From: a virus
Strand: one strand, 5' to 3'
Length of the DNA stretch: 64,000 nt
IMG/VR virus record: IMGVR_UViG_3300026455_000008
Span: 1-64,000 of that record
Shown here piece by piece: positions 1-64,000 of the stretch; the first letter of the stretch is position 1, and each line of letters opens with the position of its first letter. The position numbers and the translations under genes are program-made. The notes below the pieces were generated by a model. It worked only from the letters and a program-made list of their open reading frames with translations. It had not been told where the DNA came from and did no database searches.

Positions 1-944
1 GTCGGGGACAACCAAAATGGTCTTGGTCTTTTAAAGAGGGAAAGCTGAGGTTTGTCACCTTCCCACCTCATCTCGCAGAACATCTCATTTACTACGTGAG
101 CGCTATGTTCTGTGAGTATCTGCCACACACTGTGAACCCCAACAAGCGAGTTCGGATTCATGAATCCTGTAGCCTCAACTTCGCTACTTTCGTATTGCTC
201 TTTATTGCTAGTAAAAGATATGCGACCAAATTTATAGTGAATATTATCGGCAAGATTGTAGCTAGGAATTGTCTTATCGACCTTGGCGGCAAGTGCGATC
301 GGCAAGACAAACTGGGAAAGCGGCGCCCATCTGTTCATATCTGGCACGCCAGGTTCTATTGGCTGTTGAGATCCCCAGGCGCGTATGATGGACTTTATCA
401 AAATGTTTGGAGAAAAAACCTGAGATACCGGGGTGGCTTTGTCAAACAGCTCTGAATTTGAGATTAATTTTATAACTTTATAAAATGCATCGTCGAGCGC
501 GTTAGTTATGTATGGATCAATATACAGCATCGACTCGAAGACCTGACCCCAGTCCTTACCTTCAAGCGTATATACGCTCCTTCTTGCGCCTGATGTCTGA
601 TCAACATCAATGTTCATCCTGACGCTGTCGATGCGGCCGATCATCTTGAGTGTTTTAGAGCTAGATTTGTAGATATCTTCCGGCTTCATGTAGTCCGGCG
701 ACATATGGATCTCGATCCAGCTGCCGGGGGAGATGGCTGCAACCCAATTTCGCGTTGGTGCAAGTTCCACCCTAAAAGATCCAGCAGGACTGGCTTTTGT
801 CTTAGTCGTAGATATGGACACTATTGATTTAGTCGCGACTATGATTTCATTCTGCTGTGTCGTTATATTAGCAGATCCACCTCGATCTACGTATGTGTAG
901 ATCAATATCGCTGCCGTCGGTGTTCTTGTTAATACTGGTGACAT
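1..944 (-). CDS. Baseplate hub-like tail protein (partial, C-terminus off window)
   Basis: An open frame of about 314 codons starts at the ATG at 944-942 and runs off the left edge. It begins MSPVLTRTPTAAILIYTYVD and continues with beta-rich sequence without membrane segments (for example SPGSWIEIHMSPDYM, then KMIGRIDSVRM). The pattern 'surface/scale statement, then GRIDSV' is typical of hub proteins of contractile phage tails (gp27/late-control-D/XkdQ-like), which form the tube-to-spike adaptor. It lies directly downstream of the tape measure gene (24-nt gap), which is where a hub gene belongs. The family call is inference from residue pattern and position. Confidence 0.6.
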   Translation of the reverse strand, partial: MSPVLTRTPTAAILIYTYVDRGGSANITTQQNEIIVATKSIVSISTTKTKASPAGSFRVELAPTRNWVAAISPGSWIEIHMSPDYMKPEDIYKSSSKTLKMIGRIDSVRMNIDVDQTSGARRSVYTLEGKDWGQVFESMLYIDPYITNALDDAFYKVIKLISNSELFDKATPVSQVFSPNILIKSIIRAWGSQQPIEPGVPDMNRWAPLSQFVLPIALAAKVDKTIPSYNLADNIHYKFGRISFTSNKEQYESSEVEATGFMNPNSLVGVHSVWQILTEHSAHVVNEMFCEMRWEGDKPQLSLFKRPRPFWLSP

Positions 945-968
945 ATGCCTGCTGCGTCTTAATTATTT

Positions 969-3944
969 TTATTTAAATGGTACGCCGCGTTTTTTTTGAT
1001 CTTTACTCTCTGGCATTACCGCTGGAAGCGTACCTGGACTTCCAAGAGGAGTTACGGCCTTAACAAAGGCTTCTACCGCAGTTTTAAAGTCTCCCACGCT
1101 CTCGTCAAATATTCTAGTATCTAATTTGATATTAGTAGCTGCGGTCGTGGCGCGAATGGCGGCTTCGTTGGCGTCGGCACCAGTAGCAGCTTGAGATGCT
1201 ATATCAGCCATCTCCTGCATGCTGAATGGTGCTTGAGCTATTTGGCCTGCAACACTCGCTGCGCCTGCTCTTTGAGCTTTAGCAGCAGCACCCATTTCTC
1301 CGCCAGGGCGTTTTGGATCAAATCTGCCTGGTACTTTGCCACCGTGGCGTGTCATCTCTATTCCAGGTATGCCGCCTGGAAATTGGCCTGAATAATATAT
1401 TGCTTCTGTGCTTAATTGATCGTAACTTATCTTGCCCTCGCGGTAGTCAGAAAGCTCTTTAGCAACCTTAGGTGTCAACAATGCTGTGGAGTAATCCATA
1501 GCCTTGCCGTACAAAGCCGATTCAGCTGCGCCAACAGCTCCCGGTCCTTTATATCTAAGATCTTTTGTTAAGAATGTTGGAATCGCACCTGGCACAGCAG
1601 AAAGTGCTGCAATGACAGCTGGACTAACTTTTTCGCCAGCTTTCATACCTTCAAAATATTGACCTTTAAGAGAGGCGACGATTTCAGGCCTCATCTTTGC
1701 CATATCTATGGCTTCTAGCATGCCGATATTAGGATCGTTTGCTTTAATCCTGTTGAAATATTTTATTGTTTGAATGTCCTGACCAGCGCGCGCAGATAGT
1801 CCTTGAACTTTTTCAAATGCGCCTGAAACAAGTGCCTGTTTAAGCATCTCGTTCATCGGCGTTCCGCTTAGAGCATCCAACCCTCTCGTAAGGGAGCGCT
1901 GAGTTTCTAGTGCGGTAGAGACACCCATACCTGCCCCAGATCTAGATAGCATCTGAGTCATATTGAATAGGCCTTCTAAAGATTTAGCGTCATCGACGCC
2001 ACGGCGAACTGCGTTTGCCAATATCTCTTCGACTTCTTTTTGTCCGCCGCCGACGTTTGACATCTGGCCGACGCGCCGAATATAATCATCGGCGCTCATT
2101 ATACGAGCTTCTTGAAGTTGGGCACCGCGAGATACTATTCCCGCTCCTTGGTCTCTAGATCTGACAAACTGCGCACCAATCGTTCTTGCGCCCAAACCAA
2201 ACAGTGCTGCAGTTTGTTCTGGCATAAGGCCATAATCTGCTAGCTGAGGAGCAGCCTCTATAGCGCGGTTGTATACATCACCCGCTCTGCTGCCAGCTCC
2301 CATCATCGATCCGTATGCAGACATTCTAAAGTCATAAAGCGCTTTGTTTGCCGCATCAAGAGTCGCATAAGACGCGTCTTCGACTCTTCGCTGCAAACCC
2401 GTGGCTTGAAGCGATGTAGATGCCTCTGTGATGCCTTTTCCAAGTTCAATCGCACCCTGCCCAGCACTAAGAACATTGCTTGCCGCGGATCCGGCTAGAT
2501 TTCCGGCAATCATCTTGCCAATAGAGCCGCCTCTAGCGGCTAAAAAACCAGCAACACCCGCTTGACCAATGCCTACTGCGCCTTTTACACCAGCATCTAC
2601 AGCTGTTCCGATTACAGCTCTTTTCCCGTATGCCTGACCGGTTTCAATAGATCTTATATTCAGCTGCGTGTATAGACGACGCATAGCAGCAGTATCGCCG
2701 CGTGCTGCGCCGATTTGATCGAAGTAATCTTGGTTGGTCATTTCAGCAGCCTGGGCTCTAAGAGCTAGCTGCTGCATATCCGCGCCAACAAATCCATACT
2801 GCGCCAAACCTACAGCGGCACTAATGCTAGGACCGATAGATGAAGCGCCAGATATGAATTTGCCAAATCTACCGCCACCACCACCTGCGTCCTCTATCTC
2901 TCTGAATATCTTGTTCTGCTTGTCGTACGCTTCGCTTGTTTTTTCAAACTCTTTTCTAGTTGATGCCGTTACTTTTCCAGTTTTTTCTAGTTCTTCGCGC
3001 ATCTTGCCTAAACTAGATACAAATGCGTCTTCGGCAAGTTTAAGTCTCTGCGCGACTTCTTTAGAAGAACCATATTGACCTGAAGCGACACCTGCGCGTA
3101 TCTCTTCCATGCCGCGGCGTTCGCCTATGTAGTCTGCGATTCTTTCGCCACGACCAATGAGATTTTCTGCAACTTGCCTATTTTTGACCAGCTTTCTCTG
3201 CGCTTCCTCAAGAGCCAGCTCTTTAAACCTTTTATCCTGATACTCTTTATCTAATCTAAAGAATCTTTCTCTACCCTCGGGTGTCTGAATGTTTCCAGGG
3301 GTAGCAGCAGCAGCAAGCTCAATTCCTAATCTTTCCCTCGACCTAGAAGCCCGCTCAATTCCTTTAGGTAAGTTAGAAGGAAGACTGATCTCTGCGTATT
3401 TTTCTACTGTTGCGGCAAAAGCGGGATCGGACATCATCCCCCTTATGCCTACTCTAGGATGAGCTATTTGCGCTATAACATGCTGCTCAAATTGTCGACC
3501 TGCGACCGATCTTGATGATGCGCGCTTTTCTTCGTACTGCGCAGCTAAAGCATTGGCAGTTTTTTTAATTTGATCTTCATATTGAAGAAGTTGGCGATCA
3601 ATTACTCTACCAACCGAAGCTGGCGTCATTGGCAAACTAGTCGCCTGCGTCCTAGCTGCTTTTGCCTCCATGCCCGCGCTGATAAGCCATTTCTCTAGAC
3701 CCTCTACGGCGGGAGATTGCTTAGCCAGTGCTGAGCTTCTAACAACTCGATCATACTGCTGTTCAAGATCACTTATGGCTTTCTTAATTTTTTGCATCTC
3801 GACAGTTTCGAGATTGCCGCGCTGTTCAGAGAGCGCTAAATCACGAGATAGACCGCTCTTAGTCTGCCGAGCACCAATGCGGTCTAATGAGTTAGGCTTT
3901 TTATTCATTAATGGATCGTCGTTATTATCCTTAGCCATCCTCAA
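969..3944 (-). CDS. Tail tape measure protein
   Basis: 991 residues and the largest protein in the window. The N-terminal ~350 residues are charged and predicted coiled coil (many E/K/R/Q heptads). Residues ~370-520 are rich in Gly and Ala with short hydrophobic stretches (around VGIGQAGVAGFLAARGG), and the C-terminal half is Ala/Gly/Met-rich helix. This composition, with the position immediately after the overlapping chaperone genes, is the hallmark of tape measure proteins, which fix tail length. At ~1.5 angstrom per residue it would imply a tail near 150 nm. The start at 3944 overlaps the end of the chaperone fusion by 14 nt. No peptidase or lysozyme motif was seen inside it. Confidence 0.8.
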   Translation of the reverse strand: MRMAKDNNDDPLMNKKPNSLDRIGARQTKSGLSRDLALSEQRGNLETVEMQKIKKAISDLEQQYDRVVRSSALAKQSPAVEGLEKWLISAGMEAKAARTQATSLPMTPASVGRVIDRQLLQYEDQIKKTANALAAQYEEKRASSRSVAGRQFEQHVIAQIAHPRVGIRGMMSDPAFAATVEKYAEISLPSNLPKGIERASRSRERLGIELAAAATPGNIQTPEGRERFFRLDKEYQDKRFKELALEEAQRKLVKNRQVAENLIGRGERIADYIGERRGMEEIRAGVASGQYGSSKEVAQRLKLAEDAFVSSLGKMREELEKTGKVTASTRKEFEKTSEAYDKQNKIFREIEDAGGGGGRFGKFISGASSIGPSISAAVGLAQYGFVGADMQQLALRAQAAEMTNQDYFDQIGAARGDTAAMRRLYTQLNIRSIETGQAYGKRAVIGTAVDAGVKGAVGIGQAGVAGFLAARGGSIGKMIAGNLAGSAASNVLSAGQGAIELGKGITEASTSLQATGLQRRVEDASYATLDAANKALYDFRMSAYGSMMGAGSRAGDVYNRAIEAAPQLADYGLMPEQTAALFGLGARTIGAQFVRSRDQGAGIVSRGAQLQEARIMSADDYIRRVGQMSNVGGGQKEVEEILANAVRRGVDDAKSLEGLFNMTQMLSRSGAGMGVSTALETQRSLTRGLDALSGTPMNEMLKQALVSGAFEKVQGLSARAGQDIQTIKYFNRIKANDPNIGMLEAIDMAKMRPEIVASLKGQYFEGMKAGEKVSPAVIAALSAVPGAIPTFLTKDLRYKGPGAVGAAESALYGKAMDYSTALLTPKVAKELSDYREGKISYDQLSTEAIYYSGQFPGGIPGIEMTRHGGKVPGRFDPKRPGGEMGAAAKAQRAGAASVAGQIAQAPFSMQEMADIASQAATGADANEAAIRATTAATNIKLDTRIFDESVGDFKTAVEAFVKAVTPLGSPGTLPAVMPESKDQKKRGVPFK

Positions 3945-4760
3945 AATCCTCGCTTATATCTTCGCCAAAATCGTCGCCGTATACTTCTTTGGCCTGCCTA
4001 AGCTGCTCTTCCATCCACGCTTTATCTTGTTCGTTAGGCTGCCATTGGGCTGATTGAGATTTTGCAGCGATCTCTGCTTCTCTCTTCTCCTCTGCTTCTG
4101 CCCAAGCTAAAGCGGCGTCTTCTTTAGCTTTATCTATATTATCAGCTTCTTGCTCAATTTTTTCTTTAGCAGCCTTCTCGCGCTCGATATGCTCCCTGTA
4201 TTCATAGTAGAGCTCCTCCAGCGTATACTGTGCAAGCATCGGATCCTTAAGGGGTCTAGAATATGTCTTGCACCACCAAAATGACAAAAAGCGTAGTTGA
4301 GAGACTTCAGAGTTAAGTTCTTCTCTGGTGACTCTCTCTACGATAGCATCGATAGCATCAAAAGCCGACGTATAGTCGGCCTCTATTTTCCCAGTTCCCT
4401 CTGGGAGGCTTTAGCTTTTTCTTCTAATTCTTTTCGCCAGTTTAAGGACTCTTCTTCGACCTTGTCGAACAAGGTTACCAGCGCATCTTCGTCTTCGATG
4501 CTGATTCCGCGACCCTGCGTCCACCAGTTAGGACCGTCAACGATCTTAGTTCGCAGGGTGCTTAGCGCGATAGCCATGCCCATTAGCCCGTTGGTGGGGT
4601 TGGCCATGTCCGATATTAAGCGGCTTTTTTCAAGTTCGAGCTGGTACTTCTCTGCCACATTTAGTTTGCACTTTATAGTAAAAGTGCCCTCGTATGTGGT
4701 GCCGCTATCTTGACTAACGTATGAAAATGAAAAGGTTCTTTCTTTCTTTGGAAGATCCAT
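3931..4760 (-). CDS. Tail assembly chaperone, -1 frameshift fusion (gpGT-like)
   Basis: The second reading frame is open from about 4410 down to 3931 but has no ATG of its own near its beginning; the only internal start is a TTG at 4287. A -1 slip at 4392-4386 joins it to the first chaperone frame and gives a 276-residue fusion (125 + 151). The added part begins IEADYTSAFDAIDAIVERV, continues with a TYSRPLKDPMLAQYTLEELYY segment, and ends in a very acidic, Glu/Ala-rich coiled coil. Two frames linked this way between tube and tape measure are the lambda G/GT arrangement found in most long-tailed phages: the fusion loads tape measure protein onto the assembling tail. The C-terminus overlaps the tape measure start. 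Confidence 0.8.
4364..4392 (-). promoter_or_regulatory. -1 programmed ribosomal frameshift signal
   Basis: On the minus strand the end of the first chaperone frame reads CTG GGA AAA TAG. The heptamer G GGA AAA (4392-4386) fits X XXY YYZ exactly in the zero frame, and slipping back one base gives GGG AAA ATA, which enters the second frame. Five nucleotides further on, GCCGAC and GTCGGC (4380-4375 and 4369-4364) form a perfect 6-bp stem with a 5-nt loop. Heptamer, spacer and stem are the standard -1 frameshift geometry; lambda G-T uses the related GGGAAAG. Confidence 0.88.
4383..4760 (-). CDS. Tail assembly chaperone, unshifted product (gpG-like)
   Basis: 125 residues, ending in KASQRELGK just after the slippery heptamer. 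The N-terminus (MDLPKKERTFSFSYVSQDSG) has the beta-hairpin-like opening common in tail chaperones and the rest is mostly helical. No enzyme motif is seen. It is the abundant zero-frame partner of the fusion at 3931-4760 and is expected to bind the tape measure protein. Its start is preceded by AGGAG inside a small hairpin (4761-4781) and by a TATAAATA element, so this gene probably begins a late transcript of its own. Confidence 0.8.
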   Translation of the reverse strand: MDLPKKERTFSFSYVSQDSGTTYEGTFTIKCKLNVAEKYQLELEKSRLISDMANPTNGLMGMAIALSTLRTKIVDGPNWWTQGRGISIEDEDALVTLFDKVEEESLNWRKELEEKAKASQRELGK

Positions 4761-4790
4761 AAAGTCTCCTATTCAGACTTTATATTTATA
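4761..4790 (-). promoter_or_regulatory. T4-late-like promoter and RBS hairpin before chaperone gene
   Basis: Minus-strand TATAAATA lies at 4790-4783, identical to the T4 late-promoter -10 element. Directly after it AAAGTCT (4781-4775) pairs with AGACTTT (4767-4761) around a GAATAGG loop, and the ATG follows at once. The only Shine-Dalgarno sequence (AGGAG) is partly in the loop and partly in the stem, so the transcript may start with a translation-limiting hairpin. Confidence 0.55.
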
Positions 4791-4801
4791 CAGCGTATTT
4801 A

Positions 4802-5395
4802 TTAAAAACCCATTTTTTTCTTAGCGGCATCCCAGGCGCTTTTTTGTCCGGGCGAAGATTGCAACTGATCATCGGGGATTGGGCTAGGCGGATTCTCTGC
4901 TCTCCACCCAACAGCGGTCCAGGTAAGAACTACCGTAGACAATCTTTCAGCTGACACGTCGCCTTGTTGGCCTGTGACCATGGCCTTATTGGTTTGAAAC
5001 AGAATATTGTCCGTTGCTGCATCTCTAACGTCGATAGTTATATATTTACCTGTAAGAAATGTAGCAATATCAGTTTGCATCTTTCTAGCCACAGGAGAGT
5101 CGCCGGGTAATTGAAAAAGACCCAAAGTACCAGATACTGAGATCCTTTTGGGTGCGACCTCCCAAGGAAGCGGATCATCGATGGTGTAGATCTCTGTCGC
5201 CTCTGTTCTTGCGCTCCACGTGATCTGAAACGCAAAGCCAATTATATTTCCGTTGACTTTAAGTACGGCTCGTGCACCTGTCATGTACTTTGCCTGAGGT
5301 CGCAAAGTGAATACAGTGCCTAATTGACCAGCAATGTTTTTGCCGACCTGTGTATCGGTTAGGCCGTCGTTTCTGCCAAAACCTCTGCGTGCCAT
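4802..5395 (-). CDS. Tail tube-like structural protein, paralog 3
   Basis: 197 residues. The block GARAVLKVNGNIIGFAFQIT followed by ...ISVSGTLGLFQL aligns with the two upstream tube-like proteins (GANCKLKINGVTLAYATDLS ... VSGSFTVVRY), so it appears to share the tube-protein fold, although overall identity is low. The C-terminus (NPPSPIPDDQLQSSPG) is a flexible Pro/Ser-rich tail absent from the others. It lies last in a tandem of three and just before the chaperone and tape measure genes, so a tube-initiator or baseplate-proximal ring role is possible. No signal or membrane segment is seen. Confidence 0.6.
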   Translation of the reverse strand: MARRGFGRNDGLTDTQVGKNIAGQLGTVFTLRPQAKYMTGARAVLKVNGNIIGFAFQITWSARTEATEIYTIDDPLPWEVAPKRISVSGTLGLFQLPGDSPVARKMQTDIATFLTGKYITIDVRDAATDNILFQTNKAMVTGQQGDVSAERLSTVVLTWTAVGWRAENPPSPIPDDQLQSSPGQKSAWDAAKKKMGF

Positions 5396-5403
5396 AACCT
5401 ACC

Positions 5404-5997
5404 TCACGTACTGATGCTTGAAGCGTCGGCCAAGAAACTATCTTCATCTAGAAACTGAGCGATAAACTGGAATGTTTGCGTCATATTGGATCGCTTGCTA
5501 ATACTTGAATTCATAGATGTAATTCTAGCATTTCTCATTCTAGCGACACCAAGCGAATCACCATTTGGCATTTTTTGATATATTTCAATATCAAACGTCA
5601 CGCCGTCCTGAAAGCTTGCTGGATTTAGAGAGCGATCTGCTCGCCCATCTACACCGTTACCTAGGCCGCTGAGCAAAATGCCCCCAGCCCTATTGTCGCG
5701 TAGCGTAGTCCAACCACCAACGCCATTGCCTAAATTTGACACGTTGTTAGGGATACCAAGACCTAAATTTTCTAGTCTACTTTTTAAATCGTCTACGTAT
5801 CTAACAACCGTAAAAGATCCACTCACATCATAACTAAGCGGCTCAAAAGAATTAGTTTCATAACTACCAAGACTTCTCGCCCTGGCATGCGGTATGGACA
5901 CGTTGTAACTAAGATCAGTGGCGTAGGCCAATGTCACGCCATTTATTTTGAGCTTGCAATTAGCTCCAGTAACAAAGAATGGTGCGACATTGGCCAT
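5404..5997 (-). CDS. Tail tube-like structural protein, paralog 2
   Basis: 197 residues, opening MANVAPFFVTGANCKLKING and continuing ...LAYATDLSYNVSIPHARARSLGSYE, then DVSGSFTVVRYVDDL. It is clearly homologous to its neighbour at 6016-6555 along the whole length, with the same start, the same GSYE motif, the same VxGSFTxVRY motif and the same end (MTQTFQFIAQFLDEDSF). The sheath-proximal position fits the tail tube, the hexameric inner channel of contractile tails. Which paralog is the major tube protein cannot be decided here. Confidence 0.72.
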   Translation of the reverse strand: MANVAPFFVTGANCKLKINGVTLAYATDLSYNVSIPHARARSLGSYETNSFEPLSYDVSGSFTVVRYVDDLKSRLENLGLGIPNNVSNLGNGVGGWTTLRDNRAGGILLSGLGNGVDGRADRSLNPASFQDGVTFDIEIYQKMPNGDSLGVARMRNARITSMNSSISKRSNMTQTFQFIAQFLDEDSFLADASSIST

Positions 5998-6015
5998 GAT
6001 AAACCATCAAATTAA

Positions 6016-6555
6016 TTAGGTAAGATCTGTAATTGTGTTAGATGGACTTGCAGCGCCTGCAAACGACTCATCGCTGTATAGGATACCTACGAAGTCGTAG
6101 GACTCAGTCATAATTCCGCGCTTGTTGAGACCCGAAGATAATCGGGTAAGACGGCAATCGCTAATTTTTACTATCGAATCTACGCTTGACGCGGCGCCAT
6201 CGGTACCGACTTGTGCTGATTTTTGAAAAATTTCAAGATCAACGGTAGATGTGCTGAGCATTTTTCCTGGATTGAACGCGTCAGTTTGACCGCCACCAAA
6301 CCTACCTACTCCGTTTCCATCTTTAGCAGAGGCTGGTAAACCCGCATTTCCCTTTGCTGTATATCGAACGATCGTAAAAGATCCGCGCACGTTTACTGCT
6401 ATTGGTTCGTTGGTGATAACCTCATAACTACCCATCACCTCAACAGGAACCACGGACACATCTACTGAATAAGATACGTCGGTAGCATACGCGAGCGTTT
6501 TTCCACCAAACTTCAATTTTGCATTACTACCTGTGACTAAACCTGGTTTCGCCAT
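6016..6555 (-). CDS. Tail tube-like structural protein, paralog 1
   Basis: 179 residues: MAKPGLVTGSNAKLKFGGKT, then LAYATDVSYSVDVSVVPVEVMGSYEV and VRGSFTIVRYT, ending in TESYDFVGILYSDESF. The pattern is that of a phage tail tube (XkdM/gp19-like beta-barrel). It is the first tube gene after the sheath, separated from it by a strong terminator hairpin (6679-6709), and has a clean AGGAG before its ATG. The conventional sheath-then-tube order makes it the best candidate for the main tube protein. Confidence 0.72.
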   Translation of the reverse strand: MAKPGLVTGSNAKLKFGGKTLAYATDVSYSVDVSVVPVEVMGSYEVITNEPIAVNVRGSFTIVRYTAKGNAGLPASAKDGNGVGRFGGGQTDAFNPGKMLSTSTVDLEIFQKSAQVGTDGAASSVDSIVKISDCRLTRLSSGLNKRGIMTESYDFVGILYSDESFAGAASPSNTITDLT

Positions 6556-6678
6556 GTTACATCTCCTGGGACCCTAGAGCCCAAATACGTTAGGGTTGCA
6601 GTGCACTATGCGACCGCACCATCTAAATATACTATCACATCTGAGACTAGTGTTTAGCACAAGTATCTACATAGAGAA

Positions 6679-6709
6679 ATCCCCACTAGATTTGAAATCT
6701 AGTGGGGAT
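6679..6709 (-). terminator. Terminator after the sheath gene
   Basis: Two 14-nt arms, ATCCCCACTAGATT and AATCTAGTGGGGAT, form a perfect stem with a 3-nt TGA loop. On the minus strand the stem is followed by TTTCTCT. It begins about 20 nt after the sheath stop codon. It is the strongest simple hairpin in the structural module and should separate sheath and tube transcript levels. Confidence 0.75.
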
Positions 6710-6728
6710 ATTTAACTAGCTAAAATAA

Positions 6729-8903
6729 TTAGGCAGTTTGGCTAGCGCGTTGCAGGGTGATATCGTTCAGTACGAAGTCAATACCTTCAACAAGCTTAAT
6801 TGTCACAGAGATGTAGATCGTGTTACCCTCGATCCTGACGCTTAGGTTTTTAAAGCCCTGCGGAGCATCAGCGGTACTCACCGTCACGCCTTGCGCAAGG
6901 AACGTAGCGAGCACGGACTCAGCAGTTCCTTTAACCTCGTTAGCGATAAGCGTGTTTTTAACGCCGATGTAACGAAGTTCCATTGTGTTGCGGAAGTTGT
7001 ACGCAACAATATCAGCGGCGTATAGCACGTTAGCGCGGTTGTACACCCAGTTGTCGTCGATGCCGTAGGTCGTATTGTCGACTACTACTCGGAAACCACC
7101 AGTTCTCGGTGCTTCCAGGAAGGTGACGCCGGACTGAATAGCGTCATCGTACTGCGTATCTGGATCGAAGTCAACCACGATGTCTGCTTCTGGCGTGTTC
7201 ATGGATTGAGCAGTCTGGCGGATACCAGAGCAGTTCATAAACTTAAAAGTAAGCGGGAGACCGATTGGTGCGCCGCCGCGAGCGCCAGCCATCAAGCAGG
7301 ATAGTGCCCAGGGCTGGAACCACTTGATAACGCCTTGAGTGTTAGTCTGGCGGATATCTTGGATAACCATTTGGACTCGAGCATCTGCCATGTTGCCGAT
7401 CTTATCTTTACAGTCGCTGTAAGAAGCCTTGACAGACAAATATCCTTGGCGCTCACTCTTCTTCTTGGTGGTTTTCATCAAGCTCAGGTGGGTCTTAACC
7501 GCTTGATGAATGCCGTCGATAGTGTACGTGGAACCAGCATCAGTTAGACCATCAGCGATATCGGCGGTTGCGTTTCGTGAGAAAAGCGGCACGACAGAGT
7601 TGACGTGGAACTTCTCAAACTTAGATAGCGCGTTGACGACGTCGGTGGTTAAAGTTGCACCCTTAGAACCGCCGGCTAAGAGCGTCTCCGTTAGAGCTGC
7701 TGGCAAACCTTTTGAAGCTGCGTTTACCAGTTCTGCGACGTTGGATTGCTCAAACAGATCTTGAACCTCCATGGCGTCTTTTTTAAGACGTGCCGGTTTT
7801 CCACCAGTAGAGCTAAACGCGCCAACAGCTGACACCTGATCAAGAGCATCAAGGCCTAATTGGTTGTAAACTGGACTAGTTACGCTTGCACTCCACCCAG
7901 GATACAGAGAGATAGATTCTGCTAATTGCTTAATAGTTACGAAGGCAGCTTTATCAAACGTGTTGGATCCTGTTGAGTCAGTTAGAACAACTTGAGTTGC
8001 GGTAACAGCAACCGACGCGGAACTTGCACCACCAGTTGAGTCGCGACCGATCTCAAGGATCACATGACCGCCAACGGTATCTTCTTCAGCGATAAGGTCG
8101 CGTTTTTGGTTGATCGTGATGGTGCAGCTAGGCTCGGATGAAGCCGAATAAAGACCAGCAGTCAAACCAAGCTTAGCGAGATCGCCAGGGGTTGAATCTA
8201 CTAGTTCAAAAGAACGCCCCCATCCTTCTTGATACTGCGAAGGTGCAGCATCCATCTGGAGTTTAACTGCCGAGCCGGCAGCAGAAGCAGTTACGCCAGC
8301 AGGTAAAATGGTATTTAGCTCATCCACTAGATCGCCAAGAGTGCCATGATCAAGTGCAGTGGAGCTTAAAGTTATTACTGCAGCAGCGCCGCCATTCGTT
8401 CTGATTGAGAACGAAGCGTCGTCGAGCGCCACGCCAAATGCAGCAGGTGCAATACCAGTTTTAGCCGGCGCAGTCTCAGCGGCAGCCAAAACTTTCAAAG
8501 AAACCTGATTGCCACCGACGCCCCACTCTCTTGCGCGGGCGGTGCCGTACGAGCCAGCTAGAGCTAAACTAGCACGCGAGGACGCGTTGGTTTTATAAAC
8601 CCAAACTGTCTGGGCGCCATTTGCAATCGCGCCGTCAGATGCAGGAGCAAACAAAAAGTTAAGAGCATCCACGATTGGGCCAGACCGATATTTGTTGCGG
8701 GCTTCAATAAGGCGATCTGCCGTAAAGAAGTTGTCTGCGATATTGGTTTCAGCAGAGCCTGGAGCGCCAGCATCCGCTTCGCCAAAGATTGCAACCAGAC
8801 CAGCAGGCCCAAGCGGCACGTTACCAGAAAGATCGATAGTTGTTTTTGAGTACGCGCCGGGCTTGTAGATCGTAGCACCGTTGAATGATACGCTGATTGC
8901 CAT
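6729..8903 (-). CDS. Tail sheath protein
   Basis: 724 residues. The start (MAISVSFNGATIYKPGAYSK) and the following GPAGLVAIFGEADAGAPG are typical of contractile sheath N-termini. The middle is a variable Ala/Ser-rich beta region. The C-terminal third (MADARVQMVIQDIR, later GGFRVVVDNTTYG, then LYAADIVAYNFRNTMELRYIG) is the conserved sheath core that carries the inter-subunit arms. It is followed by a terminator and the tube genes, the standard myovirus order. It should polymerise around the tube and contract at infection. Confidence 0.92.
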   Translation of the reverse strand: MAISVSFNGATIYKPGAYSKTTIDLSGNVPLGPAGLVAIFGEADAGAPGSAETNIADNFFTADRLIEARNKYRSGPIVDALNFLFAPASDGAIANGAQTVWVYKTNASSRASLALAGSYGTARAREWGVGGNQVSLKVLAAAETAPAKTGIAPAAFGVALDDASFSIRTNGGAAAVITLSSTALDHGTLGDLVDELNTILPAGVTASAAGSAVKLQMDAAPSQYQEGWGRSFELVDSTPGDLAKLGLTAGLYSASSEPSCTITINQKRDLIAEEDTVGGHVILEIGRDSTGGASSASVAVTATQVVLTDSTGSNTFDKAAFVTIKQLAESISLYPGWSASVTSPVYNQLGLDALDQVSAVGAFSSTGGKPARLKKDAMEVQDLFEQSNVAELVNAASKGLPAALTETLLAGGSKGATLTTDVVNALSKFEKFHVNSVVPLFSRNATADIADGLTDAGSTYTIDGIHQAVKTHLSLMKTTKKKSERQGYLSVKASYSDCKDKIGNMADARVQMVIQDIRQTNTQGVIKWFQPWALSCLMAGARGGAPIGLPLTFKFMNCSGIRQTAQSMNTPEADIVVDFDPDTQYDDAIQSGVTFLEAPRTGGFRVVVDNTTYGIDDNWVYNRANVLYAADIVAYNFRNTMELRYIGVKNTLIANEVKGTAESVLATFLAQGVTVSTADAPQGFKNLSVRIEGNTIYISVTIKLVEGIDFVLNDITLQRASQTA

Positions 8904-9020
8904 GTGTTAGTCCTTCCTATATTATTGCTAGCTCTTTTAAGTCATTCTTTGCAAAGACTTTGGGTATCCGGACACTCCGCGCAGAACATATCCCATTTTA
9001 CCTTAGCATTGGGCCTTAAA

Positions 9021-9041
9021 TTGTCTTTATATCAAAGACAA
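9021..9041 (-). terminator. Hairpin downstream of the small ORF before the sheath
   Basis: TTGTCTTT and AAAGACAA form a perfect 8-bp stem around ATATC; on the minus strand it is followed by TTTAAGG. It lies between the 9135 gene and the sheath gene and may end the upstream transcript. The minus-strand loop region also contains TATAAAGA, one mismatch from the late element TATAAATA, so the same bases could serve as a promoter. Confidence 0.45.
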
Positions 9042-9066
9042 CCCCAACTCTGGCAATAAATCTGAT

Positions 9067-9108
9067 ATATCTTATACGCGTTAATTTAAGAGTACGCATA
9101 TAAGATAT
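9067..9108. repeat. Long AT-rich inverted repeat upstream of the sheath gene
   Basis: Left arm 9067-9080 (ATATCTTATACGCG) and right arm 9095-9108 (CGCATATAAGATAT) are reverse complements with one mismatch, separated by 14 nt. Each strand therefore presents a near-identical TATAAGATAT. It lies in the 231-nt gap between the sheath gene and the 9135 gene. It could be a protein-binding operator or paired promoter-like elements; being AT-rich it is a poor terminator. Confidence 0.5.
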
Positions 9109-9134
9109 GTCTAGAGCTAACTAATTTAGTTATA

Positions 9135-9401
9135 TTAAATACTTAGACCAAACTGCTTAGCTGCCCAATTCCATTTTTCTACTGTCTGCTGACCTTCCAG
9201 GCCTCTACCTTTGGCGTCAGCTTTTAAAATTTCTTTCATAGATGGATGTAGTTTGGCGTTGGCAAACGTATTGAGCCACCATTCATCAAAAGATACTATC
9301 GGCGAAGCCTCGGGGGCGGCCTTTGGCGCCTCTGACCGCATAGACTTTTCGTACTCTTTGATTGATTTCATATCGACTTTTTGTTTATTTTTACTAGACA
9401 T
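9135..9401 (-). CDS. Small conserved-type protein between sheath and tail terminator
   Basis: 88 residues starting MSSKNKQKVDMKSIKEYEKS; an upstream ATG at 9413 would add four residues, but GAGG lies correctly spaced before 9401. It is charged and helical, with a Pro/Ala stretch (APKAAPEASP) then FDEWWLNTFANAKLHPSMKE. The FDEWW motif followed by ...KADAKGRG is reminiscent of small phage head/tail accessory proteins, but I do not recognise a family. It overlaps or abuts the stop of the upstream gene, so it is co-translated in the neck/tail operon. Confidence 0.6.
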   Translation of the reverse strand: MSSKNKQKVDMKSIKEYEKSMRSEAPKAAPEASPIVSFDEWWLNTFANAKLHPSMKEILKADAKGRGLEGQQTVEKWNWAAKQFGLSI

Positions 9402-9409
9402 ATAAAACC

Positions 9410-10084
9410 TCATACTCTTTCTAAGATGAAACCGTCTTCTGGGTTTTCGGGCAAATCTTCTGATATTACACTTGGCAACACTTCTATGTCCATATCAGTG
9501 GCTTCGGTAAATGCGTCAGCATCCCACGTATTAAACACAGTACACCGCATCCTTAGCCAGCGCGTCCAGATGTTTTCTGGCATCTTTGACGCGTCTTTTT
9601 GCCAATCTGAAGCGCTATAGGTCTGAATCTCTATGCCAAGACTTCTAGCAATAGGCTTGTATTTAAACAGCACATACGAGAGTATGTAGTACATCCAAAG
9701 AACTTGATCTGCTGCCTTGCTGCCGTGGATGCCGATGTCTACTAAGACATTCATAGACGCTATCCCAACCTCAGCATCCTCCCCGTCTCCGTAGTAGTCA
9801 CTTATGGCGGCCTTCGATTCGTCCTCATTCTCGTTCGAGAGATGGATACTAAAACAAGGAACTGTTTGCGGACTAAGAATCCATGCCTGAACCACGCGAA
9901 TTCTTTCGGTTGTAAACCATGTCCAAATTTTGTCTACGTAGTTTTCGCCATATGATTCTGTGAGCAAAGGATGAGATCTCTGGTATGAGAATATCTCATC
10001 AAATGCAGCTTTATCCTGGCGGAGCTGATAGATACCGTACTGCACAAGTCGCTGAACCGCAACCTCTGGCATTACCCACGCCAT
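9410..10084 (-). CDS. Putative tail terminator / neck protein
   Basis: 224 residues. The early segment MPEVAVQRLVQYGIYQLRQD is followed by KIWTWFTTERIRVVQAWILSPQTVPCFSIHL, and later SLGIEIQTYSASDWQKDASKMPENIWTRW. Its place between the sheath gene and connector-type genes is that of the tail terminator (gp15-like) that caps tube and sheath in myoviruses. There are no enzyme motifs and the protein is soluble and mixed alpha/beta. The assignment rests mainly on gene order. It overlaps the upstream gene by 13 nt. Confidence 0.5.
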   Translation of the reverse strand: MAWVMPEVAVQRLVQYGIYQLRQDKAAFDEIFSYQRSHPLLTESYGENYVDKIWTWFTTERIRVVQAWILSPQTVPCFSIHLSNENEDESKAAISDYYGDGEDAEVGIASMNVLVDIGIHGSKAADQVLWMYYILSYVLFKYKPIARSLGIEIQTYSASDWQKDASKMPENIWTRWLRMRCTVFNTWDADAFTEATDMDIEVLPSVISEDLPENPEDGFILERV

Positions 10085-10776
10085 TTTTTAGCCTCCGCTT
10101 GATATTTGTTTATAACTTCGTCGCAGGCCTTATCGATTTCAGATCGTATAGTAGAATTAAGTGTCATAAGCGTGCCAGTCATATCAAGATCTTTCGCTGG
10201 CAAAACCCACTGTCTAGACGAATCTTGCTTACTAGACGCTGTACGAAATTCAGGCTTTTCAGCAGAAACAGGCCTCTGCCTTTCGGTTATACTAGCAGAT
10301 GCTCCAAGTCCAAAAGCAGACGCCATTGTTTCTGCCATGGCTGACGCAGGAGCAGTTTCTGATGCCATTGCATTCAGGCCTGATGCTATATCTCTAGCTT
10401 GCGGCGTTGGTTTGGGTTTCGAACTGACGCCGCCGACCGGTATTATTTTATAGCGACTACCGTCTTTGGACGTTTTTGCATTGTTCAACAACCAGGGGAG
10501 CATTGGAAACGGTGGCTGACTGAAATCAGTCTGACCAGAATCAGTTGATATTTGTATGTACCCAGAGCTGGCATCGAGTTTAATTTGCGCCAGGAACTCT
10601 TCTGCACCGATGGACGACCCGTAATCCTCGGCTTCATATACGGCTTTTTCAACTATCGAGTGAATCGACTGCCTGATCTCTTCAGAAGCGCTCTCTATCG
10701 CAGAATCTACTTCTTCTGGCGGCATATCAGAAGATGTTAGATAGTATCTAAGACTGTCAAGTCGTCTTGAGATCAT
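10072..10776 (-). CDS. Putative neck / head-tail connector protein
   Basis: 234 residues opening MISRRLDSLRYYLTSSDMPP then EEVDSAIESASEEIRQSIHSIVEKAVYEAE, an amphipathic helical N-terminus. The middle has low complexity (many Ala/Ser/Met, ASETAPASAMAETMASAFGLG) and the C-terminus is helical (MTGTLMTLNSTIRSEIDKAC). No family is recognised. Its ATGA overlap with the upstream Nudix-domain gene and its position between neck and tail terminator genes suggest a virion connector or accessory component. Confidence 0.45.
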   Translation of the reverse strand: MISRRLDSLRYYLTSSDMPPEEVDSAIESASEEIRQSIHSIVEKAVYEAEDYGSSIGAEEFLAQIKLDASSGYIQISTDSGQTDFSQPPFPMLPWLLNNAKTSKDGSRYKIIPVGGVSSKPKPTPQARDIASGLNAMASETAPASAMAETMASAFGLGASASITERQRPVSAEKPEFRTASSKQDSSRQWVLPAKDLDMTGTLMTLNSTIRSEIDKACDEVINKYQAEAKKWRG

Positions 10777-12281
10777 TTTTTGCTCTTTTTGACAACTTTA
10801 GCGCGCATATCTTTTAAAAAGTTTTCACGATCGCCAGACATCCAATCAGAGCCAAAATCAATAGTAATGTGCCCAGTGGGGCTGATACTGACCCTTGGTT
10901 TTGACAGATACGCGTAATATTCAGAAAATACTTCTTTAGGATTCGCAGGATCCGCAGAAAACGCTTCAACCTGCGAGGGCTTTTTAGATATCTTGTCAAT
11001 CGAATCCTGAAGAGCGATCAATTTTTTCTCAATATCGTCAATCTCATCGCCCAGTCTGGAAGCAAGCGAATTGTGCTTATCTCTAAAGATATCTATGCGG
11101 TCTTCGAGTTTATCAAAAAGTGCCATAACTCGATTTTCAATCTGTTGAAGATCGACGGCATTTCCGTGTCTTATTTCTTCACGGATAGACTCCATCTCGT
11201 CGTATATATCCGCGATGTTGTAAGAGCGATAGTTGTTTACTAACTTCTTTATGCCATCTTCAATCACATCGTCCGGCAGCATAGAGTCGTCGTGCACTTC
11301 AAACTTAGATTCTTTATCGTTCTCGTCGTCGTACCACTCAAACACACTCATCAGCTCGCCAGTCAGAGCAGGAAGAGAGCGGTTGATAAACTGGTGAATA
11401 GTTTTCAAACCGTCGTCGATGCGGCCAGAATAAATATCGTTTACATGCTTTCTAACATGCAGCGTATAGTTTCCAAACTGGATATCCCTGATCTCATCGT
11501 CGCCCATGCCCTCAACGCCGCGCTTCAGCATTCTGAATACGCCGTTGCCCACTAGGCGCAGCGCGTCACCATGCCTAAACTCGTAAACCGCGTCCGCTAC
11601 CTGACCAGAGCGAATAATGTTCTTGGATAAAGTTTCCAACTGCTCAACCTTAAGCAGATCTTTTATGGATTTGTTAGTTTTTGCCAGGCGAGATTTTAAA
11701 TAGTGTGCCATAGAGTCAATACAGCAGTCGCGCAACTTATTAAAATCGATCTCATCGATGTCATAAAAACCAACGTCAGATAATTCCGGTGTCGCTCTAA
11801 AAGTCGGAGTGTGATCTAGTCGAACTACATAAGTACGATCTTTACCGTCTTCGTAAAGATCTCTCAGCAGATCCTTATCTATCTTGACACCGGTTTCTTC
11901 TTCTAATTCGCGAACAGCTGCATCTTTGTGAGATTCACCGTCATCTACGTGGCCACCAGGAAAAGACCATCTATAGTCGTCTTTAACTTGACGACCCATG
12001 AGAAGCTGGCCTTTATCGTTAACCACTATTACAGCAGCGCCACCTGCTGACTTTTCAAGTTTCTTTTTATGCTTTTCTTTATGCCGTTTATGAGCGCCAT
12101 GGTTCCATTTTCCACCATGATGCGCTTTGCCTTTATCTTCCGGCAGATCTTTATCAGATCCAGAATATTTTTCTGCAATAGATTTTGGAGGCCCGTTGTC
12201 GCCGCGCGATGTGTTTCCTGACTTGCCATGAAGTATGGCCATCATCATGCGGTATTGTTTTTTAGAAGCGAACGCGGGCAT
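10773..12281 (-). CDS. Nudix hydrolase domain fused to a long coiled-coil protein
   Basis: 502 residues. Residues 1-45 carry ASKKQYRMMMAILHGK and PPKSIAEKYSGS, a short motif found at the N-terminus of many phage proteins, followed by a His/Lys-rich linker. Residues ~78-195 are a Nudix domain with a perfect 23-residue box (G110 x5 E116 x7 R124-E-L-x-E128-E129-x-G131-V132), so it should bind a divalent metal and cleave a nucleoside-diphosphate-X bond. Residues ~200-502 are acidic helical/coiled coil with no known motif. It is encoded in the middle of the neck genes, so it may be packaged in or bound to the virion, or may simply ride in the late operon. The substrate is not predictable. Confidence 0.8.
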   Translation of the reverse strand: MPAFASKKQYRMMMAILHGKSGNTSRGDNGPPKSIAEKYSGSDKDLPEDKGKAHHGGKWNHGAHKRHKEKHKKKLEKSAGGAAVIVVNDKGQLLMGRQVKDDYRWSFPGGHVDDGESHKDAAVRELEEETGVKIDKDLLRDLYEDGKDRTYVVRLDHTPTFRATPELSDVGFYDIDEIDFNKLRDCCIDSMAHYLKSRLAKTNKSIKDLLKVEQLETLSKNIIRSGQVADAVYEFRHGDALRLVGNGVFRMLKRGVEGMGDDEIRDIQFGNYTLHVRKHVNDIYSGRIDDGLKTIHQFINRSLPALTGELMSVFEWYDDENDKESKFEVHDDSMLPDDVIEDGIKKLVNNYRSYNIADIYDEMESIREEIRHGNAVDLQQIENRVMALFDKLEDRIDIFRDKHNSLASRLGDEIDDIEKKLIALQDSIDKISKKPSQVEAFSADPANPKEVFSEYYAYLSKPRVSISPTGHITIDFGSDWMSGDRENFLKDMRAKVVKKSKK

Positions 12282-12322
12282 ATCTTACAACCTCTTAGGA
12301 CCATTATATATTAATGCAAAAG

Positions 12323-13141
12323 TTAACTACCGATACCTGCTACTAATTTCTCTGGCTTATTAACCAAAAAGTCTCTCTTTATAACTAGTTGCTGCGGAAG
12401 TCTGACCGACATCTTTGTACCATCTGGCATCATCTGCTGAGTCACGCGAAGCTCCCGCATCGGCTGCAGAACGATATAAACCGGGTTTGCCCAGTATGAA
12501 ACTGAATACGTCTGACCAATGTCGCTTATGTGGTCGTAGTTAGGCGTATGCCCAGGAATCCACTTAATATGGCCGTCTTCTATTGTAAAGTCGACGCCCT
12601 GCACAAACTCAACAACTTCGCTATCCGTTGCGGTTATTAGATAACCTACTTTTTCTATTGGGTATCTCAACTGTTGAAGATTGTCTGGTCGAGGCTCGTA
12701 CTCCTTCAACTCCCACAACCTAACAGTATAGTCTAAAACTTCTAATTTATCGTACAGCGTAAAGTCAGCCTGCTCACCATCAGGGTATTCAGACGGCATA
12801 GTCACCGTTGCGCTACCTATTTCCCATGCGCCCTGGTATTCAAACTGCTTCTCTACTGAATTTGAAGAGAGTATCCCTACTATTTCTTTTGGATCATAGT
12901 ATATGATGCCAGACCCGTCACACTGCTCGCATGTTGGGTCATGGGAGTTATTATCTAATACTTTTAGATTTGGGCAGGGTAAGCTTTTATAATGTCTGAA
13001 TCTTATCCCCCTCGCTACAAGAAGCTGATCAAAGTTTTGCTTGTAGCTAGAAGGGTCAGGCAGGACCTGCGGAAACATCGGGGGAGTAGACGTCGCTCCG
13101 GGCGCGAACACATGGTTTGGTTTTGACATCGTCTCCGACAT
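12323..13141 (-). CDS. Neck / head-closure-like structural protein with a zinc knuckle
   Basis: 272 residues. The N-terminal segment RGIRFRHYKSLPCPNLKVLD is followed by a CxxCxGxG-type knuckle (CEQCDGSGIIYY). The rest is beta-rich (AWEIGSATVTMPSEYPDGEQ, YTVRLWELKEYEPRP, KVGYLITATD, GHIKWIPG, YSVSYWANPVYIVLQPMREL). This is the profile of the neck or head-to-tail joining proteins of large myoviruses. It is the first gene of the minus-strand module; its start is only 42 nt from a divergently transcribed gene. The function is inferred from position and fold-like pattern. Confidence 0.55.
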   Translation of the reverse strand: MSETMSKPNHVFAPGATSTPPMFPQVLPDPSSYKQNFDQLLVARGIRFRHYKSLPCPNLKVLDNNSHDPTCEQCDGSGIIYYDPKEIVGILSSNSVEKQFEYQGAWEIGSATVTMPSEYPDGEQADFTLYDKLEVLDYTVRLWELKEYEPRPDNLQQLRYPIEKVGYLITATDSEVVEFVQGVDFTIEDGHIKWIPGHTPNYDHISDIGQTYSVSYWANPVYIVLQPMRELRVTQQMMPDGTKMSVRLPQQLVIKRDFLVNKPEKLVAGIGS

Positions 13142-13182
13142 AAAATACTCCTAAGGTCTCTAATAAATTATACTGGGACTAA

Positions 13183-13449
13183 GTGGTGGACAAAGGCACA
13201 GATATACTTCAAAAAATAGCAGACACGGGCGACTGCGAGCTTCTAGGGGAGAATCCCTGCTCCAAGTGTCCGCTTGCTAGACTGAAAAAACGTCCCGATG
13301 GTATGGGCTGGCTCAGCTGCTTTGAAGCTATTGGTGCCCCAGACTTCCAAGATATCCGCGCTAAGTATAAAAGAGCAGCTGAGGCCAAATTAATCGAGAT
13401 GGCCATAGAGAGCGCGATAAATAATGAAGCGGAAAAATTGGATAACTGA
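13183..13449 (+). CDS. Small Cys-containing protein, function unknown
   Basis: 88 residues from a GTG start. A Cys cluster (CELLGENPCSKCPLARL ... SCFEA) in the first half suggests metal binding; the second half is helical (AKYKRAAEAKLIEMAIESAI). It is the first plus-strand gene next to the divergent neck gene, and the 42-nt intergenic stretch must hold both starts (it contains TAATAAATTATACT). No family is recognised. Confidence 0.55.
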   Translation: MVDKGTDILQKIADTGDCELLGENPCSKCPLARLKKRPDGMGWLSCFEAIGAPDFQDIRAKYKRAAEAKLIEMAIESAINNEAEKLDN

Positions 13450-13556
13450 TATCTTTAACTTAGAAGCGTCCAATACGGTCTATTTCATGTTTACACTTTA
13501 CCGAATGATGGTCGTAGGTAAGAGTGCGCCGCATGACGCTATGAAGGTGGTGCAAG

Positions 13557-14102
13557 ATGGTGCGAAAATTAAACGGTAACGGTCTAACCCTCATAAAATC
13601 TTTCGAGGGGTGCAAATTAGAAGCCTATCCAGATCCTGCATCCCCTTTGGCCATAGAGATGAGAAGGCCGCCGAACGCAAGAAGGCCTGGGTGGGAGTCG
13701 CTGTCGGGTTCACCTTGGACCATCGGGTGGGGTTCGACCGGCTTAGACACGTTCAACCTGACACCAGACGGAAAACCTAGCCAGATAGGTCCGGGCACCA
13801 AGTGGACGCAGGCTCAAGCGGATGAAAGAAAATCTGCGGATCTTGATAAGTTTTGCTCAGACGTTTCTAAGCTGCTGAAGATTGAGGTGACTGATAACCA
13901 GTTCGCCGCGCTGGTAAGCTTCGCGTACAACGCAGGCGTGGGCAATTTGAAAAGCTCTACCTTACTTAGACTGGTCAACCAGGGCAAGCATCTTGAAGCG
14001 TCAAACGAGTTTCTCAGGTGGACCAAGGCTCAGGGCAAAGAGCTTCCGGGCCTAGTCAGAAGGCGCGAAGCCGAGCGCCGCCTTTTCCTCACGCCCGGCT
14101 GA
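13557..14102 (+). CDS. Endolysin, GH24 lysozyme (muramidase)
   Basis: 181 residues. The T4/P22 lysozyme signature is present: LIKSFEGCKLEAYPDP places the catalytic Glu17 eight residues before Asp26, and WTIGWGST supplies Thr55. A ~28-residue insertion (PLAIEMRRPPNARRPGW...) separates Asp from Thr, as in a sub-branch of phage lysozymes. LVSFAYNAGVGNLKSSTLLR is the conserved C-lobe helix. There is no signal peptide, so a holin is needed; candidates are at 35014 and 35306. It hydrolyses the MurNAc-GlcNAc bond of peptidoglycan at lysis. The ~100 nt upstream hold no gene. Confidence 0.93.
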   Translation: MVRKLNGNGLTLIKSFEGCKLEAYPDPASPLAIEMRRPPNARRPGWESLSGSPWTIGWGSTGLDTFNLTPDGKPSQIGPGTKWTQAQADERKSADLDKFCSDVSKLLKIEVTDNQFAALVSFAYNAGVGNLKSSTLLRLVNQGKHLEASNEFLRWTKAQGKELPGLVRRREAERRLFLTPG

Positions 14103-14158
14103 TCGGTTTTTAGTTTTTATTTTGTGTTTTAATCTAGTAATTTTAACTATTTACCACA

Positions 14159-14764
14159 ATGCCACGCTTAAGCTTGCAGCAAAAACGACAAGAAAACATA
14201 TCGATCCTATCGCAGTCGCTGCCGTCAACTGACCCGAATGCCTACGTGATCGAGCGGCGCGACTATTCCCGGAGCAACTCCGACGAGCGCCTCTACAAAA
14301 CTAAGTGGTGGCCGACGCTGATGCGGCTCTACGACTGCCGGTGCGCGCTGTGCGGTGCGGACCGCGACGGTATCGAGCTGGATCACTTCTGGATACCCAA
14401 GTCCCACGGCGGCAACCTCCTCCTCCGTCACCAGCTGACCAACCAGATCATCAACAACGGCGTGCCACTCTGCACGGCCTGCAACCGCCACAAGCAAGAG
14501 TCGATCGCCAAGCTCAACGATTCCCAGCTCGTGCGGATCGCCGACGCCAACCGCGAGATCACGGCCATGATAAACGGCGTTGCCGCCGTGGAGCCGCTGG
14601 CCAAGCTTCACCGCTATGAACCCGGCGATGAGCGTCGAGCGCTGGGCGTTGAGTCGGGCAGCGTGCTGTATATGGCTAGACTTTACAAAGCAGACCCCAG
14701 GCCGGAAACGCTTGAAAGTTTAAAAAGATATATAGATCACTATCTACTGGTCCGGGAGGACTGA
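14159..14764 (+). CDS. HNH endonuclease
   Basis: 201 residues. A zinc/HNH core is visible: CALCGADRDGIELDHFWIPKSHGGN ... NNGVPLCTACNRHKQE, i.e. two CxxC pairs around LDHxxP and an Asn-rich second half. The long basic N-terminus and the C-terminal ~60 residues (HRYEPGDERRALGVESG) are not recognised. The gene is markedly more GC-rich than the flanking phage genes and has no clear Shine-Dalgarno before its ATG. Both fit a recently acquired, free-standing homing-type nuclease; a host-DNA degradation role is the alternative. Confidence 0.85.
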   Translation: MPRLSLQQKRQENISILSQSLPSTDPNAYVIERRDYSRSNSDERLYKTKWWPTLMRLYDCRCALCGADRDGIELDHFWIPKSHGGNLLLRHQLTNQIINNGVPLCTACNRHKQESIAKLNDSQLVRIADANREITAMINGVAAVEPLAKLHRYEPGDERRALGVESGSVLYMARLYKADPRPETLESLKRYIDHYLLVRED

Positions 14765-14766
14765 GC

Positions 14767-14943
14767 ATGGACTCGGCATATCTGGAGAATTACCTCAAGC
14801 GCGAGGGTCTCAGCGTGTGGCGGCTGCGCAGGCTGATACTGACCGTGAGGGTGCTGCGCCTTGCATCGTTCGATCCCGCGAACGGCGGACTAGCAGACAT
14901 GGAAGCCTCGTTCAGCAGGAGGTGGGCAGATGCGCACGCATGA
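14767..14943 (+). CDS. Small basic protein after the HNH gene
   Basis: 58 residues, MDSAYLENYLKREGLSVWRL..., basic in the middle (RRLILTVRVLRL) with a short acidic tail. It begins two nucleotides after the HNH stop and shares its high GC, so it probably arrived with that gene. No family is recognised. Confidence 0.45.
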   Translation: MDSAYLENYLKREGLSVWRLRRLILTVRVLRLASFDPANGGLADMEASFSRRWADAHA

Positions 14944-15046
14944 TTTTTGGCGCTTGGATAGCTTTTTAGATGTTGCCCTGAAGATGAGGATGCTGAGCAA
15001 GAGGTCGGCCGCTTTGGTAGCGTATGGCTTTGCGGATGTACTTTAG
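14930..15046 (+). CDS. Small ORF overlapping the previous gene
   Basis: 38 residues (MRTHDFWRLDSFLDVALKMR...), helical with a Leu/Met-rich end. It has AGGAGG 8 nt before the ATG and overlaps the preceding ORF by 14 nt, which supports translation coupling. Function unknown. Confidence 0.4.
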   Translation: MRTHDFWRLDSFLDVALKMRMLSKRSAALVAYGFADVL

Positions 15047-15210
15047 CCGCTGAGAGCATGCAACAAGGGACCCTACTTTTATTAGGGAGGGTAGCGGGTG
15101 GGTATGGGCCGGGCCTTTAATCGGGTGGTTCCACCTTTATAGAGTATTTGCGCTGCGGGGACCCCATTTTCCGAGGGATTCCTTAGTGTTCTGGAGGCTA
15201 GCGGGTATTT

Positions 15211-15233
15211 CCGAGTCTATTATTAAATATAAT
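15211..15233 (+). promoter_or_regulatory. Phage promoter motif P1
   Basis: CCGAGTCT box with TATAAT starting exactly 17 nt after the box start (15228). It lies at the head of the AT-rich tract, upstream of the gene at 15378. Confidence 0.7.
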
Positions 15234-15291
15234 TAATTAAATAATTAAAATTAATTAATTATTAAATTTAATTAAAATTAATTATATAAAT

Positions 15292-15314
15292 CTGAAACTA
15301 TTAATATATATAAT
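15292..15314 (+). promoter_or_regulatory. Phage promoter motif P2
   Basis: CTGAAACT box with TATAAT 17 nt on (15309). It differs from P6 at only a few positions. It is 86 nt upstream of the ATG at 15378, inside the AT-rich tract. Confidence 0.7.
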
Positions 15315-15377
15315 TAAATAATAATAAATATTATTATATAGAGACTGGTGCCAATCAACACTATTGGGAGGTGTACT

Positions 15378-15749
15378 ATGGACAAGTTTGCCAGCCAACA
15401 AGCAGCCTTGCGTGCAGCCCTGACAATTGTGCTTGGATCCGAGCCTGTCAAGGGCCAACTGGTCATCACCGACGAGCAGCGTGCCGCCGTGGGACAATTG
15501 ATGATGCAGTGGTTGAGGGAGGAGCGCTGGACGATCAAGGAGGGTACGCGCGCCGCGGCCGAACCTATGATGTACATAACTGGTCGCAGGCCGACCGACC
15601 TGATCCAAGCCTGGGTGAACCCCAGGAAGAAGGAGAAGAGTGAGGAGGTTGGTGGTGACAAGCTCGCCCTCATCAAGCAGGCAGTTGACGCTGGGCTGAT
15701 GAGCAAGGAGCAGGCGCAAGAGCTGATCATGAAGTTCCTGGCTGCGTGA
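15378..15749 (+). CDS. Small cassette-region protein, function unknown
   Basis: 123 residues, MDKFASQQAALRAALTIVLG..., mostly helical, with LMMQWLREERWTIKEGTRAA in the middle, a Lys/Glu hinge (PRKKEKSEEVGGD) and a helical tail (KLALIKQAVDAGLMSKEQA). It is preceded by GGGAGG and is the first gene after the AT-rich promoter region, so it should be strongly expressed. No enzyme motif or membrane segment is seen. Confidence 0.65.
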   Translation: MDKFASQQAALRAALTIVLGSEPVKGQLVITDEQRAAVGQLMMQWLREERWTIKEGTRAAAEPMMYITGRRPTDLIQAWVNPRKKEKSEEVGGDKLALIKQAVDAGLMSKEQAQELIMKFLAA

Positions 15750-15752
15750 TCT

Positions 15753-15763
15753 GTAGCAGTGTC
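15753..15763 (+). repeat. Recurring 11-mer GTAGCAGTGTC
   Basis: First of five copies outside gene interiors (others 16586, 18877, 20893, 31091); two more lie inside coding genes. It sits directly after the stop of the preceding gene and before a 3' hairpin. Confidence 0.55.
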
Positions 15764-15767
15764 GGGC

Positions 15768-15789
15768 GGGACTCACGGATCCGAGTCCC
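15768..15789 (+). other. 3' hairpin, CACGGA loop variant
   Basis: GGGACTC pairs with GAGTCCC around an 8-nt loop ACGGATCC. No T-run follows. It belongs to the hairpin family at 16135, 16566, 17151, 17763, 19131 and 19486, but the loop is two bases longer. Confidence 0.6.
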
Positions 15790-15815
15790 CTAGAGGCAAC
15801 CCGAAACTAGGAGGT
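15787..15815 (+). repeat. 29-nt leader repeat, copy 1
   Basis: Identical over 29 nt to 16150-16178. It contains CCCGAAACTA running into GGAGGT, i.e. the promoter box fused to a Shine-Dalgarno with no -10 element. CCTAG and CTAGG can pair around it. It provides the RBS for the 22-residue ORF at 15820. Confidence 0.8.
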
Positions 15816-15819
15816 AGCT

Positions 15820-15888
15820 ATGATCATTGAGATAGCGCTGACGATAGCGACGATCATCGTGTGCAACCTGCTGCTCCGCGCAGCGTAA
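15820..15888 (+). CDS. 22-residue membrane micropeptide
   Basis: MIIEIALTIATIIVCNLLLR followed by AA: one hydrophobic span from end to end. It has a perfect GGAGGT leader 6 nt before the ATG and lies tightly between two genes. It is small but well supported by the leader; three other such micropeptides occur (20135, 27783, 32660). Confidence 0.5.
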   Translation: MIIEIALTIATIIVCNLLLRAA

Positions 15889-15902
15889 CCAGGAGGTCCG
15901 AT

Positions 15903-16127
15903 ATGAGAGTGCAGTTCAAGTCAAGGCACGAGGCAACCATCTCCTTCACGGCCGAGTCGTTCGAGAAGCTGATGTCTAAGCAGTTCGACGAGCTCGAGTG
16001 CGTGATGGTCGACGAGCGGGTGATCGTGATCACGAGGTCGCAGCTCGTGTTCCTGTGGGCTAAGACGCGCGACTGGCGCAAGGTGCCGCACTCCAGCACT
16101 ATGGTGAAGATACTGAAAGTAGCGTAG
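15903..16127 (+). CDS. Small cassette-region protein
   Basis: 74 residues, MRVQFKSRHEATISFTAESF... with alternating beta-like segments (ECVMVDERVIVITRSQLVFL). AGGAGG precedes the start. Soluble, no recognised family. It is co-transcribed with the micropeptide at 15820. Confidence 0.6.
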   Translation: MRVQFKSRHEATISFTAESFEKLMSKQFDELECVMVDERVIVITRSQLVFLWAKTRDWRKVPHSSTMVKILKVA

Positions 16128-16134
16128 CTGTTAT

Positions 16135-16152
16135 GGGCTCACGGATGAGCCC
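16135..16152 (+). other. 3' hairpin with CsrA/RsmE-type loop
   Basis: GGGCTCACGGATGAGCCC: stem GGGCTC/GAGCCC with loop ACGGAT. The core TCACGGATGA fits (A/U)CANGGANG(U/A). No T-run follows. Confidence 0.65.
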
Positions 16153-16178
16153 CTAGAGGCAACCCGAAACTAGGAGGT
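16150..16178 (+). repeat. 29-nt leader repeat, copy 2
   Basis: Exact copy of 15787-15815, supplying the AGGAGG for the gene at 16183. Confidence 0.8.
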
Positions 16179-16182
16179 TATT

Positions 16183-16557
16183 ATGAGCAGCAACAACGAC
16201 ATCATCCAAGTGATCATGAACGACCTCAACGCCCACCCGCAGCGCGGCCGCATCGACGTGATGGACCCGCTGGCGGATGAAATGGGCCTCGACAGCGTTC
16301 TGCCCGGCGACGTCGTGATCGCGCCCGACTTCGATGACGATGAGCTGTGTGCCGCCGGCGACACCGACGGCGTGAACGAGCTGGCCGAATGGTACAACGG
16401 CACGCTGTACATCCAGATCGACCGGGTGATGAACTCGCTCGGGTACGAGATGATCCACGAGAACGACGGCAGCGGCGGCGGACTCTACTACGGCATAGTC
16501 CAGTACCGCAAGCGGTTTCTGACCGACACCACGACCCGGCTGCGCATCGTCAAGTAA
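16183..16557 (+). CDS. Acidic cassette-region protein
   Basis: 124 residues, MSSNNDIIQVIMNDLNAHPQ..., acidic centre (APDFDDDELCAAGDTDGVNE) and a beta-like C-terminus (LYYGIVQYRKRFL). GC-rich. It follows the duplicated leader. No recognised family; an anti-host early protein would fit the setting but is not shown. Confidence 0.6.
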   Translation: MSSNNDIIQVIMNDLNAHPQRGRIDVMDPLADEMGLDSVLPGDVVIAPDFDDDELCAAGDTDGVNELAEWYNGTLYIQIDRVMNSLGYEMIHENDGSGGGLYYGIVQYRKRFLTDTTTRLRIVK

Positions 16558-16565
16558 TCTTTGTG

Positions 16566-16581
16566 GGCTCACGGATGAGCC
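16566..16581 (+). other. 3' hairpin with CsrA/RsmE-type loop
   Basis: GGCTCACGGATGAGCC: stem GGCTC/GAGCC around ACGGAT. It is followed by the 11-mer at 16586, not by a T-run. Confidence 0.65.
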
Positions 16582-16585
16582 TTCT

Positions 16586-16596
16586 GTAGCAGTGTC
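16586..16596 (+). repeat. Recurring 11-mer GTAGCAGTGTC
   Basis: Same orientation as the copy at 15753; 28 nt before promoter box P3. Confidence 0.55.
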
Positions 16597-16613
16597 GCCC
16601 GCATTCGCCATCC

Positions 16614-16636
16614 CCGAAACTATTATCAAGTATAAT
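16614..16636 (+). promoter_or_regulatory. Phage promoter motif P3
   Basis: CCGAAACT box, TATAAT at 16631 (17 nt from box start), AAGGAG immediately after and the ATG at 16650. Confidence 0.8.
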
Positions 16637-16649
16637 AAGGAGATGCAAC

Positions 16650-16919
16650 ATGAGCAACCAAAACCTTATCACCCAGATCAAGCAGTTCTTGGACTCAAAC
16701 GACTCAGCACCTGGCGCTCGCTGCTTTGTGCTGCAGCACATCCGCGATGTGCCTGATACTGAGTTCAGTGCGATCTATGAAGAGTCTGAGGGTGTCAATG
16801 ACACAGAGCGCAACGCGCTGATCGATTCCATGACTGATGCGCAATTGCTGGAGCTGTCTGCGAGCTTGCTCGAGATCGCCAGCGAGAAGATCCTGTATCT
16901 TGAAGACTCTGTACGGTAA
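16650..16919 (+). CDS. Small acidic helical protein
   Basis: 89 residues, MSNQNLITQIKQFLDSNDSA..., acidic and helical throughout (MTDAQLLELSASLLEIASEK). It has its own promoter and a strong RBS. It shares the MSN/MSSN opening with genes at 16183 and 17851, which may only reflect similar leaders. Function unknown. Confidence 0.65.
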   Translation: MSNQNLITQIKQFLDSNDSAPGARCFVLQHIRDVPDTEFSAIYEESEGVNDTERNALIDSMTDAQLLELSASLLEIASEKILYLEDSVR

Positions 16920-16942
16920 CCAACTCAACTAAGGAGGTCAAC

Positions 16943-17143
16943 ATGTACGCCTTGAATGTCCGCTCTCCTGACTATGAGACTGCTATCGGGTTCGGGCCCA
17001 CATGCGACGGTGTTGTCAAGATTATGCTGGTCGACGTGATGAGCGTCCGCGATCAAGTCTACTTCTACATCGCTGAGGATCTACTTGCCAACCTCGCTGA
17101 GGGTGAGATCTTGCCGCCAAACAGTCTACTGACTATCTGCTGA
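16943..17143 (+). CDS. Small cassette-region protein
   Basis: 66 residues, MYALNVRSPDYETAIGFGPT..., beta-like (VVKIMLVDVMSVRDQVYFYI) with a Leu-rich end. AAGGAGGTCAACATG leader. It is the second gene of the P3 transcript and is followed by a CsrA-type hairpin. Function unknown. Confidence 0.6.
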   Translation: MYALNVRSPDYETAIGFGPTCDGVVKIMLVDVMSVRDQVYFYIAEDLLANLAEGEILPPNSLLTIC

Positions 17144-17150
17144 TTATCTC

Positions 17151-17168
17151 GGGCTCACGGATGAGCCC
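17151..17168 (+). other. 3' hairpin with CsrA/RsmE-type loop
   Basis: GGGCTCACGGATGAGCCC, identical to the copy at 16135. Promoter P4 starts 9 nt later, so the element separates two transcription units. Confidence 0.65.
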
Positions 17169-17176
17169 AACTATCT

Positions 17177-17199
17177 CCGAAATTAACATTAAATATAAA
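17177..17199 (+). promoter_or_regulatory. Phage promoter motif P4
   Basis: CCGAAATT box with TATAAA at 17194, again 17 nt apart. The ATG at 17246 is 47 nt after the -10. Confidence 0.7.
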
Positions 17200-17245
17200 T
17201 GATGACGATCAAGTTAATCAACCAACCAAATATCAGGAGAACAAC

Positions 17246-17752
17246 ATGAGCAAGCTATCACAACACGCCGCAGTCGTCCAAGTCACCCAAGCCCACTTCG
17301 GTGAGCGCTTCATCCCCGGCTCCGACATCAAAGAGATCGCGACCAAGTCCGACAAGCAAGTCATCGCCACCAAGATCGCCGAGATGATGCTCGAAGGTGC
17401 GGTCGAGCTGAGCGATGGCGCCCGAGCCAAGTACGGCGAGTCCGCCGAGACCCTAACGAGCAAGTACGTGGTCGGCATGGTCACCAACTGGTTCAACAAG
17501 TCCAAGGAGCTTAACGGTGGCGTCAAGTACGAAGCCAAGAATCCTGGCTCGCGGTTCGGTGCCGGTGATGCGCAGCTGAAAGAGCTCAACCTCCTCCGCA
17601 AGCAGCTCGTCGAGATCGGCAACGAAGACGGCGTCGCGCGGTGTGACGAAGCCATCGCGCAGCGCAAAGAGTTCCTGCGCGAACAGAACCAGCCGAAAGT
17701 TGAGATCAACGCAGACAACCTCCCAGCTAACCTTCGCGATCTAGTCGGTTAA
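17246..17752 (+). CDS. Paralog family NWFNK/LNGG, copy A
   Basis: 168 residues. It shares with the genes at 21050 and 37500 a helical N-domain (here VVQVTQAHFGERFIPGSDIK ... MLEGAVELSD) and the block YVVGMVTNWFNKSKELNGG, and with 21050 also KYEAKNPGSRF, QLKELNLLRKQL and DEAIAQRKEFL. The Trp-Phe-Asn-Lys and LNGG(x)KYEAKNPGS motifs look like a conserved binding surface; no catalytic signature is seen. Strong own promoter. I associate the motif with uncharacterised proteins of other large phages from memory only. Confidence 0.75.
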   Translation: MSKLSQHAAVVQVTQAHFGERFIPGSDIKEIATKSDKQVIATKIAEMMLEGAVELSDGARAKYGESAETLTSKYVVGMVTNWFNKSKELNGGVKYEAKNPGSRFGAGDAQLKELNLLRKQLVEIGNEDGVARCDEAIAQRKEFLREQNQPKVEINADNLPANLRDLVG

Positions 17753-17762
17753 TCAGCAGCGC

Positions 17763-17788
17763 GGATGAGCTCACGGACGAGCTCATCC
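17763..17788 (+). other. 3' hairpin with CsrA/RsmE-type loop, longest stem
   Basis: GGATGAGCTC and GAGCTCATCC form a perfect 10-bp stem around ACGGAC. The stem differs from its relatives at most positions, yet both sides changed together and the TCACGGACGA core still fits the consensus. CTTCGCTTCTTCT follows. Confidence 0.7.
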
Positions 17789-17798
17789 TTCGCTTCTT

Positions 17799-17821
17799 CT
17801 GATCTTATTAATTAATATGAT
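17799..17821 (+). promoter_or_regulatory. Phage promoter motif P5
   Basis: CTGATCTT box with TATGAT at 17816 (17 nt). More degenerate than the others, but spacing and context are the same. Confidence 0.55.
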
Positions 17822-17850
17822 CAACAACTAACTACGAAAGCGAGATCAAC

Positions 17851-18108
17851 ATGAGCAACGCACAGCACATCTTAGACAACTGTGATCTTCTCGTTAAAGC
17901 TGACTGCAAGATCGTTGATGACGTTGTGTACGAGCGCTGTAAGTTTGTTGACCCTCTGTTTACAAAGTCTGAGTTCGTAAATACTGATACTGAGACATAC
18001 TATCTGAACGACGATGATCACGTGTATCGCTTCTTCATCACTGACGACGACTACGACTATGTGACTGACGCTGAGACTGTAAGCAAGCTCAACGATCTCT
18101 TCAAGTGA
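17851..18108 (+). CDS. Very acidic small protein
   Basis: 85 residues, MSNAQHILDNCDLLVKADCK..., with a run of Asp/Tyr (YYLNDDDHVYRFFITDDDYD). Such acidic early proteins are often DNA mimics or inhibitors; that is only a possibility here. The leader is GCGAGATCAACATG (weaker SD). A hairpin with loop GAAGAT follows at 18116. Confidence 0.6.
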   Translation: MSNAQHILDNCDLLVKADCKIVDDVVYERCKFVDPLFTKSEFVNTDTETYYLNDDDHVYRFFITDDDYDYVTDAETVSKLNDLFK

Positions 18109-18115
18109 TCTGATC

Positions 18116-18137
18116 GCGAGCTCGAAGATGAGCTCGC
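18116..18137 (+). other. 3' hairpin, divergent loop
   Basis: GCGAGCTC and GAGCTCGC form an 8-bp stem around GAAGAT. Same place and stem layout as the CsrA-type family, but the loop lacks GGA. TTCTCTTCTC follows, so it may act as a terminator. Confidence 0.6.
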
Positions 18138-18174
18138 TTCTCTTCTCAAACCCAGCAACCACTCAGGAGACGCT

Positions 18175-18336
18175 ATGAAAATCAATGATCGAGTGTCTAC
18201 TCCAGAAGGTGATGGTGTTGTTGTTAGTTTATCCATAGACAATGATATGTTTGAGAGCGAAGAAGGACCCAACATCTGTGTTCAACTAGATTCTGGGGAT
18301 GTGCTTTACTTTTATAGCGATGAGTTAACTACTTAA
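18175..18336 (+). CDS. Small beta-type protein
   Basis: 53 residues, MKINDRVSTPEGDGVVVSLS..., then ICVQLDSGDVLYFYSDEL. The opening (xKxxDRVxTPxGxGxVxxL) is the pattern of a small SH3-like/KOW-like barrel seen in many short phage proteins. CAGGAG precedes the start. Function unknown. It has no promoter motif of its own, so it is probably read from P5. Confidence 0.55.
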   Translation: MKINDRVSTPEGDGVVVSLSIDNDMFESEEGPNICVQLDSGDVLYFYSDELTT

Positions 18337-18367
18337 GCTTAGACTCACAACCGCTCAGGAGGTCAGC

Positions 18368-18643
18368 ATGTTTACGAGTGAAGATCTTGGTGGTCACGTC
18401 ATTAAAGTTGATACTGTACTCCGCTATGATGACAGCGACCGATCCCATATCCTCGTGCTGTCTGATACTGACTCTGATGGTCTAGTCCACATCTACTACG
18501 GACCAAGTCTGGCAGATGCGCTGCAAGAAATATCTGAGCTGGTTGACTCCTCTGAGATGGCAACCTTAAGCAACCAGCTCAATACGTACCTGAGTGAGTA
18601 TCACTCCAGCTTCTTAGCTCAACAACAAAGGAGGTCAACATGA
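18368..18643 (+). CDS. Small acidic protein
   Basis: 91 residues, MFTSEDLGGHVIKVDTVLRY..., acidic (DSDRSHILVLSDTDSDGLVH), helical C-terminus ending in a basic patch (AQQQRRST). CAGGAGGTCAGCATG leader; its stop overlaps the next start (ATGA). Function unknown. Confidence 0.6.
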   Translation: MFTSEDLGGHVIKVDTVLRYDDSDRSHILVLSDTDSDGLVHIYYGPSLADALQEISELVDSSEMATLSNQLNTYLSEYHSSFLAQQQRRST

Positions 18644-18849
18644 TAACCAAGCGAGACATAGTGCGGATGGCGATGGTGTCGGCTGACAGCATGACAACCA
18701 ACGTGTATGATCTTGACTACTACCGAGCGCGGATCAAGTTCGTCGACGACTACCAGCCAAGCAAACCAACCACCAAGTTCAAGACCGACCGCGAGCGAGT
18801 TAAAGAGTTGCAGAAGAAGAATAACAACTACAAAGATATCCGCAGTTAA
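18640..18849 (+). CDS. Small basic protein
   Basis: 69 residues, MITKRDIVRMAMVSADSMTT..., with a Lys/Arg-rich C-terminus (TDRERVKELQKKNNNYKDIR). It overlaps the previous stop by 4 nt and has AAGGAGGTCAACATG. Function unknown; nucleic-acid binding is possible from charge alone. Confidence 0.55.
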   Translation: MITKRDIVRMAMVSADSMTTNVYDLDYYRARIKFVDDYQPSKPTTKFKTDRERVKELQKKNNNYKDIRS

Positions 18850-18855
18850 CCGTCT

Positions 18856-18876
18856 GGTGCAGCCTCAAGCTGCACC
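18856..18876 (+). terminator. 3' hairpin
   Basis: GGTGCAGC and GCTGCACC form an 8-bp stem around CTCAA, just after the stop of the gene at 18640. No T-run; the 11-mer at 18877 follows at once. Confidence 0.5.
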
Positions 18877-18887
18877 GACACTGCTAC
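18877..18887 (-). repeat. Recurring 11-mer (inverted copy)
   Basis: GACACTGCTAC on the plus strand, 42 nt before promoter box P6. Confidence 0.55.
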
Positions 18888-18918
18888 GCCCAAGCCCGCC
18901 ACAGCGCGCCGGTTGTTT

Positions 18919-18941
18919 CCGAAACTATTAATTAATATAAT
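18919..18941 (+). promoter_or_regulatory. Phage promoter motif P6
   Basis: CCGAAACT box with TATAAT at 18936 (17 nt), then TAAGGAGGTCAAAATG. TTGTTT lies at the canonical -35 distance (18913), so host RNA polymerase could use it directly. Confidence 0.8.
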
Positions 18942-18954
18942 TAAGGAGGTCAAA

Positions 18955-19122
18955 ATGAAAGTTATACTGTCGAACAGTGACGATAGTCTAGGGATCGGTA
19001 AAATCCTAGTCTTTGAAGAAAACGACGTGTCGATATCGATCTCCTCAGAAGAGGAGTGGTGTGTAGTCGATCACTCCGATAATGATCGTTGTTACTACGG
19101 GTACGATCTGGTTAAACTCTAA
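18955..19122 (+). CDS. Small acidic protein
   Basis: 55 residues, MKVILSNSDDSLGIGKILVF..., acidic and beta-like (DVSISISSEEEWCVVDHSDN). A single-gene unit: promoter P6 in front, CsrA-type hairpin 8 nt behind. Function unknown. Confidence 0.6.
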   Translation: MKVILSNSDDSLGIGKILVFEENDVSISISSEEEWCVVDHSDNDRCYYGYDLVKL

Positions 19123-19130
19123 AGTAAATT

Positions 19131-19148
19131 GGGGTCATGGATGACCCC
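19131..19148 (+). other. 3' hairpin with CsrA/RsmE-type loop, covarying stem
   Basis: GGGGTCATGGATGACCCC: stem GGGGTC/GACCCC with loop ATGGAT. Compared with the 16135 copy, a C-G pair in the stem is replaced by G-C on both sides, while TCATGGATGA still fits (A/U)CANGGANG(U/A). Confidence 0.65.
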
Positions 19149-19158
19149 ACTTGAGTTT

Positions 19159-19181
19159 CCGAAACCAATCTTACATGTGAA
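19159..19181 (+). promoter_or_regulatory. CCGAAAC box with weak -10
   Basis: TTTCCGAAACC 40 nt before the ATG at 19199, the usual distance. The -10 position reads TGTGAA, a poor match. Confidence 0.5.
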
Positions 19182-19198
19182 TAACTCAGGAGGTCAAA

Positions 19199-19468
19199 AT
19201 GATAGCAAATGTCAAACTTGAAGGCACTATCAACCGCATCGTTACTCTTGCTGGACACCGCTTTGAAGCGTTTGATGAGTCATTCCGCTTCGCAGATGGC
19301 CCTAACTGCGACGAGTACGTAGCCGACCATGATCTCAAACTAGCCGAACAATTAGACTCACTGTGTGAATTGTTTGCTGTCACCGATAACCAAGACGTCA
19401 GCTATGATGTTGACCTTGCAACAAAACAGATCTCCAACCTTAAAGTTGAATTAGTTGATCTCGACTAG
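19199..19468 (+). CDS. Small cassette-region protein
   Basis: 89 residues, MIANVKLEGTINRIVTLAGH..., a beta-strand-like N-terminus then acidic helix (EYVADHDLKLAEQLDSLCEL). CAGGAGGTCAAAATG leader and its own CCGAAAC box; a CsrA-type hairpin follows. Function unknown. Confidence 0.6.
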   Translation: MIANVKLEGTINRIVTLAGHRFEAFDESFRFADGPNCDEYVADHDLKLAEQLDSLCELFAVTDNQDVSYDVDLATKQISNLKVELVDLD

Positions 19469-19485
19469 ACCTTCGGAGGGCGCTC

Positions 19486-19505
19486 GGGACTCACGGATGA
19501 GTCCC
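19486..19505 (+). other. 3' hairpin with CsrA/RsmE-type loop
   Basis: GGGACTCACGGATGAGTCCC: 7-bp stem GGGACTC/GAGTCCC with ACGGAT loop. Promoter P7 begins 8 nt later. Confidence 0.65.
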
Positions 19506-19512
19506 ACTACCT

Positions 19513-19535
19513 CCGAATCAATTAGAGGGTATAAA
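19513..19535 (+). promoter_or_regulatory. Phage promoter motif P7
   Basis: CCGAATCA box with TATAAA at 19530 (17 nt); the -10 region also reads TATAAATA, the T4-late-type element. AGGAGGTCAACATG follows. Confidence 0.7.
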
Positions 19536-19547
19536 TAGGAGGTCAAC

Positions 19548-19712
19548 ATGGACAATGCGCAGCTCAAGTCTCTCGAAGAGATCCTGACTTATCTCAACTC
19601 GATCGACATAGCTGAAGATCCAGACACTTTCGAGTATTTATCTGGCATACGCGACCAAGCCAGCCGTATCATGCGCGACACTATACAGTGGGTCGAAAGG
19701 GGATCACTATGA
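19548..19712 (+). CDS. Small acidic helical protein
   Basis: 54 residues, MDNAQLKSLEEILTYLNSID..., helical. First gene of a tight run of five short ORFs (19548-20239) joined by overlaps or gaps of only a few bases. Function unknown. Confidence 0.55.
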   Translation: MDNAQLKSLEEILTYLNSIDIAEDPDTFEYLSGIRDQASRIMRDTIQWVERGSL

Positions 19713-19852
19713 AAGTGGTATTCACCGACGACGAGCTGATGCTGATGGCCGACCTCGTCGAGGATGCGCTGACTCGAGAGCCGAACCGAGACGATCTCAA
19801 GCAGCTGATGTCGCGGCTCGCTTACTTAACCACCACCAAGTGGGAGGTCTAG
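19709..19852 (+). CDS. Small acidic helical protein
   Basis: 47 residues, MKVVFTDDELMLMADLVEDA..., one amphipathic helix pair. ATGA overlap with the previous gene and a GGGAGG within its end that serves the next start. Function unknown. Confidence 0.5.
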   Translation: MKVVFTDDELMLMADLVEDALTREPNRDDLKQLMSRLAYLTTTKWEV

Positions 19853-19853
19853 C

Positions 19854-20030
19854 ATGGATATTAACCAGGAGAAAGTGCTGCTGCTCAACGGCATCGCACA
19901 CCTCAAATACGAGCTCATGCTGACTCGCGGTCCAAGAAGTATCGACATCCTCGAAAGGCTTGAGACGCTGCGTAATTGCCTCGAGATCTTGATCAGCAAA
20001 GAACTTCGAATCTTTTCCAAGGAGATCTAA
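19854..20030 (+). CDS. Small helical protein
   Basis: 58 residues, MDINQEKVLLLNGIAHLKYE..., Leu-rich helix hairpin. Good SD (GGGAGGT, 8 nt). It begins 2 nt after the previous stop. Function unknown. Confidence 0.5.
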   Translation: MDINQEKVLLLNGIAHLKYELMLTRGPRSIDILERLETLRNCLEILISKELRIFSKEI

Positions 20031-20031
20031 T

Positions 20032-20130
20032 ATGAAAGCGTTGACTAGCGCCGAACTCAAGAGGATCTACAAGGGTAAGCGTCCCAAGTCAGCCTGGGAA
20101 GTTCTTCTAACCCCGCCAAAGAAAGGATAG
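20032..20130 (+). CDS. 32-residue basic ORF (micro-family member)
   Basis: MKALTSAELKRIYKGKRPKS then AWEVLLTPPKKG. The order 'IY, basic, Pro, then an AWxxLL helix' recurs in the micro-ORFs at 21624, 21803, 21979 and 26723. AAGGAG precedes the start. Confidence 0.45.
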   Translation: MKALTSAELKRIYKGKRPKSAWEVLLTPPKKG

Positions 20131-20134
20131 CGTG

Positions 20135-20239
20135 ATGCTTGCTATGCAGATCATCAAAGCCACCGCTGTAGCAGCGACCATGCTGCTGATCGTCGCCGCG
20201 GTGAACATCGCTGTAAAGATCATCCGAATCAATAAGTAA
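20135..20239 (+). CDS. 34-residue membrane micropeptide
   Basis: MLAMQIIKATAVAATMLLIV followed by AAVNIAVKIIRINK: one transmembrane helix with a basic C-terminus. AAAGGA precedes the start. The last codons overlap promoter P8 (box at 20224). Confidence 0.5.
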   Translation: MLAMQIIKATAVAATMLLIVAAVNIAVKIIRINK

Positions 20240-20246
20240 GTATAAT
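20224..20246 (+). promoter_or_regulatory. Phage promoter motif P8
   Basis: CCGAATCA box inside the end of the previous ORF, TATAAT at 20241 (17 nt). The ATG of the next gene is 37 nt from the box. Confidence 0.75.
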
Positions 20247-20260
20247 AAACAGGAGGTTAT

Positions 20261-20497
20261 ATGGCTTACTCATCCATCCACAACGTCGATACTTCACTCA
20301 AATATGTCGTCCGCCTCGACGGCGAAGTGATCCGCAGGGATGTTCAACCGCACCACGTCAACTCGATCGTCTACTCGCTCGAGTCCGAAGGTATCAGCAT
20401 CAGTGACGAGATCTGGAACGACGACGAGATGGCGGTTGATCTCATGACCACCACAGTCTTCGACGACTTCGAAACTGACGACGACTACATCGACTAA
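20261..20497 (+). CDS. Small acidic protein
   Basis: 78 residues, MAYSSIHNVDTSLKYVVRLD..., beta then helix, with an extremely acidic tail (VFDDFETDDDYID). AGGAGGTTATATG leader. Function unknown; another candidate acidic inhibitor or DNA mimic. Confidence 0.6.
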   Translation: MAYSSIHNVDTSLKYVVRLDGEVIRRDVQPHHVNSIVYSLESEGISISDEIWNDDEMAVDLMTTTVFDDFETDDDYID

Positions 20498-20506
20498 GGA
20501 GCGACC

Positions 20507-20821
20507 ATGAGATACTTAGCTATCGCGCTGCTGCTCGGCGGCTGCGCCACGACCAAAGACGCAGACCAGCTCAGAACAGAGTTGACCACGACCCGGCTCC
20601 GCCTGGACGAGACGCGCTACCACGTTCAGATTGAATCCTGCCGAACCACCGCGCTCGTTTGTGGCCTTGTGACTAAGAACGAGGAGAAGTGTATCGATTC
20701 TTTCTCCGACTGCGTGACCTCGGCTATTGAAGGTTTCCGCATCCGATACGGCAAAGAACCCTCCGACCTCTTTGACAAGCTTGAAGTAGTAGACAAACTC
20801 GACCCCAAGCGTGCTCGCTAG
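20507..20821 (+). CDS. Small lipoprotein with coiled coil
   Basis: 104 residues. MRYLAIALLLGGCATTKDAD is a type II signal with lipobox LGGC (Cys13). It is followed by a Gln/Thr/Arg-rich coiled coil (QLRTELTTTRLRLDETRYHV) and four more cysteines that could form two disulfides. It should be anchored in the outer membrane facing the periplasm. An o-spanin is possible, but no i-spanin partner overlaps it and it is far from the endolysin. Confidence 0.65.
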   Translation: MRYLAIALLLGGCATTKDADQLRTELTTTRLRLDETRYHVQIESCRTTALVCGLVTKNEEKCIDSFSDCVTSAIEGFRIRYGKEPSDLFDKLEVVDKLDPKRAR

Positions 20822-20841
20822 GGCGACCTCCTGATAAACCT

Positions 20842-20862
20842 CGGGGATCTACTCGGTCCCCG
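20842..20862 (+). terminator. 3' hairpin
   Basis: CGGGGA and TCCCCG form a 6-bp stem around a 9-nt loop (TCTACTCGG), ~20 nt after the lipoprotein stop. No T-run; weak terminator candidate. Confidence 0.4.
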
Positions 20863-20892
20863 GGGTACTTCCCAACACAGCCGGGCCTCGCC

Positions 20893-20903
20893 GACACTGC
20901 TAC
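20893..20903 (-). repeat. Recurring 11-mer (inverted copy)
   Basis: GACACTGCTAC on the plus strand, 36 nt before promoter box P9. With the next six bases (GCCCA + A/C) the match to the 18877 copy extends to 16 nt. Confidence 0.55.
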
Positions 20904-20928
20904 GCCCACAGCCCACGCCCGACTATTT

Positions 20929-20951
20929 CCGAATCTATCATTGAGTATAAG
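20929..20951 (+). promoter_or_regulatory. Phage promoter motif P9
   Basis: CCGAATCT box with TATAAG at 20946 (17 nt). The leader to the ATG at 21050 is long (about 100 nt) and contains a short stem, GGGCAA/TTGCCC around ATGTTA (21010-21027). Confidence 0.65.
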
Positions 20952-21049
20952 ATGATGATGAAATTAAAATAATTGCTGCTGAGTTTATCCGATCCTATCT
21001 TTAACCATCGGGCAAATGTTATTGCCCAGCAAACCAAGGAGTGTTATCC

Positions 21050-21565
21050 ATGGCTATGAAGCAACGTGAAGCAGTCTACCAAGTCACCACCGAAGTCCTC
21101 GCCGCCAAAGGCATCGAGTTCATGCCCACCGTCACCGACGTGCGCGACCTCGTCAACTCCGAGATCCGCTCGGAGATCACCGACAAGATCGTGACCATGT
21201 TCCAAGAAGGTCAAGTGGAGTTCAAGTCTACCGAGTCCAACCAGGAGAAGATGTCCGACACCAAGAAGCTCCGCAGCTACGTCACCGGCCTCATCACCAA
21301 CTGGTTCAACAAGGATACGCAGCTCAACGGCGGCGCCAAGTACGAAGCCAAAAACCCCGGTTCCCGCTCACCCGACGCCCAGCTGAAAGAGCTCCGCATC
21401 CTCAAGAAGCACCTCGAAGCCAAAGGTGACGCTGACGGTGTCAGCCGCTGCGACGAAGCGATCGCCCAGCGGATCGAGTTCCTCAAGGCAGAGAAAGCTC
21501 CAACTTCCCTCCCAGCCGTAGACCCAGACAACCTCCCCGACTTCCTGAAGGACCTGGCTGTCTAA
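21050..21565 (+). CDS. Paralog family NWFNK/LNGG, copy B
   Basis: 171 residues, MAMKQREAVYQVTTEVLAAK... It aligns with the 17246 copy over its whole length (YVTGLITNWFNKDTQLNGG, KYEAKNPGSRSPDAQLKELR, DEAIAQRIEFLKA) and its N-terminus matches the 37500 copy (REAVYQVTTEVL against KEAVYQATLEVL). It lacks membrane or catalytic motifs. Own promoter with a long leader, and a 10-bp hairpin after the stop, so it is probably abundant. Function unknown. Confidence 0.75.
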   Translation: MAMKQREAVYQVTTEVLAAKGIEFMPTVTDVRDLVNSEIRSEITDKIVTMFQEGQVEFKSTESNQEKMSDTKKLRSYVTGLITNWFNKDTQLNGGAKYEAKNPGSRSPDAQLKELRILKKHLEAKGDADGVSRCDEAIAQRIEFLKAEKAPTSLPAVDPDNLPDFLKDLAV

Positions 21566-21573
21566 TCCTCCTA

Positions 21574-21600
21574 GGGAGGGAGACTAAACCTCTCCCTCCC
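21574..21600 (+). terminator. Terminator-like hairpin
   Basis: GGGAGGGAGA and TCTCCCTCCC form a perfect 10-bp stem around CTAAACC, followed by CTCCTTCT. It closes the promoter/hairpin cassette region; the tight micro-ORF run starts just after it. Confidence 0.65.
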
Positions 21601-21623
21601 CTCCTTCTAAGGATATGAACCTT

Positions 21624-21806
21624 ATGGCCGCGAAGCTATACCGCAAAGAACTAGTGCACAGAACTAAGTTCAACAAGATATACTCCATAAGGCCGGTGCA
21701 GAAGGTCCGCAAGTTCATCATGGCGCTCCATTTCTTAAATCTCGGTATAGATATCTCGCTGAACGCACCTAGAGTAAAAGTCGTCGACCAGAGACCCCGA
21801 CCATGA
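21624..21806 (+). CDS. Micro-ORF family, tandem paralog 1
   Basis: 60 residues, MAAKLYRKELVHRTKFNKIY..., then SIRPVQKVRKFIMALHFLNL. It shares with the next two ORFs the layout 'KLYxKExxHxxxxNxIYxxxPVxKxxxFxxxLHxLxL'. An ATG 9 nt upstream is too close to AAGGA to be the start. Its stop overlaps the next ATG. Confidence 0.55.
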   Translation: MAAKLYRKELVHRTKFNKIYSIRPVQKVRKFIMALHFLNLGIDISLNAPRVKVVDQRPRP

Positions 21807-21979
21807 AACCTGACCTATACGAAAAAGAAGCAGTCGGCCACAGTCGGACAGAAACGGTATACATGGTTAAACCCGTGCCCAAAGCTATACTGTTCATGCG
21901 AGTCCTACACCGTATTCGGGTAGAAAAGCAGAAAGCTTTCTGCAAGCTTGACTACGTGGAACGGAAGGATAGGTCGTGA
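21803..21979 (+). CDS. Micro-ORF family, tandem paralog 2
   Basis: 58 residues, MKPDLYEKEAVGHSRTETVY..., then MVKPVPKAILFMRVLHRIRV and KLDYVERK. Clear tandem relative of 21624 and 21979 (VYMVKPVPKA against IYSIRPVQKV and IYVVSPVEEA). ATGA overlap upstream, one-base overlap (TGATG) downstream. Soluble, basic, helical. Function unknown. Confidence 0.55.
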   Translation: MKPDLYEKEAVGHSRTETVYMVKPVPKAILFMRVLHRIRVEKQKAFCKLDYVERKDRS

Positions 21980-22158
21980 TGCGCAACCGCACCCCAAAGC
22001 CCCTATTCTCCAGGGAGAAGCTGCACAGCGGTCCCAGCAACCTGATCTACGTCGTCTCCCCAGTAGAGGAAGCCAGGAAGTTCCTGCTTACCCTCCACCT
22101 ACTCTCCGTAGAGAGGAAGAACTTCTGGTCCAAGGTGGACTACCTGAAGAAGGGATAG
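21979..22158 (+). CDS. Micro-ORF family, tandem paralog 3
   Basis: 59 residues, MRNRTPKPLFSREKLHSGPS..., then IYVVSPVEEARKFLLTLHLL and KVDYLKKG. Same architecture as the two ORFs before it; the end KVDYLKKG matches KLDYVERK of paralog 2. Function unknown. Confidence 0.55.
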   Translation: MRNRTPKPLFSREKLHSGPSNLIYVVSPVEEARKFLLTLHLLSVERKNFWSKVDYLKKG

Positions 22159-22162
22159 AGAG

Positions 22163-22270
22163 ATGGACTTTGCCGACCACTACTACTCTTCAGACTCACT
22201 CTATATCTGCAAGAAGTTTATGGATCTACTCCAGGGCCTTAAGCTAGCTAAGCAAGAACCCTTCCCCTAG
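22163..22270 (+). CDS. 35-residue micro-ORF
   Basis: MDFADHYYSSDSLYICKKFM then DLLQGLKLAKQEPFP. The second half (KKFMDLLQGLKLAK) resembles the helix of the preceding paralogs (RKFLLTLHLLSVER). A GA-rich leader precedes it (GGATAGAGAG). Confidence 0.4.
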   Translation: MDFADHYYSSDSLYICKKFMDLLQGLKLAKQEPFP

Positions 22271-22278
22271 GAGAAGAG

Positions 22279-22395
22279 ATGGACGACCGAACCGATCTGC
22301 TCAAGAAGAAGCTTGAGGAGATAAATGACCTGGCGCACCTGAAGATGATCTTCTTCACGCTGGCCCGCCTAGGTTTGGACATAGTGAAATATTAA
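22279..22395 (+). CDS. 38-residue micro-ORF
   Basis: MDDRTDLLKKKLEEINDLAH then LKMIFFTLARLGLDIVKY, an amphipathic helix with the FFTLARLGL pattern of the micro-family. Leader AGGAGAAG. Confidence 0.4.
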   Translation: MDDRTDLLKKKLEEINDLAHLKMIFFTLARLGLDIVKY

Positions 22396-22414
22396 GTGTT
22401 CCACTTAGTGGAAG

Positions 22415-22615
22415 TTGTTGGTTGGTGGGCGTCGCCACACCCCTCCCCTTTCCACTACACAACCATCGGCACCTTCTAAACCTAGAAGATACTACTTGCC
22501 CCAAAGACAGGGTGGAAAGCTTGACTACTTTTCCATTGCGATACTCTTCCCGGCTAGGAAAGCTGAGAAGTCTCTCTTTACCTATCCCATAAAAGGATGT
22601 TTATATGTCTGCTAG
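22415..22615 (+). CDS. Possible diverged micro-family member
   Basis: 66 residues from a TTG start. The segment RRYYLPQRQGGKLDYFSIAI then LFPARKAEKS lines up in spacing with IYVVSPVEEARKFLLTLHLL then SVERKNFWS of the 21979 ORF. The N-terminal ~20 residues look unconstrained and the start is doubtful. It may be a decaying copy. A TTCCAC/GTGGAA inverted repeat (22399-22413) lies just before it. Confidence 0.3.
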   Translation: MLVGGRRHTPPLSTTQPSAPSKPRRYYLPQRQGGKLDYFSIAILFPARKAEKSLFTYPIKGCLYVC

Positions 22616-22790
22616 ATGCTATGACGAGAACTGCATGGTTCACTTCTTAGAACTTGAAAGTTCTTTTGCCCACGTCTCTCCCCAGTTTGGTAACGTGAGG
22701 TGCTTGTGCTCCATCTCCGATAAGGAGACTTGGAGAGCCGCCCTTGCTGCTACGCTTGCGTATCGCTACCGCTTTCTTGAGGACATATAA
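22605..22790 (+). CDS. Small Cys-rich protein
   Basis: 61 residues, MSARCYDENCMVHFLELESS..., four cysteines (C5, C10, C33, C35) and a helical end (WRAALAATLAYRYRFLEDI). AAAGGA precedes the start. Function unknown. Confidence 0.5.
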   Translation: MSARCYDENCMVHFLELESSFAHVSPQFGNVRCLCSISDKETWRAALAATLAYRYRFLEDI

Positions 22791-22849
22791 CAAGAGTTTG
22801 TTGCTTAGACCGTTATTTGGTAGAAGCCTAACATCCCAGGAGTATTGCT

Positions 22850-23086
22850 ATGAACTATCAGCTCCAAATGGTTGAGCTTATTAAGGCCATTGCTCTTCTT
22901 TGCCAGACTGAGCTTGGAACAGAGTCGCCAGGGAGAGTGCTTGAAACCAGAAGGTTGTCTTGCATGTCCTACTATCTAACCTGCAGCTGTGATACCTCGC
23001 CTTCCGGCAACTTGACGTGCAACCCTAATATGTTTGAGAGGTTGACTGGTTGTATCTTGGAAAGAGCCCCGGTTAAGAGTAGGTGA
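22850..23086 (+). CDS. Small Cys-rich protein
   Basis: 78 residues, MNYQLQMVELIKAIALLCQT..., helical N-half then several cysteines (SCMSYYLTCSCDTSPSGNLT). CCAGGAG precedes the ATG. Function unknown. Confidence 0.5.
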   Translation: MNYQLQMVELIKAIALLCQTELGTESPGRVLETRRLSCMSYYLTCSCDTSPSGNLTCNPNMFERLTGCILERAPVKSR

Positions 23087-23090
23087 AAGT

Positions 23091-23231
23091 ATGGATGACC
23101 CTATTTCTAGTGAGGCTGAGAAATCTTTTGTTAAGGTGACTGGTCTTTTATGTAAAGTGAAGCTGGTTGACACAGAGACCTGGGTGGATCTGGTCGTAGA
23201 TTTCCGATCCGAGGAATACGCACGTTCGTAA
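23091..23231 (+). CDS. 46-residue ORF
   Basis: MDDPISSEAEKSFVKVTGLL then CKVKLVDTETWVDLVVDFRS: beta-like and soluble. A weak leader (AGGTGAAAGT) and 4-nt gap from the previous gene. Function unknown. Confidence 0.4.
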   Translation: MDDPISSEAEKSFVKVTGLLCKVKLVDTETWVDLVVDFRSEEYARS

Positions 23232-23262
23232 GCTTACTCAAACAGTAAACAAGGAGATTAAA

Positions 23263-23373
23263 GTGATCTTCGACATCCTCAACGTTATCGGCATTGTCAT
23301 CACTGTAGTTCTTTTGTTTGGAGCTGTGAGCTTGTACCGCACCGTTCGCTCCTGGTTCCAACCCAAAGACTAG
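23263..23373 (+). CDS. 36-residue membrane micropeptide
   Basis: GTG start after AAGGAGATTAAA. One transmembrane helix (IFDILNVIGIVITVVLLFGA) with a basic C-terminal end (YRTVRSWFQPKD). Orientation is probably N-out, C-in. Function unknown. Confidence 0.5.
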   Translation: MIFDILNVIGIVITVVLLFGAVSLYRTVRSWFQPKD

Positions 23374-23437
23374 ATCTCTTTACCTAAAGAGTGACGGAGG
23401 GTGAGCTTGTTTCTAATACTGTGAGGTGGGGTGCTTT

Positions 23438-23764
23438 GTGCAAATAAAAAGAGCTTACTGCGACATACTCTTAGATGGGTCAGATAGACCATACGTCGCC
23501 CTTCCTGAAGGTAATTTCATAGCAATATCAGTGCCGGATGGCGTTAGCTCTGGGTGGTTCACCTACCACCCCGAAGACCAGTTCGCCTACTACGAGTTTG
23601 ATCCGTATCCACGTGACAAAGATCACTTTAGATATCTTAGGTACCGAGCTTTCATGGGTTTAGGCTATACGCTTAAATTTTTGCACTTAATTAGCATAGG
23701 TGAGGCAGTTAGCTTGACCGGTGGCGTGTTTGACGCGGTAGAAGAAAAAGATCTTAAAAAGTGA
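23438..23764 (+). CDS. Small soluble protein
   Basis: 108 residues from a GTG start preceded by GAGGTGGGG (a GTG 12 nt upstream lacks an SD). Beta-rich and aromatic in the first half (GWFTYHPEDQFAYYEFDPYP), then a helix RYRAFMGLGYTLKFLHLISI. Function unknown. Confidence 0.5.
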   Translation: MQIKRAYCDILLDGSDRPYVALPEGNFIAISVPDGVSSGWFTYHPEDQFAYYEFDPYPRDKDHFRYLRYRAFMGLGYTLKFLHLISIGEAVSLTGGVFDAVEEKDLKK

Positions 23765-23765
23765 G

Positions 23766-23981
23766 TTGTTCTATCTATTTTCAGATAGTCTTCCAAGAAG
23801 GTATTTGGACTATGAGCCGGGGCTGATGTCTGACCGAACGGGCTATGTCTTCACGGGCTGCCGCATCTACCGCAAAGAGATCCTCGGTAAAGATGAGGCG
23901 TTCGCCTTTGTTTCGACTAGCGATCTCAAGAAGATATTGCGGAAAAGATTGGGTCACAAGGCTAACCAGTGCCAAAAGTAG
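23766..23981 (+). CDS. Small basic protein
   Basis: 71 residues from a TTG start 1 nt after the previous stop: FYLFSDSLPRRYLDYEPGLM..., basic C-terminus (KKILRKRLGHKANQCQK). No recognised family and a weak SD, so moderate support. Confidence 0.4.
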   Translation: MFYLFSDSLPRRYLDYEPGLMSDRTGYVFTGCRIYRKEILGKDEAFAFVSTSDLKKILRKRLGHKANQCQK

Positions 23982-24003
23982 GTCGATAGGTTGGGAGAGT
24001 ACG

Positions 24004-24135
24004 GTGAGTATAGGTTCAGAACTAGCCCGCATCAAGAAGATAGATCCGGACTACTACCGGTACGTGTGGCTGGCGATAGCCCTCGGTCTTGGCACTTATA
24101 AGAAGTTAAGGCTGATGAGGCATAAACTTAAGTAG
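24004..24135 (+). CDS. Micro-ORF family member (GTG start)
   Basis: 43 residues after TTGGGAGAGTACG. SIGSELARIKKIDPDYYRYV then WLAIALGLGTYKKLRLMRHK: the 'YxxVWLAIALxLxxYKKLRL' helix with basic tail fits the micro-family layout (compare FAYCLWKLKLKGIK at 51740). Function unknown. Confidence 0.45.
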   Translation: MSIGSELARIKKIDPDYYRYVWLAIALGLGTYKKLRLMRHKLK

Positions 24136-24152
24136 GAACTTTGGGAGGGCTT

Positions 24153-24500
24153 ATGCACTATCACGCGCACGTTTACTGGTCCAGCGAGGGTGAGCGGGAA
24201 ACCGCACTCTCGCTCAGAAAAGACTTAGAAGATCTCGGTCTTAGCTTGGGCCGAGTCTGGGATGTCGAGGTAGGACCGCACCCGCTCCCGATGTACCAGG
24301 TGAACTACTCCGACTCGGACGCTTATGTAGTGGAGGAGTTGCTGTCGTCTTCGGGGCTTAGTGTTTTACTCCATGAGGACACGGGCGACGACCTGCGTGA
24401 TCATACCGAAGGTGCCCGGTGGCTGGGTAAGCCGCTGGATCTAGACCTGGAATGGCTGCGCGCCTACGCCGAGATGAAGCTGGACAATAAGGAAGTTTAA
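24153..24500 (+). CDS. DOPA 4,5-dioxygenase-like protein
   Basis: 115 residues with GGGAGG before the ATG. The hallmarks of the DOPA 4,5-dioxygenase family are present in order: HAHVYW near the N-terminus (His3, His5), GPHPLPMYQV (41-50, His43), then GLSVLLHEDTGDD (68-80, His74) and LRDHTEGARWLGKPLDLD. The family opens the ring of vicinal diphenols with non-haem iron; many bacterial members have no assigned substrate. Length matches the compact bacterial members. It is very unusual cargo for a phage, and lies among micro-ORFs with which it shares no similarity, so it was probably captured from a bacterium. Activity is not established. Confidence 0.8.
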   Translation: MHYHAHVYWSSEGERETALSLRKDLEDLGLSLGRVWDVEVGPHPLPMYQVNYSDSDAYVVEELLSSSGLSVLLHEDTGDDLRDHTEGARWLGKPLDLDLEWLRAYAEMKLDNKEV

Positions 24501-24503
24501 GCG

Positions 24504-24725
24504 TTGAAAACCTTAATAATCAAAACTTTAACCGCCTGGGTGGTCGTAAACTGCGGTGACGGCTCTGCCAAGAGCGGTGCTGAAGTTGATTCCGCGTCGG
24601 ACCACGTGGTGGTGATCTGTGTTCCGCCTGATGGCGCCAACTCTTATTTGAGGGTCGCTCGCCTAGGCGGTGAGATGTGCCCCAAGAACCACGTTGCTCT
24701 TGACTGGTGCAGTCTAGCAAAATAA
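24504..24725 (+). CDS. Small protein, function unknown
   Basis: 73 residues from a TTG start 3 nt after the dioxygenase-like gene (AAGGAAG 9 nt upstream). MKTLIIKTLTAWVVVNCGDG... is beta-like, and a second beta segment is DHVVVICVPPDGANSYLRVA. Co-transcribed with the dioxygenase-like gene. No family recognised. Confidence 0.45.
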   Translation: MKTLIIKTLTAWVVVNCGDGSAKSGAEVDSASDHVVVICVPPDGANSYLRVARLGGEMCPKNHVALDWCSLAK

Positions 24726-24765
24726 TCAAGCAAGTATAATCCCTTAGCTTTCAAGGGGGAATACG

Positions 24766-24936
24766 ATGTACATCCAGATATACGCTTGGTTTATATTGAT
24801 TACTTGGCTGGGTTTGGCTTATTACTTCCACGGCAAAGAAGTCCCAGAGGACATGCGGGTCATCGACTTCCGCCGGACATTCACCTCGATCCTAGCTCAT
24901 CTGCCGATTTTTGGCCGCGTGTTTGGTTGGTGGTGA
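24766..24936 (+). CDS. Small membrane protein
   Basis: 56 residues. MYIQIYAWFILITWLGLAYY is a transmembrane helix, followed by HGKEVPEDMRVIDFRRTFTS and a second amphipathic helix ending GRVFGWW. Preceded by AAGGGGGA; TATAAT at 24735 could be a promoter but lacks the CCGAA box. Confidence 0.5.
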   Translation: MYIQIYAWFILITWLGLAYYFHGKEVPEDMRVIDFRRTFTSILAHLPIFGRVFGWW

Positions 24937-24939
24937 TCA

Positions 24940-25068
24940 ATGGATGAGCGCTCCGTCAGGATATGGCAGCTCGCCCACACGCAAGATGCGCTTGAGATCC
25001 AGCGTTGTAACTCGCTGATATGGCGACTGCTGATCACAGTTATCCGCCTGAAGATGGTGGCAGAATGA
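24940..25068 (+). CDS. Micro-ORF family member
   Basis: 42 residues, MDERSVRIWQLAHTQDALEI..., then NSLIWRLLITVIRLKMVAE. The Trp-x-x-Leu...Arg-Leu-Lys helix is shared with the next ORF (ALWMLVLTATRLKIL). ATGA overlap with that ORF. Confidence 0.45.
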   Translation: MDERSVRIWQLAHTQDALEIQRCNSLIWRLLITVIRLKMVAE

Positions 25069-25229
25069 GGAAGTACGTCGCCTGCAAAGCATTACCAGTT
25101 TACGAGTGCGCCATGCTTTTTGGTGGCCGAAACGGTTTTCAGAGGGCCAACCGCGCGTTGTGGATGCTGGTTCTCACAGCGACAAGATTAAAGATCCTGC
25201 CGCAAGGCGAGCCGTTAAGATGGCCGTAG
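25065..25229 (+). CDS. Micro-ORF family member
   Basis: 54 residues, MRKYVACKALPVYECAMLFG..., then RANRALWMLVLTATRLKILP. It overlaps the previous stop by 4 nt and the next start by 10 nt. Function unknown. Confidence 0.45.
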   Translation: MRKYVACKALPVYECAMLFGGRNGFQRANRALWMLVLTATRLKILPQGEPLRWP

Positions 25230-25345
25230 CGAATCCTTTTGGCCATTTTAATGAACAATCCATGTCTTACCGCGAATATCTTGCCCGCGGTAAGATGCGT
25301 GTTTCCGATCATATAATTCCTTACGAATTAGGAGGTTGCACATGA
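25220..25345 (+). CDS. 41-residue ORF
   Basis: MAVANPFGHFNEQSMSYREY then LARGKMRVSDHIIPYELGGCT. Soluble; its last codons carry the AGGAGG of the following gene, which it overlaps by 4 nt. Function unknown. Confidence 0.4.
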   Translation: MAVANPFGHFNEQSMSYREYLARGKMRVSDHIIPYELGGCT

Positions 25346-25929
25346 ACATGGAAAGCTACGAAGAATACAAAGAAGTTAGACAGAAAATAAAAGCGCTTCT
25401 CGCTGAAAAAGAAGAGTGGCTTTCTGAGCATTGGCTTGAAGCTCATGAAGACCTGGTGCGGGATCAGTTCGCGGAGGAATTGAGTTCGCAGCCCGATGAC
25501 GCGGTTAATCGACTGATATCCGAGCTAGACGATGCTCACAGAAAACTATTCCATTATCTTTCTGGTAAAGAAATCGTAAACTTACTGAGATCTAAGATAA
25601 CTGACGAGCAGATCGCAGATGTTCTCATCGACGCTGGCGAGATCTATGAACGAAAACCAACTTCCTACTTGTCTATTGCTTGTTTTGCACGCTCCGACTT
25701 TGAAGCAGATGTCTTTATTGACGATCATAAAGACTTAGCCGATCTCGTTGATCTGCTTCCCGACGATAGCATTTTCAAGAAAGATATGTTCACAGTTAAC
25801 GTAGACATTGGTCCGTTTTATTTCTGTGTCAAAGCAGACGCTTTTCTTAAAGAAGTTGAACACTTAATAAATAATGCTCTAGCAGAAGGTTACATCAAAG
25901 AATTGCTTGAGATTGGCTCAGATGCGTAA
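25342..25929 (+). CDS. Acidic helical protein, function unknown
   Basis: 195 residues, MNMESYEEYKEVRQKIKALL..., a charged helical N-half (EEKEEWLSEHWLEAHEDLVR-type) and a more compact C-half (SYLSIACFARSDFEADVFID, then MFTVNVDIGPFYFCVKADAF). Strong SD (TTAGGAGG). It is one of the larger genes in this micro-ORF tract. No family or active-site motif recognised. Confidence 0.6.
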   Translation: MNMESYEEYKEVRQKIKALLAEKEEWLSEHWLEAHEDLVRDQFAEELSSQPDDAVNRLISELDDAHRKLFHYLSGKEIVNLLRSKITDEQIADVLIDAGEIYERKPTSYLSIACFARSDFEADVFIDDHKDLADLVDLLPDDSIFKKDMFTVNVDIGPFYFCVKADAFLKEVEHLINNALAEGYIKELLEIGSDA

Positions 25930-26083
25930 CGGCCAAGATCCATTAGTGCCAAGAAGGTTTCTCAAATCTTTGGAAAGACTCAGGGTGTTCTCGGTCCCAT
26001 TGGGTAGATTAATCTGGTTAAAGGCCGGTTTTAACGACTTAAAAAGTCCTTGGAGCGATAACTTCGTCGACGATTGGACATAA
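25922..26083 (+). CDS. Basic micro-ORF
   Basis: 53 residues, MRNGQDPLVPRRFLKSLERL..., then GRLIWLKAGFNDLKSPWSDN. Helical, basic first half; overlaps the preceding stop by 8 nt. The FLKSLERLRVF segment fits the micro-family helix. Confidence 0.45.
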   Translation: MRNGQDPLVPRRFLKSLERLRVFSVPLGRLIWLKAGFNDLKSPWSDNFVDDWT

Positions 26084-26084
26084 T

Positions 26085-26219
26085 TTGGAAAACGAATTTC
26101 GCATATTAAATATCGCTGAGACCATGAAAGATCTTCGTATAATATCCCCAGAATATTTCTGGGAAATTTGGCATTATCTAGCTCTGAGGATTGCAAGGGA
26201 TTATGACTCAAAACCATGA
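26085..26219 (+). CDS. Micro-ORF (TTG start)
   Basis: 44 residues, ENEFRILNIAETMKDLRIIS..., then PEYFWEIWHYLALRIARDYD. It starts 1 nt after the previous stop and overlaps the next gene. The WxxWHYLALRI helix fits the micro-family. Start codon uncertain. Confidence 0.35.
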   Translation: MENEFRILNIAETMKDLRIISPEYFWEIWHYLALRIARDYDSKP

Positions 26220-26565
26220 ACGACGAGTTATGATGTACAGTGCTGCCGCCATCTTCTTTGTGTTCGCGATGTACTTGACGTTCTCTTTTTCTTTTATAAA
26301 GCCAAAGACTACGGTTCAGGTTTACAAGGGTGACGTGGTTAAGTTTGGGTGGACGCCAGACAATGTCTTCTACAGCAAGACGTGCACCGACTACGGCACA
26401 GCGATCGACCAGTACGGAGGAGCGGACCACCCCGCTTATAAGGTGATGATCGTCTGTACCTCAAAGAACAAAGTGGAATTTATTCCAATACTTATCCAAC
26501 CTGAAAATGTTGTGTCCTCTTCGCGGGAACCGCTCCCAACGCCGATAGATGACTTAGTAGAATGA
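26203..26565 (+). CDS. Single-pass membrane protein with periplasmic domain
   Basis: 120 residues. A basic N-terminus then AAAIFFVFAMYLTFSFSFIK (transmembrane), followed by a ~85-residue exported-type domain: VQVYKGDVVKFGWTPDNVFY, two cysteines (TCTDYG, IVCTSK) and a Pro-rich tail. Its theme (KxGDxVK..... CxDYGTxxxxY, then KVxIVCTSKxxVEFI) resembles that of the exported protein at 26851. Function unknown. Confidence 0.55.
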   Translation: MTQNHERRVMMYSAAAIFFVFAMYLTFSFSFIKPKTTVQVYKGDVVKFGWTPDNVFYSKTCTDYGTAIDQYGGADHPAYKVMIVCTSKNKVEFIPILIQPENVVSSSREPLPTPIDDLVE

Positions 26566-26726
26566 GGTACGGAGTAAAGTCAATACTGATTGACAGTGTG
26601 ATCAAAGGTACTTATTCCGAGCGATCTACGGTTGGCGGATTTGCTTGGATACTTTTAAAGTTAAACTTATCTAGATACCCCATCGTAACTCGCTGGATGA
26701 ACAGGGAGTTTTACAACAACAGATGA
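26562..26726 (+). CDS. Micro-ORF family member
   Basis: 54 residues, MRYGVKSILIDSVIKGTYSE..., then GFAWILLKLNLSRYPIVTRW. ATGA overlaps on both sides. The FAWILLKLNL helix fits the family. Confidence 0.45.
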   Translation: MRYGVKSILIDSVIKGTYSERSTVGGFAWILLKLNLSRYPIVTRWMNREFYNNR

Positions 26727-26854
26727 TAAAGAGTAAACCGAATCCTGAAACAGCGTGGAAACTCCTCTTGGCCGCTAAGAGGCTGAAAATATATAGTCTT
26801 TCCGATAGAAAAGCCATGGCGTGGGCAATATCACTTTACGAGTCTTTAGCATGA
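26723..26854 (+). CDS. Micro-ORF family member
   Basis: 43 residues, MIKSKPNPETAWKLLLAAKR then LKIYSLSDRKAMAWAISLYE. 'Pro, then AWKLLLAAKRLKI' is the clearest statement of the shared micro-family helix. ATGA overlaps on both sides. Confidence 0.45.
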   Translation: MIKSKPNPETAWKLLLAAKRLKIYSLSDRKAMAWAISLYESLA

Positions 26855-27207
26855 AAAAGTACATATCAATCATATTGGCGGCATTCTTTCTGGTAGGCGC
26901 CGGACATGTCCCTACAAATAAGAAGTATTTTAAAAAGCCGTCTTTCTCAAGAAAAAGACCAAAGAACATACCAATCAGAAAACCTAAACTATATAAAACA
27001 CATAAACTAATTTACTTTACGTGGCCTATGGGTCTCGAAATGTTTGGGGCGGAATGTCCCAACAAAGGTTTTGTGCAGGAAGTTTACGGTCAACCACCTA
27101 ATCTCCTTTACGAGGTGCGGGTAGAGTGCAAAGGTGACATCGAAAAGTACGAACACTTCTTTCTAATTCATCAGTCGCAGATAATCAAGATCATAAAGCG
27201 CGGATGA
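26851..27207 (+). CDS. Exported basic protein
   Basis: 118 residues. MKKYISIILAAFFLVGAGHV is a signal peptide; the mature part is very basic at first (KKPSFSRKRPKNIPIRKPKL) then beta-like with two cysteines (AECPNKGF, RVECKGD). It should act in the periplasm. Weak similarity in layout to 26203. Function unknown. A CGCACTA/TAGTGCG hairpin follows. Confidence 0.55.
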   Translation: MKKYISIILAAFFLVGAGHVPTNKKYFKKPSFSRKRPKNIPIRKPKLYKTHKLIYFTWPMGLEMFGAECPNKGFVQEVYGQPPNLLYEVRVECKGDIEKYEHFFLIHQSQIIKIIKRG

Positions 27208-27214
27208 CAGAAAC

Positions 27215-27237
27215 CGCACTAGATTTAATTTAGTGCG
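27215..27237 (+). terminator. 3' hairpin
   Basis: CGCACTA and TAGTGCG form a 7-bp stem around a 9-nt AT-rich loop, after the exported-protein gene. There is no T-run. It precedes a CCGA box at 27311. Confidence 0.4.
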
Positions 27238-27310
27238 CAATGGCAATTTACCCCATAGCAAATGATTTGCTCTTAGTTTAAAGACTGATTCTGCGATTCT
27301 GAATTTATTT

Positions 27311-27333
27311 CCGATCATATTATGATCCATAAC
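27311..27333 (+). promoter_or_regulatory. CCGA box promoter candidate
   Basis: ATTTCCGATC with CATAAC at the usual 17-nt position (27328); the next ATG is 38 nt from the box. Confidence 0.5.
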
Positions 27334-27348
27334 ACAGACGGAGGTTTT

Positions 27349-27786
27349 ATGTCGAGTTCGTCAATGGGGTTCTCGATGCCGAGATTAGTAAAAGCAAACC
27401 TTCAACTGATACTTGGAGATAAATATGACTCATTTCTGTACGGGAGCATCCTCGCCTTCAAGGAAGCTTTGGCGGTTAAAATTAATAAAATTCGCATCGA
27501 TAAACCTAATGATAAGTATTACACAACATTCAGCAAATCGTATAAAATACCAAACACAAACCTGAAACTTAAGTTTCAATCAACTATCTCTTTCAGAGAT
27601 TATTCTAAGTTCTCAGGGCATGCTTCGTCTAATCGGCAGGAAGAATATTGGTTTGATCCCAAGGCGACCCATGTTAAAGTCACAATACCGGCTTTTCAAG
27701 GAACAGACCACTACGGCTTCAATGATGTGCTTAACGAAGCTATCGCACACGCTTTCGATAAAGAAATACTGGGAGTAGGCAAATGA
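27349..27786 (+). CDS. Soluble protein, function unknown
   Basis: 145 residues, MSSSSMGFSMPRLVKANLQL..., a helical start then a beta-rich core (KSYKIPNTNLKLKFQSTISF, THVKVTIPAFQGTDHYG) and a helix (NDVLNEAIAHAFDKEIL). GGAGG before the ATG. First gene of a new unit. No family recognised. Confidence 0.55.
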   Translation: MSSSSMGFSMPRLVKANLQLILGDKYDSFLYGSILAFKEALAVKINKIRIDKPNDKYYTTFSKSYKIPNTNLKLKFQSTISFRDYSKFSGHASSNRQEEYWFDPKATHVKVTIPAFQGTDHYGFNDVLNEAIAHAFDKEILGVGK

Positions 27787-27848
27787 TACCGTTCGCTTTA
27801 TTCTTTTTGTGCGTGATGTTTGGTGTTTACGTAATATTCGTACCATGA
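27783..27848 (+). CDS. 21-residue membrane micropeptide
   Basis: Hydrophobic from end to end (MIPFALFFLCVMFGVYVIFV plus P). ATGA overlap with the previous gene gives translational coupling. Low-size evidence only. Confidence 0.35.
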   Translation: MIPFALFFLCVMFGVYVIFVP

Positions 27849-27856
27849 GGCTTACC

Positions 27857-28045
27857 ATGAAACATAGTATCGGCGATACTGTCTCCTACCAAGAATTAAC
27901 TGGAAAAATCATCAACGTGTTTGATGCTCCAGCTGGAACTGTGCTTGAGATCGAGTGCCCAGCCAAAGTTGAAGGTGACCTCGACACCATCCTGTGGATA
28001 CCTGAGGCAGAGCTCTCTGCCCCTAAAAAGGGGATCACGACATGA
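27857..28045 (+). CDS. Small beta-barrel-type protein
   Basis: 62 residues, MKHSIGDTVSYQELTGKIIN..., then AGTVLEIECPAKVEGDLDTI. The opening resembles the SH3-like small proteins (compare 18175: INDRVSTPEGDG). It overlaps the next start by 4 nt. Function unknown. Confidence 0.5.
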   Translation: MKHSIGDTVSYQELTGKIINVFDAPAGTVLEIECPAKVEGDLDTILWIPEAELSAPKKGITT

Positions 28046-28191
28046 GCTTTAACGGCTTGCTTTTATTACTGTTGCTGGCCGTGCTACTCTCGTTGCCGGG
28101 GCTCACAATGGCCGACATTATTTCGCCGTTCATGGCCAGCATGATCAGCCTTGGATCTACTTACTTAGTCTTAATATTTTGGCAATCTTAA
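28042..28191 (+). CDS. Small two-span membrane protein
   Basis: 49 residues: a Leu run (NGLLLLLLLAVLLSLPGLTM) then ISPFMASMISLGSTYLVLIF. Two transmembrane segments with almost no loops. ATGA overlap upstream, one-base overlap (TAATG) downstream. A holin role is possible but unsupported. Confidence 0.45.
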   Translation: MSFNGLLLLLLLAVLLSLPGLTMADIISPFMASMISLGSTYLVLIFWQS

Positions 28192-28340
28192 TGAAACACG
28201 ACTCGGATATATACCAAGAATACTACAAGCAAATTCTCGACCAGAAGAAGATGAATTTCTTTATCAGAACACTCACAACCCTCCGTCTCTCGGAGGATGT
28301 CCGATCTTATCCTGATTTTAATGATTTTGCCGTTTCATAA
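28191..28340 (+). CDS. Micro-ORF
   Basis: 49 residues, MKHDSDIYQEYYKQILDQKK..., then MNFFIRTLTTLRLSEDVRSY. The FFIRTLTTLRL helix matches the micro-family. It is coupled to the previous stop (TAATG). Confidence 0.45.
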   Translation: MKHDSDIYQEYYKQILDQKKMNFFIRTLTTLRLSEDVRSYPDFNDFAVS

Positions 28341-28351
28341 TGGGGGTTTAT

Positions 28352-28621
28352 ATGCTTTGCCGTGATTGCGGTTTTGACATGGAAAAACCTAAGAGATGGG
28401 GCTATGCCACGCTGTGCGACGCGTGTGACGAAGCCAGATACGAAGCGAAGCATGTCGGCGTCATGATTGCCGATGGTAAAACTGATTATGGAATTCAACT
28501 AGTTAGAAATCCAACCAAAGCTCAGGCCGAGAAGATCAGGAGTCTAGGGTTGGCGCACGACCCAAGAACTCAGTTGAGATTCACGGGCAAAGGTCAGCAT
28601 AATGAGCGGGAAGAAAAGTAA
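28352..28621 (+). CDS. Zinc-ribbon protein
   Basis: 89 residues. MLCRDCGFDMEKPKRWGYAT then LCDACDEARYE: two CxxC pairs, a four-Cys zinc ribbon, followed by a domain GVMIADGKTDYGIQLVRNPT ... LAHDPRTQLRFTG. I associate this layout with uncharacterised proteins of large phages. GGGGGT gives the RBS for the second Met. Confidence 0.6.
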   Translation: MLCRDCGFDMEKPKRWGYATLCDACDEARYEAKHVGVMIADGKTDYGIQLVRNPTKAQAEKIRSLGLAHDPRTQLRFTGKGQHNEREEK

Positions 28622-28778
28622 TCTTATTGAAACGACAGATCTTAATGTCGCCGACGCCGTGTGCATCGACCTTATGAACGTGGTGTTGTGCGATCTTCGT
28701 TTGCTGAGCCGCATATCGTGCGCTCAAATATCCGAGCGCCTCGACAATATCGTCCTCTTTGAGATTCAGTCTATATGA
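28602..28778 (+). CDS. Small helical protein
   Basis: 58 residues, MSGKKSNLIETTDLNVADAV..., Leu-rich helix with three Cys. It overlaps the preceding gene by 20 nt in another frame and the next start by 4 nt. Function unknown. Confidence 0.45.
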   Translation: MSGKKSNLIETTDLNVADAVCIDLMNVVLCDLRLLSRISCAQISERLDNIVLFEIQSI

Positions 28779-28927
28779 ATGATTTTTACCGACGAGACGC
28801 AGAGCATTCAGCTTACTTTTTCGACTCGACCTATCGACTGGGTCTTCTGGGTAAAAATGATTACGACAGAGTTTGGCGCGTGACGCGGAACATCATACTT
28901 TTCGAGATAGTCACGAGGAACGTTTGA
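28775..28927 (+). CDS. Micro-ORF
   Basis: 50 residues, MNDFYRRDAEHSAYFFDSTY..., then YDRVWRVTRNIILFEIVTRN. ATGA overlap. Last gene before a 256-nt gap. The VWRVTRNIILFEI helix fits the micro-family. Confidence 0.45.
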   Translation: MNDFYRRDAEHSAYFFDSTYRLGLLGKNDYDRVWRVTRNIILFEIVTRNV

Positions 28928-29021
28928 GGTATGGGCTAGGTGCCAGTTCGGGTACTTTGCTGAGTAAAATCAAATACAATTTTAGGTTGTTCCATCACAA
29001 AATAAATTTAGTGGATTCAAC

Positions 29022-29045
29022 CGGTTATAACTTTTAACCGTTTAT
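29022..29045 (+). terminator. Intrinsic terminator candidate
   Basis: CGGTTA and TAACCG (29022-29027, 29035-29040) form a 6-bp stem, followed by TTTATATTTTT. It lies in the 256-nt gap (28928-29183) before phoH; the rest of that gap is AT-rich with nothing else recognised. Confidence 0.5.
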
Positions 29046-29183
29046 ATTTTTCTGCTCAGAAGTGGAAACATAAAAGTCAACGATTTCAACTACTTTAAAA
29101 TTAAATATTTTGACTCGACATCTGGCCGCTGGGGGTGTTAAAATAGAAATCAGTGAGTACAACTCTCCCAACCGGAGACACAG

Positions 29184-30005
29184 ATGATAAAGCATATCGC
29201 GGTCGTTGAGGGGTTTGAGAACTGGAACCAGTGGTACCAAGAGGGGCGAGTTGAGCTGACTAGCCTGACCTACGAAGGCGCCTTCCACCCCAACCAGGGC
29301 GTGGTACTCAAAGGCGGCGGGGCTAAGGATCATGGTCTAGTCAAAGGTGACTACGTAGTACGAGTCGCTCAGTACTTCCCTTCCGGGGTCTCGCCTAAAA
29401 ACACCGAGCAGACAATCGCGCTCGGTCTGCTTAACGATCCAGGCGTCCCACTCACCATACTCAGCGGGGTCGCAGGATCTGGTAAGACGATGCTGGCGTG
29501 CGCCCACGCTCTTGAGCGATTGGACCGCAGGAATGACAATATCACCAAGATTGTCATCGCCAAGAGCATGACGCCGGTTGGCCGCGAGATCGGGTTCTTG
29601 CCCGGCGACATGCAAGAGAAGGTGCTGCCCTGGCTCGGTCCGTACCTAGACAATTTTATCAACTGCGGTTACGAACCGTATCGCATTGAGAAAATGATTG
29701 AAGAAGGCGTGCTTGAAATTACCCCAGTTACTTTTATTCAAGGCCGTTCAATTACCAATGCTGTCATCCTTATCGACGAGGTCCAGAACTTGGACATCAA
29801 CGTTATTAAGCAGATCGTGACGCGCGCTGCTGCTGGTACGCAGATCATCTTGCTTGGCGATCAGACCCAGGTGTTTGAGCGACTCAACGGAAAGTCTATC
29901 GACTATCTTCTGCAAAAGGGTAAGTCGTCGCCGCTAGTTGGATCTATCCACCTGGAGAAGACCTTGAGATCACCGATCGCTGACTGGGCTGTCCACAATC
30001 TTTAG
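29184..30005 (+). CDS. phoH: PhoH-like ATPase
   Basis: 273 residues. Walker A GVAGSGKT (95-102), the PhoH-typical GREIGFLPGDMQEKVLPWLG segment, Walker B VILIDEVQN (~194-202), a GDQTQVFE sensor motif and a C-terminal LRSPIADWA. The N-terminal ~70 residues are unique. PhoH proteins are P-loop ATPases, common in large phages as accessory metabolic genes and suggested to act on RNA; the phage role is unknown. Length matches the family. CGGAG precedes the start. Confidence 0.9.
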   Translation: MIKHIAVVEGFENWNQWYQEGRVELTSLTYEGAFHPNQGVVLKGGGAKDHGLVKGDYVVRVAQYFPSGVSPKNTEQTIALGLLNDPGVPLTILSGVAGSGKTMLACAHALERLDRRNDNITKIVIAKSMTPVGREIGFLPGDMQEKVLPWLGPYLDNFINCGYEPYRIEKMIEEGVLEITPVTFIQGRSITNAVILIDEVQNLDINVIKQIVTRAAAGTQIILLGDQTQVFERLNGKSIDYLLQKGKSSPLVGSIHLEKTLRSPIADWAVHNL

Positions 30006-30035
30006 ACATGATAAAATTGCTTAGGAGGAATTGTC

Positions 30036-31121
30036 ATGACGCTTCTAAGCGATAAGTTAAAAAGACGCATTGTCATTGCCGTAACTAGTGAAAAGTACGG
30101 CAAAGAGCTTATCGATGCTATTGAGGGCATACATGAAGCTGTCGACACAGTGTTTGAAGGCATCGAACAACCTGTTGGTCTTAAAACCCCTAGCGCAGTT
30201 GGTCTGTCGGTTAACGATGCAAGCCGCACACTGACATTGACTCCGCTAACTGGCTCATATACGTACTACGTTGCTGGCAAAGAGATTGAGATTAAGTCAA
30301 CACTGACAGCTCAGTGGTCAGCTGCGCACGGACCGAATTACTTCTATCTAGACGAGAACAGCGAACTAAAGGTCGCGCAAACCTTTATGGAAGACATCAT
30401 AACCAAGTACGCATTTGTGTCGATCGTGTACTGGGATCCGACCGCCGGCAAGCACATCTACTTTGCCAACGAGCGCCACGGCATACACATGGGCGATTAC
30501 ACCCATCTGTATCTGCACAGGACTCGCGGTGCTGCATTTGACTTCGGCTGTAAATTAGTAAATTTTGTAGTCGACGGCTCTGGATCCTTAGCAACAGAAG
30601 CGCAGTTCGCAGCACAATCCGGCCAAATCTGGGATGAGGATATTAAGCTCCCAATATCAGCACAAACAACGTTTCCAATCTTTTATCGCTCTGGTGCTAC
30701 AAATTGGAAGCGCAAAGATCCAGATGCTTATCCAGTAATTTATTCTGGAAAAGAAGGCTATGCGGGAACAACGCTTCCGTATAATAGTTTTGACGGCACC
30801 AACTGGACTTTAACGCCGGTCGACGCAAATAAATTCGTTCTGGTTCACGTGTTTGCTACTAATGATATCGACTATCCGTATGTTGGCATTCAGGGCCAAG
30901 CACAGTATACTTCAAAGTCCGAAGCTCGCGACGGGGCGGTTGCCGAGATTAAAGCGCTGTCTGGTTTGCCTGTAGCAGAGTTCTGTCCTGTTGGTTCTGT
31001 TATCTTTCAAACCTCCGCCGCATACACCAACGCGCCGAAGGCAAAAATCGTGTCAACTTCAACCGGCGCTAACTACGAAGATCACCGAGCGACACTGCTA
31101 CGGCCGGGCTCGCTGGCATAA
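30036..31121 (+). CDS. Tail fibre-like / virion adhesion protein
   Basis: 361 residues with TTAGGAGGAATTGTC before the ATG. N-terminal helix (KLKRRIVIAVTSEKYGKELI), then beta-rich repeats typical of fibre or capsid-decoration proteins (LSVNDASRTLTLTPLTGSYT, YYVAGKEIEIKSTLTAQWSA, GPNYFYLDENSELK), and HIYFANERHGIHMGDYTHLY then RTRGAAFDFG. It is likely a receptor-contacting or surface protein; the family call is pattern-based. It is encoded far from the tail module, on the opposite strand. Confidence 0.55.
   Translation: MTLLSDKLKRRIVIAVTSEKYGKELIDAIEGIHEAVDTVFEGIEQPVGLKTPSAVGLSVNDASRTLTLTPLTGSYTYYVAGKEIEIKSTLTAQWSAAHGPNYFYLDENSELKVAQTFMEDIITKYAFVSIVYWDPTAGKHIYFANERHGIHMGDYTHLYLHRTRGAAFDFGCKLVNFVVDGSGSLATEAQFAAQSGQIWDEDIKLPISAQTTFPIFYRSGATNWKRKDPDAYPVIYSGKEGYAGTTLPYNSFDGTNWTLTPVDANKFVLVHVFATNDIDYPYVGIQGQAQYTSKSEARDGAVAEIKALSGLPVAEFCPVGSVIFQTSAAYTNAPKAKIVSTSTGANYEDHRATLLRPGSLA
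31091..31101 (-). repeat. Recurring 11-mer (inverted copy)
   Basis: GACACTGCTAC within the last codons of the fibre-like gene, 33 nt before the CCGAATC box at 31124. Confidence 0.5.
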
Positions 31122-31123
31122 AT

Positions 31124-31147
31124 CCGAATCAAATCTTCCCATGTAAT
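31124..31147 (+). promoter_or_regulatory. CCGAATC box with RBS hairpin
   Basis: ATCCGAATCAAAT, TGTAAT 18 nt on. CCCAT/ATGGG (31138-31152) then forms a hairpin directly before GGAGG. The ATG is 37 nt from the box. Confidence 0.5.
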
Positions 31148-31160
31148 ATGGGGAGGTTTT

Positions 31161-31544
31161 ATGCACGGCATCAACAATATCGTGCTCAATGAAATATGCT
31201 GGATCGTGCAGCAGCGAAACGAGTGGGCAAAGCGCCGTCAACACTACCGCAATAAGTTTCGCCGCATCTTGAAGATGTCGCCCGCTGAGCAAATGCAGCT
31301 TCATACAGATTATAAAACCGTAAACGCAGAGAGCGCAAAGCTCAACAAATACACGAAGCGACTCAAATCTCTTCTTAAGAGGGTAGACGCCCGCCTTGGC
31401 TCAGACCATAATGCAGGGTATGCTCGCATTGTATTTAACCCAACCCCGGACTCAATAGAGATCATCCATCGCGATGAGATCGCTGTCCGCGCTAAAGATT
31501 ACGAAGTTGATCTGTATATGACCAATTTCTTCAAAGGTGCATGA
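31161..31544 (+). CDS. Helical basic protein
   Basis: 127 residues, MHGINNIVLNEICWIVQQRN..., strongly basic helices (KRRQHYRNKFRRILK, KLNKYTKRLKSLLKRVDARL) and a beta-like end (ARIVFNPTPDSIEIIHRDEI). Coiled-coil or nucleic-acid-binding character. No family recognised. Confidence 0.55.
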   Translation: MHGINNIVLNEICWIVQQRNEWAKRRQHYRNKFRRILKMSPAEQMQLHTDYKTVNAESAKLNKYTKRLKSLLKRVDARLGSDHNAGYARIVFNPTPDSIEIIHRDEIAVRAKDYEVDLYMTNFFKGA

Positions 31545-31551
31545 AGCGCTT

Positions 31552-31574
31552 CCGAATCAATTTATTCCTCAATG
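31552..31574 (+). promoter_or_regulatory. CCGAATC box, class II
   Basis: TTCCGAATCAAT then TATTCCTCAATGGAGG: CCTC can pair with the GAGG of the RBS. The start codon is 32 nt from the box. No good TATAAT. Confidence 0.45.
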
Positions 31575-31583
31575 GAGGTTCTT

Positions 31584-32198
31584 ATGACAAACAAATATGT
31601 TATTTTAGCCGCACTGTGCAGTGCAGGAACGTCATATGCGTACGACGACCACGCGTCTTGGTCCCAGAGCAGAGGCTCATACAGCGGATCTTACCAGTAC
31701 ATCACAGAAACAGAAGCTTGGCAGTCAAACGCTACTCTCTTATCAAAAGACCCTTACGGCAAGGAAACCGTCATGTCCACCCCGTACAAAGGGTTGGGTT
31801 TCCGCGTCGGAGTTGGAACTGAGTTAGCCAGGTTCGTGCGGTTCACTGCGTACTCATCTTCGCGCGATCTGTCTAATTCGCTTACCGACTCATTAAGATC
31901 CTACCAAATCGGTGGCGAAACCGCAGTGTCTTTCTACGGTCCCGTACTTAATCTCCAGTTTGGGTTAGGTCTGTTTGCAAGCAGGCAGCACCAGCAGAAA
32001 CCCAACGAGGGACGAACGTTTATTGGCTCAGGTTTCACAGGGTCGGTTGGTTTTGAAAAGTTTATTTCACAGAAAGCATCTGTAATGTTTACCGTGCGGG
32101 GTCAGCAAGAAACGCTTAGACCTGATGAAAGCGAGTCCCGCGACGTGCTCGGCGTATCGTCCACCGGCGCCGCTTTCGCTCTTGTCCTCTGGATGTAA
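31584..32198 (+). CDS. Exported outer-membrane-barrel-like protein
   Basis: 204 residues. The chosen ATG (after GGAGG) gives a clean signal peptide MTNKYVILAALCSAGTSYA, probably cut before YDDHASW. The mature part alternates polar and aromatic/hydrophobic residues in ~10-residue strands (GLGFRVGVGTELARFVRFTA, GPVLNLQFGLGLFA, TGSVGFEKFISQKASVMFTV) and ends GAAFALVLWM. This is the pattern of an 8-strand OmpX/OmpA-type barrel. A phage-encoded barrel could block receptors or exclude superinfecting phages; that role is inference. Confidence 0.6.
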   Translation: MTNKYVILAALCSAGTSYAYDDHASWSQSRGSYSGSYQYITETEAWQSNATLLSKDPYGKETVMSTPYKGLGFRVGVGTELARFVRFTAYSSSRDLSNSLTDSLRSYQIGGETAVSFYGPVLNLQFGLGLFASRQHQQKPNEGRTFIGSGFTGSVGFEKFISQKASVMFTVRGQQETLRPDESESRDVLGVSSTGAAFALVLWM

Positions 32199-32207
32199 GG
32201 GGTGTTT

Positions 32208-32663
32208 ATGAGTTTCAAATGGGTAAACTGCCGAAAACAATTTGAGAAGTCAAATCTCACGTTCTGTCCAGAAACCGGTCGTGGACACTCATACGGATGG
32301 TACCGTATTGTAGACAGGATTGGTGACAAAATCGTGCTAAATACCTATAACTACTCTAGAACAACTGTCGGCCATATTGGCGACATAAAAGCTCTTCTTC
32401 GCAGTCTTGAAATAAAGATAGATGTCGAGATTGAGGCGCCACATGGGTTGTCTAACCACGCTTCAATACAAAGACACTATGCGTCCATGATAGACGCCCA
32501 TAAAGCGAAAATGGCCGCAAAAGGCTCGCGCAGTTCTAAAAATCAAGAACGGCAGAAGATCATCGGGTGGCTTAATCAAGAGTTGGCGCGCTATAACGAG
32601 GTTTACGCCGGGCATCTCTTTGAGAAAGAGATATCAAACCTTTTATCTGAGGAGGCGGTATGA
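32208..32663 (+). CDS. Soluble protein, function unknown
   Basis: 151 residues, MSFKWVNCRKQFEKSNLTFC..., an N-domain with two Cys and aromatic residues (GRGHSYGWYRIVDRIGDKIV) and a basic helical C-half (DAHKAKMAAKGSRSSKNQER). A GTG 6 nt upstream is less likely than the ATG. Its end carries GGAGG for the next micropeptide, with ATGA overlap. Confidence 0.55.
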   Translation: MSFKWVNCRKQFEKSNLTFCPETGRGHSYGWYRIVDRIGDKIVLNTYNYSRTTVGHIGDIKALLRSLEIKIDVEIEAPHGLSNHASIQRHYASMIDAHKAKMAAKGSRSSKNQERQKIIGWLNQELARYNEVYAGHLFEKEISNLLSEEAV

Positions 32664-32743
32664 CGATCGATACGTTTCTCGCCATAGTTGGGTTCTGTCT
32701 GCTTCCACTGGTAGTCTCGTTCCTTTTCATCGCCAAGGGTTGA
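32660..32743 (+). CDS. 27-residue membrane micropeptide
   Basis: MTIDTFLAIVGFCLLPLVVS then FLFIAKG: one transmembrane helix with a basic end. GAGGAGG 5 nt before the ATG, coupled to the previous stop. Confidence 0.5.
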   Translation: MTIDTFLAIVGFCLLPLVVSFLFIAKG

Positions 32744-32745
32744 AT

Positions 32746-32768
32746 CCGAATCAAATATTCCTCATGAA
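32746..32768 (+). promoter_or_regulatory. CCGAATC box, class II
   Basis: ATCCGAATCAAAT then ATTCCTCATGAATGGAGG: CCTC again faces GAGG. The start is 34 nt from the box. -10 position CATGAA. Confidence 0.45.
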
Positions 32769-32779
32769 TGGAGGGCAGT

Positions 32780-33001
32780 ATGAGATACGTGTATAAAGTA
32801 TGGTCTGATAATTTTGACGGTGATTTTTTATCAGTCGAAGCATATGAGGAAGCTATGCTTCACATGAGCGCGGCTGATTACGTTTTGCATAGGTCTCGTA
32901 TGGTACGCTCTAATGACATCCCGTCCCGAGCGGATATTCTTTGCTACGATTTGCGCGAGGACGCGTGGTTCACGGTTTTAATTGAGGAGATGAGCGCATG
33001 A
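32780..33001 (+). CDS. Small acidic protein
   Basis: 73 residues, MRYVYKVWSDNFDGDFLSVE..., mixed alpha/beta. AUG after GGAGGGCAGT; overlaps the next start by 4 nt. Function unknown. Confidence 0.55.
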   Translation: MRYVYKVWSDNFDGDFLSVEAYEEAMLHMSAADYVLHRSRMVRSNDIPSRADILCYDLREDAWFTVLIEEMSA

Positions 33002-33249
33002 GCACGAAAGAAATTGTCTCTCTTAAAGACACAGTTTTCCTTGGTTCCTTCCTGGACGAAGACGTGAAATACTTCTTTTACGAGGCGAAAGTCGCAGAAT
33101 CTGCGTCCGACGCCGACATCGCAAACTTTCTTAAACTTAGGTATCAAAAATACGGTGACGTGATTTTTCAAAGAAAACCGGCCGAAGATAACCGCGTACT
33201 TTTTACTTTGATGGAAGCCGTGCCCAGATCGCTTTTTGAAGTTAACTAA
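32998..33249 (+). CDS. Small soluble protein
   Basis: 83 residues, MSTKEIVSLKDTVFLGSFLD..., helix-rich (ASDADIANFLKLRYQKYGDV) with a beta C-end (RVLFTLMEAVPRSLFEV). Coupled by ATGA. Function unknown. Confidence 0.55.
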   Translation: MSTKEIVSLKDTVFLGSFLDEDVKYFFYEAKVAESASDADIANFLKLRYQKYGDVIFQRKPAEDNRVLFTLMEAVPRSLFEVN

Positions 33250-33259
33250 CGGAGTAGAC

Positions 33260-33457
33260 ATGAGCAACATCGTCAGCTTTTCTGACTTTAAAAAGAAACG
33301 TCAAAAAGATCCAGATTTTAAAGTCGAGCTTAACAAGAAAAAAGTAAAAGATATCCAAGAGTCTCTCAGGAGAATTAACGATCTCATGAGGGAGATAAAG
33401 GCAGACGCACGTCGTCAGATTGATGCCTTGGATAATAAAGGTAAAAAAGATGTTTAG
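33260..33457 (+). CDS. Small basic coiled-coil protein
   Basis: 65 residues, MSNIVSFSDFKKKRQKDPDF..., highly charged helix (KKVKDIQESLRRINDLMREI). CGGAG leader. The opening 'xxIVSFSxFKKKR' resembles 'NKVISIFSKRN' of the protein at 38181. Function unknown. Confidence 0.5.
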   Translation: MSNIVSFSDFKKKRQKDPDFKVELNKKKVKDIQESLRRINDLMREIKADARRQIDALDNKGKKDV

Positions 33458-33659
33458 CGACAACAGGATCGTTATCGTTGCTGTTTTATGTGTTCTGGTG
33501 TTCTTTGGCACGGTTTTTGGATTTTATCGCTTAGTCAAGCCTCTGGTCGAAGTTGAGAAGAAACTTGAGCCAATCGAATGCCAGCAGGCCTACGCTAAAG
33601 CAAAAGCTTGCATTGAGATGGAGTCGCGATATCCAGAAAGGTTCAAGTATAACCCGTAG
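33450..33659 (+). CDS. Single-pass membrane protein
   Basis: 69 residues. MFSDNRIVIVAVLCVLVFFG is a transmembrane helix; the rest is a short charged domain with two Cys (PIECQQAYAKAKACIEMESR). It overlaps the previous gene by 8 nt. Topology N-in, domain probably periplasmic. Confidence 0.5.
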   Translation: MFSDNRIVIVAVLCVLVFFGTVFGFYRLVKPLVEVEKKLEPIECQQAYAKAKACIEMESRYPERFKYNP

Positions 33660-33674
33660 TGATGCGGGTTTTAC

Positions 33675-33998
33675 ATGAAAAACTTTGATAAGTACATAAT
33701 TATTCTAATGTTTGCTGATTACACTGTGACAATTGCGCAGTTAGTTTTTGGTAAACTTGTACCCCTTGAAAGGTACAGAGGGCGCCCAATATACGGCAGG
33801 TGGGTGTATGATTTTGGATTTGTGTTCTCGGTGGATGAGCCTTTCCATATACATTACAACCCGATGTATTTCATCACGATCGAGTCTGCAAGGCGATTCA
33901 TAGACTCAGACGAAAAGCAGCAATTTGAATTCGAGTGCAGAAAACTGACTAAAGTCATGAAAAGAATGAAAGTTGTAAAAAGTGAATATTACCGCTAA
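33675..33998 (+). CDS. Small protein with hydrophobic N-terminus
   Basis: 107 residues, MKNFDKYIIILMFADYTVTI..., hydrophobic first 30 residues (possible uncleaved signal), then aromatic/basic sequence (RYRGRPIYGRWVYDFGFVFS) and a basic helix (RKLTKVMKRMKVVKSEYYR). Function unknown. Confidence 0.5.
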   Translation: MKNFDKYIIILMFADYTVTIAQLVFGKLVPLERYRGRPIYGRWVYDFGFVFSVDEPFHIHYNPMYFITIESARRFIDSDEKQQFEFECRKLTKVMKRMKVVKSEYYR

Positions 33999-34251
33999 AA
34001 TCCTGTTCACCTCCATGCTAATTGCGGCAGGATGCGCGCACCAAGAGCCGCACCGACCAGCGGTAAACACTTTTACCTGCCCGAGGCCTGCAATTAAAAC
34101 ATTAAAAGAAGCCTGGTCGAAGGAAGACGAGAGCATGATCCCTCATTTTAACGAGGGTTGCGCGAGGCATTTCACAAAGGACCACTGCCCTGTAAGGGTT
34201 TTGAAATCAAAAAAGTTGTCATATCGAGTGACGTGCAAGAAAGTCAGGTAA
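33982..34251 (+). CDS. Small lipoprotein
   Basis: 89 residues from a GTG start overlapping the previous gene by 17 nt. MNITAKILFTSMLIAAGCAH is a type II signal with lipobox AAGC (Cys18). The mature part has four further Cys (FTCPRP, NEGCARH, DHCPV, RVTCKK), probably two disulfides. Periplasmic lipoprotein, function unknown. Confidence 0.6.
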   Translation: MNITAKILFTSMLIAAGCAHQEPHRPAVNTFTCPRPAIKTLKEAWSKEDESMIPHFNEGCARHFTKDHCPVRVLKSKKLSYRVTCKKVR

Positions 34252-34473
34252 ATGTTCACAGATCTCATACACAACTCCTCTCTCACCGAGAAAATCAGAC
34301 TTTTCGCTTGGTTTGTGTTGGCTGTCTATATGCTCGCTAAGTTCTCCTTCTGGATCTTTGATATCCGAAACAATTCATTAATAGAAAATTCATGCCGTCT
34401 TGGGGGCGGTACGAAAACACAAATGTTCGTGGTAGTCGACGGCGAGGTAATAGATATATGTTTAAGACATTAA
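34252..34473 (+). CDS. Single-pass membrane protein
   Basis: 73 residues, starting directly after the previous stop. Helix IRLFAWFVLAVYMLAKFSFW is transmembrane; the C-terminal part has a small beta segment (TQMFVVVDGEVIDICLRH). Overlaps the next gene by 16 nt. Confidence 0.45.
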   Translation: MFTDLIHNSSLTEKIRLFAWFVLAVYMLAKFSFWIFDIRNNSLIENSCRLGGGTKTQMFVVVDGEVIDICLRH

Positions 34474-35021
34474 CGATTGTGTCTGCATTTTTATTGACCG
34501 CCTGCGGCGCGGAGGAAACTCTCCACGTTTCCCGCGGTCAGCGAGACATATCGTTTGACCGCCACCTAGAGTCGGCAGTGGATGCGCCAATCAGACCGCA
34601 TCTCGTTGAGTTTGTTGAGTTCTGCAAACTTTCCAGCCAGAGCGATTCCGATACTTGCCTGGCAAACCTTCCAAAACTTAAAAACGTGCGCCTTAAATCA
34701 GGCGTGCTCGACCCAGCAAATCCGACCGTGATCGGCCTGTGTGAGATGGCCATAGACAGAACCGTAACTATACGGTCTGACTTCTTTGACCACAGATCGA
34801 TAGCTTTTAAAGCGCTAGTCTGGCATGAGCTCGGTCACTGTTTATTAGACCTCGACCACATTGACGGTACAAATAATCACATAATGAACGCGAACCTACC
34901 GTCAAGTAAAGTACTACAGTCGTCTTGGGAAATCTTTATCAAAGATTTCTTTGAATCAAAAGTAAAATTATCTCTGCTTGGCTTTTTGGTATCTGACTCT
35001 TTCGAGGAAATTCATGAGTGA
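34458..35021 (+). CDS. Metzincin-like zinc metallopeptidase lipoprotein
   Basis: 187 residues. MFKTLTIVSAFLLTACGAEE is a lipoprotein signal (lipobox LTAC, Cys16). Residues ~136-147 read HELGHCLLDLDH, an HExxH motif with a third His seven residues on, one residue longer than the standard HExxHxxGxxH, followed by NNHIMNAN, which resembles the metzincin Met-turn. The preceding ALVW supports a zinc-protease active-site helix. It would be anchored in the outer membrane and act in the periplasm. Substrate unknown. The non-standard third-His spacing means activity must be tested. Confidence 0.65.
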   Translation: MFKTLTIVSAFLLTACGAEETLHVSRGQRDISFDRHLESAVDAPIRPHLVEFVEFCKLSSQSDSDTCLANLPKLKNVRLKSGVLDPANPTVIGLCEMAIDRTVTIRSDFFDHRSIAFKALVWHELGHCLLDLDHIDGTNNHIMNANLPSSKVLQSSWEIFIKDFFESKVKLSLLGFLVSDSFEEIHE

Positions 35022-35316
35022 TGATGCGCCTGATCTGAGAGTTGAACGCGTAAAATCTGCACTTAACTCAACGGTGGGGCGTTTTTGCTTCACAACCGCA
35101 GTAACCCTGGCGGCAACTTTCCTGATGAAAGAGTCTCTTGAAAAAGAACCTAACGCATTGAAATGGTTATTGATTACGATATGGGTCGACGTTGCAGCGT
35201 ACTTTTTCGGATACATGAACGGATACAAAGGCGGAGTTTTTGGACTGTATGACGCCCTTGTCGATTCTAGCAAAAATGATATAATAGGCGGTAAGGGAGA
35301 CCGCCATGAAGAGTAA
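35014..35316 (+). CDS. Two-span membrane protein, holin candidate
   Basis: 100 residues, MSDDAPDLRVERVKSALNST... The acidic/charged N-terminus is followed by VGRFCFTTAVTLAATFLMK and, after a loop, ALKWLLITIWVDVAAYFFGY, then a Lys/Asp-rich tail. Size and topology suit a class II or III holin. It overlaps the next membrane gene by 11 nt, a typical holin/antiholin-style pair. The endolysin is elsewhere, so this is only a candidate. Confidence 0.45.
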   Translation: MSDDAPDLRVERVKSALNSTVGRFCFTTAVTLAATFLMKESLEKEPNALKWLLITIWVDVAAYFFGYMNGYKGGVFGLYDALVDSSKNDIIGGKGDRHEE

Positions 35317-35527
35317 ACTATCGTTTATACTAACGCTTATATCCGTTATTGGTATATTTATCCTCGCGTGGTTCAAGAACATCGATATTCAAATGCTTTT
35401 ACCATCGGTTCTCGGCATATACATTATCGGAAGAACCACGACGAACGTTTCTACAGCTTGGGCTGCATCCAAGGACCCTCAGGCAGACACAATCAAAGCC
35501 TGTGAGATGATTGATAAAAAAGAATAG
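35306..35527 (+). CDS. Two-span membrane protein, holin candidate
   Basis: 73 residues: KLSFILTLISVIGIFILAWF, then MLLPSVLGIYIIGRTTTNVS, ending in a charged tail (KDPQADTIKACEMIDKKE). Basic start, short loop, acidic/basic tail as in small holins. It pairs with the gene at 35014. Confidence 0.45.
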   Translation: MKSKLSFILTLISVIGIFILAWFKNIDIQMLLPSVLGIYIIGRTTTNVSTAWAASKDPQADTIKACEMIDKKE

Positions 35528-35539
35528 GTGAGGATAAAG

Positions 35540-35815
35540 ATGATTTTCTTCTTCTTTGTCGGCGTCGGCCTGGTTGTGGTGCCGTCTCTGATTTATTGTC
35601 TGATGTCTGATGCGTCTCATGGCGGATATATTGCTGCAAATTACAGCAGAATGCAGTCTGTGCACGAGACTCAGAAAATATCTCAAATGCTGAAGCAACA
35701 TATGTTCAATTCAACATTTGGCATATACCACTCAGGAGATAGACATGTATCAGATCAGATACAAAGACCCCATGACAGGAACAATCCTGGAAACTCAGGC
35801 CCATTCACTAACTGA
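35540..35815 (+). CDS. Membrane-anchored small protein
   Basis: 91 residues, MIFFFFVGVGLVVVPSLIYC then a polar domain (MSDASHGGYIAANYSRMQSV...). ATG after GGTGAGGATAAAG; a GTG 12 nt upstream is possible. It overlaps the next ORF by 71 nt in another frame; the last ~25 residues (RPHDRNNPGNSG) look unconstrained, so the true end of function may be earlier. Confidence 0.45.
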   Translation: MIFFFFVGVGLVVVPSLIYCLMSDASHGGYIAANYSRMQSVHETQKISQMLKQHMFNSTFGIYHSGDRHVSDQIQRPHDRNNPGNSGPFTN

Positions 35816-36032
35816 TGCAGTAACTGCAATTCAGAAAGCTAAAGACGATCTTTATTATCGCGGCCACTCCTTGCAGAAAAGCGAAGATCTTTCGACTCAA
35901 ACTTCTGAAGATTCTGCCTCCGAGCAAGAACCGTCTTTAAACGAAGATGATTCAGTCGAGGATGACGATCACGCAGAAGACGATCAAGATTTAGACGAAT
36001 TTCTATATCCGTATGGAGTTACCTTATGGTAA
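35745..36032 (+). CDS. Acidic small protein
   Basis: 95 residues, MYQIRYKDPMTGTILETQAH..., a small alpha/beta domain followed by an extremely acidic tail (EDDSVEDDDHAEDDQDLDEF). CAGGAG before the ATG. Function unknown. Confidence 0.55.
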   Translation: MYQIRYKDPMTGTILETQAHSLTDAVTAIQKAKDDLYYRGHSLQKSEDLSTQTSEDSASEQEPSLNEDDSVEDDDHAEDDQDLDEFLYPYGVTLW

Positions 36033-36463
36033 GGTCGATATTAGTTGCGACGCTGGTAGCGTCAGCCATAAAAGCTGAAGCGCGAGATCTCTATCTCCTA
36101 GAACCCAGAGATATCTACATTGACGCCTTTAAATACGAGTCGATGCACGATCCGTATCTCGCGCCGATAGATAAAGATCTTCTTTACGGTGCGGCTTTTA
36201 ACACGGATTTCAATGTCTTTCGCTACGGAAACATAGCTTTACATTGGAAAAATAGATTACATTTTGACCAGGTCGGATCAAGTGGGCACATAAAGCACGC
36301 TGGCTGGGAGTATGAACTTGGGTTGCCGCTCTGGATAGATAAGGGAAAGCCTAAAATAGAACTCTTCAAGCAGCACCATAGTCGACACGTTCTTGAAGAA
36401 GTTAGAGATACACACTTCCCTGTATACGACCGGATCGGCGTAAGAATAAGGTTGCTGCCGTGA
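36026..36463 (+). CDS. Exported protein
   Basis: 145 residues. MVRSILVATLVASAIKAEA is a signal peptide. The mature part is beta-like and aromatic (RDLYLLEPRDIYIDAFKYES, GNIALHWKNRLHFDQ, GWEYELGLPLWIDKGKPKIE) with several His at the end (FKQHHSRH). It could be a small barrel or periplasmic enzyme; no family recognised. It overlaps the upstream stop by 7 nt. Confidence 0.55.
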   Translation: MVRSILVATLVASAIKAEARDLYLLEPRDIYIDAFKYESMHDPYLAPIDKDLLYGAAFNTDFNVFRYGNIALHWKNRLHFDQVGSSGHIKHAGWEYELGLPLWIDKGKPKIELFKQHHSRHVLEEVRDTHFPVYDRIGVRIRLLP

Positions 36464-36615
36464 ATTCAAAACAAATTCAAGCGCTGTGTGACAGAATAAG
36501 TTTCTCACTTTTGTACGAGGATTATGACTCATGCGACGGTGAGCACATCTTGCTCCTGATCGAGGAGGCTCGAGAGATGCTTTCTGAGCTTAGAATTTCG
36601 GATCAGAAAGTATAA
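36460..36615 (+). CDS. 51-residue acidic ORF (GTG start)
   Basis: NSKQIQALCDRISFSLLYED then helix HILLLIEEAREMLSELRISD. GTGA overlap with the previous stop. Function unknown. Confidence 0.4.
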   Translation: MNSKQIQALCDRISFSLLYEDYDSCDGEHILLLIEEAREMLSELRISDQKV

Positions 36616-36640
36616 TCTTTATATCAATATCGGTGGTAAA

Positions 36641-36931
36641 GTGACCCCCTTCTGGAAAAATTTGGTGATATATGCCCGCATCATCGTGATGGAGCCGGAC
36701 GATGGGGCATTTAACCATCTTCTTCAATTAAAGATGGTGAACCGCCAGGACTATTTGGTTTCATATACTGGCCCAATAGCTCTCGGCCAAGAAGGCCGTG
36801 AAGTCAGGTTGCGTCTGCAAGACGTCTCCTGCAAAGAGGTTATAGGATGCGAAGAGCATCCCACCATTGGTCCTATCGGATACCGCGCGTGGATTTGCGA
36901 TGCGGAAAAAGCAACATTATTGGAGGATTGA
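36641..36931 (+). CDS. Small soluble protein (GTG start)
   Basis: 96 residues, TPFWKNLVIYARIIVMEPDD..., then FNHLLQLKMVNRQDYLVSYT and a beta C-half. The N-terminal WKNLVIYARIIV...LLQLKM arrangement recalls the micro-family helix pair. Function unknown. Confidence 0.5.
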   Translation: MTPFWKNLVIYARIIVMEPDDGAFNHLLQLKMVNRQDYLVSYTGPIALGQEGREVRLRLQDVSCKEVIGCEEHPTIGPIGYRAWICDAEKATLLED

Positions 36932-36932
36932 C

Positions 36933-37097
36933 ATGAGTTCGATGATGGGTACGCCTTCTAAGAAATTTTCGTGGATCAAAAAAATGGATGCGAAGATCAA
37001 GAAATCTTTGTCGAAAGAAGACTCGACTTCAGATGAGCCACGGCGCGTCAAGTCTGCGCCGTCTGAAGGCGTGGAAATTGTCCGTAAATCGGAGTAA
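36933..37097 (+). CDS. Small basic protein
   Basis: 54 residues, MSSMMGTPSKKFSWIKKMDA..., Lys/Ser-rich and probably unstructured. GGAGG leader, 1 nt after the previous stop. Function unknown. Confidence 0.5.
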   Translation: MSSMMGTPSKKFSWIKKMDAKIKKSLSKEDSTSDEPRRVKSAPSEGVEIVRKSE

Positions 37098-37100
37098 TAT

Positions 37101-37490
37101 ATGTCTTTTGAAGTCGTAAAAAATGGATTGTATGTGACAGAAAAAGGCCATCTAGTGCGCATTTTGAGCACCGCAGACGGCTCAAAGCACAAATTATTTG
37201 ATTTTGCGGTCGGATGGGTTACTGACTCTAAGACTGGTGAGAAAAGAGTCTATCATTGTACTAGGGGCGGGGATGCTGGCGCTTTGTCTGTTGCAGACGG
37301 AAGCATAGTTGAACATGCAGTCAAAGGACTTGAGATTGAGACATACGCGGTTGTTGCCACCGGACTAGGTAAGTATCCCAAAGGATTTATCCTCAATCTC
37401 ACAGACTCTCCAGATAAAACCGAAAACTCGTCAATGCTCAATGATAATCCAGGTCATTGGGCTATAGTAAAACTAACCGGAAAACTATAG
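37101..37490 (+). CDS. Beta-rich soluble protein
   Basis: 129 residues, MSFEVVKNGLYVTEKGHLVR..., beta strands throughout (KLFDFAVGWVTDSKTGEKRV, GLEIETYAVVATGLGKYPKG) and an end GHWAIVKLTGKL. No signal. No family recognised. Confidence 0.55.
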   Translation: MSFEVVKNGLYVTEKGHLVRILSTADGSKHKLFDFAVGWVTDSKTGEKRVYHCTRGGDAGALSVADGSIVEHAVKGLEIETYAVVATGLGKYPKGFILNLTDSPDKTENSSMLNDNPGHWAIVKLTGKL

Positions 37491-37499
37491 GTGATAAAG

Positions 37500-37793
37500 A
37501 TGCTTTCTCAAAAAGAGGCCGTATACCAGGCCACGTTAGAAGTGCTAACTCAAGCAAACCTGAAAACTAACGGTCTTCCAGTTTCACAAGTCATTCCCAG
37601 AGAGCTTAGGAAAATGGTTACTAGCAAAGTGCTAGAGCTTGTCAAGCAGGGTCAGGTTACCTTTAAGGGCACGGCTTCCAACTCTATGAAACACAAAGAT
37701 CCCAGTAGAATGTCTGCGTATGTTAGCGGGTTGGTTTCTAACCACTGGAAACGCGACCCAAGATTAAACGGATCTCAAGCAACAGAAAAATGA
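37500..37793 (+). CDS. Paralog family NWFNK/LNGG, copy C (short)
   Basis: 97 residues, MLSQKEAVYQATLEVLTQAN... It aligns with the N-terminal ~100 residues of 21050 (KEAVYQATLEVL, LVKQGQVTFKGT, YVSGLVSNHWKRDPRLNGS) but stops just after the LNG motif, lacking the KYEAKNPGS and C-terminal helices. It is either a trimmed paralog or the minimal functional domain. It overlaps the next gene by 4 nt. Confidence 0.7.
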   Translation: MLSQKEAVYQATLEVLTQANLKTNGLPVSQVIPRELRKMVTSKVLELVKQGQVTFKGTASNSMKHKDPSRMSAYVSGLVSNHWKRDPRLNGSQATEK

Positions 37794-38194
37794 GCAAGCA
37801 TAAAATAGCAAAAGACTATGAGAGTTCTGTACGAGAATTGTATGAGTCTTTTCCAATTGTAATGCGCACGCGACCCTACATCTCTGTTGATGTAGGGTGG
37901 CATTCTCTTATAGAAGACTTGTGTTTTGGCTTAGAGAAGCTTTGTGAAAACGAAATACAAAATAACGATAATCTTCCATACATAAACGATATGAAAGAGA
38001 AGTATGGATCTTTGTCCATATCAGTTTACGGCGTATTGCTGAACGATGAGCTCGGCGAGAAAATGTGGAAATTGATCGACGAGTGCGAAGAATTGTCATC
38101 TAGGACTTGTGAAGAATGCGGTAGACCCGGTAGTCCTACGCAACGCGGCTGGATTAAAACCTTATGCAAGGAGCACAACCATGAACGAAAATAA
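37790..38194 (+). CDS. Protein with C-terminal zinc site
   Basis: 134 residues. A helical domain (SSVRELYESFPIVMRTRPYI, YISVDVGWHSLIEDLCFGLE) ends in RTCEECGRPGSPTQRGWIKT LCKEH: a CxxC...CxxH zinc site. I have seen this C-terminal pattern on uncharacterised phage and bacterial proteins. Function unknown. Confidence 0.55.
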   Translation: MSKHKIAKDYESSVRELYESFPIVMRTRPYISVDVGWHSLIEDLCFGLEKLCENEIQNNDNLPYINDMKEKYGSLSISVYGVLLNDELGEKMWKLIDECEELSSRTCEECGRPGSPTQRGWIKTLCKEHNHERK

Positions 38195-38372
38195 AGTTAT
38201 TAGTATCTTTTCGAAGCGAAATGCAGAAGATGAAGAGAATAAATCCGACAAGGCCATAGATCTCGAAGAAGTGCAAAAGGCTAACGCAGCAAAAGCAGAG
38301 CGGCTATCCCAAGAGAGAAAGCAGCACAACAGACGAGTTAAAAACGAGTACAAGTTGTCGCCTAAAAAGTAA
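38181..38372 (+). CDS. Small basic protein
   Basis: 63 residues, MNENKVISIFSKRNAEDEEN..., a charged helix (LEEVQKANAAKAERLSQERK) with a basic tail (NRRVKNEYKLSPKK). AAGGAG leader; overlaps the previous gene by 14 nt. Last plus-strand gene before the convergent terminator. Confidence 0.5.
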   Translation: MNENKVISIFSKRNAEDEENKSDKAIDLEEVQKANAAKAERLSQERKQHNRRVKNEYKLSPKK

Positions 38373-38375
38373 ACT

Positions 38376-38400
38376 AAACCCACCTAAACGTGGGTTTTTA
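38376..38400. terminator. Bidirectional terminator between convergent operons
   Basis: AAACCCAC and GTGGGTTT form an 8-bp stem around CTAAAC. On the plus strand TTA follows the stem's T-run, and on the minus strand TAGTTTACTTTT follows it. It lies exactly between the stop codons of the plus-strand gene at 38181 and the minus-strand gene at 38398. Confidence 0.75.
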
Positions 38401-38664
38401 AAGTATCTTGCCCGGTGCTACAGTTGCACCGGTTTGTGCCGCAGCAGATCCAGCAGTCGTAACAGGTATGCCTGGTGCAACCTCTGCTTGAGTCTGAATT
38501 GCTTCAATGATTACTCCAGCGATCTCAGCGGCAATTTTTGCTTGCTTCTGCCAGCTTTGGATGGCCTCTGGATTATTGGCCTGTAGATCGCCAAACTCGC
38601 GTTGATAAGCTGCAAGAACCTTGGCTTCTACAAGTTTTTTAATTACTGGCGCTACTAGTGCCAT
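38398..38664 (-). CDS. Small Ala-rich helical protein
   Basis: 88 residues, MALVAPVIKKLVEAKVLAAY..., helical (QKQAKIAAEIAGVIIEAIQT) with a Pro/Ala/Gly C-terminus (VAPGIPVTTAGSAAAQTGAT). An upstream GTG at 38676 is possible. Last gene of the nrd unit. Function unknown. Confidence 0.55.
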   Translation of the reverse strand: MALVAPVIKKLVEAKVLAAYQREFGDLQANNPEAIQSWQKQAKIAAEIAGVIIEAIQTQAEVAPGIPVTTAGSAAAQTGATVAPGKIL

Positions 38665-38697
38665 ATTGGGCCCCACTCTAATCGTTAAAATTTATAC

Positions 38698-39660
38698 TTA
38701 AAAGTCCGCGTTGAGACTGAGTTCTGAACTCTCGGAGAGCGAGTACTCAGACACCCTCTTCTCAAAGAAGTTGACTTTGGTCTCCATATCATTCATGCGC
38801 ATGAAATCAAACGGATTTTCTACGCCATAAATCGCAGCAAAACCAAAGCGCCTAGATACGAGATCTGCGACATACTCGATATACTGGCACATCAGATCCG
38901 CGTTCATGCCTATCAGGCCGACGGGAAGAGCTTCGCGCACAAACTCTTTCTCAATCTCTACCGCGTCCATCATGATGTCCCCAAAGTCCTTTGGGGAAAT
39001 CTTTAGGCCGAGAGTGTGGTACAAAAGCACCGCGAATTCCCAGTGCATCCCCTCGTCCCTCGAGATCCAGTTGTTGGCGGTTGCAAGCCCAGGCAAAAGC
39101 CCCCTCTTCCTGAACCAGAAGATAGCGCAGAAACTGCCGCTGAAGAAGACGCCCTCGACCACGGCGAAAGCAACCAAGCGCTTGACAAACTCATCTTGCG
39201 AATCGATCCAGCGAAGCGCCCACTCTGCCTTTTTCTTTACCGCGGGTACGGACTCTATGGCATTGAATAGTCTTTGCTTCTCGATCTGGTCTTTAACGTA
39301 CGTGTCGATAAGTAGAGAGTACATCCAGGCGTGGACTGCCTCGCGCTGAATCTGGTCGGCGTAGAACGCCCTCGCCTCTGGGATGTCGACCTCGTTATAG
39401 AACCGCACGGCGAGGTTTTCGTTTACTATACCGTCGGACTGCGCAAAGAAAGCTAGAACATGCGTGATGTAGTGGATCTCATCTTTACTCAACGATTTGA
39501 GCTGGGACAGATCTTGCGAAAGGTCTACATCCTTGATGGTCCAGAACGACTTATGGTGCGTCTCAAACGCGTCCCAGAGTCCTTTGTACCGTATCGGGAA
39601 TATGGAATATTTGTTGTTAGATACTGAAATACCGCTCATCGGGTTTCGGGCCTCGCTCAT
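38698..39660 (-). CDS. nrdB: Ribonucleotide reductase, beta subunit (class Ia)
   Basis: 320 residues. Ferritin-like di-iron motifs in order: WTIKDVDL (Asp ligand), VNENLAVRF (Glu), QREAVHAWMYSLLIDTY (Glu, His and the radical Tyr), AVVEGVFFSGSF (Glu), DEGMHWEFAVL (Glu, His). The C-terminus (SELSLNADF) carries the acidic/aromatic tail that docks to NrdA. It supplies the tyrosyl radical for NDP reduction. It lies downstream of nrdA with one small ORF between, which it overlaps by 44 nt. Confidence 0.95.
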   Translation of the reverse strand: MSEARNPMSGISVSNNKYSIFPIRYKGLWDAFETHHKSFWTIKDVDLSQDLSQLKSLSKDEIHYITHVLAFFAQSDGIVNENLAVRFYNEVDIPEARAFYADQIQREAVHAWMYSLLIDTYVKDQIEKQRLFNAIESVPAVKKKAEWALRWIDSQDEFVKRLVAFAVVEGVFFSGSFCAIFWFRKRGLLPGLATANNWISRDEGMHWEFAVLLYHTLGLKISPKDFGDIMMDAVEIEKEFVREALPVGLIGMNADLMCQYIEYVADLVSRRFGFAAIYGVENPFDFMRMNDMETKVNFFEKRVSEYSLSESSELSLNADF

Positions 39661-39880
39661 CTATTGCCATCTTGTTCCAGTTGCAGACGTCTTCTTGCTT
39701 GATGTGGATGTGTTGACTTACACCCATCGGCCACGGTTTGTGGCAATGACCAATGTTCCACCAGGATACGTAAAGTTTATAGCGACCGTCCTCATCCGGA
39801 GTTGTCTTTCCGTGAACAACTTCGAACGCGACATCCCTGTTGTTATTGTGCCTGTACAGACAGTCCTCTTCCCACCGCAT
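39617..39880 (-). CDS. Small protein between nrdA and nrdB
   Basis: 87 residues, MRWEEDCLYRHNNNRDVAFE..., rich in Trp and His (YVSWWNIGHCHKPWPMG), so metal binding is possible. Not a recognisable glutaredoxin (no CxxC). It starts 9 nt after nrdA and overlaps nrdB by 44 nt, so it belongs to the RNR operon. Function unknown. Confidence 0.6.
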   Translation of the reverse strand: MRWEEDCLYRHNNNRDVAFEVVHGKTTPDEDGRYKLYVSWWNIGHCHKPWPMGVSQHIHIKQEDVCNWNKMAIDERGPKPDERYFSI

Positions 39881-39889
39881 ATTGTTACC

Positions 39890-42232
39890 TCACGAGCTGC
39901 AGACTACGCAGTCTTCTGGATTATCAATTGAACATGCCGTGACGTCGTTTGCTTTCTGCTCTTGGACCGTAACCTTCACGGACTCTTTAGCTGCCTTGGT
40001 GCGCAGATAATACATCCCAGTCTTCAGACCTTTCTTCCACGCGTAGAGATGCAGCGAAGCGATCTGGTCTAGCGTGGGGTTGGCCATGTGGATGTTCATA
40101 CTTTGACTCTGGCAGATAAATACTCCGCGGTCGGCGGCCATGTCTATCACGACCTTTTGGGATGTTTCCCACACGGTCTTGTAGATCTTCCTGACGTCCT
40201 CTGGTATCTCTTCTATACCCTGGACTGATCCGTTGCTGGAGATGATCTTGTCGACCATCTTGCGGTTCCACAGACCTAGTTCCTGCATATGCTTGACGAG
40301 GTGCTTGTTGACGACGACAAATTCGCCAGCGAGCGTTTCGCGCTTATAGAGATTGCTGGTGTGAATCTCAAACGCCTCATAGTTATCAAAGATCTGCGAC
40401 GTCGAAGCGGTTGGCATTGGTGCTAGGAGAAGAGAGTTTCTTGCACCGTGCTTCTTAAGTTTCTCGCGAACAGTTTTCCAATGCTCTTCCCAAGTCAGTG
40501 GACCTTTATATCCCCACAGGTCGAACTGCAAAAGTCCTCGTGACAAAGGGCTGCCATCGTATGACTCATATGCACCATATTTTTCAGCTAGATCGATAGA
40601 TGCCTGCATAGAACCCAAATAGATAGTCTCGAACATTGACCGATTTAGCTCGCGAGCCTCAGGCGAGTCATAGGGAATACGCAGCATCATGAAGGCGTCT
40701 GCTAGACCTTGCACGCCGATCCCGATAGGGCGATGCTTCTCGTTAGAGTTCTCAGTCGCTGGTGTGGGGTAATAGTTCTTGTCGATAACGCGGTTGAGGT
40801 TTACTGTGGCATCGTATGCAACTTGGCGAAGGTGTTCGACATCAATGCCGCCGTTCTTGACGAATTTAGGAAGACAGATCGAGGCTAGGTTGCACACAGC
40901 GGTCTCTTCAGCAGAAGAGTACTCGATGATCTCAGTGCAGAGGTTTGAGGATTTGATGGTGCCGAGATTTTGCTGATTAGACTTCTTATTCGCCGCGTCC
41001 TTGTACAGCATGTACGGTGTCCCAGTCTCCTTCTGGGACATCGCTATCCGGCGCATTAACTCAGAAGCCTTGACAGTTTTGCGGCCTCGACCTTCTTGCT
41101 CGTATTTTGTGTACAGCTTCTCAAACTCTTCGCCCCAGACCTCGTGTAGATCTGGCGCTTCATCAGGCGAGAATAGCGTCCAATCCTCGTTGTTTTCTAG
41201 GCGCTTCATGAATAGATCTGGGATCCACATCGCTGGGAAAAGATCATGGCATCTTCTCTCGTCGTCGCCGGTGGTCTTGCGGATATCGATGAAGTCCTCG
41301 ATGTCGGCGTGCCAAGGCTCAAGATAAATTGCAGCTGAGCCTCGACGCTTTCCGCCCTGGTTCACGTATCGGAACGTCGCGTTGACGTGGCGGAGCATCG
41401 GGATTAGTCCATCGCCAAAGCGCTGGCTAGAATTAATCACTGCGCCATCTGCGCGGACATTGTGAACCCACATCCCGACGCCACCGCTGTTCTTACTGAT
41501 GAGTGCGCACTCCTTATCGGTGTCGTAGATGCCTTCGAGTGAGTCATCTTTCATGGCAATGAGGAAGCACGATGACATCTGCGGTCTAGCTGTTCCGGCG
41601 TTGAACAAGGTTGGCGTTGCGTGCGTGTAGTATCCCAAAGACAAATAGTCATAAAGCTTTTTGACCTCGTTGAGGTCGACGCCGCAGATTGACACTGCTA
41701 CACGCAGAAATAGAGTCTGTGGGCGTTCTAAGACTTTTCTCTCAGCAGACCAGGATCCATCTGCTAGCTTCTTTCTCTTAGATTTGTCGATTATTCCCAG
41801 TAAATATCTGGATTCAAGAGTTTTAAAACCAAAATACGAAAATGTGAAATCCCGATCATAATCGATCACAGATCGAAGATCATCGCCCAAAGACTCTACG
41901 GTTTCCATAAAGTCGTCAGATAAAACGCCTACAGAATAGAGATCTTTCCAAGCCTGAATGAAATCATCAGGAGTTTCTTTGTGCAGAGCTGAGGCAGCAA
42001 TAGCTGAAGCTAATTTGTCATAATCTGGGTGCTCTGGTGCTAAAGATGCTGCTGTTTCAATTAGTAACCTATCTGTTTCGCGCGTAGTCACATTGTCATA
42101 CAACCCCGCAACTACTTTTTGAGCGATCAAAACCGGTTCGACCTGCAAACCTTTCGCGTGATTCCTTACCCGATTTAGTATTTTGTCGAATGAAACTTCT
42201 TCTGTGCTTCCGTTCCGCTTTACTACGCGCAT
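39890..42232 (-). CDS. nrdA: Ribonucleotide reductase, alpha subunit (class Ia)
   Basis: 780 residues from the ATG at 42232 (GGAGCAGGATTA in front). The frame is open for 18 more codons upstream, but that part looks non-native. An ATP-cone opens the protein (VKRNGSTEEVSFDKILNRVR). Catalytic cysteines are in MSSCFLIAMKDD, SNLCTEII and CNLASICLP; the C-terminus ends CVVCSS, the redox pair that is re-reduced by thioredoxin or glutaredoxin. It reduces NDPs to dNDPs with NrdB. The minus orientation sets it apart from surrounding plus-strand genes. Confidence 0.95.
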   Translation of the reverse strand: MRVVKRNGSTEEVSFDKILNRVRNHAKGLQVEPVLIAQKVVAGLYDNVTTRETDRLLIETAASLAPEHPDYDKLASAIAASALHKETPDDFIQAWKDLYSVGVLSDDFMETVESLGDDLRSVIDYDRDFTFSYFGFKTLESRYLLGIIDKSKRKKLADGSWSAERKVLERPQTLFLRVAVSICGVDLNEVKKLYDYLSLGYYTHATPTLFNAGTARPQMSSCFLIAMKDDSLEGIYDTDKECALISKNSGGVGMWVHNVRADGAVINSSQRFGDGLIPMLRHVNATFRYVNQGGKRRGSAAIYLEPWHADIEDFIDIRKTTGDDERRCHDLFPAMWIPDLFMKRLENNEDWTLFSPDEAPDLHEVWGEEFEKLYTKYEQEGRGRKTVKASELMRRIAMSQKETGTPYMLYKDAANKKSNQQNLGTIKSSNLCTEIIEYSSAEETAVCNLASICLPKFVKNGGIDVEHLRQVAYDATVNLNRVIDKNYYPTPATENSNEKHRPIGIGVQGLADAFMMLRIPYDSPEARELNRSMFETIYLGSMQASIDLAEKYGAYESYDGSPLSRGLLQFDLWGYKGPLTWEEHWKTVREKLKKHGARNSLLLAPMPTASTSQIFDNYEAFEIHTSNLYKRETLAGEFVVVNKHLVKHMQELGLWNRKMVDKIISSNGSVQGIEEIPEDVRKIYKTVWETSQKVVIDMAADRGVFICQSQSMNIHMANPTLDQIASLHLYAWKKGLKTGMYYLRTKAAKESVKVTVQEQKANDVTACSIDNPEDCVVCSS

Positions 42233-42390
42233 TAATCCTGCTCCGGATAGATATTTAATCAACAATATTAAAAATATACACTGCACAGCGCAGCAATCAA
42301 ACAGACAAGTATATAATACCCTGCCGCACCGCCGAGGCAGTATATAAATCCGAATGTATAAATATCACAAATCGCAATGAAAGGATTGTT
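42233..42390. promoter_or_regulatory. Divergent nrdA / 42391 control region
   Basis: This 158-nt stretch holds the nrdA leader on the minus strand and, on the plus strand, a CCGAAT box (42351) 40 nt before the ATG, TATAAATC (42344) and TATAAATA (42358), and TATAAT (42313). It mixes the middle-type box with late-type elements, so the 42391 gene may be expressed in more than one phase. Confidence 0.45.
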
Positions 42391-42753
42391 ATGTCGATTA
42401 CGGATCAAAAGCAAGATGAGGTTCAATTTACGCCGTTAACAGATCTTTGCATTGACGGCGATGACTGCAAAAACATTAAAGATTTTTATACGCATTTTGG
42501 AATTGATATGGAGGCTGCTCTTAAAGAATCTATTGCCGCTTTCGAAGATGCAGTTAAAGAGCATGCTCCGAAAGAAAAACTCATCGAACTTCAAAACAAT
42601 TTAAGAGTTCAACTCTGCGTGTCCGTGTGCAGCTCCGAGCATCCTCTCTTCAAAGACCAACTATTCACTGAGGTGCGCGACAACGCGAAGCAGGTCGCGT
42701 TTCTATCAAATTTCAACAAACAACTAGAAGAATTAGTCACCGAAAACGATTAA
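42391..42753 (+). CDS. Acidic helical protein
   Basis: 120 residues, MSITDQKQDEVQFTPLTDLC..., acidic and helical (AALKESIAAFEDAVKEHAPK). Convergent with and overlapping the sigma-like gene at 42750 by 4 nt. No family recognised. Confidence 0.6.
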   Translation: MSITDQKQDEVQFTPLTDLCIDGDDCKNIKDFYTHFGIDMEAALKESIAAFEDAVKEHAPKEKLIELQNNLRVQLCVSVCSSEHPLFKDQLFTEVRDNAKQVAFLSNFNKQLEELVTEND

Positions 42754-43247
42754 GATTTTTTGTAAATCTTGTCGTACAGGTCGTGCAGATGCGCCGGTAT
42801 CATTGATTTATCAACTGCTGCCGGTGCTGCAGGTGTTGCTACCGGTGCCGGTGTAGCTGAAACTGCCGGTATTGCTGGTGCCGGAGCCGGTTGACTAGGT
42901 TTTGCAGATTTAATCTGGGGTGCTTCTTGTTTCTGTTGTCTTTCGTATTGTTTTGCTGCCGTGCGAACACTTTTAGGTACTTTGTATTGCTTATCGGCAT
43001 GAGCTATTAAAGCATAGCGTATGTTTTGCTCAGCGTGCTTGGTGAAATCACCGAATTCTGGTTTGTAGGTGTGTATCGCTCTTAAAAGAGCCTGTTGACC
43101 AATATTATGCCATTCGCTTGGATTTTTGGTTGCGTCAGGTGGTAGTTTACCGGTTTTTAAGAGACCATTGTAATGTTTATTGACGTAAGGAGCATACGTC
43201 ATGTAAACATAAGACAAAAGATCATCTGGATCGTCTATTTTAGCCAT
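42750..43247 (-). CDS. Sigma-70 region-2-like protein (candidate phage sigma factor)
   Basis: 165 residues from the ATG at 43247 (TGGAGG in front). The segment DPDDLLSYVYMTYAPYVNKH, then IGQQALLRAIHTYKPEFG-DFTKHAEQNIRYALIAHADKQY and KVPKSVR, follows the sigma region 2 pattern ('Q/EGxxGLxxAxxxFDPxxGxxFxTYAxxxIRxxI', then 'xRxPxSxR'). The C-terminal ~60 residues are a Pro/Ala linker (PAPAIPAVSATPAPVATPAA) and a short helix with no region 4. That reduced form recalls T4 gp55, which reads TATAAATA late promoters. Assignment is by pattern. Confidence 0.55.
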   Translation of the reverse strand: MAKIDDPDDLLSYVYMTYAPYVNKHYNGLLKTGKLPPDATKNPSEWHNIGQQALLRAIHTYKPEFGDFTKHAEQNIRYALIAHADKQYKVPKSVRTAAKQYERQQKQEAPQIKSAKPSQPAPAPAIPAVSATPAPVATPAAPAAVDKSMIPAHLHDLYDKIYKKS

Positions 43248-43290
43248 AAAATCCTCCACTAGTATTATATACCAAAACGCAGGAGAAGTC

Positions 43291-44172
43291 ATGATAACTA
43301 AGCCCATGCTTGCTGTGGCCGCAGAGGATCTAGAAAAGATAGTATTTCCAGTGCTTTGCTCTCCAAAGCTTGACGGCATAAGGGCGCTGAAGGTCAACGG
43401 CAAACTGCTCAGCAGATCGTTTAAGCCGATACCCAACGACTTCATCAGAACCGTGGTCGAGCATGTTCTGCCAGATGGAGTTGACGGCGAGCTGCTGGTT
43501 GGTCATACTTTTCATGAATCTTCTTCAGGTGTTATGTCTCAAGAGGGGCAGCCTAATTTCCAATACGCCATGTTTGACTACGTAACGGGCGCACTGAACA
43601 AACCGTTTATAGACCGCCTGGCGGATCTTAAGGCCATGCTGGAATCATCATCGCTGATGGGCAAACACTTCACTATCGTCAACCACGCCATCGTCAGCTG
43701 TGTCAGCGATCTGCTTGCCTTAGAGCAACAGATGGTCGATCAGGGATACGAAGGATTGATGATAAGGTCACTTAGGGGGCCCTATAAATGCGGCAGATCT
43801 ACGGCCAAAGAAGGCTATTTGCTCAAATTAAAGCGCTTCGAGGACTCTGAGGCCATCATCCTCGACTATGAAGAGCAGATGCACAACACGAACGAGGCCA
43901 AAAAAGATGTGCTCGGTCGGACCGAAAGATCCACTGCCAAAGATGGACTCGTTCCTAAGGGGGTTCTCGGAACCATAATAGTTCGCGATATCCATTCTGG
44001 TGTGGAGTTTAAGATAGGCACGGGCTTTGACGATACTCAGAGGGCTAAATTCTGGAAAGAACGATCATCTTTACCAGGCCGACTGGTAAAATACAAATAC
44101 CAGCCATCGGGCGTGAAAGAGGCACCTCGTTTCCCCACCTTCCTCTCACTTAGGCACCAAGATGACCTTTAA
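43291..44172 (+). CDS. lig: ATP-dependent DNA ligase
   Basis: 293 residues. Motif I SPKLDGIR (adenylated Lys26), then LLSRSFKPIP, DGELLVG (motif III region), FDYVTG, GYEGLMIRS (motif IV), and LLKLKRF (motif V). A C-terminal OB-like domain follows (GVLGTIIVRDIHSGVEFKIG ... RLVKYKY). It is a compact T7/Chlorella-type ligase that seals nicks in replication. AGGAGAAGTC before the ATG. Divergent from the sigma-like gene. Confidence 0.93.
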   Translation: MITKPMLAVAAEDLEKIVFPVLCSPKLDGIRALKVNGKLLSRSFKPIPNDFIRTVVEHVLPDGVDGELLVGHTFHESSSGVMSQEGQPNFQYAMFDYVTGALNKPFIDRLADLKAMLESSSLMGKHFTIVNHAIVSCVSDLLALEQQMVDQGYEGLMIRSLRGPYKCGRSTAKEGYLLKLKRFEDSEAIILDYEEQMHNTNEAKKDVLGRTERSTAKDGLVPKGVLGTIIVRDIHSGVEFKIGTGFDDTQRAKFWKERSSLPGRLVKYKYQPSGVKEAPRFPTFLSLRHQDDL

Positions 44173-44187
44173 TTTTCGGAGTCGCAT

Positions 44188-44424
44188 TTGCTGTCCATAA
44201 GGTTAGAAAGAGGTAAAAATAACCTTTGGGCGATAAAGGTACCGAGTACCGGTGCAGTTATCTCAGAAAGACGATGGGTCTCGCAGGTAGACGCGGTTCA
44301 GTGGTGCAGAGCGGTAATGTCGTCATTCGGCGTCAACTACTCGATCGAGGTGGCAGATGGAAGATCATATATCGAACAGCCGGGTGTTACGCAAGCTGCG
44401 AGCCCTAGAGACGATAAACAATAA
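44188..44424 (+). CDS. Small basic protein (TTG start)
   Basis: 78 residues, LSIRLERGKNNLWAIKVPST..., a beta domain then an Ala/Ser tail. CGGAG 6 nt before the TTG. It overlaps the next gene by 68 nt, so one of the two ends is uncertain. Function unknown. Confidence 0.4.
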   Translation: MLSIRLERGKNNLWAIKVPSTGAVISERRWVSQVDAVQWCRAVMSSFGVNYSIEVADGRSYIEQPGVTQAASPRDDKQ

Positions 44425-44671
44425 ATCAATACACCCGCTAGACATGGCAGGTGAGCTATACACGTATGGCGTGCTGTCGGCAAAGCAACTCGAAGAGATA
44501 AAAACTTCAAACAATAAATCTGAGCTACTGTTTAGGGCTCTAGAGCTTGCCAACAAAGAAGGCCGCGTAGATCTTTTAGACTACGAGTGGCAGCTGCTGC
44601 CAATGCAGAGGATCACGATAACGATCGTGACGTCCTCAGGCATAAAAGAATACAGACACGAGGAACCATGA
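44357..44671 (+). CDS. Small helical protein
   Basis: 104 residues, MEDHISNSRVLRKLRALETI..., helical (MAGELYTYGVLSAKQLEEIK, LFRALELANKEGRVD) with a beta end (MQRITITIVTSSGIKEYRHE). Overlaps the neighbours on both sides. Function unknown. Confidence 0.5.
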   Translation: MEDHISNSRVLRKLRALETINNKSIHPLDMAGELYTYGVLSAKQLEEIKTSNNKSELLFRALELANKEGRVDLLDYEWQLLPMQRITITIVTSSGIKEYRHEEP

Positions 44672-44958
44672 AAAGAAGAAAAATATCTAGAGTACGGATA
44701 TTCGATCCGATGGTTGACAATCCAACCAGCGTCGACGGCCACGAGTATGCGGCGACAAGATCTTTTCCAGTGTCTAAGAAGCTGAACGGCCTCAATTCTC
44801 CTCTGTCAGAGGAGTCAAAATCCCTGACGCGAGACGAGACAATACCAGCAGATTACAAAGGCTCGTACGGCATCAGGTCAAGTGCGTTCTTCGCCTTCTC
44901 GTCGGGCGACGACATCGACGATCTTAAGTATCTAATTAACAGATCCCCAGACATTTAA
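44668..44958 (+). CDS. Small basic protein
   Basis: 96 residues, MKRRKISRVRIFDPMVDNPT..., a basic start and a Ser/Lys-rich middle; ATGA overlap with the previous gene. GAGGAACC leader. Function unknown. Confidence 0.5.
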   Translation: MKRRKISRVRIFDPMVDNPTSVDGHEYAATRSFPVSKKLNGLNSPLSEESKSLTRDETIPADYKGSYGIRSSAFFAFSSGDDIDDLKYLINRSPDI

Positions 44959-44983
44959 TAAACACCCATAGACCGGGGCGCGC

Positions 44984-45985
44984 ATGGATTCCAACTTCAA
45001 ACTGATATGCAAGACAAAATTCTCAGATATCACGGAAGACACGGTGCTGCCAAAATCTGATTTGGCGTTGCAGTCCGATGACACGCTTTTTCAATTTAAA
45101 TACGTACGCGTAAACGAGAAGGTTAAGAAGAAGATCATCTTTCCAGGCACCTTCATGATGAAGTATGTGTCCGGCGGTCTTAAGTTGTCGCCTGTTGTGC
45201 TCGGTAAAAAGCGTCTACTGTTAGATGCGGTGGGCTCAAAAAGCATAATCGATGAGGCAAGCCGGTTCTTCTCGAACCTGCACGTATACGAGCAACTAGA
45301 TCGCCAGAAGAAGCGTGGAGTACTCATATACTCGACCCCAGGGATGGGGAAGAGTTCCACGATAGCGCACTTCTGCGCAGAGGCTGTCGCCGCCGACCCC
45401 GGCACTGTAGTAGTTGTGTGGCCAACTTCAAAGGTTGAAGCAGACGACGTGACCGACTTCCTCGCCACTGGAACAAAGTTCAGTAAAAGGGCTACACGCA
45501 TGATCCTTATCCTTGAGGACATCGGTGGCGCTGAATATGAAAACGGCGGCGGTGCTAGAGGTGTTGATTCTGGGATCCTTAATCTGCTCGACGGTGTTTC
45601 GATGAACTTTAAAGTACCTACGTTCATCGTGGCGACTACAAATCATCCAGAAAATCTTCTAGCTTCTCTGGCAGACAGACCAGGACGCTTCGACCTTATG
45701 ATCGAGCTCAGAGCCCCGGCGTACGACGAGAGAATTAAATTATTAGAGTTTATTGCCAAACGCTCGCTCTCCGACGAAGAGAAAGACGTCTTCAAGCACA
45801 AAGATTGTGACACTTTGAGCATTGCGCACCTGGACGAGATTGTCGTTCGATCTTTGCTGCATGGCAAGTCTTTAAAACAAACTCTCAAAGAGATCTTAGA
45901 CCACAAGAAGAATGTGGCAGAAGCTTTTGAGAAAGCAAGAAAAACAGGTGGAATTGGGTTCTCAACGTCTGACGACGGCTTCTAG
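44984..45985 (+). CDS. AAA+ ATPase
   Basis: 333 residues. Walker A STPGMGKSS (~117-125), Walker B MILILEDIGG, an intervening Gly loop (YENGGGARGVD), sensor 1 VATTNHPENL and the arginine-finger box DRPGRFD. This is the 'classical' AAA clade (proteasomal/BCS1/FtsH-like). The N-terminal ~105 residues and C-terminal helices are unique and should decide the substrate. There is no protease domain, so it is an unfoldase or remodeller, possibly acting with a partner such as the ClpP-like protein at 46758. Confidence 0.88.
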   Translation: MDSNFKLICKTKFSDITEDTVLPKSDLALQSDDTLFQFKYVRVNEKVKKKIIFPGTFMMKYVSGGLKLSPVVLGKKRLLLDAVGSKSIIDEASRFFSNLHVYEQLDRQKKRGVLIYSTPGMGKSSTIAHFCAEAVAADPGTVVVVWPTSKVEADDVTDFLATGTKFSKRATRMILILEDIGGAEYENGGGARGVDSGILNLLDGVSMNFKVPTFIVATTNHPENLLASLADRPGRFDLMIELRAPAYDERIKLLEFIAKRSLSDEEKDVFKHKDCDTLSIAHLDEIVVRSLLHGKSLKQTLKEILDHKKNVAEAFEKARKTGGIGFSTSDDGF

Positions 45986-45997
45986 GAGAAGCATTTT

Positions 45998-46291
45998 ATG
46001 ACGTTCTTAGAGGCTTCGCTTTCTGGCTATAAGTTTAAGCGTGCTAACCATAAAAAGTATCTCATTTTTGATGAGCGAGGCGGTCTATCCTGGGAAGACG
46101 GTGAGATTGCGGCTCTGAATATCGACTGGCTCAGGGCAAACGACTGGGAAGTATTAGAACCACAGGTCACTATCACAAAATCCGAATTTATGGATGCCTA
46201 CGCGAAGGCCTGCGACAAGGTGCATAGCGGTGCTAACTTCGTGAGCGTACTTGAAGTTGTATCTGAGATGGCTAAAACACTTAAACTGTGA
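45998..46291 (+). CDS. Small soluble protein
   Basis: 97 residues, MTFLEASLSGYKFKRANHKK..., an alpha/beta N-part (YLIFDERGGLSWEDGEIAAL) and a helical C-part (AYAKACDKVHSGANFVSVLE). I associate the pattern with other uncharacterised phage proteins. Follows the AAA gene by 12 nt with an AGGAGAAG leader. Confidence 0.55.
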   Translation: MTFLEASLSGYKFKRANHKKYLIFDERGGLSWEDGEIAALNIDWLRANDWEVLEPQVTITKSEFMDAYAKACDKVHSGANFVSVLEVVSEMAKTLKL

Positions 46292-46298
46292 GGCGTGT

Positions 46299-46583
46299 AT
46301 GAATACTAAATGGCTAGCATGTGCTGCGATCTTGGCGACATCTACTGTGAGTCTAGCGAACTTAGATAAACCTAAGTTCGCAAAGGGAGACTGCGTCCAG
46401 AGAACAGCCGATGTGGAGCGCTGGGAGCAACCGGAGCCTATTATCAAGATTTTAGAGGTTGGCCGTAAAAAATATCGCACCATCGAGTGGAACCTAGAGA
46501 CAAAGACGTTCGACCCAAACTGGGAGTCTCACGCGTTCCTTATCATCGATACCTTCAACACTAAAGTGAGGTGTCCAAAATGA
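46299..46583 (+). CDS. Exported small protein
   Basis: 94 residues. MNTKWLACAAILATSTVSLA is a signal peptide; the mature part is soluble with two Cys (KGDCVQRT, KVRCPK) and a beta core (PIIKILEVGRKKYRTIEWNL). Periplasmic. Its KxGDCVxR...IxKIxEVxxKxYR layout resembles the mature parts of 26203 and 26851. Overlaps the next gene by 4 nt. Confidence 0.55.
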   Translation: MNTKWLACAAILATSTVSLANLDKPKFAKGDCVQRTADVERWEQPEPIIKILEVGRKKYRTIEWNLETKTFDPNWESHAFLIIDTFNTKVRCPK

Positions 46584-46765
46584 GAATTATGCTAGCACTT
46601 GCCCTGTTGACCTCGTGTACAGCTCCAGTTTCGCCAACATCTGCACAGGCATCAAACTTAGAGTGCTCGGTTGTAGCCGAGCACCAGCTGACGATCTGCC
46701 AGGATAAATTTGTGAGATGCTACATGCCGACACATGGCGGCATATACTGCATGCCTATCAGGTAG
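46580..46765 (+). CDS. Small lipoprotein
   Basis: 61 residues. MRIMLALALLTSCTAPVSPT is a type II signal (lipobox LTSC, Cys13), followed by a Ser/Ala linker and a short domain with four Cys (LECSVV, TICQD, VRCYMP, IYCMP). ATGA overlap with the previous exported protein suggests the two act together. It overlaps the convergent ClpP-like gene by 8 nt. Confidence 0.55.
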   Translation: MRIMLALALLTSCTAPVSPTSAQASNLECSVVAEHQLTICQDKFVRCYMPTHGGIYCMPIR

Positions 46766-47531
46766 CTTCTTCAGAGATAGAGTCGTCTATCTCCTCTTCT
46801 CTCAGCTCGTTGAGCGAGAGTTTTGGTATCGACTTCTTACTTATCCGCTCGTATATGCTTTTGATAGTTTTCTGCATCGTTTTGTTGTCGACTCGCTCGC
46901 TGAGCGCAGCATTTCTCGTGCGCCTTACTGAGCCTCTTTTGCGCTGCTGTATGACTTTGTCGGCCAAACCTAGTAAAACTGTCTCTTCTGCGGTTAAATA
47001 CAAATCGCGCTGGCACACGTCCTGCCAAAACGCCTTAGGCATTCTAGAGTTTTGCTCAAAAATGTCATAAAGCTTATCTTGAAGATTTTGAAAGTGCTTG
47101 CTGGTGATCTGAAAGTCGGTGTGCCGGTCCTCTAACTGATCTGATCCGTCATGGACGAGAACGTAAGTATTTTTGTGCAGCATACGCAGATCGCATACCG
47201 CCATGATCCATGTGGCGGCAGACGCTATGAGACCGCTGCCAACGAACTTAACTTGAACAGGGGACGCTTCGATCTCGTCTACTAATCTGAGCATCTCGTA
47301 CGGATCGCCACCTGGACACGACATATGGATCTCGATGGGTGCCGAGTTCTTCTCATACATCCTGTGCATGCCGCGCACTACGGCCTCTATAGACCCCCAG
47401 CCGACGTCTGATCCATTATCCGAATCAATTATTCCAAAGTATATGCGACGCTTTTCGATGTCAATACCGAAGGTTAAGATTTCATCTAGTGAGTTTTTGT
47501 CAGACACGGCATCCTCCATCAGCTTGAACAT
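46758..47531 (-). CDS. ClpP-like serine protease (cytoplasmic)
   Basis: 257 residues. ClpP/crotonase-fold features: IEIHMSCPGGDPYEMLRLVD (oxyanion-loop PGG), GLIASAATWIMAVCDLR with Ser104, YVLVHDGSD with His127, and LGLADKV with the Asp. The catalytic triad is therefore intact. A ~65-residue basic C-terminal extension (QRKRGSVRRTRNAAL...) is unusual for ClpP. No signal peptide. It could pair with an AAA+ ATPase such as 44984, or act in head maturation. It is alone on the minus strand among plus genes. Confidence 0.8.
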   Translation of the reverse strand: MFKLMEDAVSDKNSLDEILTFGIDIEKRRIYFGIIDSDNGSDVGWGSIEAVVRGMHRMYEKNSAPIEIHMSCPGGDPYEMLRLVDEIEASPVQVKFVGSGLIASAATWIMAVCDLRMLHKNTYVLVHDGSDQLEDRHTDFQITSKHFQNLQDKLYDIFEQNSRMPKAFWQDVCQRDLYLTAEETVLLGLADKVIQQRKRGSVRRTRNAALSERVDNKTMQKTIKSIYERISKKSIPKLSLNELREEEIDDSISEEAT

Positions 47532-47556
47532 ATTTTACCCTTACAAGGAGAAAACC

Positions 47557-47877
47557 ATGAACGAAACAATCGAGCAATTCATAGCCCGAGGCGGCAAAAT
47601 ATCCAAGTTTGAGCCTCAAGAATCGCCAGAGACTAAGCATATTTTGTCAGTAAAATTAACAGGTTCTATGGACATCATAGACCTGGCGGAGGGTGCTGAT
47701 TTATATTCCGAAGCAGCTATGGCTGCTAAAGGTATCCGCAAGGTAAAAATAGATAGGAAGAAAAGGATTAAGATAAATCCAGATCTTCTACCCCCGGGTT
47801 TGCTTGGGTTACTAAATTCTTTAGGAGACGATATCGATGCAGCGCGACAACAAGAAGAAACTGTTTCTGAAGGATAG
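47557..47877 (+). CDS. Small soluble protein
   Basis: 106 residues, MNETIEQFIARGGKISKFEP..., a short N-part with 'IEQFIARGGKISKF' (this start motif recurs in small phage proteins), a basic middle (KVKIDRKKRIKINPDLLPPG) and an acidic tail. CAAGGAG leader. Function unknown. Confidence 0.5.
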   Translation: MNETIEQFIARGGKISKFEPQESPETKHILSVKLTGSMDIIDLAEGADLYSEAAMAAKGIRKVKIDRKKRIKINPDLLPPGLLGLLNSLGDDIDAARQQEETVSEG

Positions 47878-48103
47878 TCGAGGGTTTGTCGAGCTGTACT
47901 TTACACCTGATGAAGTTCTTTCAATGCTAGAAATTTTAGCATTTACGCGTAGGTTATGCAATTCACTAATGACTCAGGAAAATTCCAGCATATCAGAAGA
48001 CACTAAGAATCTTTTGCAAGATAAAACTCTCGCAGCTTCTCTTCTAGAAGAGAAGATTAAGATGGACGCAGACCCTGGAAAACCAGACGGACCGCTGCAC
48101 TAA
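47837..48103 (+). CDS. Small helical protein
   Basis: 88 residues, MQRDNKKKLFLKDSRGFVEL..., helical. Overlaps the previous gene by 41 nt in another frame; GGAGACG lies before its ATG. Function unknown. Confidence 0.45.
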   Translation: MQRDNKKKLFLKDSRGFVELYFTPDEVLSMLEILAFTRRLCNSLMTQENSSISEDTKNLLQDKTLAASLLEEKIKMDADPGKPDGPLH

Positions 48104-48196
48104 ACCATGCACTTGCTGCATGCGTGTGGCCCCCAGGTATAAAACCTAGGTTGGTTTATTGTCGGCTAATTTTAGCTAGATTTCCAGGTTATTTTT

Positions 48197-48219
48197 CCGA
48201 TTCTAATCATCATAGACAA
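48197..48219 (+). promoter_or_regulatory. CCGATTC box upstream of moxR-like gene
   Basis: TTTTTCCGATTCTAATC 43 nt before the ATG at 48240. The -10 is unclear (CATAGA/TAGACA). It is the only obvious promoter in the 136-nt gap, which also contains an AGGT/ACCT inverted repeat around 48136-48149. Confidence 0.45.
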
Positions 48220-48239
48220 TTTCCAACGAAGGAGACGCA

Positions 48240-49361
48240 ATGAAACCATCTCGCATCCAAGAAGTTCTCGATCTTTCCCTTCAAGCTCGCTCTGTTGGTA
48301 AAAACCTAAACCCATTGTTTGCAGGCGCAGCTGGTATCGGCAAGTCAGAGATTTGCCAAGCTTGGGTCAAAAAGCAGCAAAAGACAAGAAATCCAAACTT
48401 TGGTTTCATTGACCTTCGGTGCGCGTATTTGGAGGCCCCTGATTTTATCGGCTTCCCAGGCGAGTCAGTCGATGCACACGGCGCCGTGAGAACATCCCAC
48501 CGCCTCCCAGAATTCTGGCCAACCGACCCGGAATCAGAGGGCCTTATCCTTCTCGAGGAACCTAACCGCGGCACGACAGCGGTCATGAACTGCCTGATGC
48601 AGCTCCTCACCGATCGAAAAGTTCACAACTACACCCTCCCAAAGGGATGGATCATCGCCGGCGCGATCAACCCGGATTCTGCCGAGTACGATGTAAACAC
48701 GATGGATACTGCGCTCAAAAATCGTTTCGCCTCGTTCGAAGTTGAGTACGACCACAACACGTTCGTCTCCTTCATGGAAGAGAACAACTGGTGTCAGCAT
48801 ATCGTGTATTTCGTCAAATCAGGTACTTGGACATACAAGGACGCATCATCCGTCGGCAAAGACGCGGTCTACGTCTCCCCAAGAACATGGGCACAGCTGA
48901 ACGCGGCCCATGCCGCTGGCGCCCTCGGCGATAAGCAGCTACACCGCATCATCGCTACTGCAGTTCTAGGCAAAGACATCGGCAACGAATTCTGGAAATT
49001 CGTGCACGATGACGCGCCTGTCACAGCGCACGATCTACTTAAGAGTAAAAAGAAAGCTCTGTCTAAGCTCAAGGAGCAGTCTAAGCCTGACGCGTACCAA
49101 GGCGACAAGATCGCGGTGACCGTTGAATCTATTATCAAAGAGTATGGCGGCATCGAGCCTAAAGATGATCAAATCGGCGAAGACGTGATGGTTGAAGTTG
49201 CGAAGATCATCTCTTCTGACCAGGCAGTCAACCTTCTAAAGGGTTGTGGCCTTAAGTCTCACAACGGCAACATCACAGACTTCTTCAAAGACTTTTGCAA
49301 GCGTCATCCAGATTTGGTTGACGTGCTCAAATCAAACATCAAACTAAGCGGCAACAAGTGA
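48240..49361 (+). CDS. MoxR-family AAA+ ATPase
   Basis: 373 residues. Walker A GAAGIGKS (29-36), then FIDLRCAYLEAPDFIGFPG, LILLEEPNRG (Walker B), RKVHNYTLPKGWIIAGAINP (sensor 1 region with Asn) and MDTALKNRFASFEVEYDHNT (sensor 2/Arg finger). MoxR ATPases work with von Willebrand A (VWA) domain proteins; a VWA-metallopeptidase lies 3 kb downstream (52502). The C-terminal ~100 residues are charged and unique. Likely a chaperone that assembles or activates a metal-dependent target; its phage target is unknown. Confidence 0.88.
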   Translation: MKPSRIQEVLDLSLQARSVGKNLNPLFAGAAGIGKSEICQAWVKKQQKTRNPNFGFIDLRCAYLEAPDFIGFPGESVDAHGAVRTSHRLPEFWPTDPESEGLILLEEPNRGTTAVMNCLMQLLTDRKVHNYTLPKGWIIAGAINPDSAEYDVNTMDTALKNRFASFEVEYDHNTFVSFMEENNWCQHIVYFVKSGTWTYKDASSVGKDAVYVSPRTWAQLNAAHAAGALGDKQLHRIIATAVLGKDIGNEFWKFVHDDAPVTAHDLLKSKKKALSKLKEQSKPDAYQGDKIAVTVESIIKEYGGIEPKDDQIGEDVMVEVAKIISSDQAVNLLKGCGLKSHNGNITDFFKDFCKRHPDLVDVLKSNIKLSGNK

Positions 49362-49762
49362 GATCGAGAAATCTGCGAGATAAGCGTCGTCATGTGTGGC
49401 GGGGGTCAACGATTTCCCCGTCTGACGCGAGAAAGATCTCCGCCACACAGGTTAGACACTCTAACGTGGTGCTTTGCATCCAGGCGTCCACCATCGATAG
49501 TATCGCCCTCCATCTCGGTCTATCAAAGATAGACGCGATGGCCAAGATTATGCAAGAAGTTAACAGCGTCGAAGAAAAACGCGGCGAACACCAGATTAAA
49601 ATCATCAACACGCCGGTTGTCATGTGGATAAGCTTCAGAAAATACGAAAGCAAAATATGTGCTGAGATACAGCTCAGCACTAAAAATATCATAGTGTCTG
49701 TTGACAAGCTTTCATCTCTAGTTGCGGACGAAGCTCTGAAACGCGAGATGGATAGCCTTTAA
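49358..49762 (+). CDS. Small soluble protein (GTG start)
   Basis: 134 residues, RSRNLRDKRRHVWRGSTISP..., basic first 35 residues then an alpha/beta domain (SNVVLCIQASTIDSIALHLG, IKIINTPVVMWISFRKYESK, KNIIVSVDKLSSLVADEAL). GTGA overlap with the MoxR gene. No family recognised. Confidence 0.5.
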   Translation: MRSRNLRDKRRHVWRGSTISPSDARKISATQVRHSNVVLCIQASTIDSIALHLGLSKIDAMAKIMQEVNSVEEKRGEHQIKIINTPVVMWISFRKYESKICAEIQLSTKNIIVSVDKLSSLVADEALKREMDSL

Positions 49763-49779
49763 CCCAGATAGGAGTAGAG

Positions 49780-50517
49780 ATGTTTACCAAAACCCTAACC
49801 GCAATCTGCGCAGTCCTGGCTCTGTCGTGCAACTACGAGCCACCTGTTAACAGTGGGATTGTTGAGTCCGCCAAAAATGTTACAACCTCTGATAGAGAAT
49901 CAAAAGAGCTTGGCGATTACGCCCTCCTGATGATGCGGATTGTTAACGCAAATCTTTCTGATGTCAGGAGAAATGTCGTTGCGCGCAGCATCGTGAACGT
50001 CGCCAACGATATCTTCTCATCCCTGGACGAAAAGAAGCAATTTGTGGTGATGATCGCTATTGAGTCCAAATTCAATACCGATGCCAAATCGTCAGCTGGC
50101 GCACTCGGGCTTACGCAGATCATGCCTCAGTATGCCCGAGAATTCGGCACAGCGTGTGGTATAAAAGACTTAAGGGATGAAGACATGATTCACCCGGACG
50201 TCAACCTGATACTTGGGGCGTGTCGTTTCAAGGCGCTACTTGACGCTTTCAACGGTCAACCGGTACCTGCATTGGTAGCTTATAACGCAGGATTGGCATC
50301 TAACCAGTTAAAACAACTACAGTCTTTGAGAGAAATAACAAACACGGAGACTGCGTCATACGTAGTGAAATGGATTTATGTCAAAGATCAAGCGGACAAG
50401 CAAACCGAAAAGCGCAAAGTCCGGGTCAAAACCGCCAGTGGATCTGAGCAAGGCTCGAAGAAAGAAGATATACGCGCGCAAGAAGGTAATAAAAAACAGG
50501 AAGAATCTGGGACTTAA
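49780..50517 (+). CDS. Lipoprotein lytic transglycosylase (SLT domain)
   Basis: 245 residues. MFTKTLTAICAVLALSCNYE is a type II signal (Cys17). SLT motifs follow in order: VMIAIESKFNTDAKSSAGAL (catalytic Glu95 and the GxxxxSS/AGALGL motif), GLTQIMPQYA, then LVAYNAG (motif III). It cleaves peptidoglycan to 1,6-anhydro-muropeptides from the outer membrane. The C-terminal 50 residues are Lys/Gln-rich and overlap the next gene. It probably acts in envelope modification rather than final lysis. Confidence 0.88.
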   Translation: MFTKTLTAICAVLALSCNYEPPVNSGIVESAKNVTTSDRESKELGDYALLMMRIVNANLSDVRRNVVARSIVNVANDIFSSLDEKKQFVVMIAIESKFNTDAKSSAGALGLTQIMPQYAREFGTACGIKDLRDEDMIHPDVNLILGACRFKALLDAFNGQPVPALVAYNAGLASNQLKQLQSLREITNTETASYVVKWIYVKDQADKQTEKRKVRVKTASGSEQGSKKEDIRAQEGNKKQEESGT

Positions 50518-50647
50518 AAATAAGTGCGAGACGTATACTTCGTATTCTAACTATCTCGAAAATATAAAGAAAAAGGTAGCTAGAATACAAGCCATAATCG
50601 ATCAGCTGAAGGAACTAGCGGATGACCAATCTAGATTCGACGAATGA
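50378..50647 (+). CDS. Basic coiled-coil protein overlapping transglycosylase
   Basis: 89 residues, MSKIKRTSKPKSAKSGSKPP..., strongly basic (ARRKKIYARKKVIKNRKNLG) then a helix (NIKKKVARIQAIIDQLKELA). Its first 140 nt lie inside the transglycosylase gene in another frame, an unusually long overlap, and the SD is weak. The 3' part overlaps thyX by 26 nt. Confidence 0.45.
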   Translation: MSKIKRTSKPKSAKSGSKPPVDLSKARRKKIYARKKVIKNRKNLGLKNKCETYTSYSNYLENIKKKVARIQAIIDQLKELADDQSRFDE

Positions 50648-51281
50648 ATTTTCGGTCAAAGTGATATCGGTTACGCAGCCAGTCGACCAGTCCTTAGATC
50701 ATGAGCAAATTATAGCTTACTGCGCTCGGGTTTCTAACCCAAACAACCAGAACAACACAGAGACAATGCCTAAACTCCTGAAATATCTTCAGGATCACAA
50801 GCATTGGTCTCCGTTTGAGATGGCCCACGCGGTACTCGAGATTGAGACTTCCAGGGGCATATCGCCCCAGATCCTTCGCCACCGGAGCTTCTCCTTTCAA
50901 GAGTTCTCTCAACGATATCAATCGGTTGATGATTCTGGCGTGGTGATATACGCGGCTCGACGGCAAGACAAAAAGAACAAGCAAAACTCCATAGACGATC
51001 TTCCGGATGAAATAAAGCTGGAATGGCAAGATCGCCAGCTCCAGAACTGGAAAACTACTTTTGAGCACTATACCTGGGCCCTGAACAACGGTATTGCCAA
51101 GGAGTGCGCTCGCTTTGTTTTGCCATTGGGGTCTAAAACTCGTCTTTATATGTCTGGTACTATTAGATCTTGGATGCACTTTCTCGAGACTCGAACCCAC
51201 GAGTCCACGCAGAAGGAGCACCGAGATATAGCGATTGCATGCCGAGAGGCTCTAAGAGAACACTTCCCAAGCATATTCTAG
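50622..51281 (+). CDS. thyX: Flavin-dependent thymidylate synthase
   Basis: 219 residues. The ThyX signature RHRSFSFQEFSQRY (86-99, RHRxxSxQxxSxR) is intact. Before it SPFEMAHAVLEIETSRGISP binds flavin/dUMP, and after it CARFVLPLGSKTRLYMSGTIRSWMHFLETR is the conserved C-terminal core. It makes dTMP from dUMP with FAD and methylene-folate. That a second ThyA-fold enzyme (58100) is also encoded supports a separate role for the latter. Confidence 0.95.
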   Translation: MTNLDSTNEFSVKVISVTQPVDQSLDHEQIIAYCARVSNPNNQNNTETMPKLLKYLQDHKHWSPFEMAHAVLEIETSRGISPQILRHRSFSFQEFSQRYQSVDDSGVVIYAARRQDKKNKQNSIDDLPDEIKLEWQDRQLQNWKTTFEHYTWALNNGIAKECARFVLPLGSKTRLYMSGTIRSWMHFLETRTHESTQKEHRDIAIACREALREHFPSIF

Positions 51282-51289
51282 AGGACACG

Positions 51290-51580
51290 ATGTCAGACGA
51301 TAAAGAGAAATCAAACGTAGTCGATTTATCGTCTAGGCGCACAAAGCCCGAAGAAAACGATCCCGAAGTCGAAGCCGTACTTCTTCTGTCCGACGATATC
51401 GATGATGTGCTGAACCGATATATCGCAGCTGGCACCCCTCCCGATCTAGTCGCAGCGGTCGTGTCTAACAGACTTGGAACCTTGCTAGCAGCGATGGAGG
51501 CTGCGGGTATATCAGATCCCATAGATGTGTATCTTGATATCGTGGCTCAAGAAGCCGCGCGGAAGCACGACGAAGATTAA
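51290..51580 (+). CDS. Small acidic protein
   Basis: 96 residues, MSDDKEKSNVVDLSSRRTKP..., acidic with a helical C-part (LVAAVVSNRLGTLLAAMEAA). Leader AGAGGACACG; 8 nt after thyX. Function unknown. Confidence 0.55.
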   Translation: MSDDKEKSNVVDLSSRRTKPEENDPEVEAVLLLSDDIDDVLNRYIAAGTPPDLVAAVVSNRLGTLLAAMEAAGISDPIDVYLDIVAQEAARKHDED

Positions 51581-51600
51581 AATCTCACTGAGGTCTAACT

Positions 51601-51732
51601 ATGAAACTGTCGTTTAAAGATGGGTTTAAAGCTGGACTGGGTTTAGCTGCGGCGCAGCTCGTGTCTGGCGTGCTCTCGGTTTTGGTTATTATCGGCGTGT
51701 TGCTGGCGCTTTCTGTTTTCTTTGCTGGCTAG
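51601..51732 (+). CDS. 43-residue membrane protein
   Basis: MKLSFKDGFKAGLGLAAAQL then VSGVLSVLVIIGVLLALSVF: an amphipathic start and one transmembrane helix. GAGGTC leader (ACTGAGGTCTAACT). Function unknown. Confidence 0.5.
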   Translation: MKLSFKDGFKAGLGLAAAQLVSGVLSVLVIIGVLLALSVFFAG

Positions 51733-51739
51733 TCAGACC

Positions 51740-51898
51740 ATGATCACGAAAATACCACCTCACAGTATTATCGGGTGGGCGGTGGCTCTGGCGAAACCGG
51801 TGATCGAAGAGGATATAACTCGGGCTTACACGATCATACCCTTCGCGTACTGTCTGTGGAAATTAAAGCTTAAAGGAATCAAGGTTGAAACGTTGTGA
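51740..51898 (+). CDS. Micro-ORF family member
   Basis: 52 residues, MITKIPPHSIIGWAVALAKP..., then YTIIPFAYCLWKLKLKGIKV. The two-helix layout (helix, short acidic linker, then 'PFAxxLWxLxLK') is matched by the ORF at 52036 (MPMLLFARALWHLRLKE). Function unknown. Confidence 0.5.
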   Translation: MITKIPPHSIIGWAVALAKPVIEEDITRAYTIIPFAYCLWKLKLKGIKVETL

Positions 51899-52028
51899 TT
51901 GGCCAGATTTTGACTCATGGCCGTGGAGCATAGCTTTAGCGTCATCTCCTCTTCTTAAGAAGAGGAACTTCTTGCACCATGTAGGATACAAGCTCATGCG
52001 CTCCATGTGGAGGATGAAAGTTATATGA
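51885..52028 (+). CDS. Micro-ORF (TTG start)
   Basis: 47 residues, KRCDWPDFDSWPWSIALASS..., then FLHHVGYKLMRSMWRMKVI. AAGGAATCAAGG precedes the TTG; it overlaps the previous gene by 14 nt. It has the same helix style as its neighbours (FLHHVGYKLMRSMWRMK). Confidence 0.4.
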   Translation: MKRCDWPDFDSWPWSIALASSPLLKKRNFLHHVGYKLMRSMWRMKVI

Positions 52029-52035
52029 GATCTAT

Positions 52036-52179
52036 ATGGTAAGAATAACCTCCCCAAATACAGATGATTGGATGAGAGCGCTGATGGTGCTTGCTAGAGT
52101 TTCTTCGCACGGAGACAGCAGTGTTATGCCAATGCTGCTGTTCGCTAGAGCACTATGGCATTTGCGACTTAAAGAGTGA
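52036..52179 (+). CDS. Micro-ORF family member
   Basis: 47 residues, MVRITSPNTDDWMRALMVLA..., then SSVMPMLLFARALWHLRLKE. Same two-helix layout as 51740, separated by about 20 residues of linker. Weak SD. Function unknown. Confidence 0.45.
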   Translation: MVRITSPNTDDWMRALMVLARVSSHGDSSVMPMLLFARALWHLRLKE

Positions 52180-52200
52180 TCACTTAACAAAGTAGGCTAC

Positions 52201-52431
52201 ATGAAATATAATTTAAAACCTTGCCCGTTTTGTGGAGGCTCTGCTCAGATGGTTGAGCGCTCACTTATGAGCATACTCGGTCATATTAAGGCTTACTCAA
52301 TACACTGCGAAAGTTGCTATGTCTCAACATCAGAAATAGACGAATCAGATGACATAAAAGACAAATCGATTCAAAATCATCTCATAAAAATATGGAATAC
52401 AAGAAAAAGTAAATACTTAATTGCCGATTGA
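52201..52431 (+). CDS. Lar-like restriction alleviation / zinc-ribbon protein
   Basis: 76 residues. LKPCPFCGG at the start, then IHCESCYVSTSEI and IKIWNTRKSK: the CPFCG...C..C...WNxR signature of the Lar family (restriction alleviation in Rac prophage) and related short phage zinc ribbons. It is a probable anti-restriction or DNA-binding zinc protein. Activity in this phage is untested. The spacing of the two CxxC pairs matches the family. Confidence 0.75.
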   Translation: MKYNLKPCPFCGGSAQMVERSLMSILGHIKAYSIHCESCYVSTSEIDESDDIKDKSIQNHLIKIWNTRKSKYLIAD

Positions 52432-52464
52432 AACACACGCGCGGTTACATTTTTAAATATATTT

Positions 52465-52487
52465 CCGAATCAAATGATCCTCAAACC
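52465..52487 (+). promoter_or_regulatory. CCGAATC box, class II
   Basis: ATTTCCGAATCAAATGATCC, then TCAAACCCGAGGAGGAG: CCTC can pair with GAGG of the RBS. 37 nt before the start at 52502. No good TATAAT. Confidence 0.45.
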
Positions 52488-52501
52488 CGAGGAGGAGATG
52501 C

Positions 52502-54289
52502 ATGAGCCAGGCCAATCCGAGTACGAATACGAAGAAAGCTGCATTGAAGTCCGTCGTAAAGGACGACGTTTCGGCGGAACTCATGCAACAATGTCTCAAC
52601 ACGTCGTTGTACGAGTTGACCCGCATGCATCCGTTTGTCGGATCGACCCTGCAGGTCATGAACATTATGTACTCGTATATGCTGCCAACTGCCGGCGTGA
52701 CATTTAACGCGGACATGAAACGCTATGAAATGTACATAAATCCCTATTTTTTCTGCCGTTCTTTGAATGATAAACAGCGCGTCGCCGTGCTCATCCATGA
52801 GATGGCCCACATCCTCAATCGTCATCTTATCCGCGTGCCTTTCATGAAAGTGTCTGATCACAAGCGGATGTTGCTCAACGTGGCAGGCGATCTCGCGATA
52901 AACCAGACAATCCAGCATCTTCCGCGCGGCTGCAAACAATGCCCTCCCCTCGAAGACCAGAAGCAAGGCGCTACCTGCGAGAATGAGTTGTGCCCCGGCA
53001 TGTGCCTCGACGTGGCCGACTACTACGATGAAGACGAAGCCACCGGCAAGAAAACACCGTGGCCCAAAAATAAGCCGATGGAGATCTACTTCGAGAAGCT
53101 CATGGAGATGTACGAGGAAAACCCAGAAGATCCCGACACCAAGAGCATCCTCGTCTCGTCTGCTACCACTGACAACCTAGACGTCTCTCCTTCCGGATCC
53201 AAGCGCGGCAAAACCCTCACGTTCAACGGCAACGGCGCGCAAGTCGTTGATGGCCGTGACCTCAAGATTGGCCAGAACGTCCTCGTCAAGGATCAAACTG
53301 ATGCCAGGGATAACGGCATCTACGTCGTGACGGCCGAGGGCGACGATTCTTCTCCTGCGATTCTTACCCGCCTCGAGGCTCATGACGGCTTCGACCAGAC
53401 CGGCGTCGTGAAGCGCGGCGACGTCGCGGCACCCAGATACGGCACGAGTAACGTCGGTAAACTCTTCAAAATTGAAGGCGAAGCCGGTGAGATATTCGAC
53501 GTCGACACTCAAGACATGATCTGGGAAGAGACGAAGGCTAAGGCCGGTAAGGGCAAAGGCAACGGCAAACCCCGCCAGTTCGACGTCCATGACTGGCACG
53601 CGAACGCCGAGGAGTCTGAGGTGCTAGACGCGACCGAAGACCTCGTCAAGCGCGCCATGGTCAAGCAGGGTCTCGGCTATGACGACCTCCCCTCGTCCAT
53701 CAAAGAACTCCTGGACGACATCAAGTCTCGCAAGTCCGAGCTCAACTATAAAGGCCTGATCCTGTCTGCGATCAAGCGCTCCGCGTCTGGTCACGACCGC
53801 GACTACTCCTGGACACGCCGAAGCCGCAGGTTCGGCAACAAAGCCCCAGGCACGAAGGAAGGCGCACTGCCGAAGCTTTCCCTGTTCCTCGACACGTCTG
53901 GTTCGATCTCAATCGAAGAGCTCACCTCGTTCCTCGATATCGTCGATGAGTTTCTCAAGGTTGGCTCTAGGAAATGCGAGCTTAATTTGTTCAGCGATAC
54001 CAACTACTACACCGATAAGTACAAGCTCGCCGACCGGTCGATGCAAGAGAAGATCCGCAAATCTGTCAGCATGGGCGGCACGTGCCTAGAATCAACGCTC
54101 AAGCGCATATACGAAACCAAACCTAACCTTTCGATCATCATCACCGACGGCTGCTACTCTGACGTCAAGTACGAAGAGTGGATGAAACCCGGTCAGCACA
54201 TGCCTCAGGTTCTATGGATCATCTCCAAGGACGGCGTTGAAGATCATCCATTGAAAAGATTGGGCAACACGGTAAAGATACCTAAGTGA
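52502..54289 (+). CDS. VWA-metallopeptidase with inserted phage structural-type domain
   Basis: 595 residues, three parts. (a) Residues ~1-215: a putative metallopeptidase domain like DUF2201, with AVLIHEMAHILNRH (HExxH at 99-103) and two Cys-rich stretches (CKQCPPLED, CENELCPGMC). (b) Residues ~219-342: a foreign segment, ATTDNLDVSPSGSKRGKTLT ... GRDLKIGQNVLVKDQTDARD, then NGIYVVTAEG, ILTRLEAHDG, GVVKRGDV, TSNVGKLFKIEGEAGEIFDV and MIWEE. This is the repeat domain found in many phage fibre/tail proteins (xDGxxLxxGxxVLVKDQTxxxxNGIYxVT...LTR). (c) Residues ~450-595: a VWA domain with MIDAS LDTSGSIS (464-468). Expected MoxR partner at 48240. Confidence 0.8.
   Translation: MSQANPSTNTKKAALKSVVKDDVSAELMQQCLNTSLYELTRMHPFVGSTLQVMNIMYSYMLPTAGVTFNADMKRYEMYINPYFFCRSLNDKQRVAVLIHEMAHILNRHLIRVPFMKVSDHKRMLLNVAGDLAINQTIQHLPRGCKQCPPLEDQKQGATCENELCPGMCLDVADYYDEDEATGKKTPWPKNKPMEIYFEKLMEMYEENPEDPDTKSILVSSATTDNLDVSPSGSKRGKTLTFNGNGAQVVDGRDLKIGQNVLVKDQTDARDNGIYVVTAEGDDSSPAILTRLEAHDGFDQTGVVKRGDVAAPRYGTSNVGKLFKIEGEAGEIFDVDTQDMIWEETKAKAGKGKGNGKPRQFDVHDWHANAEESEVLDATEDLVKRAMVKQGLGYDDLPSSIKELLDDIKSRKSELNYKGLILSAIKRSASGHDRDYSWTRRSRRFGNKAPGTKEGALPKLSLFLDTSGSISIEELTSFLDIVDEFLKVGSRKCELNLFSDTNYYTDKYKLADRSMQEKIRKSVSMGGTCLESTLKRIYETKPNLSIIITDGCYSDVKYEEWMKPGQHMPQVLWIISKDGVEDHPLKRLGNTVKIPK
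53156..53527 (+). other. Inserted phage structural-type domain within the 52502 gene
   Basis: Codons ~219-342 of the VWA-metallopeptidase gene. Borders were judged from where the family-like sequence stops and resumes; frame and base composition continue without a break. Homologues elsewhere of the flanking domains would be expected to join near residues 218 and 343. Confidence 0.65.
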
Positions 54290-54298
54290 GGACAGGCG

Positions 54299-54595
54299 AT
54301 GGCCGACATTACCAAATGTCCCGGTGTATACTTAACAGCGTCTGGGGCAAAGTCTTGCCCCTACGCTAAGGGGTGCTACCGTTACACCGTAAAACCATCC
54401 ATGATGCAGTCGTATATGATGTACGGCCCGTATTCCTCTAAAAATCCACTTGGATGCGATTCGTTCTGGATTGATAGAAACCTTAGATTTACTCGAACAG
54501 ATGAAGAGATAATGTTTGCAAGGTATATATCTCTTATTATTATGGATAACGTACCTAAAGTTGAATACGACGATGCTCGCGTTAAAATTCTTTAA
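54299..54595 (+). CDS. Cys-rich small protein
   Basis: 98 residues, MADITKCPGVYLTASGAKSC..., with CPYAKGCYRYTVKP and QSYMMYGPYSSKNPLGCDSF. The 'CxxxxxCYRxxxxxxxxQSYxxxxP' pattern is one I associate with short uncharacterised phage proteins; a small metal site is likely. Function unknown. Confidence 0.6.
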   Translation: MADITKCPGVYLTASGAKSCPYAKGCYRYTVKPSMMQSYMMYGPYSSKNPLGCDSFWIDRNLRFTRTDEEIMFARYISLIIMDNVPKVEYDDARVKIL

Positions 54596-54618
54596 ACTCG
54601 TTGAAGAACAGGGATAAA

Positions 54619-55137
54619 ATGATACTAGAAATTCGAAAATGGCCGGACCCAATTTTACGCCAAAAAACCGTAGCAGTGTCAGTGTTTGACGAGGACTTGG
54701 AAAAGTTGGCGCGCGACATGATCGAGACTATGCGCTCCGCGTCCGGCATTGGGTTAGCAGCTAACCAGGTCGGCGACTCGCGCTGCATGGCGGTCGTGGA
54801 AGTCCCATATCTACCTGGCGATAAAGTCGCAGAATATTTGGGCAAACCTATCGTGCTCGTCAATCCCGCCGTTGTTGAGACCGATGGCTCGGTGCTCAGC
54901 GTTGAGGGATGCCTATCGCTGCCGGATACGCAGGATACGATCCGCAGGTCTAAGACGGTTAAGGTGCGGTACCAGAATCTTTCTGGAGAACACTTAGAGA
55001 TGGATGCTGAAGGACTCATGGCGCTCTGTCTGCAGCACGAAATTGACCACCTGAATGGTAAAACATTGATAGAGAAGGCATCGCGGATTAGAAAAGACAT
55101 GATGATTCGGCGCCTTAAGAAAACAGGGAATTTGTGA
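54619..55137 (+). CDS. def: Peptide deformylase
   Basis: 172 residues from the ATG at 54619 (CAGGGATAAA; a TTG 18 nt upstream is less likely). All three motifs are present: GIGLAANQVG (motif 1), EGCLSLP (metal Cys98) and QHEIDHLNG (His140, Glu141, His144). It removes the N-formyl group from nascent proteins. Phage versions are known in cyanophages and other large phages; full length, so probably active. Confidence 0.95.
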   Translation: MILEIRKWPDPILRQKTVAVSVFDEDLEKLARDMIETMRSASGIGLAANQVGDSRCMAVVEVPYLPGDKVAEYLGKPIVLVNPAVVETDGSVLSVEGCLSLPDTQDTIRRSKTVKVRYQNLSGEHLEMDAEGLMALCLQHEIDHLNGKTLIEKASRIRKDMMIRRLKKTGNL

Positions 55138-55144
55138 GGAAAAC

Positions 55145-55645
55145 ATGAGTTTAGTAGATAAGATCTGGGATTTTGTAGAAGAATTGATAAAATCTAAGTG
55201 CGTCCGATGCGGAAATTCTGTCTCTGGTGGATCTAAAGGATCTAGGTGCTCTGAGTGCCGCGCTAAGTTGAACCGGGCGCGCCAAACGCCTGGCCACCCA
55301 GAGCGTGCGCAAAACAAGGCTCAGCAGGCGATCCGCCGCGAAAAGCACGGCAATGGAACTGCGACCCCGAAGTCTAAAGGTAAGGCAAAATCCAATAAAG
55401 AACTTGCGGCTAAGATCCAGCGTGCCGAGAAGAAGACAGGTCAGAAACTCTCCCCTGATCGCAAGAACAATGGCGAAGGTTACAATTCTAAGAATACCAG
55501 GGCCGTGCCAGAAAAGCTTAACCGCGGACGCCATAAAGTAGACGGCAAAAAGCTCCGCGAGTGGAAGAAGCGTCTAGCAAAAACTGGCATAACTGAACAA
55601 GAACTTAAAGTACTGCTAAAAGCAAAGCTTGAGGAAAAAGAGTAA
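55145..55645 (+). CDS. Zinc-ribbon basic protein
   Basis: 166 residues. SKCVRCGNSVSGGSKGSRCS ECRAKLNR gives a four-Cys zinc ribbon (CxxC...CxxC), then a long basic helical stretch (AQQAIRREKHGNG, KSKGKAKSNKELAAKIQRAE) and a C-terminal motif LSPDRKNNGEGYNSKNTRAV then GRHKVDGKKLREWKKRL. The latter recurs in phage HNH-type proteins, but no complete HNH is seen. Likely nucleic-acid binding. Confidence 0.55.
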   Translation: MSLVDKIWDFVEELIKSKCVRCGNSVSGGSKGSRCSECRAKLNRARQTPGHPERAQNKAQQAIRREKHGNGTATPKSKGKAKSNKELAAKIQRAEKKTGQKLSPDRKNNGEGYNSKNTRAVPEKLNRGRHKVDGKKLREWKKRLAKTGITEQELKVLLKAKLEEKE

Positions 55646-55860
55646 TGATTTTTCAAGTAATCGCACTTACTGCCCTAACCATCGGCGTATCCATGATCTC
55701 CTACTGGGTAGGTAGAACAGTAGCCATGAATCAGATTAAAAGGTATTTGGAAAAATACTTGATGATTGAGAGGGTCTCAAATCAAGTATCAAGACCGTCA
55801 AAACCTAATTTGTACGTTTTTAACGGCGGTAAAAAATCTGAGGATAGACCGTCTAAATGA
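55645..55860 (+). CDS. Single-pass membrane protein
   Basis: 71 residues, MIFQVIALTALTIGVSMISY (transmembrane) then basic helix NQIKRYLEKYLMIERVSNQV. One-base overlap with the previous stop. Function unknown. Confidence 0.5.
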   Translation: MIFQVIALTALTIGVSMISYWVGRTVAMNQIKRYLEKYLMIERVSNQVSRPSKPNLYVFNGGKKSEDRPSK

Positions 55861-56129
55861 ATTTTGAGTTTAAAGTGTTCGCCGCATGGATCGCATCGTT
55901 TATCTTTGCGATCCTCCTCTTTCCCAAAGAGCGCGGCCGCGATAGTAGCCTTATATGGCTATTCTTCGTGGCGCCTTTGGCATTTATCTTATTGCTGGGT
56001 TACCGCGTTTCGAGACTGGACGAAGAACCTATAACTGTATCGAACAATGAGTTTATAGTCAAATATAAACTTTTTATGTCGCTGCACAAGCTTAAGGTCC
56101 GCAGCATAAACAAGATGATCCAGCGTTAA
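55857..56129 (+). CDS. Two-span membrane protein
   Basis: 90 residues: FKVFAAWIASFIFAILLFPK, then SLIWLFFVAPLAFILLLGYR, then a polar tail with KYKLFMSLHKLKVRSINKMI. The tail's FMSLHKLKV is of the micro-family style. ATGA overlap upstream. Function unknown. Confidence 0.5.
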   Translation: MNFEFKVFAAWIASFIFAILLFPKERGRDSSLIWLFFVAPLAFILLLGYRVSRLDEEPITVSNNEFIVKYKLFMSLHKLKVRSINKMIQR

Positions 56130-56132
56130 TTT

Positions 56133-56155
56133 CCGAATCAAATGATCTATATCCG
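56133..56155 (+). promoter_or_regulatory. CCGAATC box, class II
   Basis: ATTTCCGAATCAAATGATC 44 nt before the start at 56177. TATCCG at the -10 position. Confidence 0.45.
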
Positions 56156-56176
56156 TAAACCTGCGAGGTATAAATC

Positions 56177-56464
56177 ATGCTCACTCAGATTCACTTAAAG
56201 CTGATCGAGCTCGACCGCCGGAAAGAAGAAGTAAAGAAGTTCTTCGAAGAATACAAATCTGCCGTAGATGCACTGGTCTCACAGCACGGCATCAATCACG
56301 CTTTTCAAGATGACCAGGGCATCGTTTATCAATTGGTCGAATTAGACGGCAAATGGGTAAACTTTGAAAAGTTTGGCGTCGAGCGGACTAAGCGCCCCGG
56401 TGAGGCGAGAGGATCCCTCTCCGTCAAGAAGGCCAAAGAACTCGGCTTCAACGTAAAAGAATAA
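56177..56464 (+). CDS. Small soluble protein
   Basis: 95 residues, MLTQIHLKLIELDRRKEEVK..., a charged helix (KKFFEEYKSAVDALVSQHGI) and a small beta domain (GIVYQLVELDGKWVNFEKFG). GCGAGG leader with TATAAATC. First gene of an operon running to 58864. Function unknown. Confidence 0.55.
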   Translation: MLTQIHLKLIELDRRKEEVKKFFEEYKSAVDALVSQHGINHAFQDDQGIVYQLVELDGKWVNFEKFGVERTKRPGEARGSLSVKKAKELGFNVKE

Positions 56465-56473
56465 GAGGAAAAG

Positions 56474-57241
56474 ATGGTTATTCTTAAAGATTCTTACTAT
56501 GAATCCATGGACCCGATATCGCAGATGGTTGAACCGCTCATTTCGCCTCTGCTAGATGTGGCAGAGATCATACCGCATAAATATGCTATACCATTTTCTC
56601 AAATAAGAGATCGTGTTCTTGAGTCGTTTAATCTTCTCAATCATAAAGATTCATCTATTTCACTGCAAAACGTATATAACAGTGCATATTTCTCAGCGGC
56701 CGAGCTGCTAATCGAGCACACCGACGCAGAGAAACATCTACTGAAACTGGATAATGCGCACCGCGGGTACTACAAAGATCTCTGGGACGTCACCATGCCC
56801 ATGGATAATATATCGTTTGAGTTGACGCAAGCTGATTCTGCAGACTTCGGAGAAGTCATCCTGCATTTCGACGATAGCGGTCTAAAGCCAGAAATACTAA
56901 AAAATAGATTTTTACTTATTTTTCGAGAAAAAATCAACAAGGCGTACGCTAGCAAAGAGCAAGTAAAGCTACTCGTCGATAGCCTATCCTTAAGTCCCAG
57001 CCTGGTTAAAGGCAAAACTCACAACGCCGTTTACCGTATCGCGTGCGAGCTTAGCGAACTTATCGATGCAGATAAGTGGCGGATTAGATCTACATCTGTG
57101 ATGGTGGATACCGCAGATGCTATTGTTAGGGTTTTAGAAGCTAAGCAGGGCTGGGGAGAAGATCTTGCAAATCTTGTGCATCTTAAAATAATGACCCATA
57201 GCAACAGTCCGATTTATACTTTCACAAAGGTAAAAGAATGA
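56474..57241 (+). CDS. Soluble protein, function unknown
   Basis: 255 residues, MVILKDSYYESMDPISQMVE..., helical, hydrophobic-polar mixed; LLDVAEIIPHKYAIPFSQIR, then RGYYKDLWDVTMPMDNISFE and a C-part LVDSLSLSPSLVKGKTHNAV. No catalytic motif recognised. ATGA overlap with the next gene, so it is co-translated with it. Confidence 0.55.
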   Translation: MVILKDSYYESMDPISQMVEPLISPLLDVAEIIPHKYAIPFSQIRDRVLESFNLLNHKDSSISLQNVYNSAYFSAAELLIEHTDAEKHLLKLDNAHRGYYKDLWDVTMPMDNISFELTQADSADFGEVILHFDDSGLKPEILKNRFLLIFREKINKAYASKEQVKLLVDSLSLSPSLVKGKTHNAVYRIACELSELIDADKWRIRSTSVMVDTADAIVRVLEAKQGWGEDLANLVHLKIMTHSNSPIYTFTKVKE

Positions 57242-57729
57242 ACTACGTTCAAAGCCTTAAGGCAGATATAGCAAATCTCTCTGTCAAGGTGCTTATGAAA
57301 GCAGACCATCGCCACACCTGGACAGGTAGGAATAAGTCAATTCGCTTCGAGACGTGCATAGAAATAGATACGCCAAACAAATTCATTGACTCCCTCTTTA
57401 TAAGGGGTACCATCGACGGCGGCGTCAGTCTTGAAGACACCTACATCCGCGTAGTAGAGAATGCGACTCAGCGATGCGTAGATTTTCTAAAACATACACC
57501 TAAAAAAAGCAAAGTCGCCCAAAAAGGTGCAGAAGATCTGCGCGCCATATACCGAATAATGTGGAAACTAGCAGCAGACGACGTGATATCCGAAATTATA
57601 TTGCGCACATGCGACGTGATCGAAAAAGATCCTAAATTCACTGTCAAAGACATGCTTAACGTAGTTAAACTGCTCAAGGTTCGGGCATCCCAGCACGTAT
57701 CAAATCTTTTTACCGAGGAACAAAAATGA
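57238..57729 (+). CDS. Soluble protein, function unknown
   Basis: 163 residues, MNYVQSLKADIANLSVKVLM..., a beta/alpha protein (RFETCIEIDTPNKFIDSLFI) and helical C-half (RASQHVSNLFTEEQK). Coupled by ATGA on both sides to the 56474 gene and the sigma-like gene. No family recognised. Confidence 0.5.
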   Translation: MNYVQSLKADIANLSVKVLMKADHRHTWTGRNKSIRFETCIEIDTPNKFIDSLFIRGTIDGGVSLEDTYIRVVENATQRCVDFLKHTPKKSKVAQKGAEDLRAIYRIMWKLAADDVISEIILRTCDVIEKDPKFTVKDMLNVVKLLKVRASQHVSNLFTEEQK

Positions 57730-58103
57730 GAAAAGTGACCAACGAAGACATTAAAAAATATTACGGCATGGTTGACCATTACATTCGCAAGTCGGTGGTT
57801 AAAAACTGGAACGAAGCATCAATGGTTAAATCCAAACAAAATGTTGCACTAGGCAATTCCGGTCTGACCGTGGCAGATATCCGCCAGTATCTCCTGATGG
57901 AGGTGGTCGTCGGCCTGCAGAAGTATAACCCTGAGTACAGGACGGCAGAAGGCTTGCCTGTCAAAGAGTCAACCTTCATATTCCGGCACCTTCAGAATCG
58001 CGGCGGCCAGATGATGAAACGCGTCACCAAGCGACGCTCTGGCTACGGGTTCTGGACCGTTCAGATTGAGAAGGCCTTAGGCGAGACCAAGGAAGAAGCA
58101 TGA
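57726..58103 (+). CDS. Sigma-factor-like protein (T4 gp55-type candidate)
   Basis: 125 residues. The segment MVDHYIRKSVVKNWNEASMV, then TVADIRQYLLMEVVVGLQKYNPEYR, then STFIFRHLQNRGGQMMKRVT, follows the T4 gp55/sigma region 2 outline ('DIxxxLxxEVxxGLxxYxPxx...xxFIxxxxxNxxxxxxKR'). Region 4 is absent, as in gp55. It overlaps its neighbours by ATGA. The call is a pattern match only; a structural comparison is needed. It is the second such protein in the window. Confidence 0.45.
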   Translation: MRKVTNEDIKKYYGMVDHYIRKSVVKNWNEASMVKSKQNVALGNSGLTVADIRQYLLMEVVVGLQKYNPEYRTAEGLPVKESTFIFRHLQNRGGQMMKRVTKRRSGYGFWTVQIEKALGETKEEA

Positions 58104-58864
58104 GAACTTACAATAACATACATCAAGCGTATTTAGGCACGATCCAAGATGTCCTAGACAATCCAGATTTTATCTGTGCTCCTCGTAGCCAGAGGATACT
58201 AGAGAAGACAGACTATTCATTTCGAGTGCGAGTGCCGTCTTCTGAGCCGGTCGTCACAGCCGATCCAGAAAGAAACCGTATCATAGCAGAGTATACGGCA
58301 AAAGAGATGGCCCTATACGATTCCTGCTCAAATTCAGTTGAGGACTTCGCTAAAGCTTCTAAGTTTTGGGAGAAGATCGCCAACCCAGACGGGACGATCA
58401 ACTCGGCTTACGGGTATCTGATTTGGAGTAAGAGATCTCAAGGCAACCCTGAGATGGAAAGATGGATAAACCCGTACATACATCCAAAACTTACAGATCG
58501 CACTCCCTGGGAGTGGGCAAAGCAGACTCTCATTGCCGACAAAGACACACGCCAGGCTGTAATGGCATTCGCACTACCCGAGCATCGCTGGGCAGGCAAC
58601 AAAGATCAGGTTTGCACCCTGCACGGGAACTGGCTGATCCGCGATGATTTGCTAAATTTGTCAATCGTTATGAGGAGTAACGATTTGTCGAAGGGGCTAG
58701 TGTACGATCTGTCGTGGTTCGTGAGCCTAATGGATAAGATGGTTCAAGAGCTAAAACCTACTTACCCAAACCTCCACAAGGGAACTTACACGCACACTGC
58801 GCACTCAATGCATATCTATGAACGCGATATTCCGCAGATGAAGAAGATGCTGGGACGCAGTTGA
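58100..58864 (+). CDS. dCMP hydroxymethylase-type thymidylate synthase homologue
   Basis: 254 residues. ThyA-fold motifs: NSAYGYLIW, DTRQAVMAFALPEH (Arg of the phosphate site), a catalytic Cys172 (DQVCTLH), and MRSNDLSKGLVYDLSWF (Arg192, Asp195, Gly199). The residue 31 positions after the Cys is Asp203, where E. coli ThyA has Asn177, the switch that makes the enzyme act on dCMP (as Asp179 in T4 dCMP hydroxymethylase). With ThyX (50622) present, ThyA activity on dUMP would be redundant. It probably makes hydroxymethyl-dCMP for modified phage DNA. Confidence 0.85.
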   Translation: MRTYNNIHQAYLGTIQDVLDNPDFICAPRSQRILEKTDYSFRVRVPSSEPVVTADPERNRIIAEYTAKEMALYDSCSNSVEDFAKASKFWEKIANPDGTINSAYGYLIWSKRSQGNPEMERWINPYIHPKLTDRTPWEWAKQTLIADKDTRQAVMAFALPEHRWAGNKDQVCTLHGNWLIRDDLLNLSIVMRSNDLSKGLVYDLSWFVSLMDKMVQELKPTYPNLHKGTYTHTAHSMHIYERDIPQMKKMLGRS

Positions 58865-58866
58865 GC

Positions 58867-58902
58867 TGATTAACTTGGGTATAAAAAATCAAAGGTTAAT
58901 CA
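58867..58902 (+). repeat. Inverted repeat upstream of exported ClpP-like gene
   Basis: TGATTAAC and GTTAATCA are perfect 8-nt reverse complements 20 nt apart; the spacer contains TATAAAAAATC. It lies in the 54-nt gap before 58919 and could be an operator or weak hairpin. Confidence 0.4.
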
Positions 58903-58918
58903 ACGTTTCGGAGAAATC

Positions 58919-59635
58919 ATGAAAAAGATCGCGTCATTTCTAATGTGCATTCCGCTGTTCTTGGGGGCAAACGCTGCCGCGGCGACTACTCGCCACGTGG
59001 TTCCTAAAGGTGAAAGAACTTTTTATATCACAGGGCAAATCGACCCATCTGCTCTACCTGTAGCAAATGGCATCGAAAGGGTGTCTGCTGCAAGTTCAGA
59101 TCCAATTCATTTAGTTATTAACTCTCCCGGTGGCATGGTGCTTGTGGGTTTTCAGGTAGAGCAGGCGATGGATATCGCACGCAGCCGTGGAGTTAAAATT
59201 GTGTGTACTGTTGGCGTTATGGCGGCAAGCATGGCTTTTCAGATCCTGTCACACTGCGACGAGCGGTACGCACTAAAGAAAACCCTTTTGTTATTTCATC
59301 CAGCTCGAGTGATTGTTAGAGATCCGATGACTGCCGACCAAGCACTCATGGTTGGCCACGAACTACGAAAAGTAGACAAGCGAGCCGACAAAGAAAACAC
59401 CGAGATGATGGGCGTAAAAGATCCAAAATGGCTTGAGCTGCACAATCGCAACGAAACCCTTTGGGTCGCAGAGGATCTCGTGGAAGAGACGCCTAAAAAA
59501 TGGCTCAAGATCGTAGATGAAATTGAAACGCCAGATGGCATTTTTAATCTTGAAACTAGAACTGGTTCTAGCTCTAATCTAAATGAAAAATCTCAAGAAC
59601 TTAGAAATCTACCGTGGATCATAGTGAACGACTGA
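58919..59635 (+). CDS. Exported ClpP-like protease
   Basis: 238 residues. MKKIASFLMCIPLFLGANAA is a signal peptide, cut probably near AAA|TT. ClpP-fold features follow: PIHLVINSPGG, VGVMAASMAFQIL with Ser104, LLLFHPARV with His127, an acidic C-region and EDLVEETP. An exported ClpP-type peptidase is very unusual in a phage; it would work in the periplasm, where the cytoplasmic Clp ATPases are absent, so it probably cleaves unfolded or exposed peptides on its own. CGGAG leader. Confidence 0.75.
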   Translation: MKKIASFLMCIPLFLGANAAAATTRHVVPKGERTFYITGQIDPSALPVANGIERVSAASSDPIHLVINSPGGMVLVGFQVEQAMDIARSRGVKIVCTVGVMAASMAFQILSHCDERYALKKTLLLFHPARVIVRDPMTADQALMVGHELRKVDKRADKENTEMMGVKDPKWLELHNRNETLWVAEDLVEETPKKWLKIVDEIETPDGIFNLETRTGSSSNLNEKSQELRNLPWIIVND

Positions 59636-59636
59636 T

Positions 59637-59933
59637 ATGGTTTCAGAAACGTCTGCAGCTCAATGGTTAGCAGATCACGTTGGTGCCGATTGGCTTAATG
59701 TGACGCGAAAGTCTAATGACGTCGTCGGTACCAACTTTTTAGTAACGCTTAGATTCAATAAAGATTATTGTCAAAGTCTGATGAAACTACACTGCGATTA
59801 CTCATCTCATGCAGAGTTGCATCAAACTTTGATAAAACACATATCTCAGATGCGCGACGAATTCTTCCTGCTTAACATGCACGCTCTTCCCAATGAAGAG
59901 GGTGTAGAACTCGAAACTCGGTCAAGGAAATAG
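59637..59933 (+). CDS. Small soluble protein
   Basis: 98 residues, MVSETSAAQWLADHVGADWL..., then SHAELHQTLIKHISQMRDEF. Starts 1 nt after the exported ClpP-like gene. Function unknown. Confidence 0.55.
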   Translation: MVSETSAAQWLADHVGADWLNVTRKSNDVVGTNFLVTLRFNKDYCQSLMKLHCDYSSHAELHQTLIKHISQMRDEFFLLNMHALPNEEGVELETRSRK

Positions 59934-59934
59934 C

Positions 59935-60498
59935 ATGGGGTGCGATTCTCACTTCTTTCTAGAAAGAAGAGTAAATAACGGCCCATGGCACTTAGACCCA
60001 GGGCATAAGTTTCTTGAAGATCCTAGGGATGGAGGAGTCCATCCTTTGGAGATACCCTCTCTCTCTGGGAGAAGTTATTATTTGTTTGGCTTGATTGCAG
60101 GAGTCAGGTCCTACGACGTAACTCCTATCGCACAACCTCGTGGCTTGCCCAATGACGTTAGCAAAGAAATCTTATCTTATTTTACAGATTACAAGCCAGA
60201 CTTTCACACGCCGACGTACTTAACGCCTAAAGAGCTCGAAAAAGCTTTAAATAAATACTATAAATATATAAGAAAAGCGCATCCTGAAACTGATGAGCTC
60301 TATCTATCCTCGCTAATTGACGCCCCTGCAGAAGACGCTTTTAGATACAACACGCGACTAAGTGATGATTTCATCAGGATTAACTCGTCAATCATAAAAT
60401 ATATCCGATCCCATCTTGATTGGGAAAAGGTAGAGAATAAATTATTAGGCGCAAAGAACAAAACCGAGTACAGAATAATCGTCTGGTTTGATTCGTAA
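59935..60498 (+). CDS. Conserved phage protein of unknown function (MGCDxH family)
   Basis: 187 residues. The opening MGCDSHFFLERRVNNGPWHL, then YYLFGLIAGVRSYDVTPIAQ PRGLPNDVSKE and TPTYLTPKELEKAL, is a pattern I associate with many phages (MGCDxHxxxExR...LFxxLAGVRxxxxxPIxxPRGLPxDxSxE...S/TYLTxxEL). The function is unknown. Its N-terminal His/Asp/Glu cluster may bind metal. Confidence 0.65.
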   Translation: MGCDSHFFLERRVNNGPWHLDPGHKFLEDPRDGGVHPLEIPSLSGRSYYLFGLIAGVRSYDVTPIAQPRGLPNDVSKEILSYFTDYKPDFHTPTYLTPKELEKALNKYYKYIRKAHPETDELYLSSLIDAPAEDAFRYNTRLSDDFIRINSSIIKYIRSHLDWEKVENKLLGAKNKTEYRIIVWFDS

Positions 60499-60513
60499 TT
60501 GATGGAGATTTCT

Positions 60514-60918
60514 ATGAGCTCTTCCGATGGGTTTGTGCCTCAGATCGAGTCTATGGACCTTAGATCGCTATATGATCAACTTTTTATCGTAGCAGTCTCA
60601 ACTGGCGCCAGAGATGATGGACGTCTTTTGGCGAAGACTATCCATGGCCCGTACTCATTCGACGAGATGCTGGGTGAAGTTGGAAGAATGTGGAACGAAT
60701 CGCAAGATAACGCGAAAGTGTACATCCTAGAAAAAGATTATAAAAAGAAGCCTAAATGGCTAGACGCCAAAACTATTGACTATATTCAGGCAAAATACGT
60801 GGATATAATCATGGAGCGCATGATTGGATCAGATGACAAGCCATATACGGTTGTAGCTGGCGTGGTAGAAGATCGCGAAACAGAAGAAACAAAACAGCAG
60901 GAGAATACTGATGTCTGA
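60514..60918 (+). CDS. Small acidic protein
   Basis: 134 residues, MSSSDGFVPQIESMDLRSLY..., helical and acidic with a Glu/Gln tail. The ATG at 60514 follows TGGAGATTTCT (an upstream ATG at 60502 also exists). It overlaps the next gene by 8 nt. Function unknown. Confidence 0.5.
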   Translation: MSSSDGFVPQIESMDLRSLYDQLFIVAVSTGARDDGRLLAKTIHGPYSFDEMLGEVGRMWNESQDNAKVYILEKDYKKKPKWLDAKTIDYIQAKYVDIIMERMIGSDDKPYTVVAGVVEDRETEETKQQENTDV

Positions 60919-61717
60919 TTTAATTAAAGAATACGCTGGCGGTATGCCATGCAAAGGTCACGCAGAAGACGGCGATTCTTTGCTATGGGCCGGTCTCCTT
61001 CATGCATCTGGGATGAGGTTGGATGAATCTATTGTCGCATCCCAAACAGATGATGGGCAATTTTTTAGATCCCCTCTGCGTGCAGAGAACGCTCGCCACG
61101 GTTTAGTTGAACTGAATTCATTCAGTCGAGATATGTCAACTGGACTTAATTTGGCCGCCGCTGCGGACTCTGCGCCATTTAAAGTTATTGATGCGTACGA
61201 GGCGTGGATTGATTATATCCGTAAAAATGGATGCAGGGCATGCAAAGACACCGATGGCAGATGCATAATGACGCCAGCTAACTTCTGGATGGCTTCGTAC
61301 GCCGGAGCAGACAACATCCCAGTTGGGTATGAGCTTACAAGATGGTTAAATAAACCCTATTTGCTTGTGGCGTCTACTTTTAACCCCAAAGGGTTCCAAC
61401 TTCATCTAGTTGGCGTAAGCATATTCGCCATGGTTTTCCATTATGGTTCGCGAAAAAAGCTCCCTATCTCGCTGAGATTGGCCTGCGCGATGCTTAAACG
61501 ACGCCAACCAAAAAACGCTTTCTTCGCATGGCTAGCTGGTGACAACGAGCATGCTAAAAAAATTAATGACGCTATCAAAGCACACCTAGCGGTCAACGGC
61601 CAGGGCGACAGAAGGCACCAGTGGTGCTGGGAGCGCGACGACGCCGAAGAAGCTTGGCGCGATTCTTGCGGGTGGGATGTAGAGTTTATTGATAATTTAC
61701 TAAAACTGTCTATATAA
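60911..61717 (+). CDS. Conserved large-phage-type protein (SRDM family), function unknown
   Basis: 268 residues, MSDLIKEYAGGMPCKGHAED..., then DDGQFFRSPLRAENARHGLV and SFSRDMSTGLNLAAAADSAP. A Cys cluster (GCRACKDTDGRCIM) and an aromatic C-terminal helix (WCWERDDAEEAWRDSCGW). The DGxxxRxP...SRDMxxG pattern is one I associate with other large-phage proteins of unknown role. A peptidoglycan or polysaccharide enzyme is conceivable from the SRDM/YxxW features, but no active site is evident. Confidence 0.5.
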   Translation: MSDLIKEYAGGMPCKGHAEDGDSLLWAGLLHASGMRLDESIVASQTDDGQFFRSPLRAENARHGLVELNSFSRDMSTGLNLAAAADSAPFKVIDAYEAWIDYIRKNGCRACKDTDGRCIMTPANFWMASYAGADNIPVGYELTRWLNKPYLLVASTFNPKGFQLHLVGVSIFAMVFHYGSRKKLPISLRLACAMLKRRQPKNAFFAWLAGDNEHAKKINDAIKAHLAVNGQGDRRHQWCWERDDAEEAWRDSCGWDVEFIDNLLKLSI

Positions 61718-61731
61718 CATAGAGTAAACGT

Positions 61732-62496
61732 ATGGTACGCTCAGCGATCGCAGTTGCATTGCTCACCTTTTCGACAAGCGCCTTCTCTTTTGAAGAGCCA
61801 AAATGCTTGTCGAAGAACGTTGATTTCTGGTACGACGTGTACACGAAATTTGATGAAGGTGACGCGCTGATACTGGACGCCGAGTCTCCTGATCTTACCG
61901 TAATAAACAAGGCAAAACTGCCGCTGGACGAAAAACAAAGAAAACGGTTTCTCAAAAACCTAAAAAAGTCATACGAGAAAGATTCTAAGAAGGTTAGGAT
62001 CGTGACCGGTATACGGTCTAAGTTTGTAGAGGGTCTCAAGAGGGACGCCAAATACCGCAAAGACGTGGAACACCAGATTAAAAAACTAAATCTGCCAATC
62101 GAACTTTCGGCGCTTCCGCATGTTGAGTCTAGCTATAACCCGAGGGCAAGATCTAAGGTGGGCGCAGTCGGCATGTGGCAAGTCATGCCCGCGACAGCCA
62201 GGATGCTGGGATTCAATCCTAAAAATTTGTTCTCGCCCAGCTATAACACTAAAGTAGGTCTAGCCGTCTTGATGGACGCCTTTTCTAAGCTCGGATCATG
62301 GCCGCTCGCGATAACAGCGTACAATCACGGCGTCAACGGCGTGTCAAAGGCAGTAAAAGAAACCGGCAGCACAGATATTTGCACAATAATGTCAGAGTAC
62401 GATGGTCCCAGGTTTGGAGTATCGAGCAGAAATTTCTACGCGAGCTTTCTTGCCGTTTTGAGAATCCTGAAGGATGAGGGCGTACTGGATGAGTGA
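61732..62496 (+). CDS. Exported lytic transglycosylase (SLT, MltD-like)
   Basis: 254 residues. MVRSAIAVALLTFSTSAFSF is a signal peptide; then a basic linker (~70-115) and the SLT domain: LSALPHVESSYNPRARSKVG with catalytic Glu132, AVGMWQVMPATARMLGFNPK, AVLMDAFSKLGSWPLAITAY NHGVNG. It is a soluble/periplasmic MltD-type enzyme that cleaves peptidoglycan. Second transglycosylase in the window, so the phage may need two compartments or two substrates. Confidence 0.9.
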   Translation: MVRSAIAVALLTFSTSAFSFEEPKCLSKNVDFWYDVYTKFDEGDALILDAESPDLTVINKAKLPLDEKQRKRFLKNLKKSYEKDSKKVRIVTGIRSKFVEGLKRDAKYRKDVEHQIKKLNLPIELSALPHVESSYNPRARSKVGAVGMWQVMPATARMLGFNPKNLFSPSYNTKVGLAVLMDAFSKLGSWPLAITAYNHGVNGVSKAVKETGSTDICTIMSEYDGPRFGVSSRNFYASFLAVLRILKDEGVLDE

Positions 62497-63055
62497 AGTT
62501 GGCAAAATACCCGCTCTCGACAAGGGTTTTGTGCAGCTTAGATGCTGCGCGCCAAACTTTCACGATTTAGAAGTAATGAAGTCTGAACTGTTCCGCGGAA
62601 ACCTGACACCACAGCTGATAGAAACTGTCCACGTCTACTTAAATGTTAAGTGTCCATACTTTCTTCTGATACCTTTGCTGTCGTCCGGAATAAAGGCGAT
62701 ATCTCGCCCTGGAGCGCCCAGCGACGCGTATGTGCCTAGGGTAGACGACATAAAGTCCGGAAACCATGAATCGGATCTAGAGATCCAATACTCTATGAAT
62801 CTGACCATAGATTCGTTAATGCTCAACCAGAAAGCTTATGCTAAAGATGGCTGCAACCCGTTCGTTGCGTCGGTGACCACGCCAGTCGCCGCATACTGGG
62901 AAGGAGTGATGTTTGGCCTGATGAGAGACTGGGTGCGCTTCGCTGCCGCACCTGGGCTGCACCCTCTGGTAAAAGAGTACCAGAAATCAGTTGTGGATGC
63001 ACTTTCTGTAGAATACAAAAACATTAACGATATCATGCGTATAATACCAAAATGA
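62489..63055 (+). CDS. Soluble protein, function unknown
   Basis: 188 residues, MSEVGKIPALDKGFVQLRCC..., a Cys pair near the start then FHDLEVMKSELFRGNLTPQL and YFLLIPLLSSGIKAISRPGA. Helical C-part (PVAAYWEGVMFGLMRDWVRF). It overlaps the transglycosylase stop by 8 nt. The C-terminal half faintly recalls ThyX-type cores, but there is no RHRxxS motif, so I do not call it. Confidence 0.45.
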   Translation: MSEVGKIPALDKGFVQLRCCAPNFHDLEVMKSELFRGNLTPQLIETVHVYLNVKCPYFLLIPLLSSGIKAISRPGAPSDAYVPRVDDIKSGNHESDLEIQYSMNLTIDSLMLNQKAYAKDGCNPFVASVTTPVAAYWEGVMFGLMRDWVRFAAAPGLHPLVKEYQKSVVDALSVEYKNINDIMRIIPK

Positions 63056-63255
63056 AGAAGACTAAAAAGCCCAAAAAAGTCGATGCCAGCGAGCCAGAGC
63101 TAACATACTGGACCGAGATAACGTATATCTGTCCAACTCGCGGCAAAGTGACTGAAAAAGTTCAAGTGAAGAAACTTAAACCGCAGCCCGTACCCGATGT
63201 GGGTCAGAAATACGAGCTAGAAATTCTTAAAGAAGCGGCGGAAGATGACGAATAA
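63052..63255 (+). CDS. Small basic protein
   Basis: 67 residues, MKKTKKPKKVDASEPELTYW..., a Lys-rich start followed by one beta-like segment (TYICPTRGKVTEKVQVKKLK) with a single Cys, so any metal site would need partners. Overlaps both neighbours. Function unknown. Confidence 0.45.
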   Translation: MKKTKKPKKVDASEPELTYWTEITYICPTRGKVTEKVQVKKLKPQPVPDVGQKYELEILKEAAEDDE

Positions 63256-63964
63256 CATCTTAAAAAAGACGCTAGAAGCTAGTCAGATTGACTACAAAAC
63301 GTACATAAATCTCAGCGCCTATTTTAGGACCTATTTGTCCAACTGCGCCAAATTTGGTATCCCAAATCCTAAGAGCTCATTTGGGACGAACGACGTAGTT
63401 ATTAGAAATATAAATAAATCGCCAGAAACAGACGCGTATGGTGTGACTAAGAAATGGAAAGTTGTAGCATGCGCGTATGGACTAATTATTGGTCGAAGAA
63501 TACTTCCTAAGCGATTGGGCCGGATAGAAGTCATAAACGATATAGCGCGCTCGCAGCATCAGGTGACGGTAGAGCCAGACCCTGACCTTATCGACAGCTT
63601 CTTGCTCGGCGAAGAATCATTCGATCCAAACTCTAGACTGAATAAAAGTCTAAAACTTAGAAAACAGGCCTCAAAGTATAATAAATCTATATCCAAAAAG
63701 ATCACTGCTCACAACGAGGCAGAAGATTATTTTGAATCACTTTCCGAAGGCGATGTCATATACTCATCGTCTTCTTTGATAGGTCTCACCACGCATCCGC
63801 GGTCTTTTACCGTGGTAAAGATTATACGCACCATGAAGTGCGTAGACTTCATAATAGTTCGTCTCAAATCATCGACAGAGATATCTATAAGGCCTCGATC
63901 GATATTGAAATGTTTTGTAACGACGCAGCAACCGTACCCATTATCCAAGATAATCTCAAAATGA
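63245..63964 (+). CDS. Soluble basic protein, function unknown
   Basis: 239 residues, MTNNILKKTLEASQIDYKTY..., two parts: an N-region with beta strands (KKWKVVACAYGLIIGRRILP, RLGRIEVINDIARSQHQV) and a basic helical linker (KLRKQASKYNKSISKKITAH), then a beta C-region (VIYSSSSLIGLTTHPRSFTV). No motif recognised. It overlaps the next start by 4 nt (ATGA). Confidence 0.5.
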   Translation: MTNNILKKTLEASQIDYKTYINLSAYFRTYLSNCAKFGIPNPKSSFGTNDVVIRNINKSPETDAYGVTKKWKVVACAYGLIIGRRILPKRLGRIEVINDIARSQHQVTVEPDPDLIDSFLLGEESFDPNSRLNKSLKLRKQASKYNKSISKKITAHNEAEDYFESLSEGDVIYSSSSLIGLTTHPRSFTVVKIIRTMKCVDFIIVRLKSSTEISIRPRSILKCFVTTQQPYPLSKIISK

Positions 63965-64000
63965 GACCATCAAAACTGTCGTTCTACATGGCCATGGCCG
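63961..64000 (+). CDS. dCMP deaminase start (partial, runs off window)
   Basis: Only 13 residues are visible, MRPSKLSFYMAMA. Deoxycytidylate deaminases of phages and bacteria commonly open MRPSxxxYFMxxA, so this is a probable dCMP deaminase. With the hydroxymethylase at 58100 it would split dCMP between dUMP (for ThyX) and hydroxymethyl-dCMP. The coding evidence is short, hence the moderate score. Confidence 0.4.
   Translation, partial: MRPSKLSFYMAMA

What the first reader, a model, noticed from the sequence alone, without database searches (positions are those of the whole stretch)
34458..35021. Lipoprotein with a metzincin-like zinc site and shifted third His
HELGHCLLDLDH has the HExxH but the third His is one residue later than in standard metzincins, with an IMN segment after it resembling a Met-turn. 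It is exported and lipid-anchored. A phage-made outer-membrane protease could strip receptors or attack periplasmic defence.
Basis: partly seen in the sequence, partly recalled or inferred. Interest (0 to 1): 0.55.

Follow-up and report, generated by a model that had tools for sequence, protein, structure and literature searches.

The report
Phage-encoded lipid-anchored zinc protease
A phage gene encodes a small, probably exported and lipid-anchored protein that looks like a zinc protease with a slightly stretched metal-binding motif, and the same stretched motif turns up in many other phage sequences and in some bacteria, so it is an overlooked protein family whose job in infection is untested.

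Summary
ORF 34458-35021 encodes a 187-aa lipoprotein-like protein with HELGHCLLDLDH...HIMN; the third His is one residue later than in HEXXHXXGXXH. It is no quirk: 37 of 37 bacterial relatives found by profile (E<1e-10, seeds left out) have that late His, 0 of 37 the standard one, and 37 of 37 an xM after it. A DNA pattern for the late-His motif met at least 119 stretches of viral contigs. Against venom metzincins the profile shows one extra residue right after HELGH, with His and Met in line (3 printed alignments). AlphaFold2 gives a confident core (mean pLDDT 86.2) whose 50 listed structural matches are matrixins or snapalysin. The gene is under purifying selection and groups with phage sequences only. 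Best reading: an envelope-anchored, metzincin-like protease of a family that the libraries searched touch only at its edge, in phages, Bdellovibrionota and Saprospiraceae. It fails the strict metzincin motif, hence a new variant. Receptor stripping is possible but untested; help with lysis is about as likely. Zinc binding, activity, location, timing and substrate are not shown.

The parts
34458..35021 (+). metzincin-like lipoprotein, 187 aa (stop included in the coordinates)
   Evidence: homologues
34458..34505 (+). signal peptide with lipobox L13-T14-A15-C16; C16 would be lipidated
   Evidence: sequence
34740..34742 (+). codon of Cys95 (GxC); probable disulfide partner of Cys128
   Evidence: invariant column in A3, not forced by the selection of rows; lost together with Cys128 in L067 and L068
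34824..34859 (+). zinc motif HELGHCLLDLDH (H123, E124, H127, C128, H134)
   Evidence: alignment to metzincins
34878..34889 (+). HIMN 141-144, Met-turn-like
33675..33998 (+). membrane-type protein, first gene of the tight gene run
   Evidence: 39% identity in L002, same order
33982..34251 (+). small Cys-rich lipoprotein-like protein, 89 aa, two genes upstream
   Evidence: 56% over 57 aa in L002; function unknown
34252..34473 (+). small membrane-type protein, 73 aa, overlaps the start of the protease gene by 16 bases
   Evidence: 45% in L002
35014..35316 (+). small membrane-type protein, 100 aa, overlaps the end of the protease gene by 8 bases
   Evidence: 49% in L002
35306..35527 (+). small membrane-type protein, 73 aa
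   Evidence: 84% in L002; TrbC-like hit below its cut-off

Best explanation
A phage-made, lipid-anchored zinc protease of metzincin type with a one-residue-longer active-site segment (HEXXHCxL[often G/N/D]xxH plus Met-turn). Steps: (1) Sec export and lipidation at Cys16 (inferred from the lipobox); (2) likely outer-membrane placement, as residue 17 is Gly, not Asp (enterobacterial sorting rule, recalled; the host is unknown); (3) a Cys95-Cys128 disulfide (inferred from conservation and joint loss); (4) H123, H127 and H134 hold zinc, Glu124 activates water, Met143 supports the site (inferred from homology); (5) it cuts host envelope proteins during infection (inferred). Its use is most likely either to help the cell burst or to keep further phages out; the data do not separate these. 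The first three rivals below are uses nested within this reading, so their odds overlap with it.
For: Bacterial relatives found by profile: late His 37 of 37, standard place 0 of 37, xM after it 37 of 37, Cys after HExxH 36 of 37 (limits: the profile was built from rows that all have the late His, and only the best-scoring loci were fetched). In 108 viral ORFs taken by a pattern that did not ask for Met or GxC, 100 have xM within 60 residues and 100 have the upstream GxC. Profile against PDB sequences: venom metalloproteinase E 0.00023, and all 3 printed venom alignments have one residue extra right after HELGH. Model pLDDT 86.2, pTM 0.77, helix 115-130, then a loop to H134; the 50 listed VIA-align rows are matrixins or snapalysin (a few by recall of the entry, not by title), best Z 8.6, 3.5 A over 113 residues. 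Family member L132 passes Pfam Matrixin (39.8 bits, cut-off 24) and matches MMP-12 at Z 9.3, 2.6 A over 107 residues. dN/dS 0.097. Phage-only group on the tree. Gene run conserved in L002.
Against: The window protein passes no Pfam or NCBIfam cut-off and has no PHROG match at E<=0.1. Foldseek alone finds no significant PDB match (best E 0.032; for L132 best E 0.010, selecase), and Z near 8 can be a common arrangement by the tool's own note. The strict metzincin motif is not met. A weaker relative, L068 (E 9.6e-10), has HELAHDVLNLDD, no His at either place. Zinc geometry was not measured. Simple patterns for lysozyme, transglycosylase, VanY and LysM found nothing near the gene in relatives (no positive control was run), which weakens a lysis-cassette reading. 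No activity, timing or substrate data.
Confidence: 0.72

Rival explanations
1. Use A, superinfection exclusion: the anchored protease removes or shaves the phage receptor so that later phages cannot adsorb.
For: Lipobox; phage-only group under purifying selection; encoded in a run of membrane-type and lipoprotein-like genes.
Against: No receptor, host or adsorption data. Relatives are common in bacterial genomes (52 of 191 sampled genomes of the Bacteriovoracaceae phylum at E<=1e-10, seeds included, my count), where exclusion is not an obvious need. One relative (L008) has a chance-level hit to the Cor exclusion family, E 0.15, which is not evidence.
Confidence: 0.28
2. Use B, lysis helper: it cuts proteins that tie the outer membrane to the cell wall, so that the endolysin (13557-14102) can burst the cell.
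For: Precedent: in Listeria a phage-derived secreted metzincin (Mtz) cleaves its partner lipoprotein, and the pair raises sensitivity to phage lysis and wall-acting agents (PMC8235301, abstract and passages). Small membrane-type genes flank the gene. The phage has an endolysin (phrog_7).
Against: The endolysin gene lies about 20 kb away. Simple lysis patterns found nothing near the gene in relatives, apart from one NlpC-type pattern match (no positive control). Listeria is Gram-positive and its Mtz has the standard motif.
Confidence: 0.28
3. Use C: an enzyme of the bacterial hosts taken up by phages for some other gain, such as protein digestion, with no role in adsorption or lysis.
For: Common in the sampled Bacteriovoracaceae-phylum genomes, up to 3 matches per genome; ordinary chromosomal neighbours by eye in L024; at least 3 phage/bacterium changes forced on the tree.
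Against: The window protein lies among 17 phage rows only (95/95), so it is no recent pick-up (few columns, many open forks, root unknown).
Confidence: 0.2
4. Asp-zincin reading: D133, at the standard third place (HEXXHXXGXXD), is the ligand and H134 is not.
For: D133 stands where Asp-zincins have Asp (definition in PMC3890501, passages).
Against: That place is Asp in only 13 of 37 profile-found relatives, while His at the next place is 37 of 37.
Confidence: 0.04
5. A dead zincin fold used as a binding protein or inhibitor.
For: No activity has been shown for any member found here.
Against: HExxH, late His and Met kept in 37 of 37 profile-found relatives; dN/dS 0.097.
Confidence: 0.08

Closest known systems
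Matrixins, Peptidase_M10 (PF00413), metzincin subclan MA(M)
   Same: Predicted fold (Z 8.6 window protein, 9.3 L132), HExxH, His as likely third ligand, Met-turn; L132 passes the Pfam cut-off
   Different: One extra residue after HELGH; Leu instead of Gly at motif position 8; no Matrixin hit for the window protein; lipid anchor; Cys95/Cys128 pair
Snapalysin (Streptomyces)
   Same: Small size; structural match Z 8.3, 2.8 A over 109 residues
   Different: Third ligand Asp and no lipid anchor in snapalysin (recalled)
Putative phage metallopeptidase, PF18894
   Same: L107, L132, L141 and L146 pass its cut-off, of 10 members; 60 of 79 A3 rows match at E<=1
   Different: Window protein 12.2 bits against 23.7
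Selecase (MJ1213, M. jannaschii)
   Same: Profile match E 0.001; HELLHLKYGKYH also has His at the 12th place; best Foldseek hit of L132, E 0.010
   Different: Mini-gluzincin type without export (recalled); which residue binds zinc there was not checked
Listeria phage-derived Mtz with TIMP-like lipoprotein (PMC8235301, abstract and passages)
   Same: Exported metzincin of phage origin with Met-turn; acts on the envelope
   Different: Standard HEXXHXXGXXH/D motif, not itself a lipoprotein, Gram-positive host

Membership tests
Metzincins, MA(M) | HExxH | tested here: met
   H123-E124-L-G-H127
Metzincins, MA(M) | third His at HEXXHXXGXXH spacing | tested here: not met
   His one residue later in the window protein and in 37 of 37 profile-found relatives
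Metzincins, MA(M) | Gly at position 8 of the motif | tested here: not met
   Leu in the window protein and in 37 of 37 relatives; G, N or D at position 9 in 23 of 37, Asp in the window protein
Metzincins, MA(M) | Met-turn after the third His | tested here: met
   HIMN; xM in 37 of 37 relatives and 100 of 108 viral ORFs; sequence only, geometry not seen
Metzincins, MA(M) | metzincin fold | tested here: inconclusive
   50 listed VIA-align rows all metzincins, best Z 8.6, 9.3 for L132; Foldseek best E 0.032
Matrixin PF00413 | curated Pfam cut-off | tested here: not met
   No hit for the window protein at E<=5; L132 passes with 39.8 bits
PhageMetallopep PF18894 | curated Pfam cut-off | tested here: not met
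   12.2 bits against 23.7
Asp-zincins, MA(D) | conserved Asp at the third place (HEXXHXXGXXD) | tested here: not met
   Asp in 13 of 37 relatives at that place
Lipoproteins (signal peptidase II) | lipobox and short hydrophobic signal | tested here: met
   LTAC at 13-16; lipobox pattern in 77 of 101 viral ORFs with a 5' end, starts chosen to fit it
Outer-membrane lipoproteins | outer-membrane location | not testable with these tools
   Gly at +2 only
Zinc proteases | zinc binding and proteolysis | not testable with these tools
   none

The most novel reading that the evidence does not exclude
A distinct, so far uncatalogued subclass of metzincin-like proteases with the motif HEXXHCXL[G/N/D]XXH and a Cys pair that locks the active-site helix, carried both by many phages and by predatory-type bacteria, and used by phages as an anchored envelope protease to control the entry of rivals or the bursting of the cell.
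Probability: 0.35. Interest if true: 0.72.

Novelty: new variant of a known kind. Interest (0 to 1): 0.5.

Why it matters
If active, it shows that the metzincin zinc site tolerates a fixed one-residue extension, and that a family common in phage contigs and in Bdellovibrionota is only grazed by the main family libraries. It gives phage biology a concrete candidate for envelope proteolysis during infection, testable with single-residue mutants.

Tried and rejected
Rejected: the late His as a slip or one-off. Asp133 as third ligand. The three plasmid tblastn hits as relatives: their HELAHC or HEVGHC proteins have no His at the 12th place. A lysis cassette: patterns for GH24 lysozyme, SLT, VanY and LysM gave 0 hits and an NlpC-type pattern 1 among genes within 8 positions of the family gene in 129 loci (simple gene calling, no positive control). 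Small membrane-type genes are hardly more common within 2 genes (46 of 467) than 5 or more genes away (47 of 561), nor are lipoprotein-like ones (22 of 467 against 18 of 561). No neighbour recurs at one fixed place in many loci.

Led nowhere: tblastn and megablast against the named-phage collection (no match); the single-protein genome-contig scan (27 pattern stretches, no relative); the alignment-based viral scan (only L001 and L002 again); a profile comparison with the protein of 36026-36463 (no match). Motif in print: 'helghc' 0 papers; the forms HEXXHXXXGXXH and HEXXHXXXXXXH 1 paper, which gives it as the general metzincin motif, apparently a misprint; phage metallopeptidase, metalloprotease or metzincin phrases 2 papers, listing only; metzincin with third histidine, insertion and zinc-binding motif 4 papers, listing only. 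In Bdellovibrio (listing; PMC12546842 passages) the protein Bd3137 is called similar to zinc metalloproteases; whether it belongs here was not tested. Zinc-site distances: no coordinates available.

Papers seen: PMC8235301 abstract and passages; PMC3890501 passages; PMC5557861 passages; PMC5491558 one passage; PMC12546842 passages; all others in search listings only.

Rows dropped before counts: one search leaves out three seed loci (L031, L032, L061) and hits weaker than E 1e-10 (L068 without a third His at either place, L069 with it at the 12th). A3 (79 rows) holds 22 of the 25 rows of A2 (L017, L022, L027 left out), 52 of the 69 'good' rows (picked for lipobox, Met and both ends) and 5 rows without the lipobox pattern; so in A3 the motif, Met143 and Cys16 are largely forced by selection and only Cys95 is not. 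The 108 ORFs include fragments and chance frames (such as L090, L119, L153).

Full report
What is there. The window is positions 1-64000 of a viral record of 109,902 bases with a tail sheath, an endolysin, a PhoH-like protein and a peptide deformylase. The gene at 34458-35021 encodes 187 aa with a lipoprotein signal (LTAC16) and HELGHCLLDLDH followed by HIMN. It is the only match in the record. It sits in a tight run of genes, 33675 to 35527, which touch or overlap by up to 17 bases; phage contig L002 has them in the same order with 39-84% protein identity, one of them matched over 57 residues only.

Is it real. L001 (95% identical) and L002 (41%) keep HELGHCLLDLDH and HIMN. Between the window and L001 there are 24 synonymous and 9 non-synonymous changes, dN/dS 0.097 by my own script.

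How wide is the family. A DNA pattern for HELGHCxLxxxH followed by ATNATGAA gave 15 viral stretches (L001 and L002's contigs among them) and 9 bacterial ones. In the newly fetched loci 108 ORFs carried the motif; 100 had xM within 60 residues after the His, 100 had the upstream GxC, and 77 of 101 with a 5' end had a lipobox by my pattern. With a profile of 25 rows, 91 of 191 sampled genomes of the Bacteriovoracaceae phylum match at E<=0.001 and 52 at E<=1e-10 by my count, seeds included; for the Saprospiraceae phylum 15 of 296 and 7. Many of the weaker matches cover only the helix region and may be other zincins. The first phylum is Bdellovibrionota by record title and tree labels, though one seed in it, L028, is titled Epsilonproteobacteria.

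The late His. The DNA patterns forced it, so I checked it on relatives found by profile: 37 of 37 have His at the 12th place, 0 of 37 at the 11th, 37 of 37 have xM after it, and position 8 is Leu in all 37. Limits: the profile came from rows with the late His, and only the best-scoring loci were fetched. A weaker relative, L068, has no third His at either place, and L069 has it at the 12th. Position 9 is G, N or D in 23 of the 37 and in 58 of 69 viral rows. Against venom metzincins, all 3 printed alignments show one residue extra just after HELGH, with His and Met in line. The plain account is an active-site segment longer by one residue, with the turn and the His moved along. In the AlphaFold2 models the helix runs to residue 130, four before H134, and in L132 to the residue before Gly109, three before the late His.

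The Cys pair. C95 is invariant in the 79 rows of A3 and was not forced by row selection; C128 was. Among profile-found relatives, L067 (HELGHI) and L068 (HELAHD) lack both the Cys after HExxH and one about 31 residues before it; L065 and L066 keep the helix Cys with the upstream one at -33; L069 lacks the helix Cys but has a Cys at -31 in a doubtful frame. This fits a disulfide and does not prove it.

Fold. Window protein: mean pLDDT 86.2, pTM 0.77, core mostly near 95. The 50 listed VIA-align rows are matrixins or snapalysin, out of 465 chains pre-ranked by Foldseek; best Z 8.6 at 3.5 A over 113 residues, snapalysin 8.3 at 2.8 A over 109. Foldseek alone is not significant against the PDB (best E 0.032); among viral models it finds an uncharacterised Caudovirales protein at 2.1e-6. 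L132: pLDDT 84.8, MMP-12 at Z 9.3, 2.6 A over 107 residues; its best Foldseek hit is selecase at E 0.010. Zinc geometry was not measured.

Libraries. The window protein reaches no cut-off in Pfam or NCBIfam and has no PHROG at E<=0.1. Of ten members scanned, L132 passes Matrixin, L129 scores its cut-off of 24.0, and L107, L132, L141 and L146 pass PF18894; none of the seven passes a cut-off. So the libraries touch the family's edge.

History. In a tree of 116 rows (72 from viral contigs, 44 bacterial; 136 columns, many forks open, bootstrap not settled) the window protein lies on one side of a branch with 17 viral rows and no bacterial one (95/95); at least 3 changes between phage and bacteria are forced. 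'Viral' rests on IMG/VR's own calls. The host is unknown: the tail sheath is nearest to Myxococcus phage Mx1 (31.4%), the ribonucleotide reductase to Tenacibaculum and Cellulophaga phages.

Function. From sequence and computation: gene, motif, conservation, selection, likely fold. Inferred: export, lipidation, outer-membrane place, zinc, proteolysis. Open: substrate and use. The Listeria case (PMC8235301) shows that a phage-derived metzincin can weaken a cell envelope, there through a partner lipoprotein; receptor shaving is as likely on present evidence. I give each about 0.28.

Verdict. Observation confirmed; interpretation partly supported; it looks as if it works like a metzincin but fails the strict motif, hence a new variant of a known kind.

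Noticed in passing
window 58919-59635: Signal-peptide-bearing ClpP/SppA-like protein (best PHROG head maturation protease, E 2.9e-12); an exported ClpP-like protein also forms a cluster in 4 loci around the metallopeptidase gene.
   Followed up: partly
window 49780-50517: Lipoprotein-like protein with transglycosylase, endolysin and lytic tail protein PHROG hits.
   Followed up: partly
window 31572-32198 and 36026-36463: Two exported proteins that look by eye like small outer-membrane barrels; no family above cut-off in Pfam or PHROGs; the second has relatives in 2 viral contigs.
   Followed up: partly
window 33982-34251: 89-aa Cys-rich lipoprotein-like protein two genes upstream, conserved in L002; could be a partner of the protease, untested.
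   Followed up: no
window 30036-31121: 361-aa protein without a PHROG; tblastn hits in L001, L002, L128 and L187, and part of a cluster of 7 loci near the metallopeptidase gene, one member collagen-like (cluster members not inspected one by one).
   Followed up: partly
window 17246-17752, 21041-21565, 37491-37793: Three small proteins with shared wording, apparently paralogues within one phage (by eye).
   Followed up: no
G013 (L013); L157; L100 with L149; L127 with L139: Some viral contigs carry two copies of the metallopeptidase family.
   Followed up: no
L024 2340-3197: In a Bacteriovoracaceae genome a matrixin-like gene with the standard spacing (HEVGHGLGLFH...SVMTY) lies two genes from the late-His lipoprotein.
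   Followed up: no
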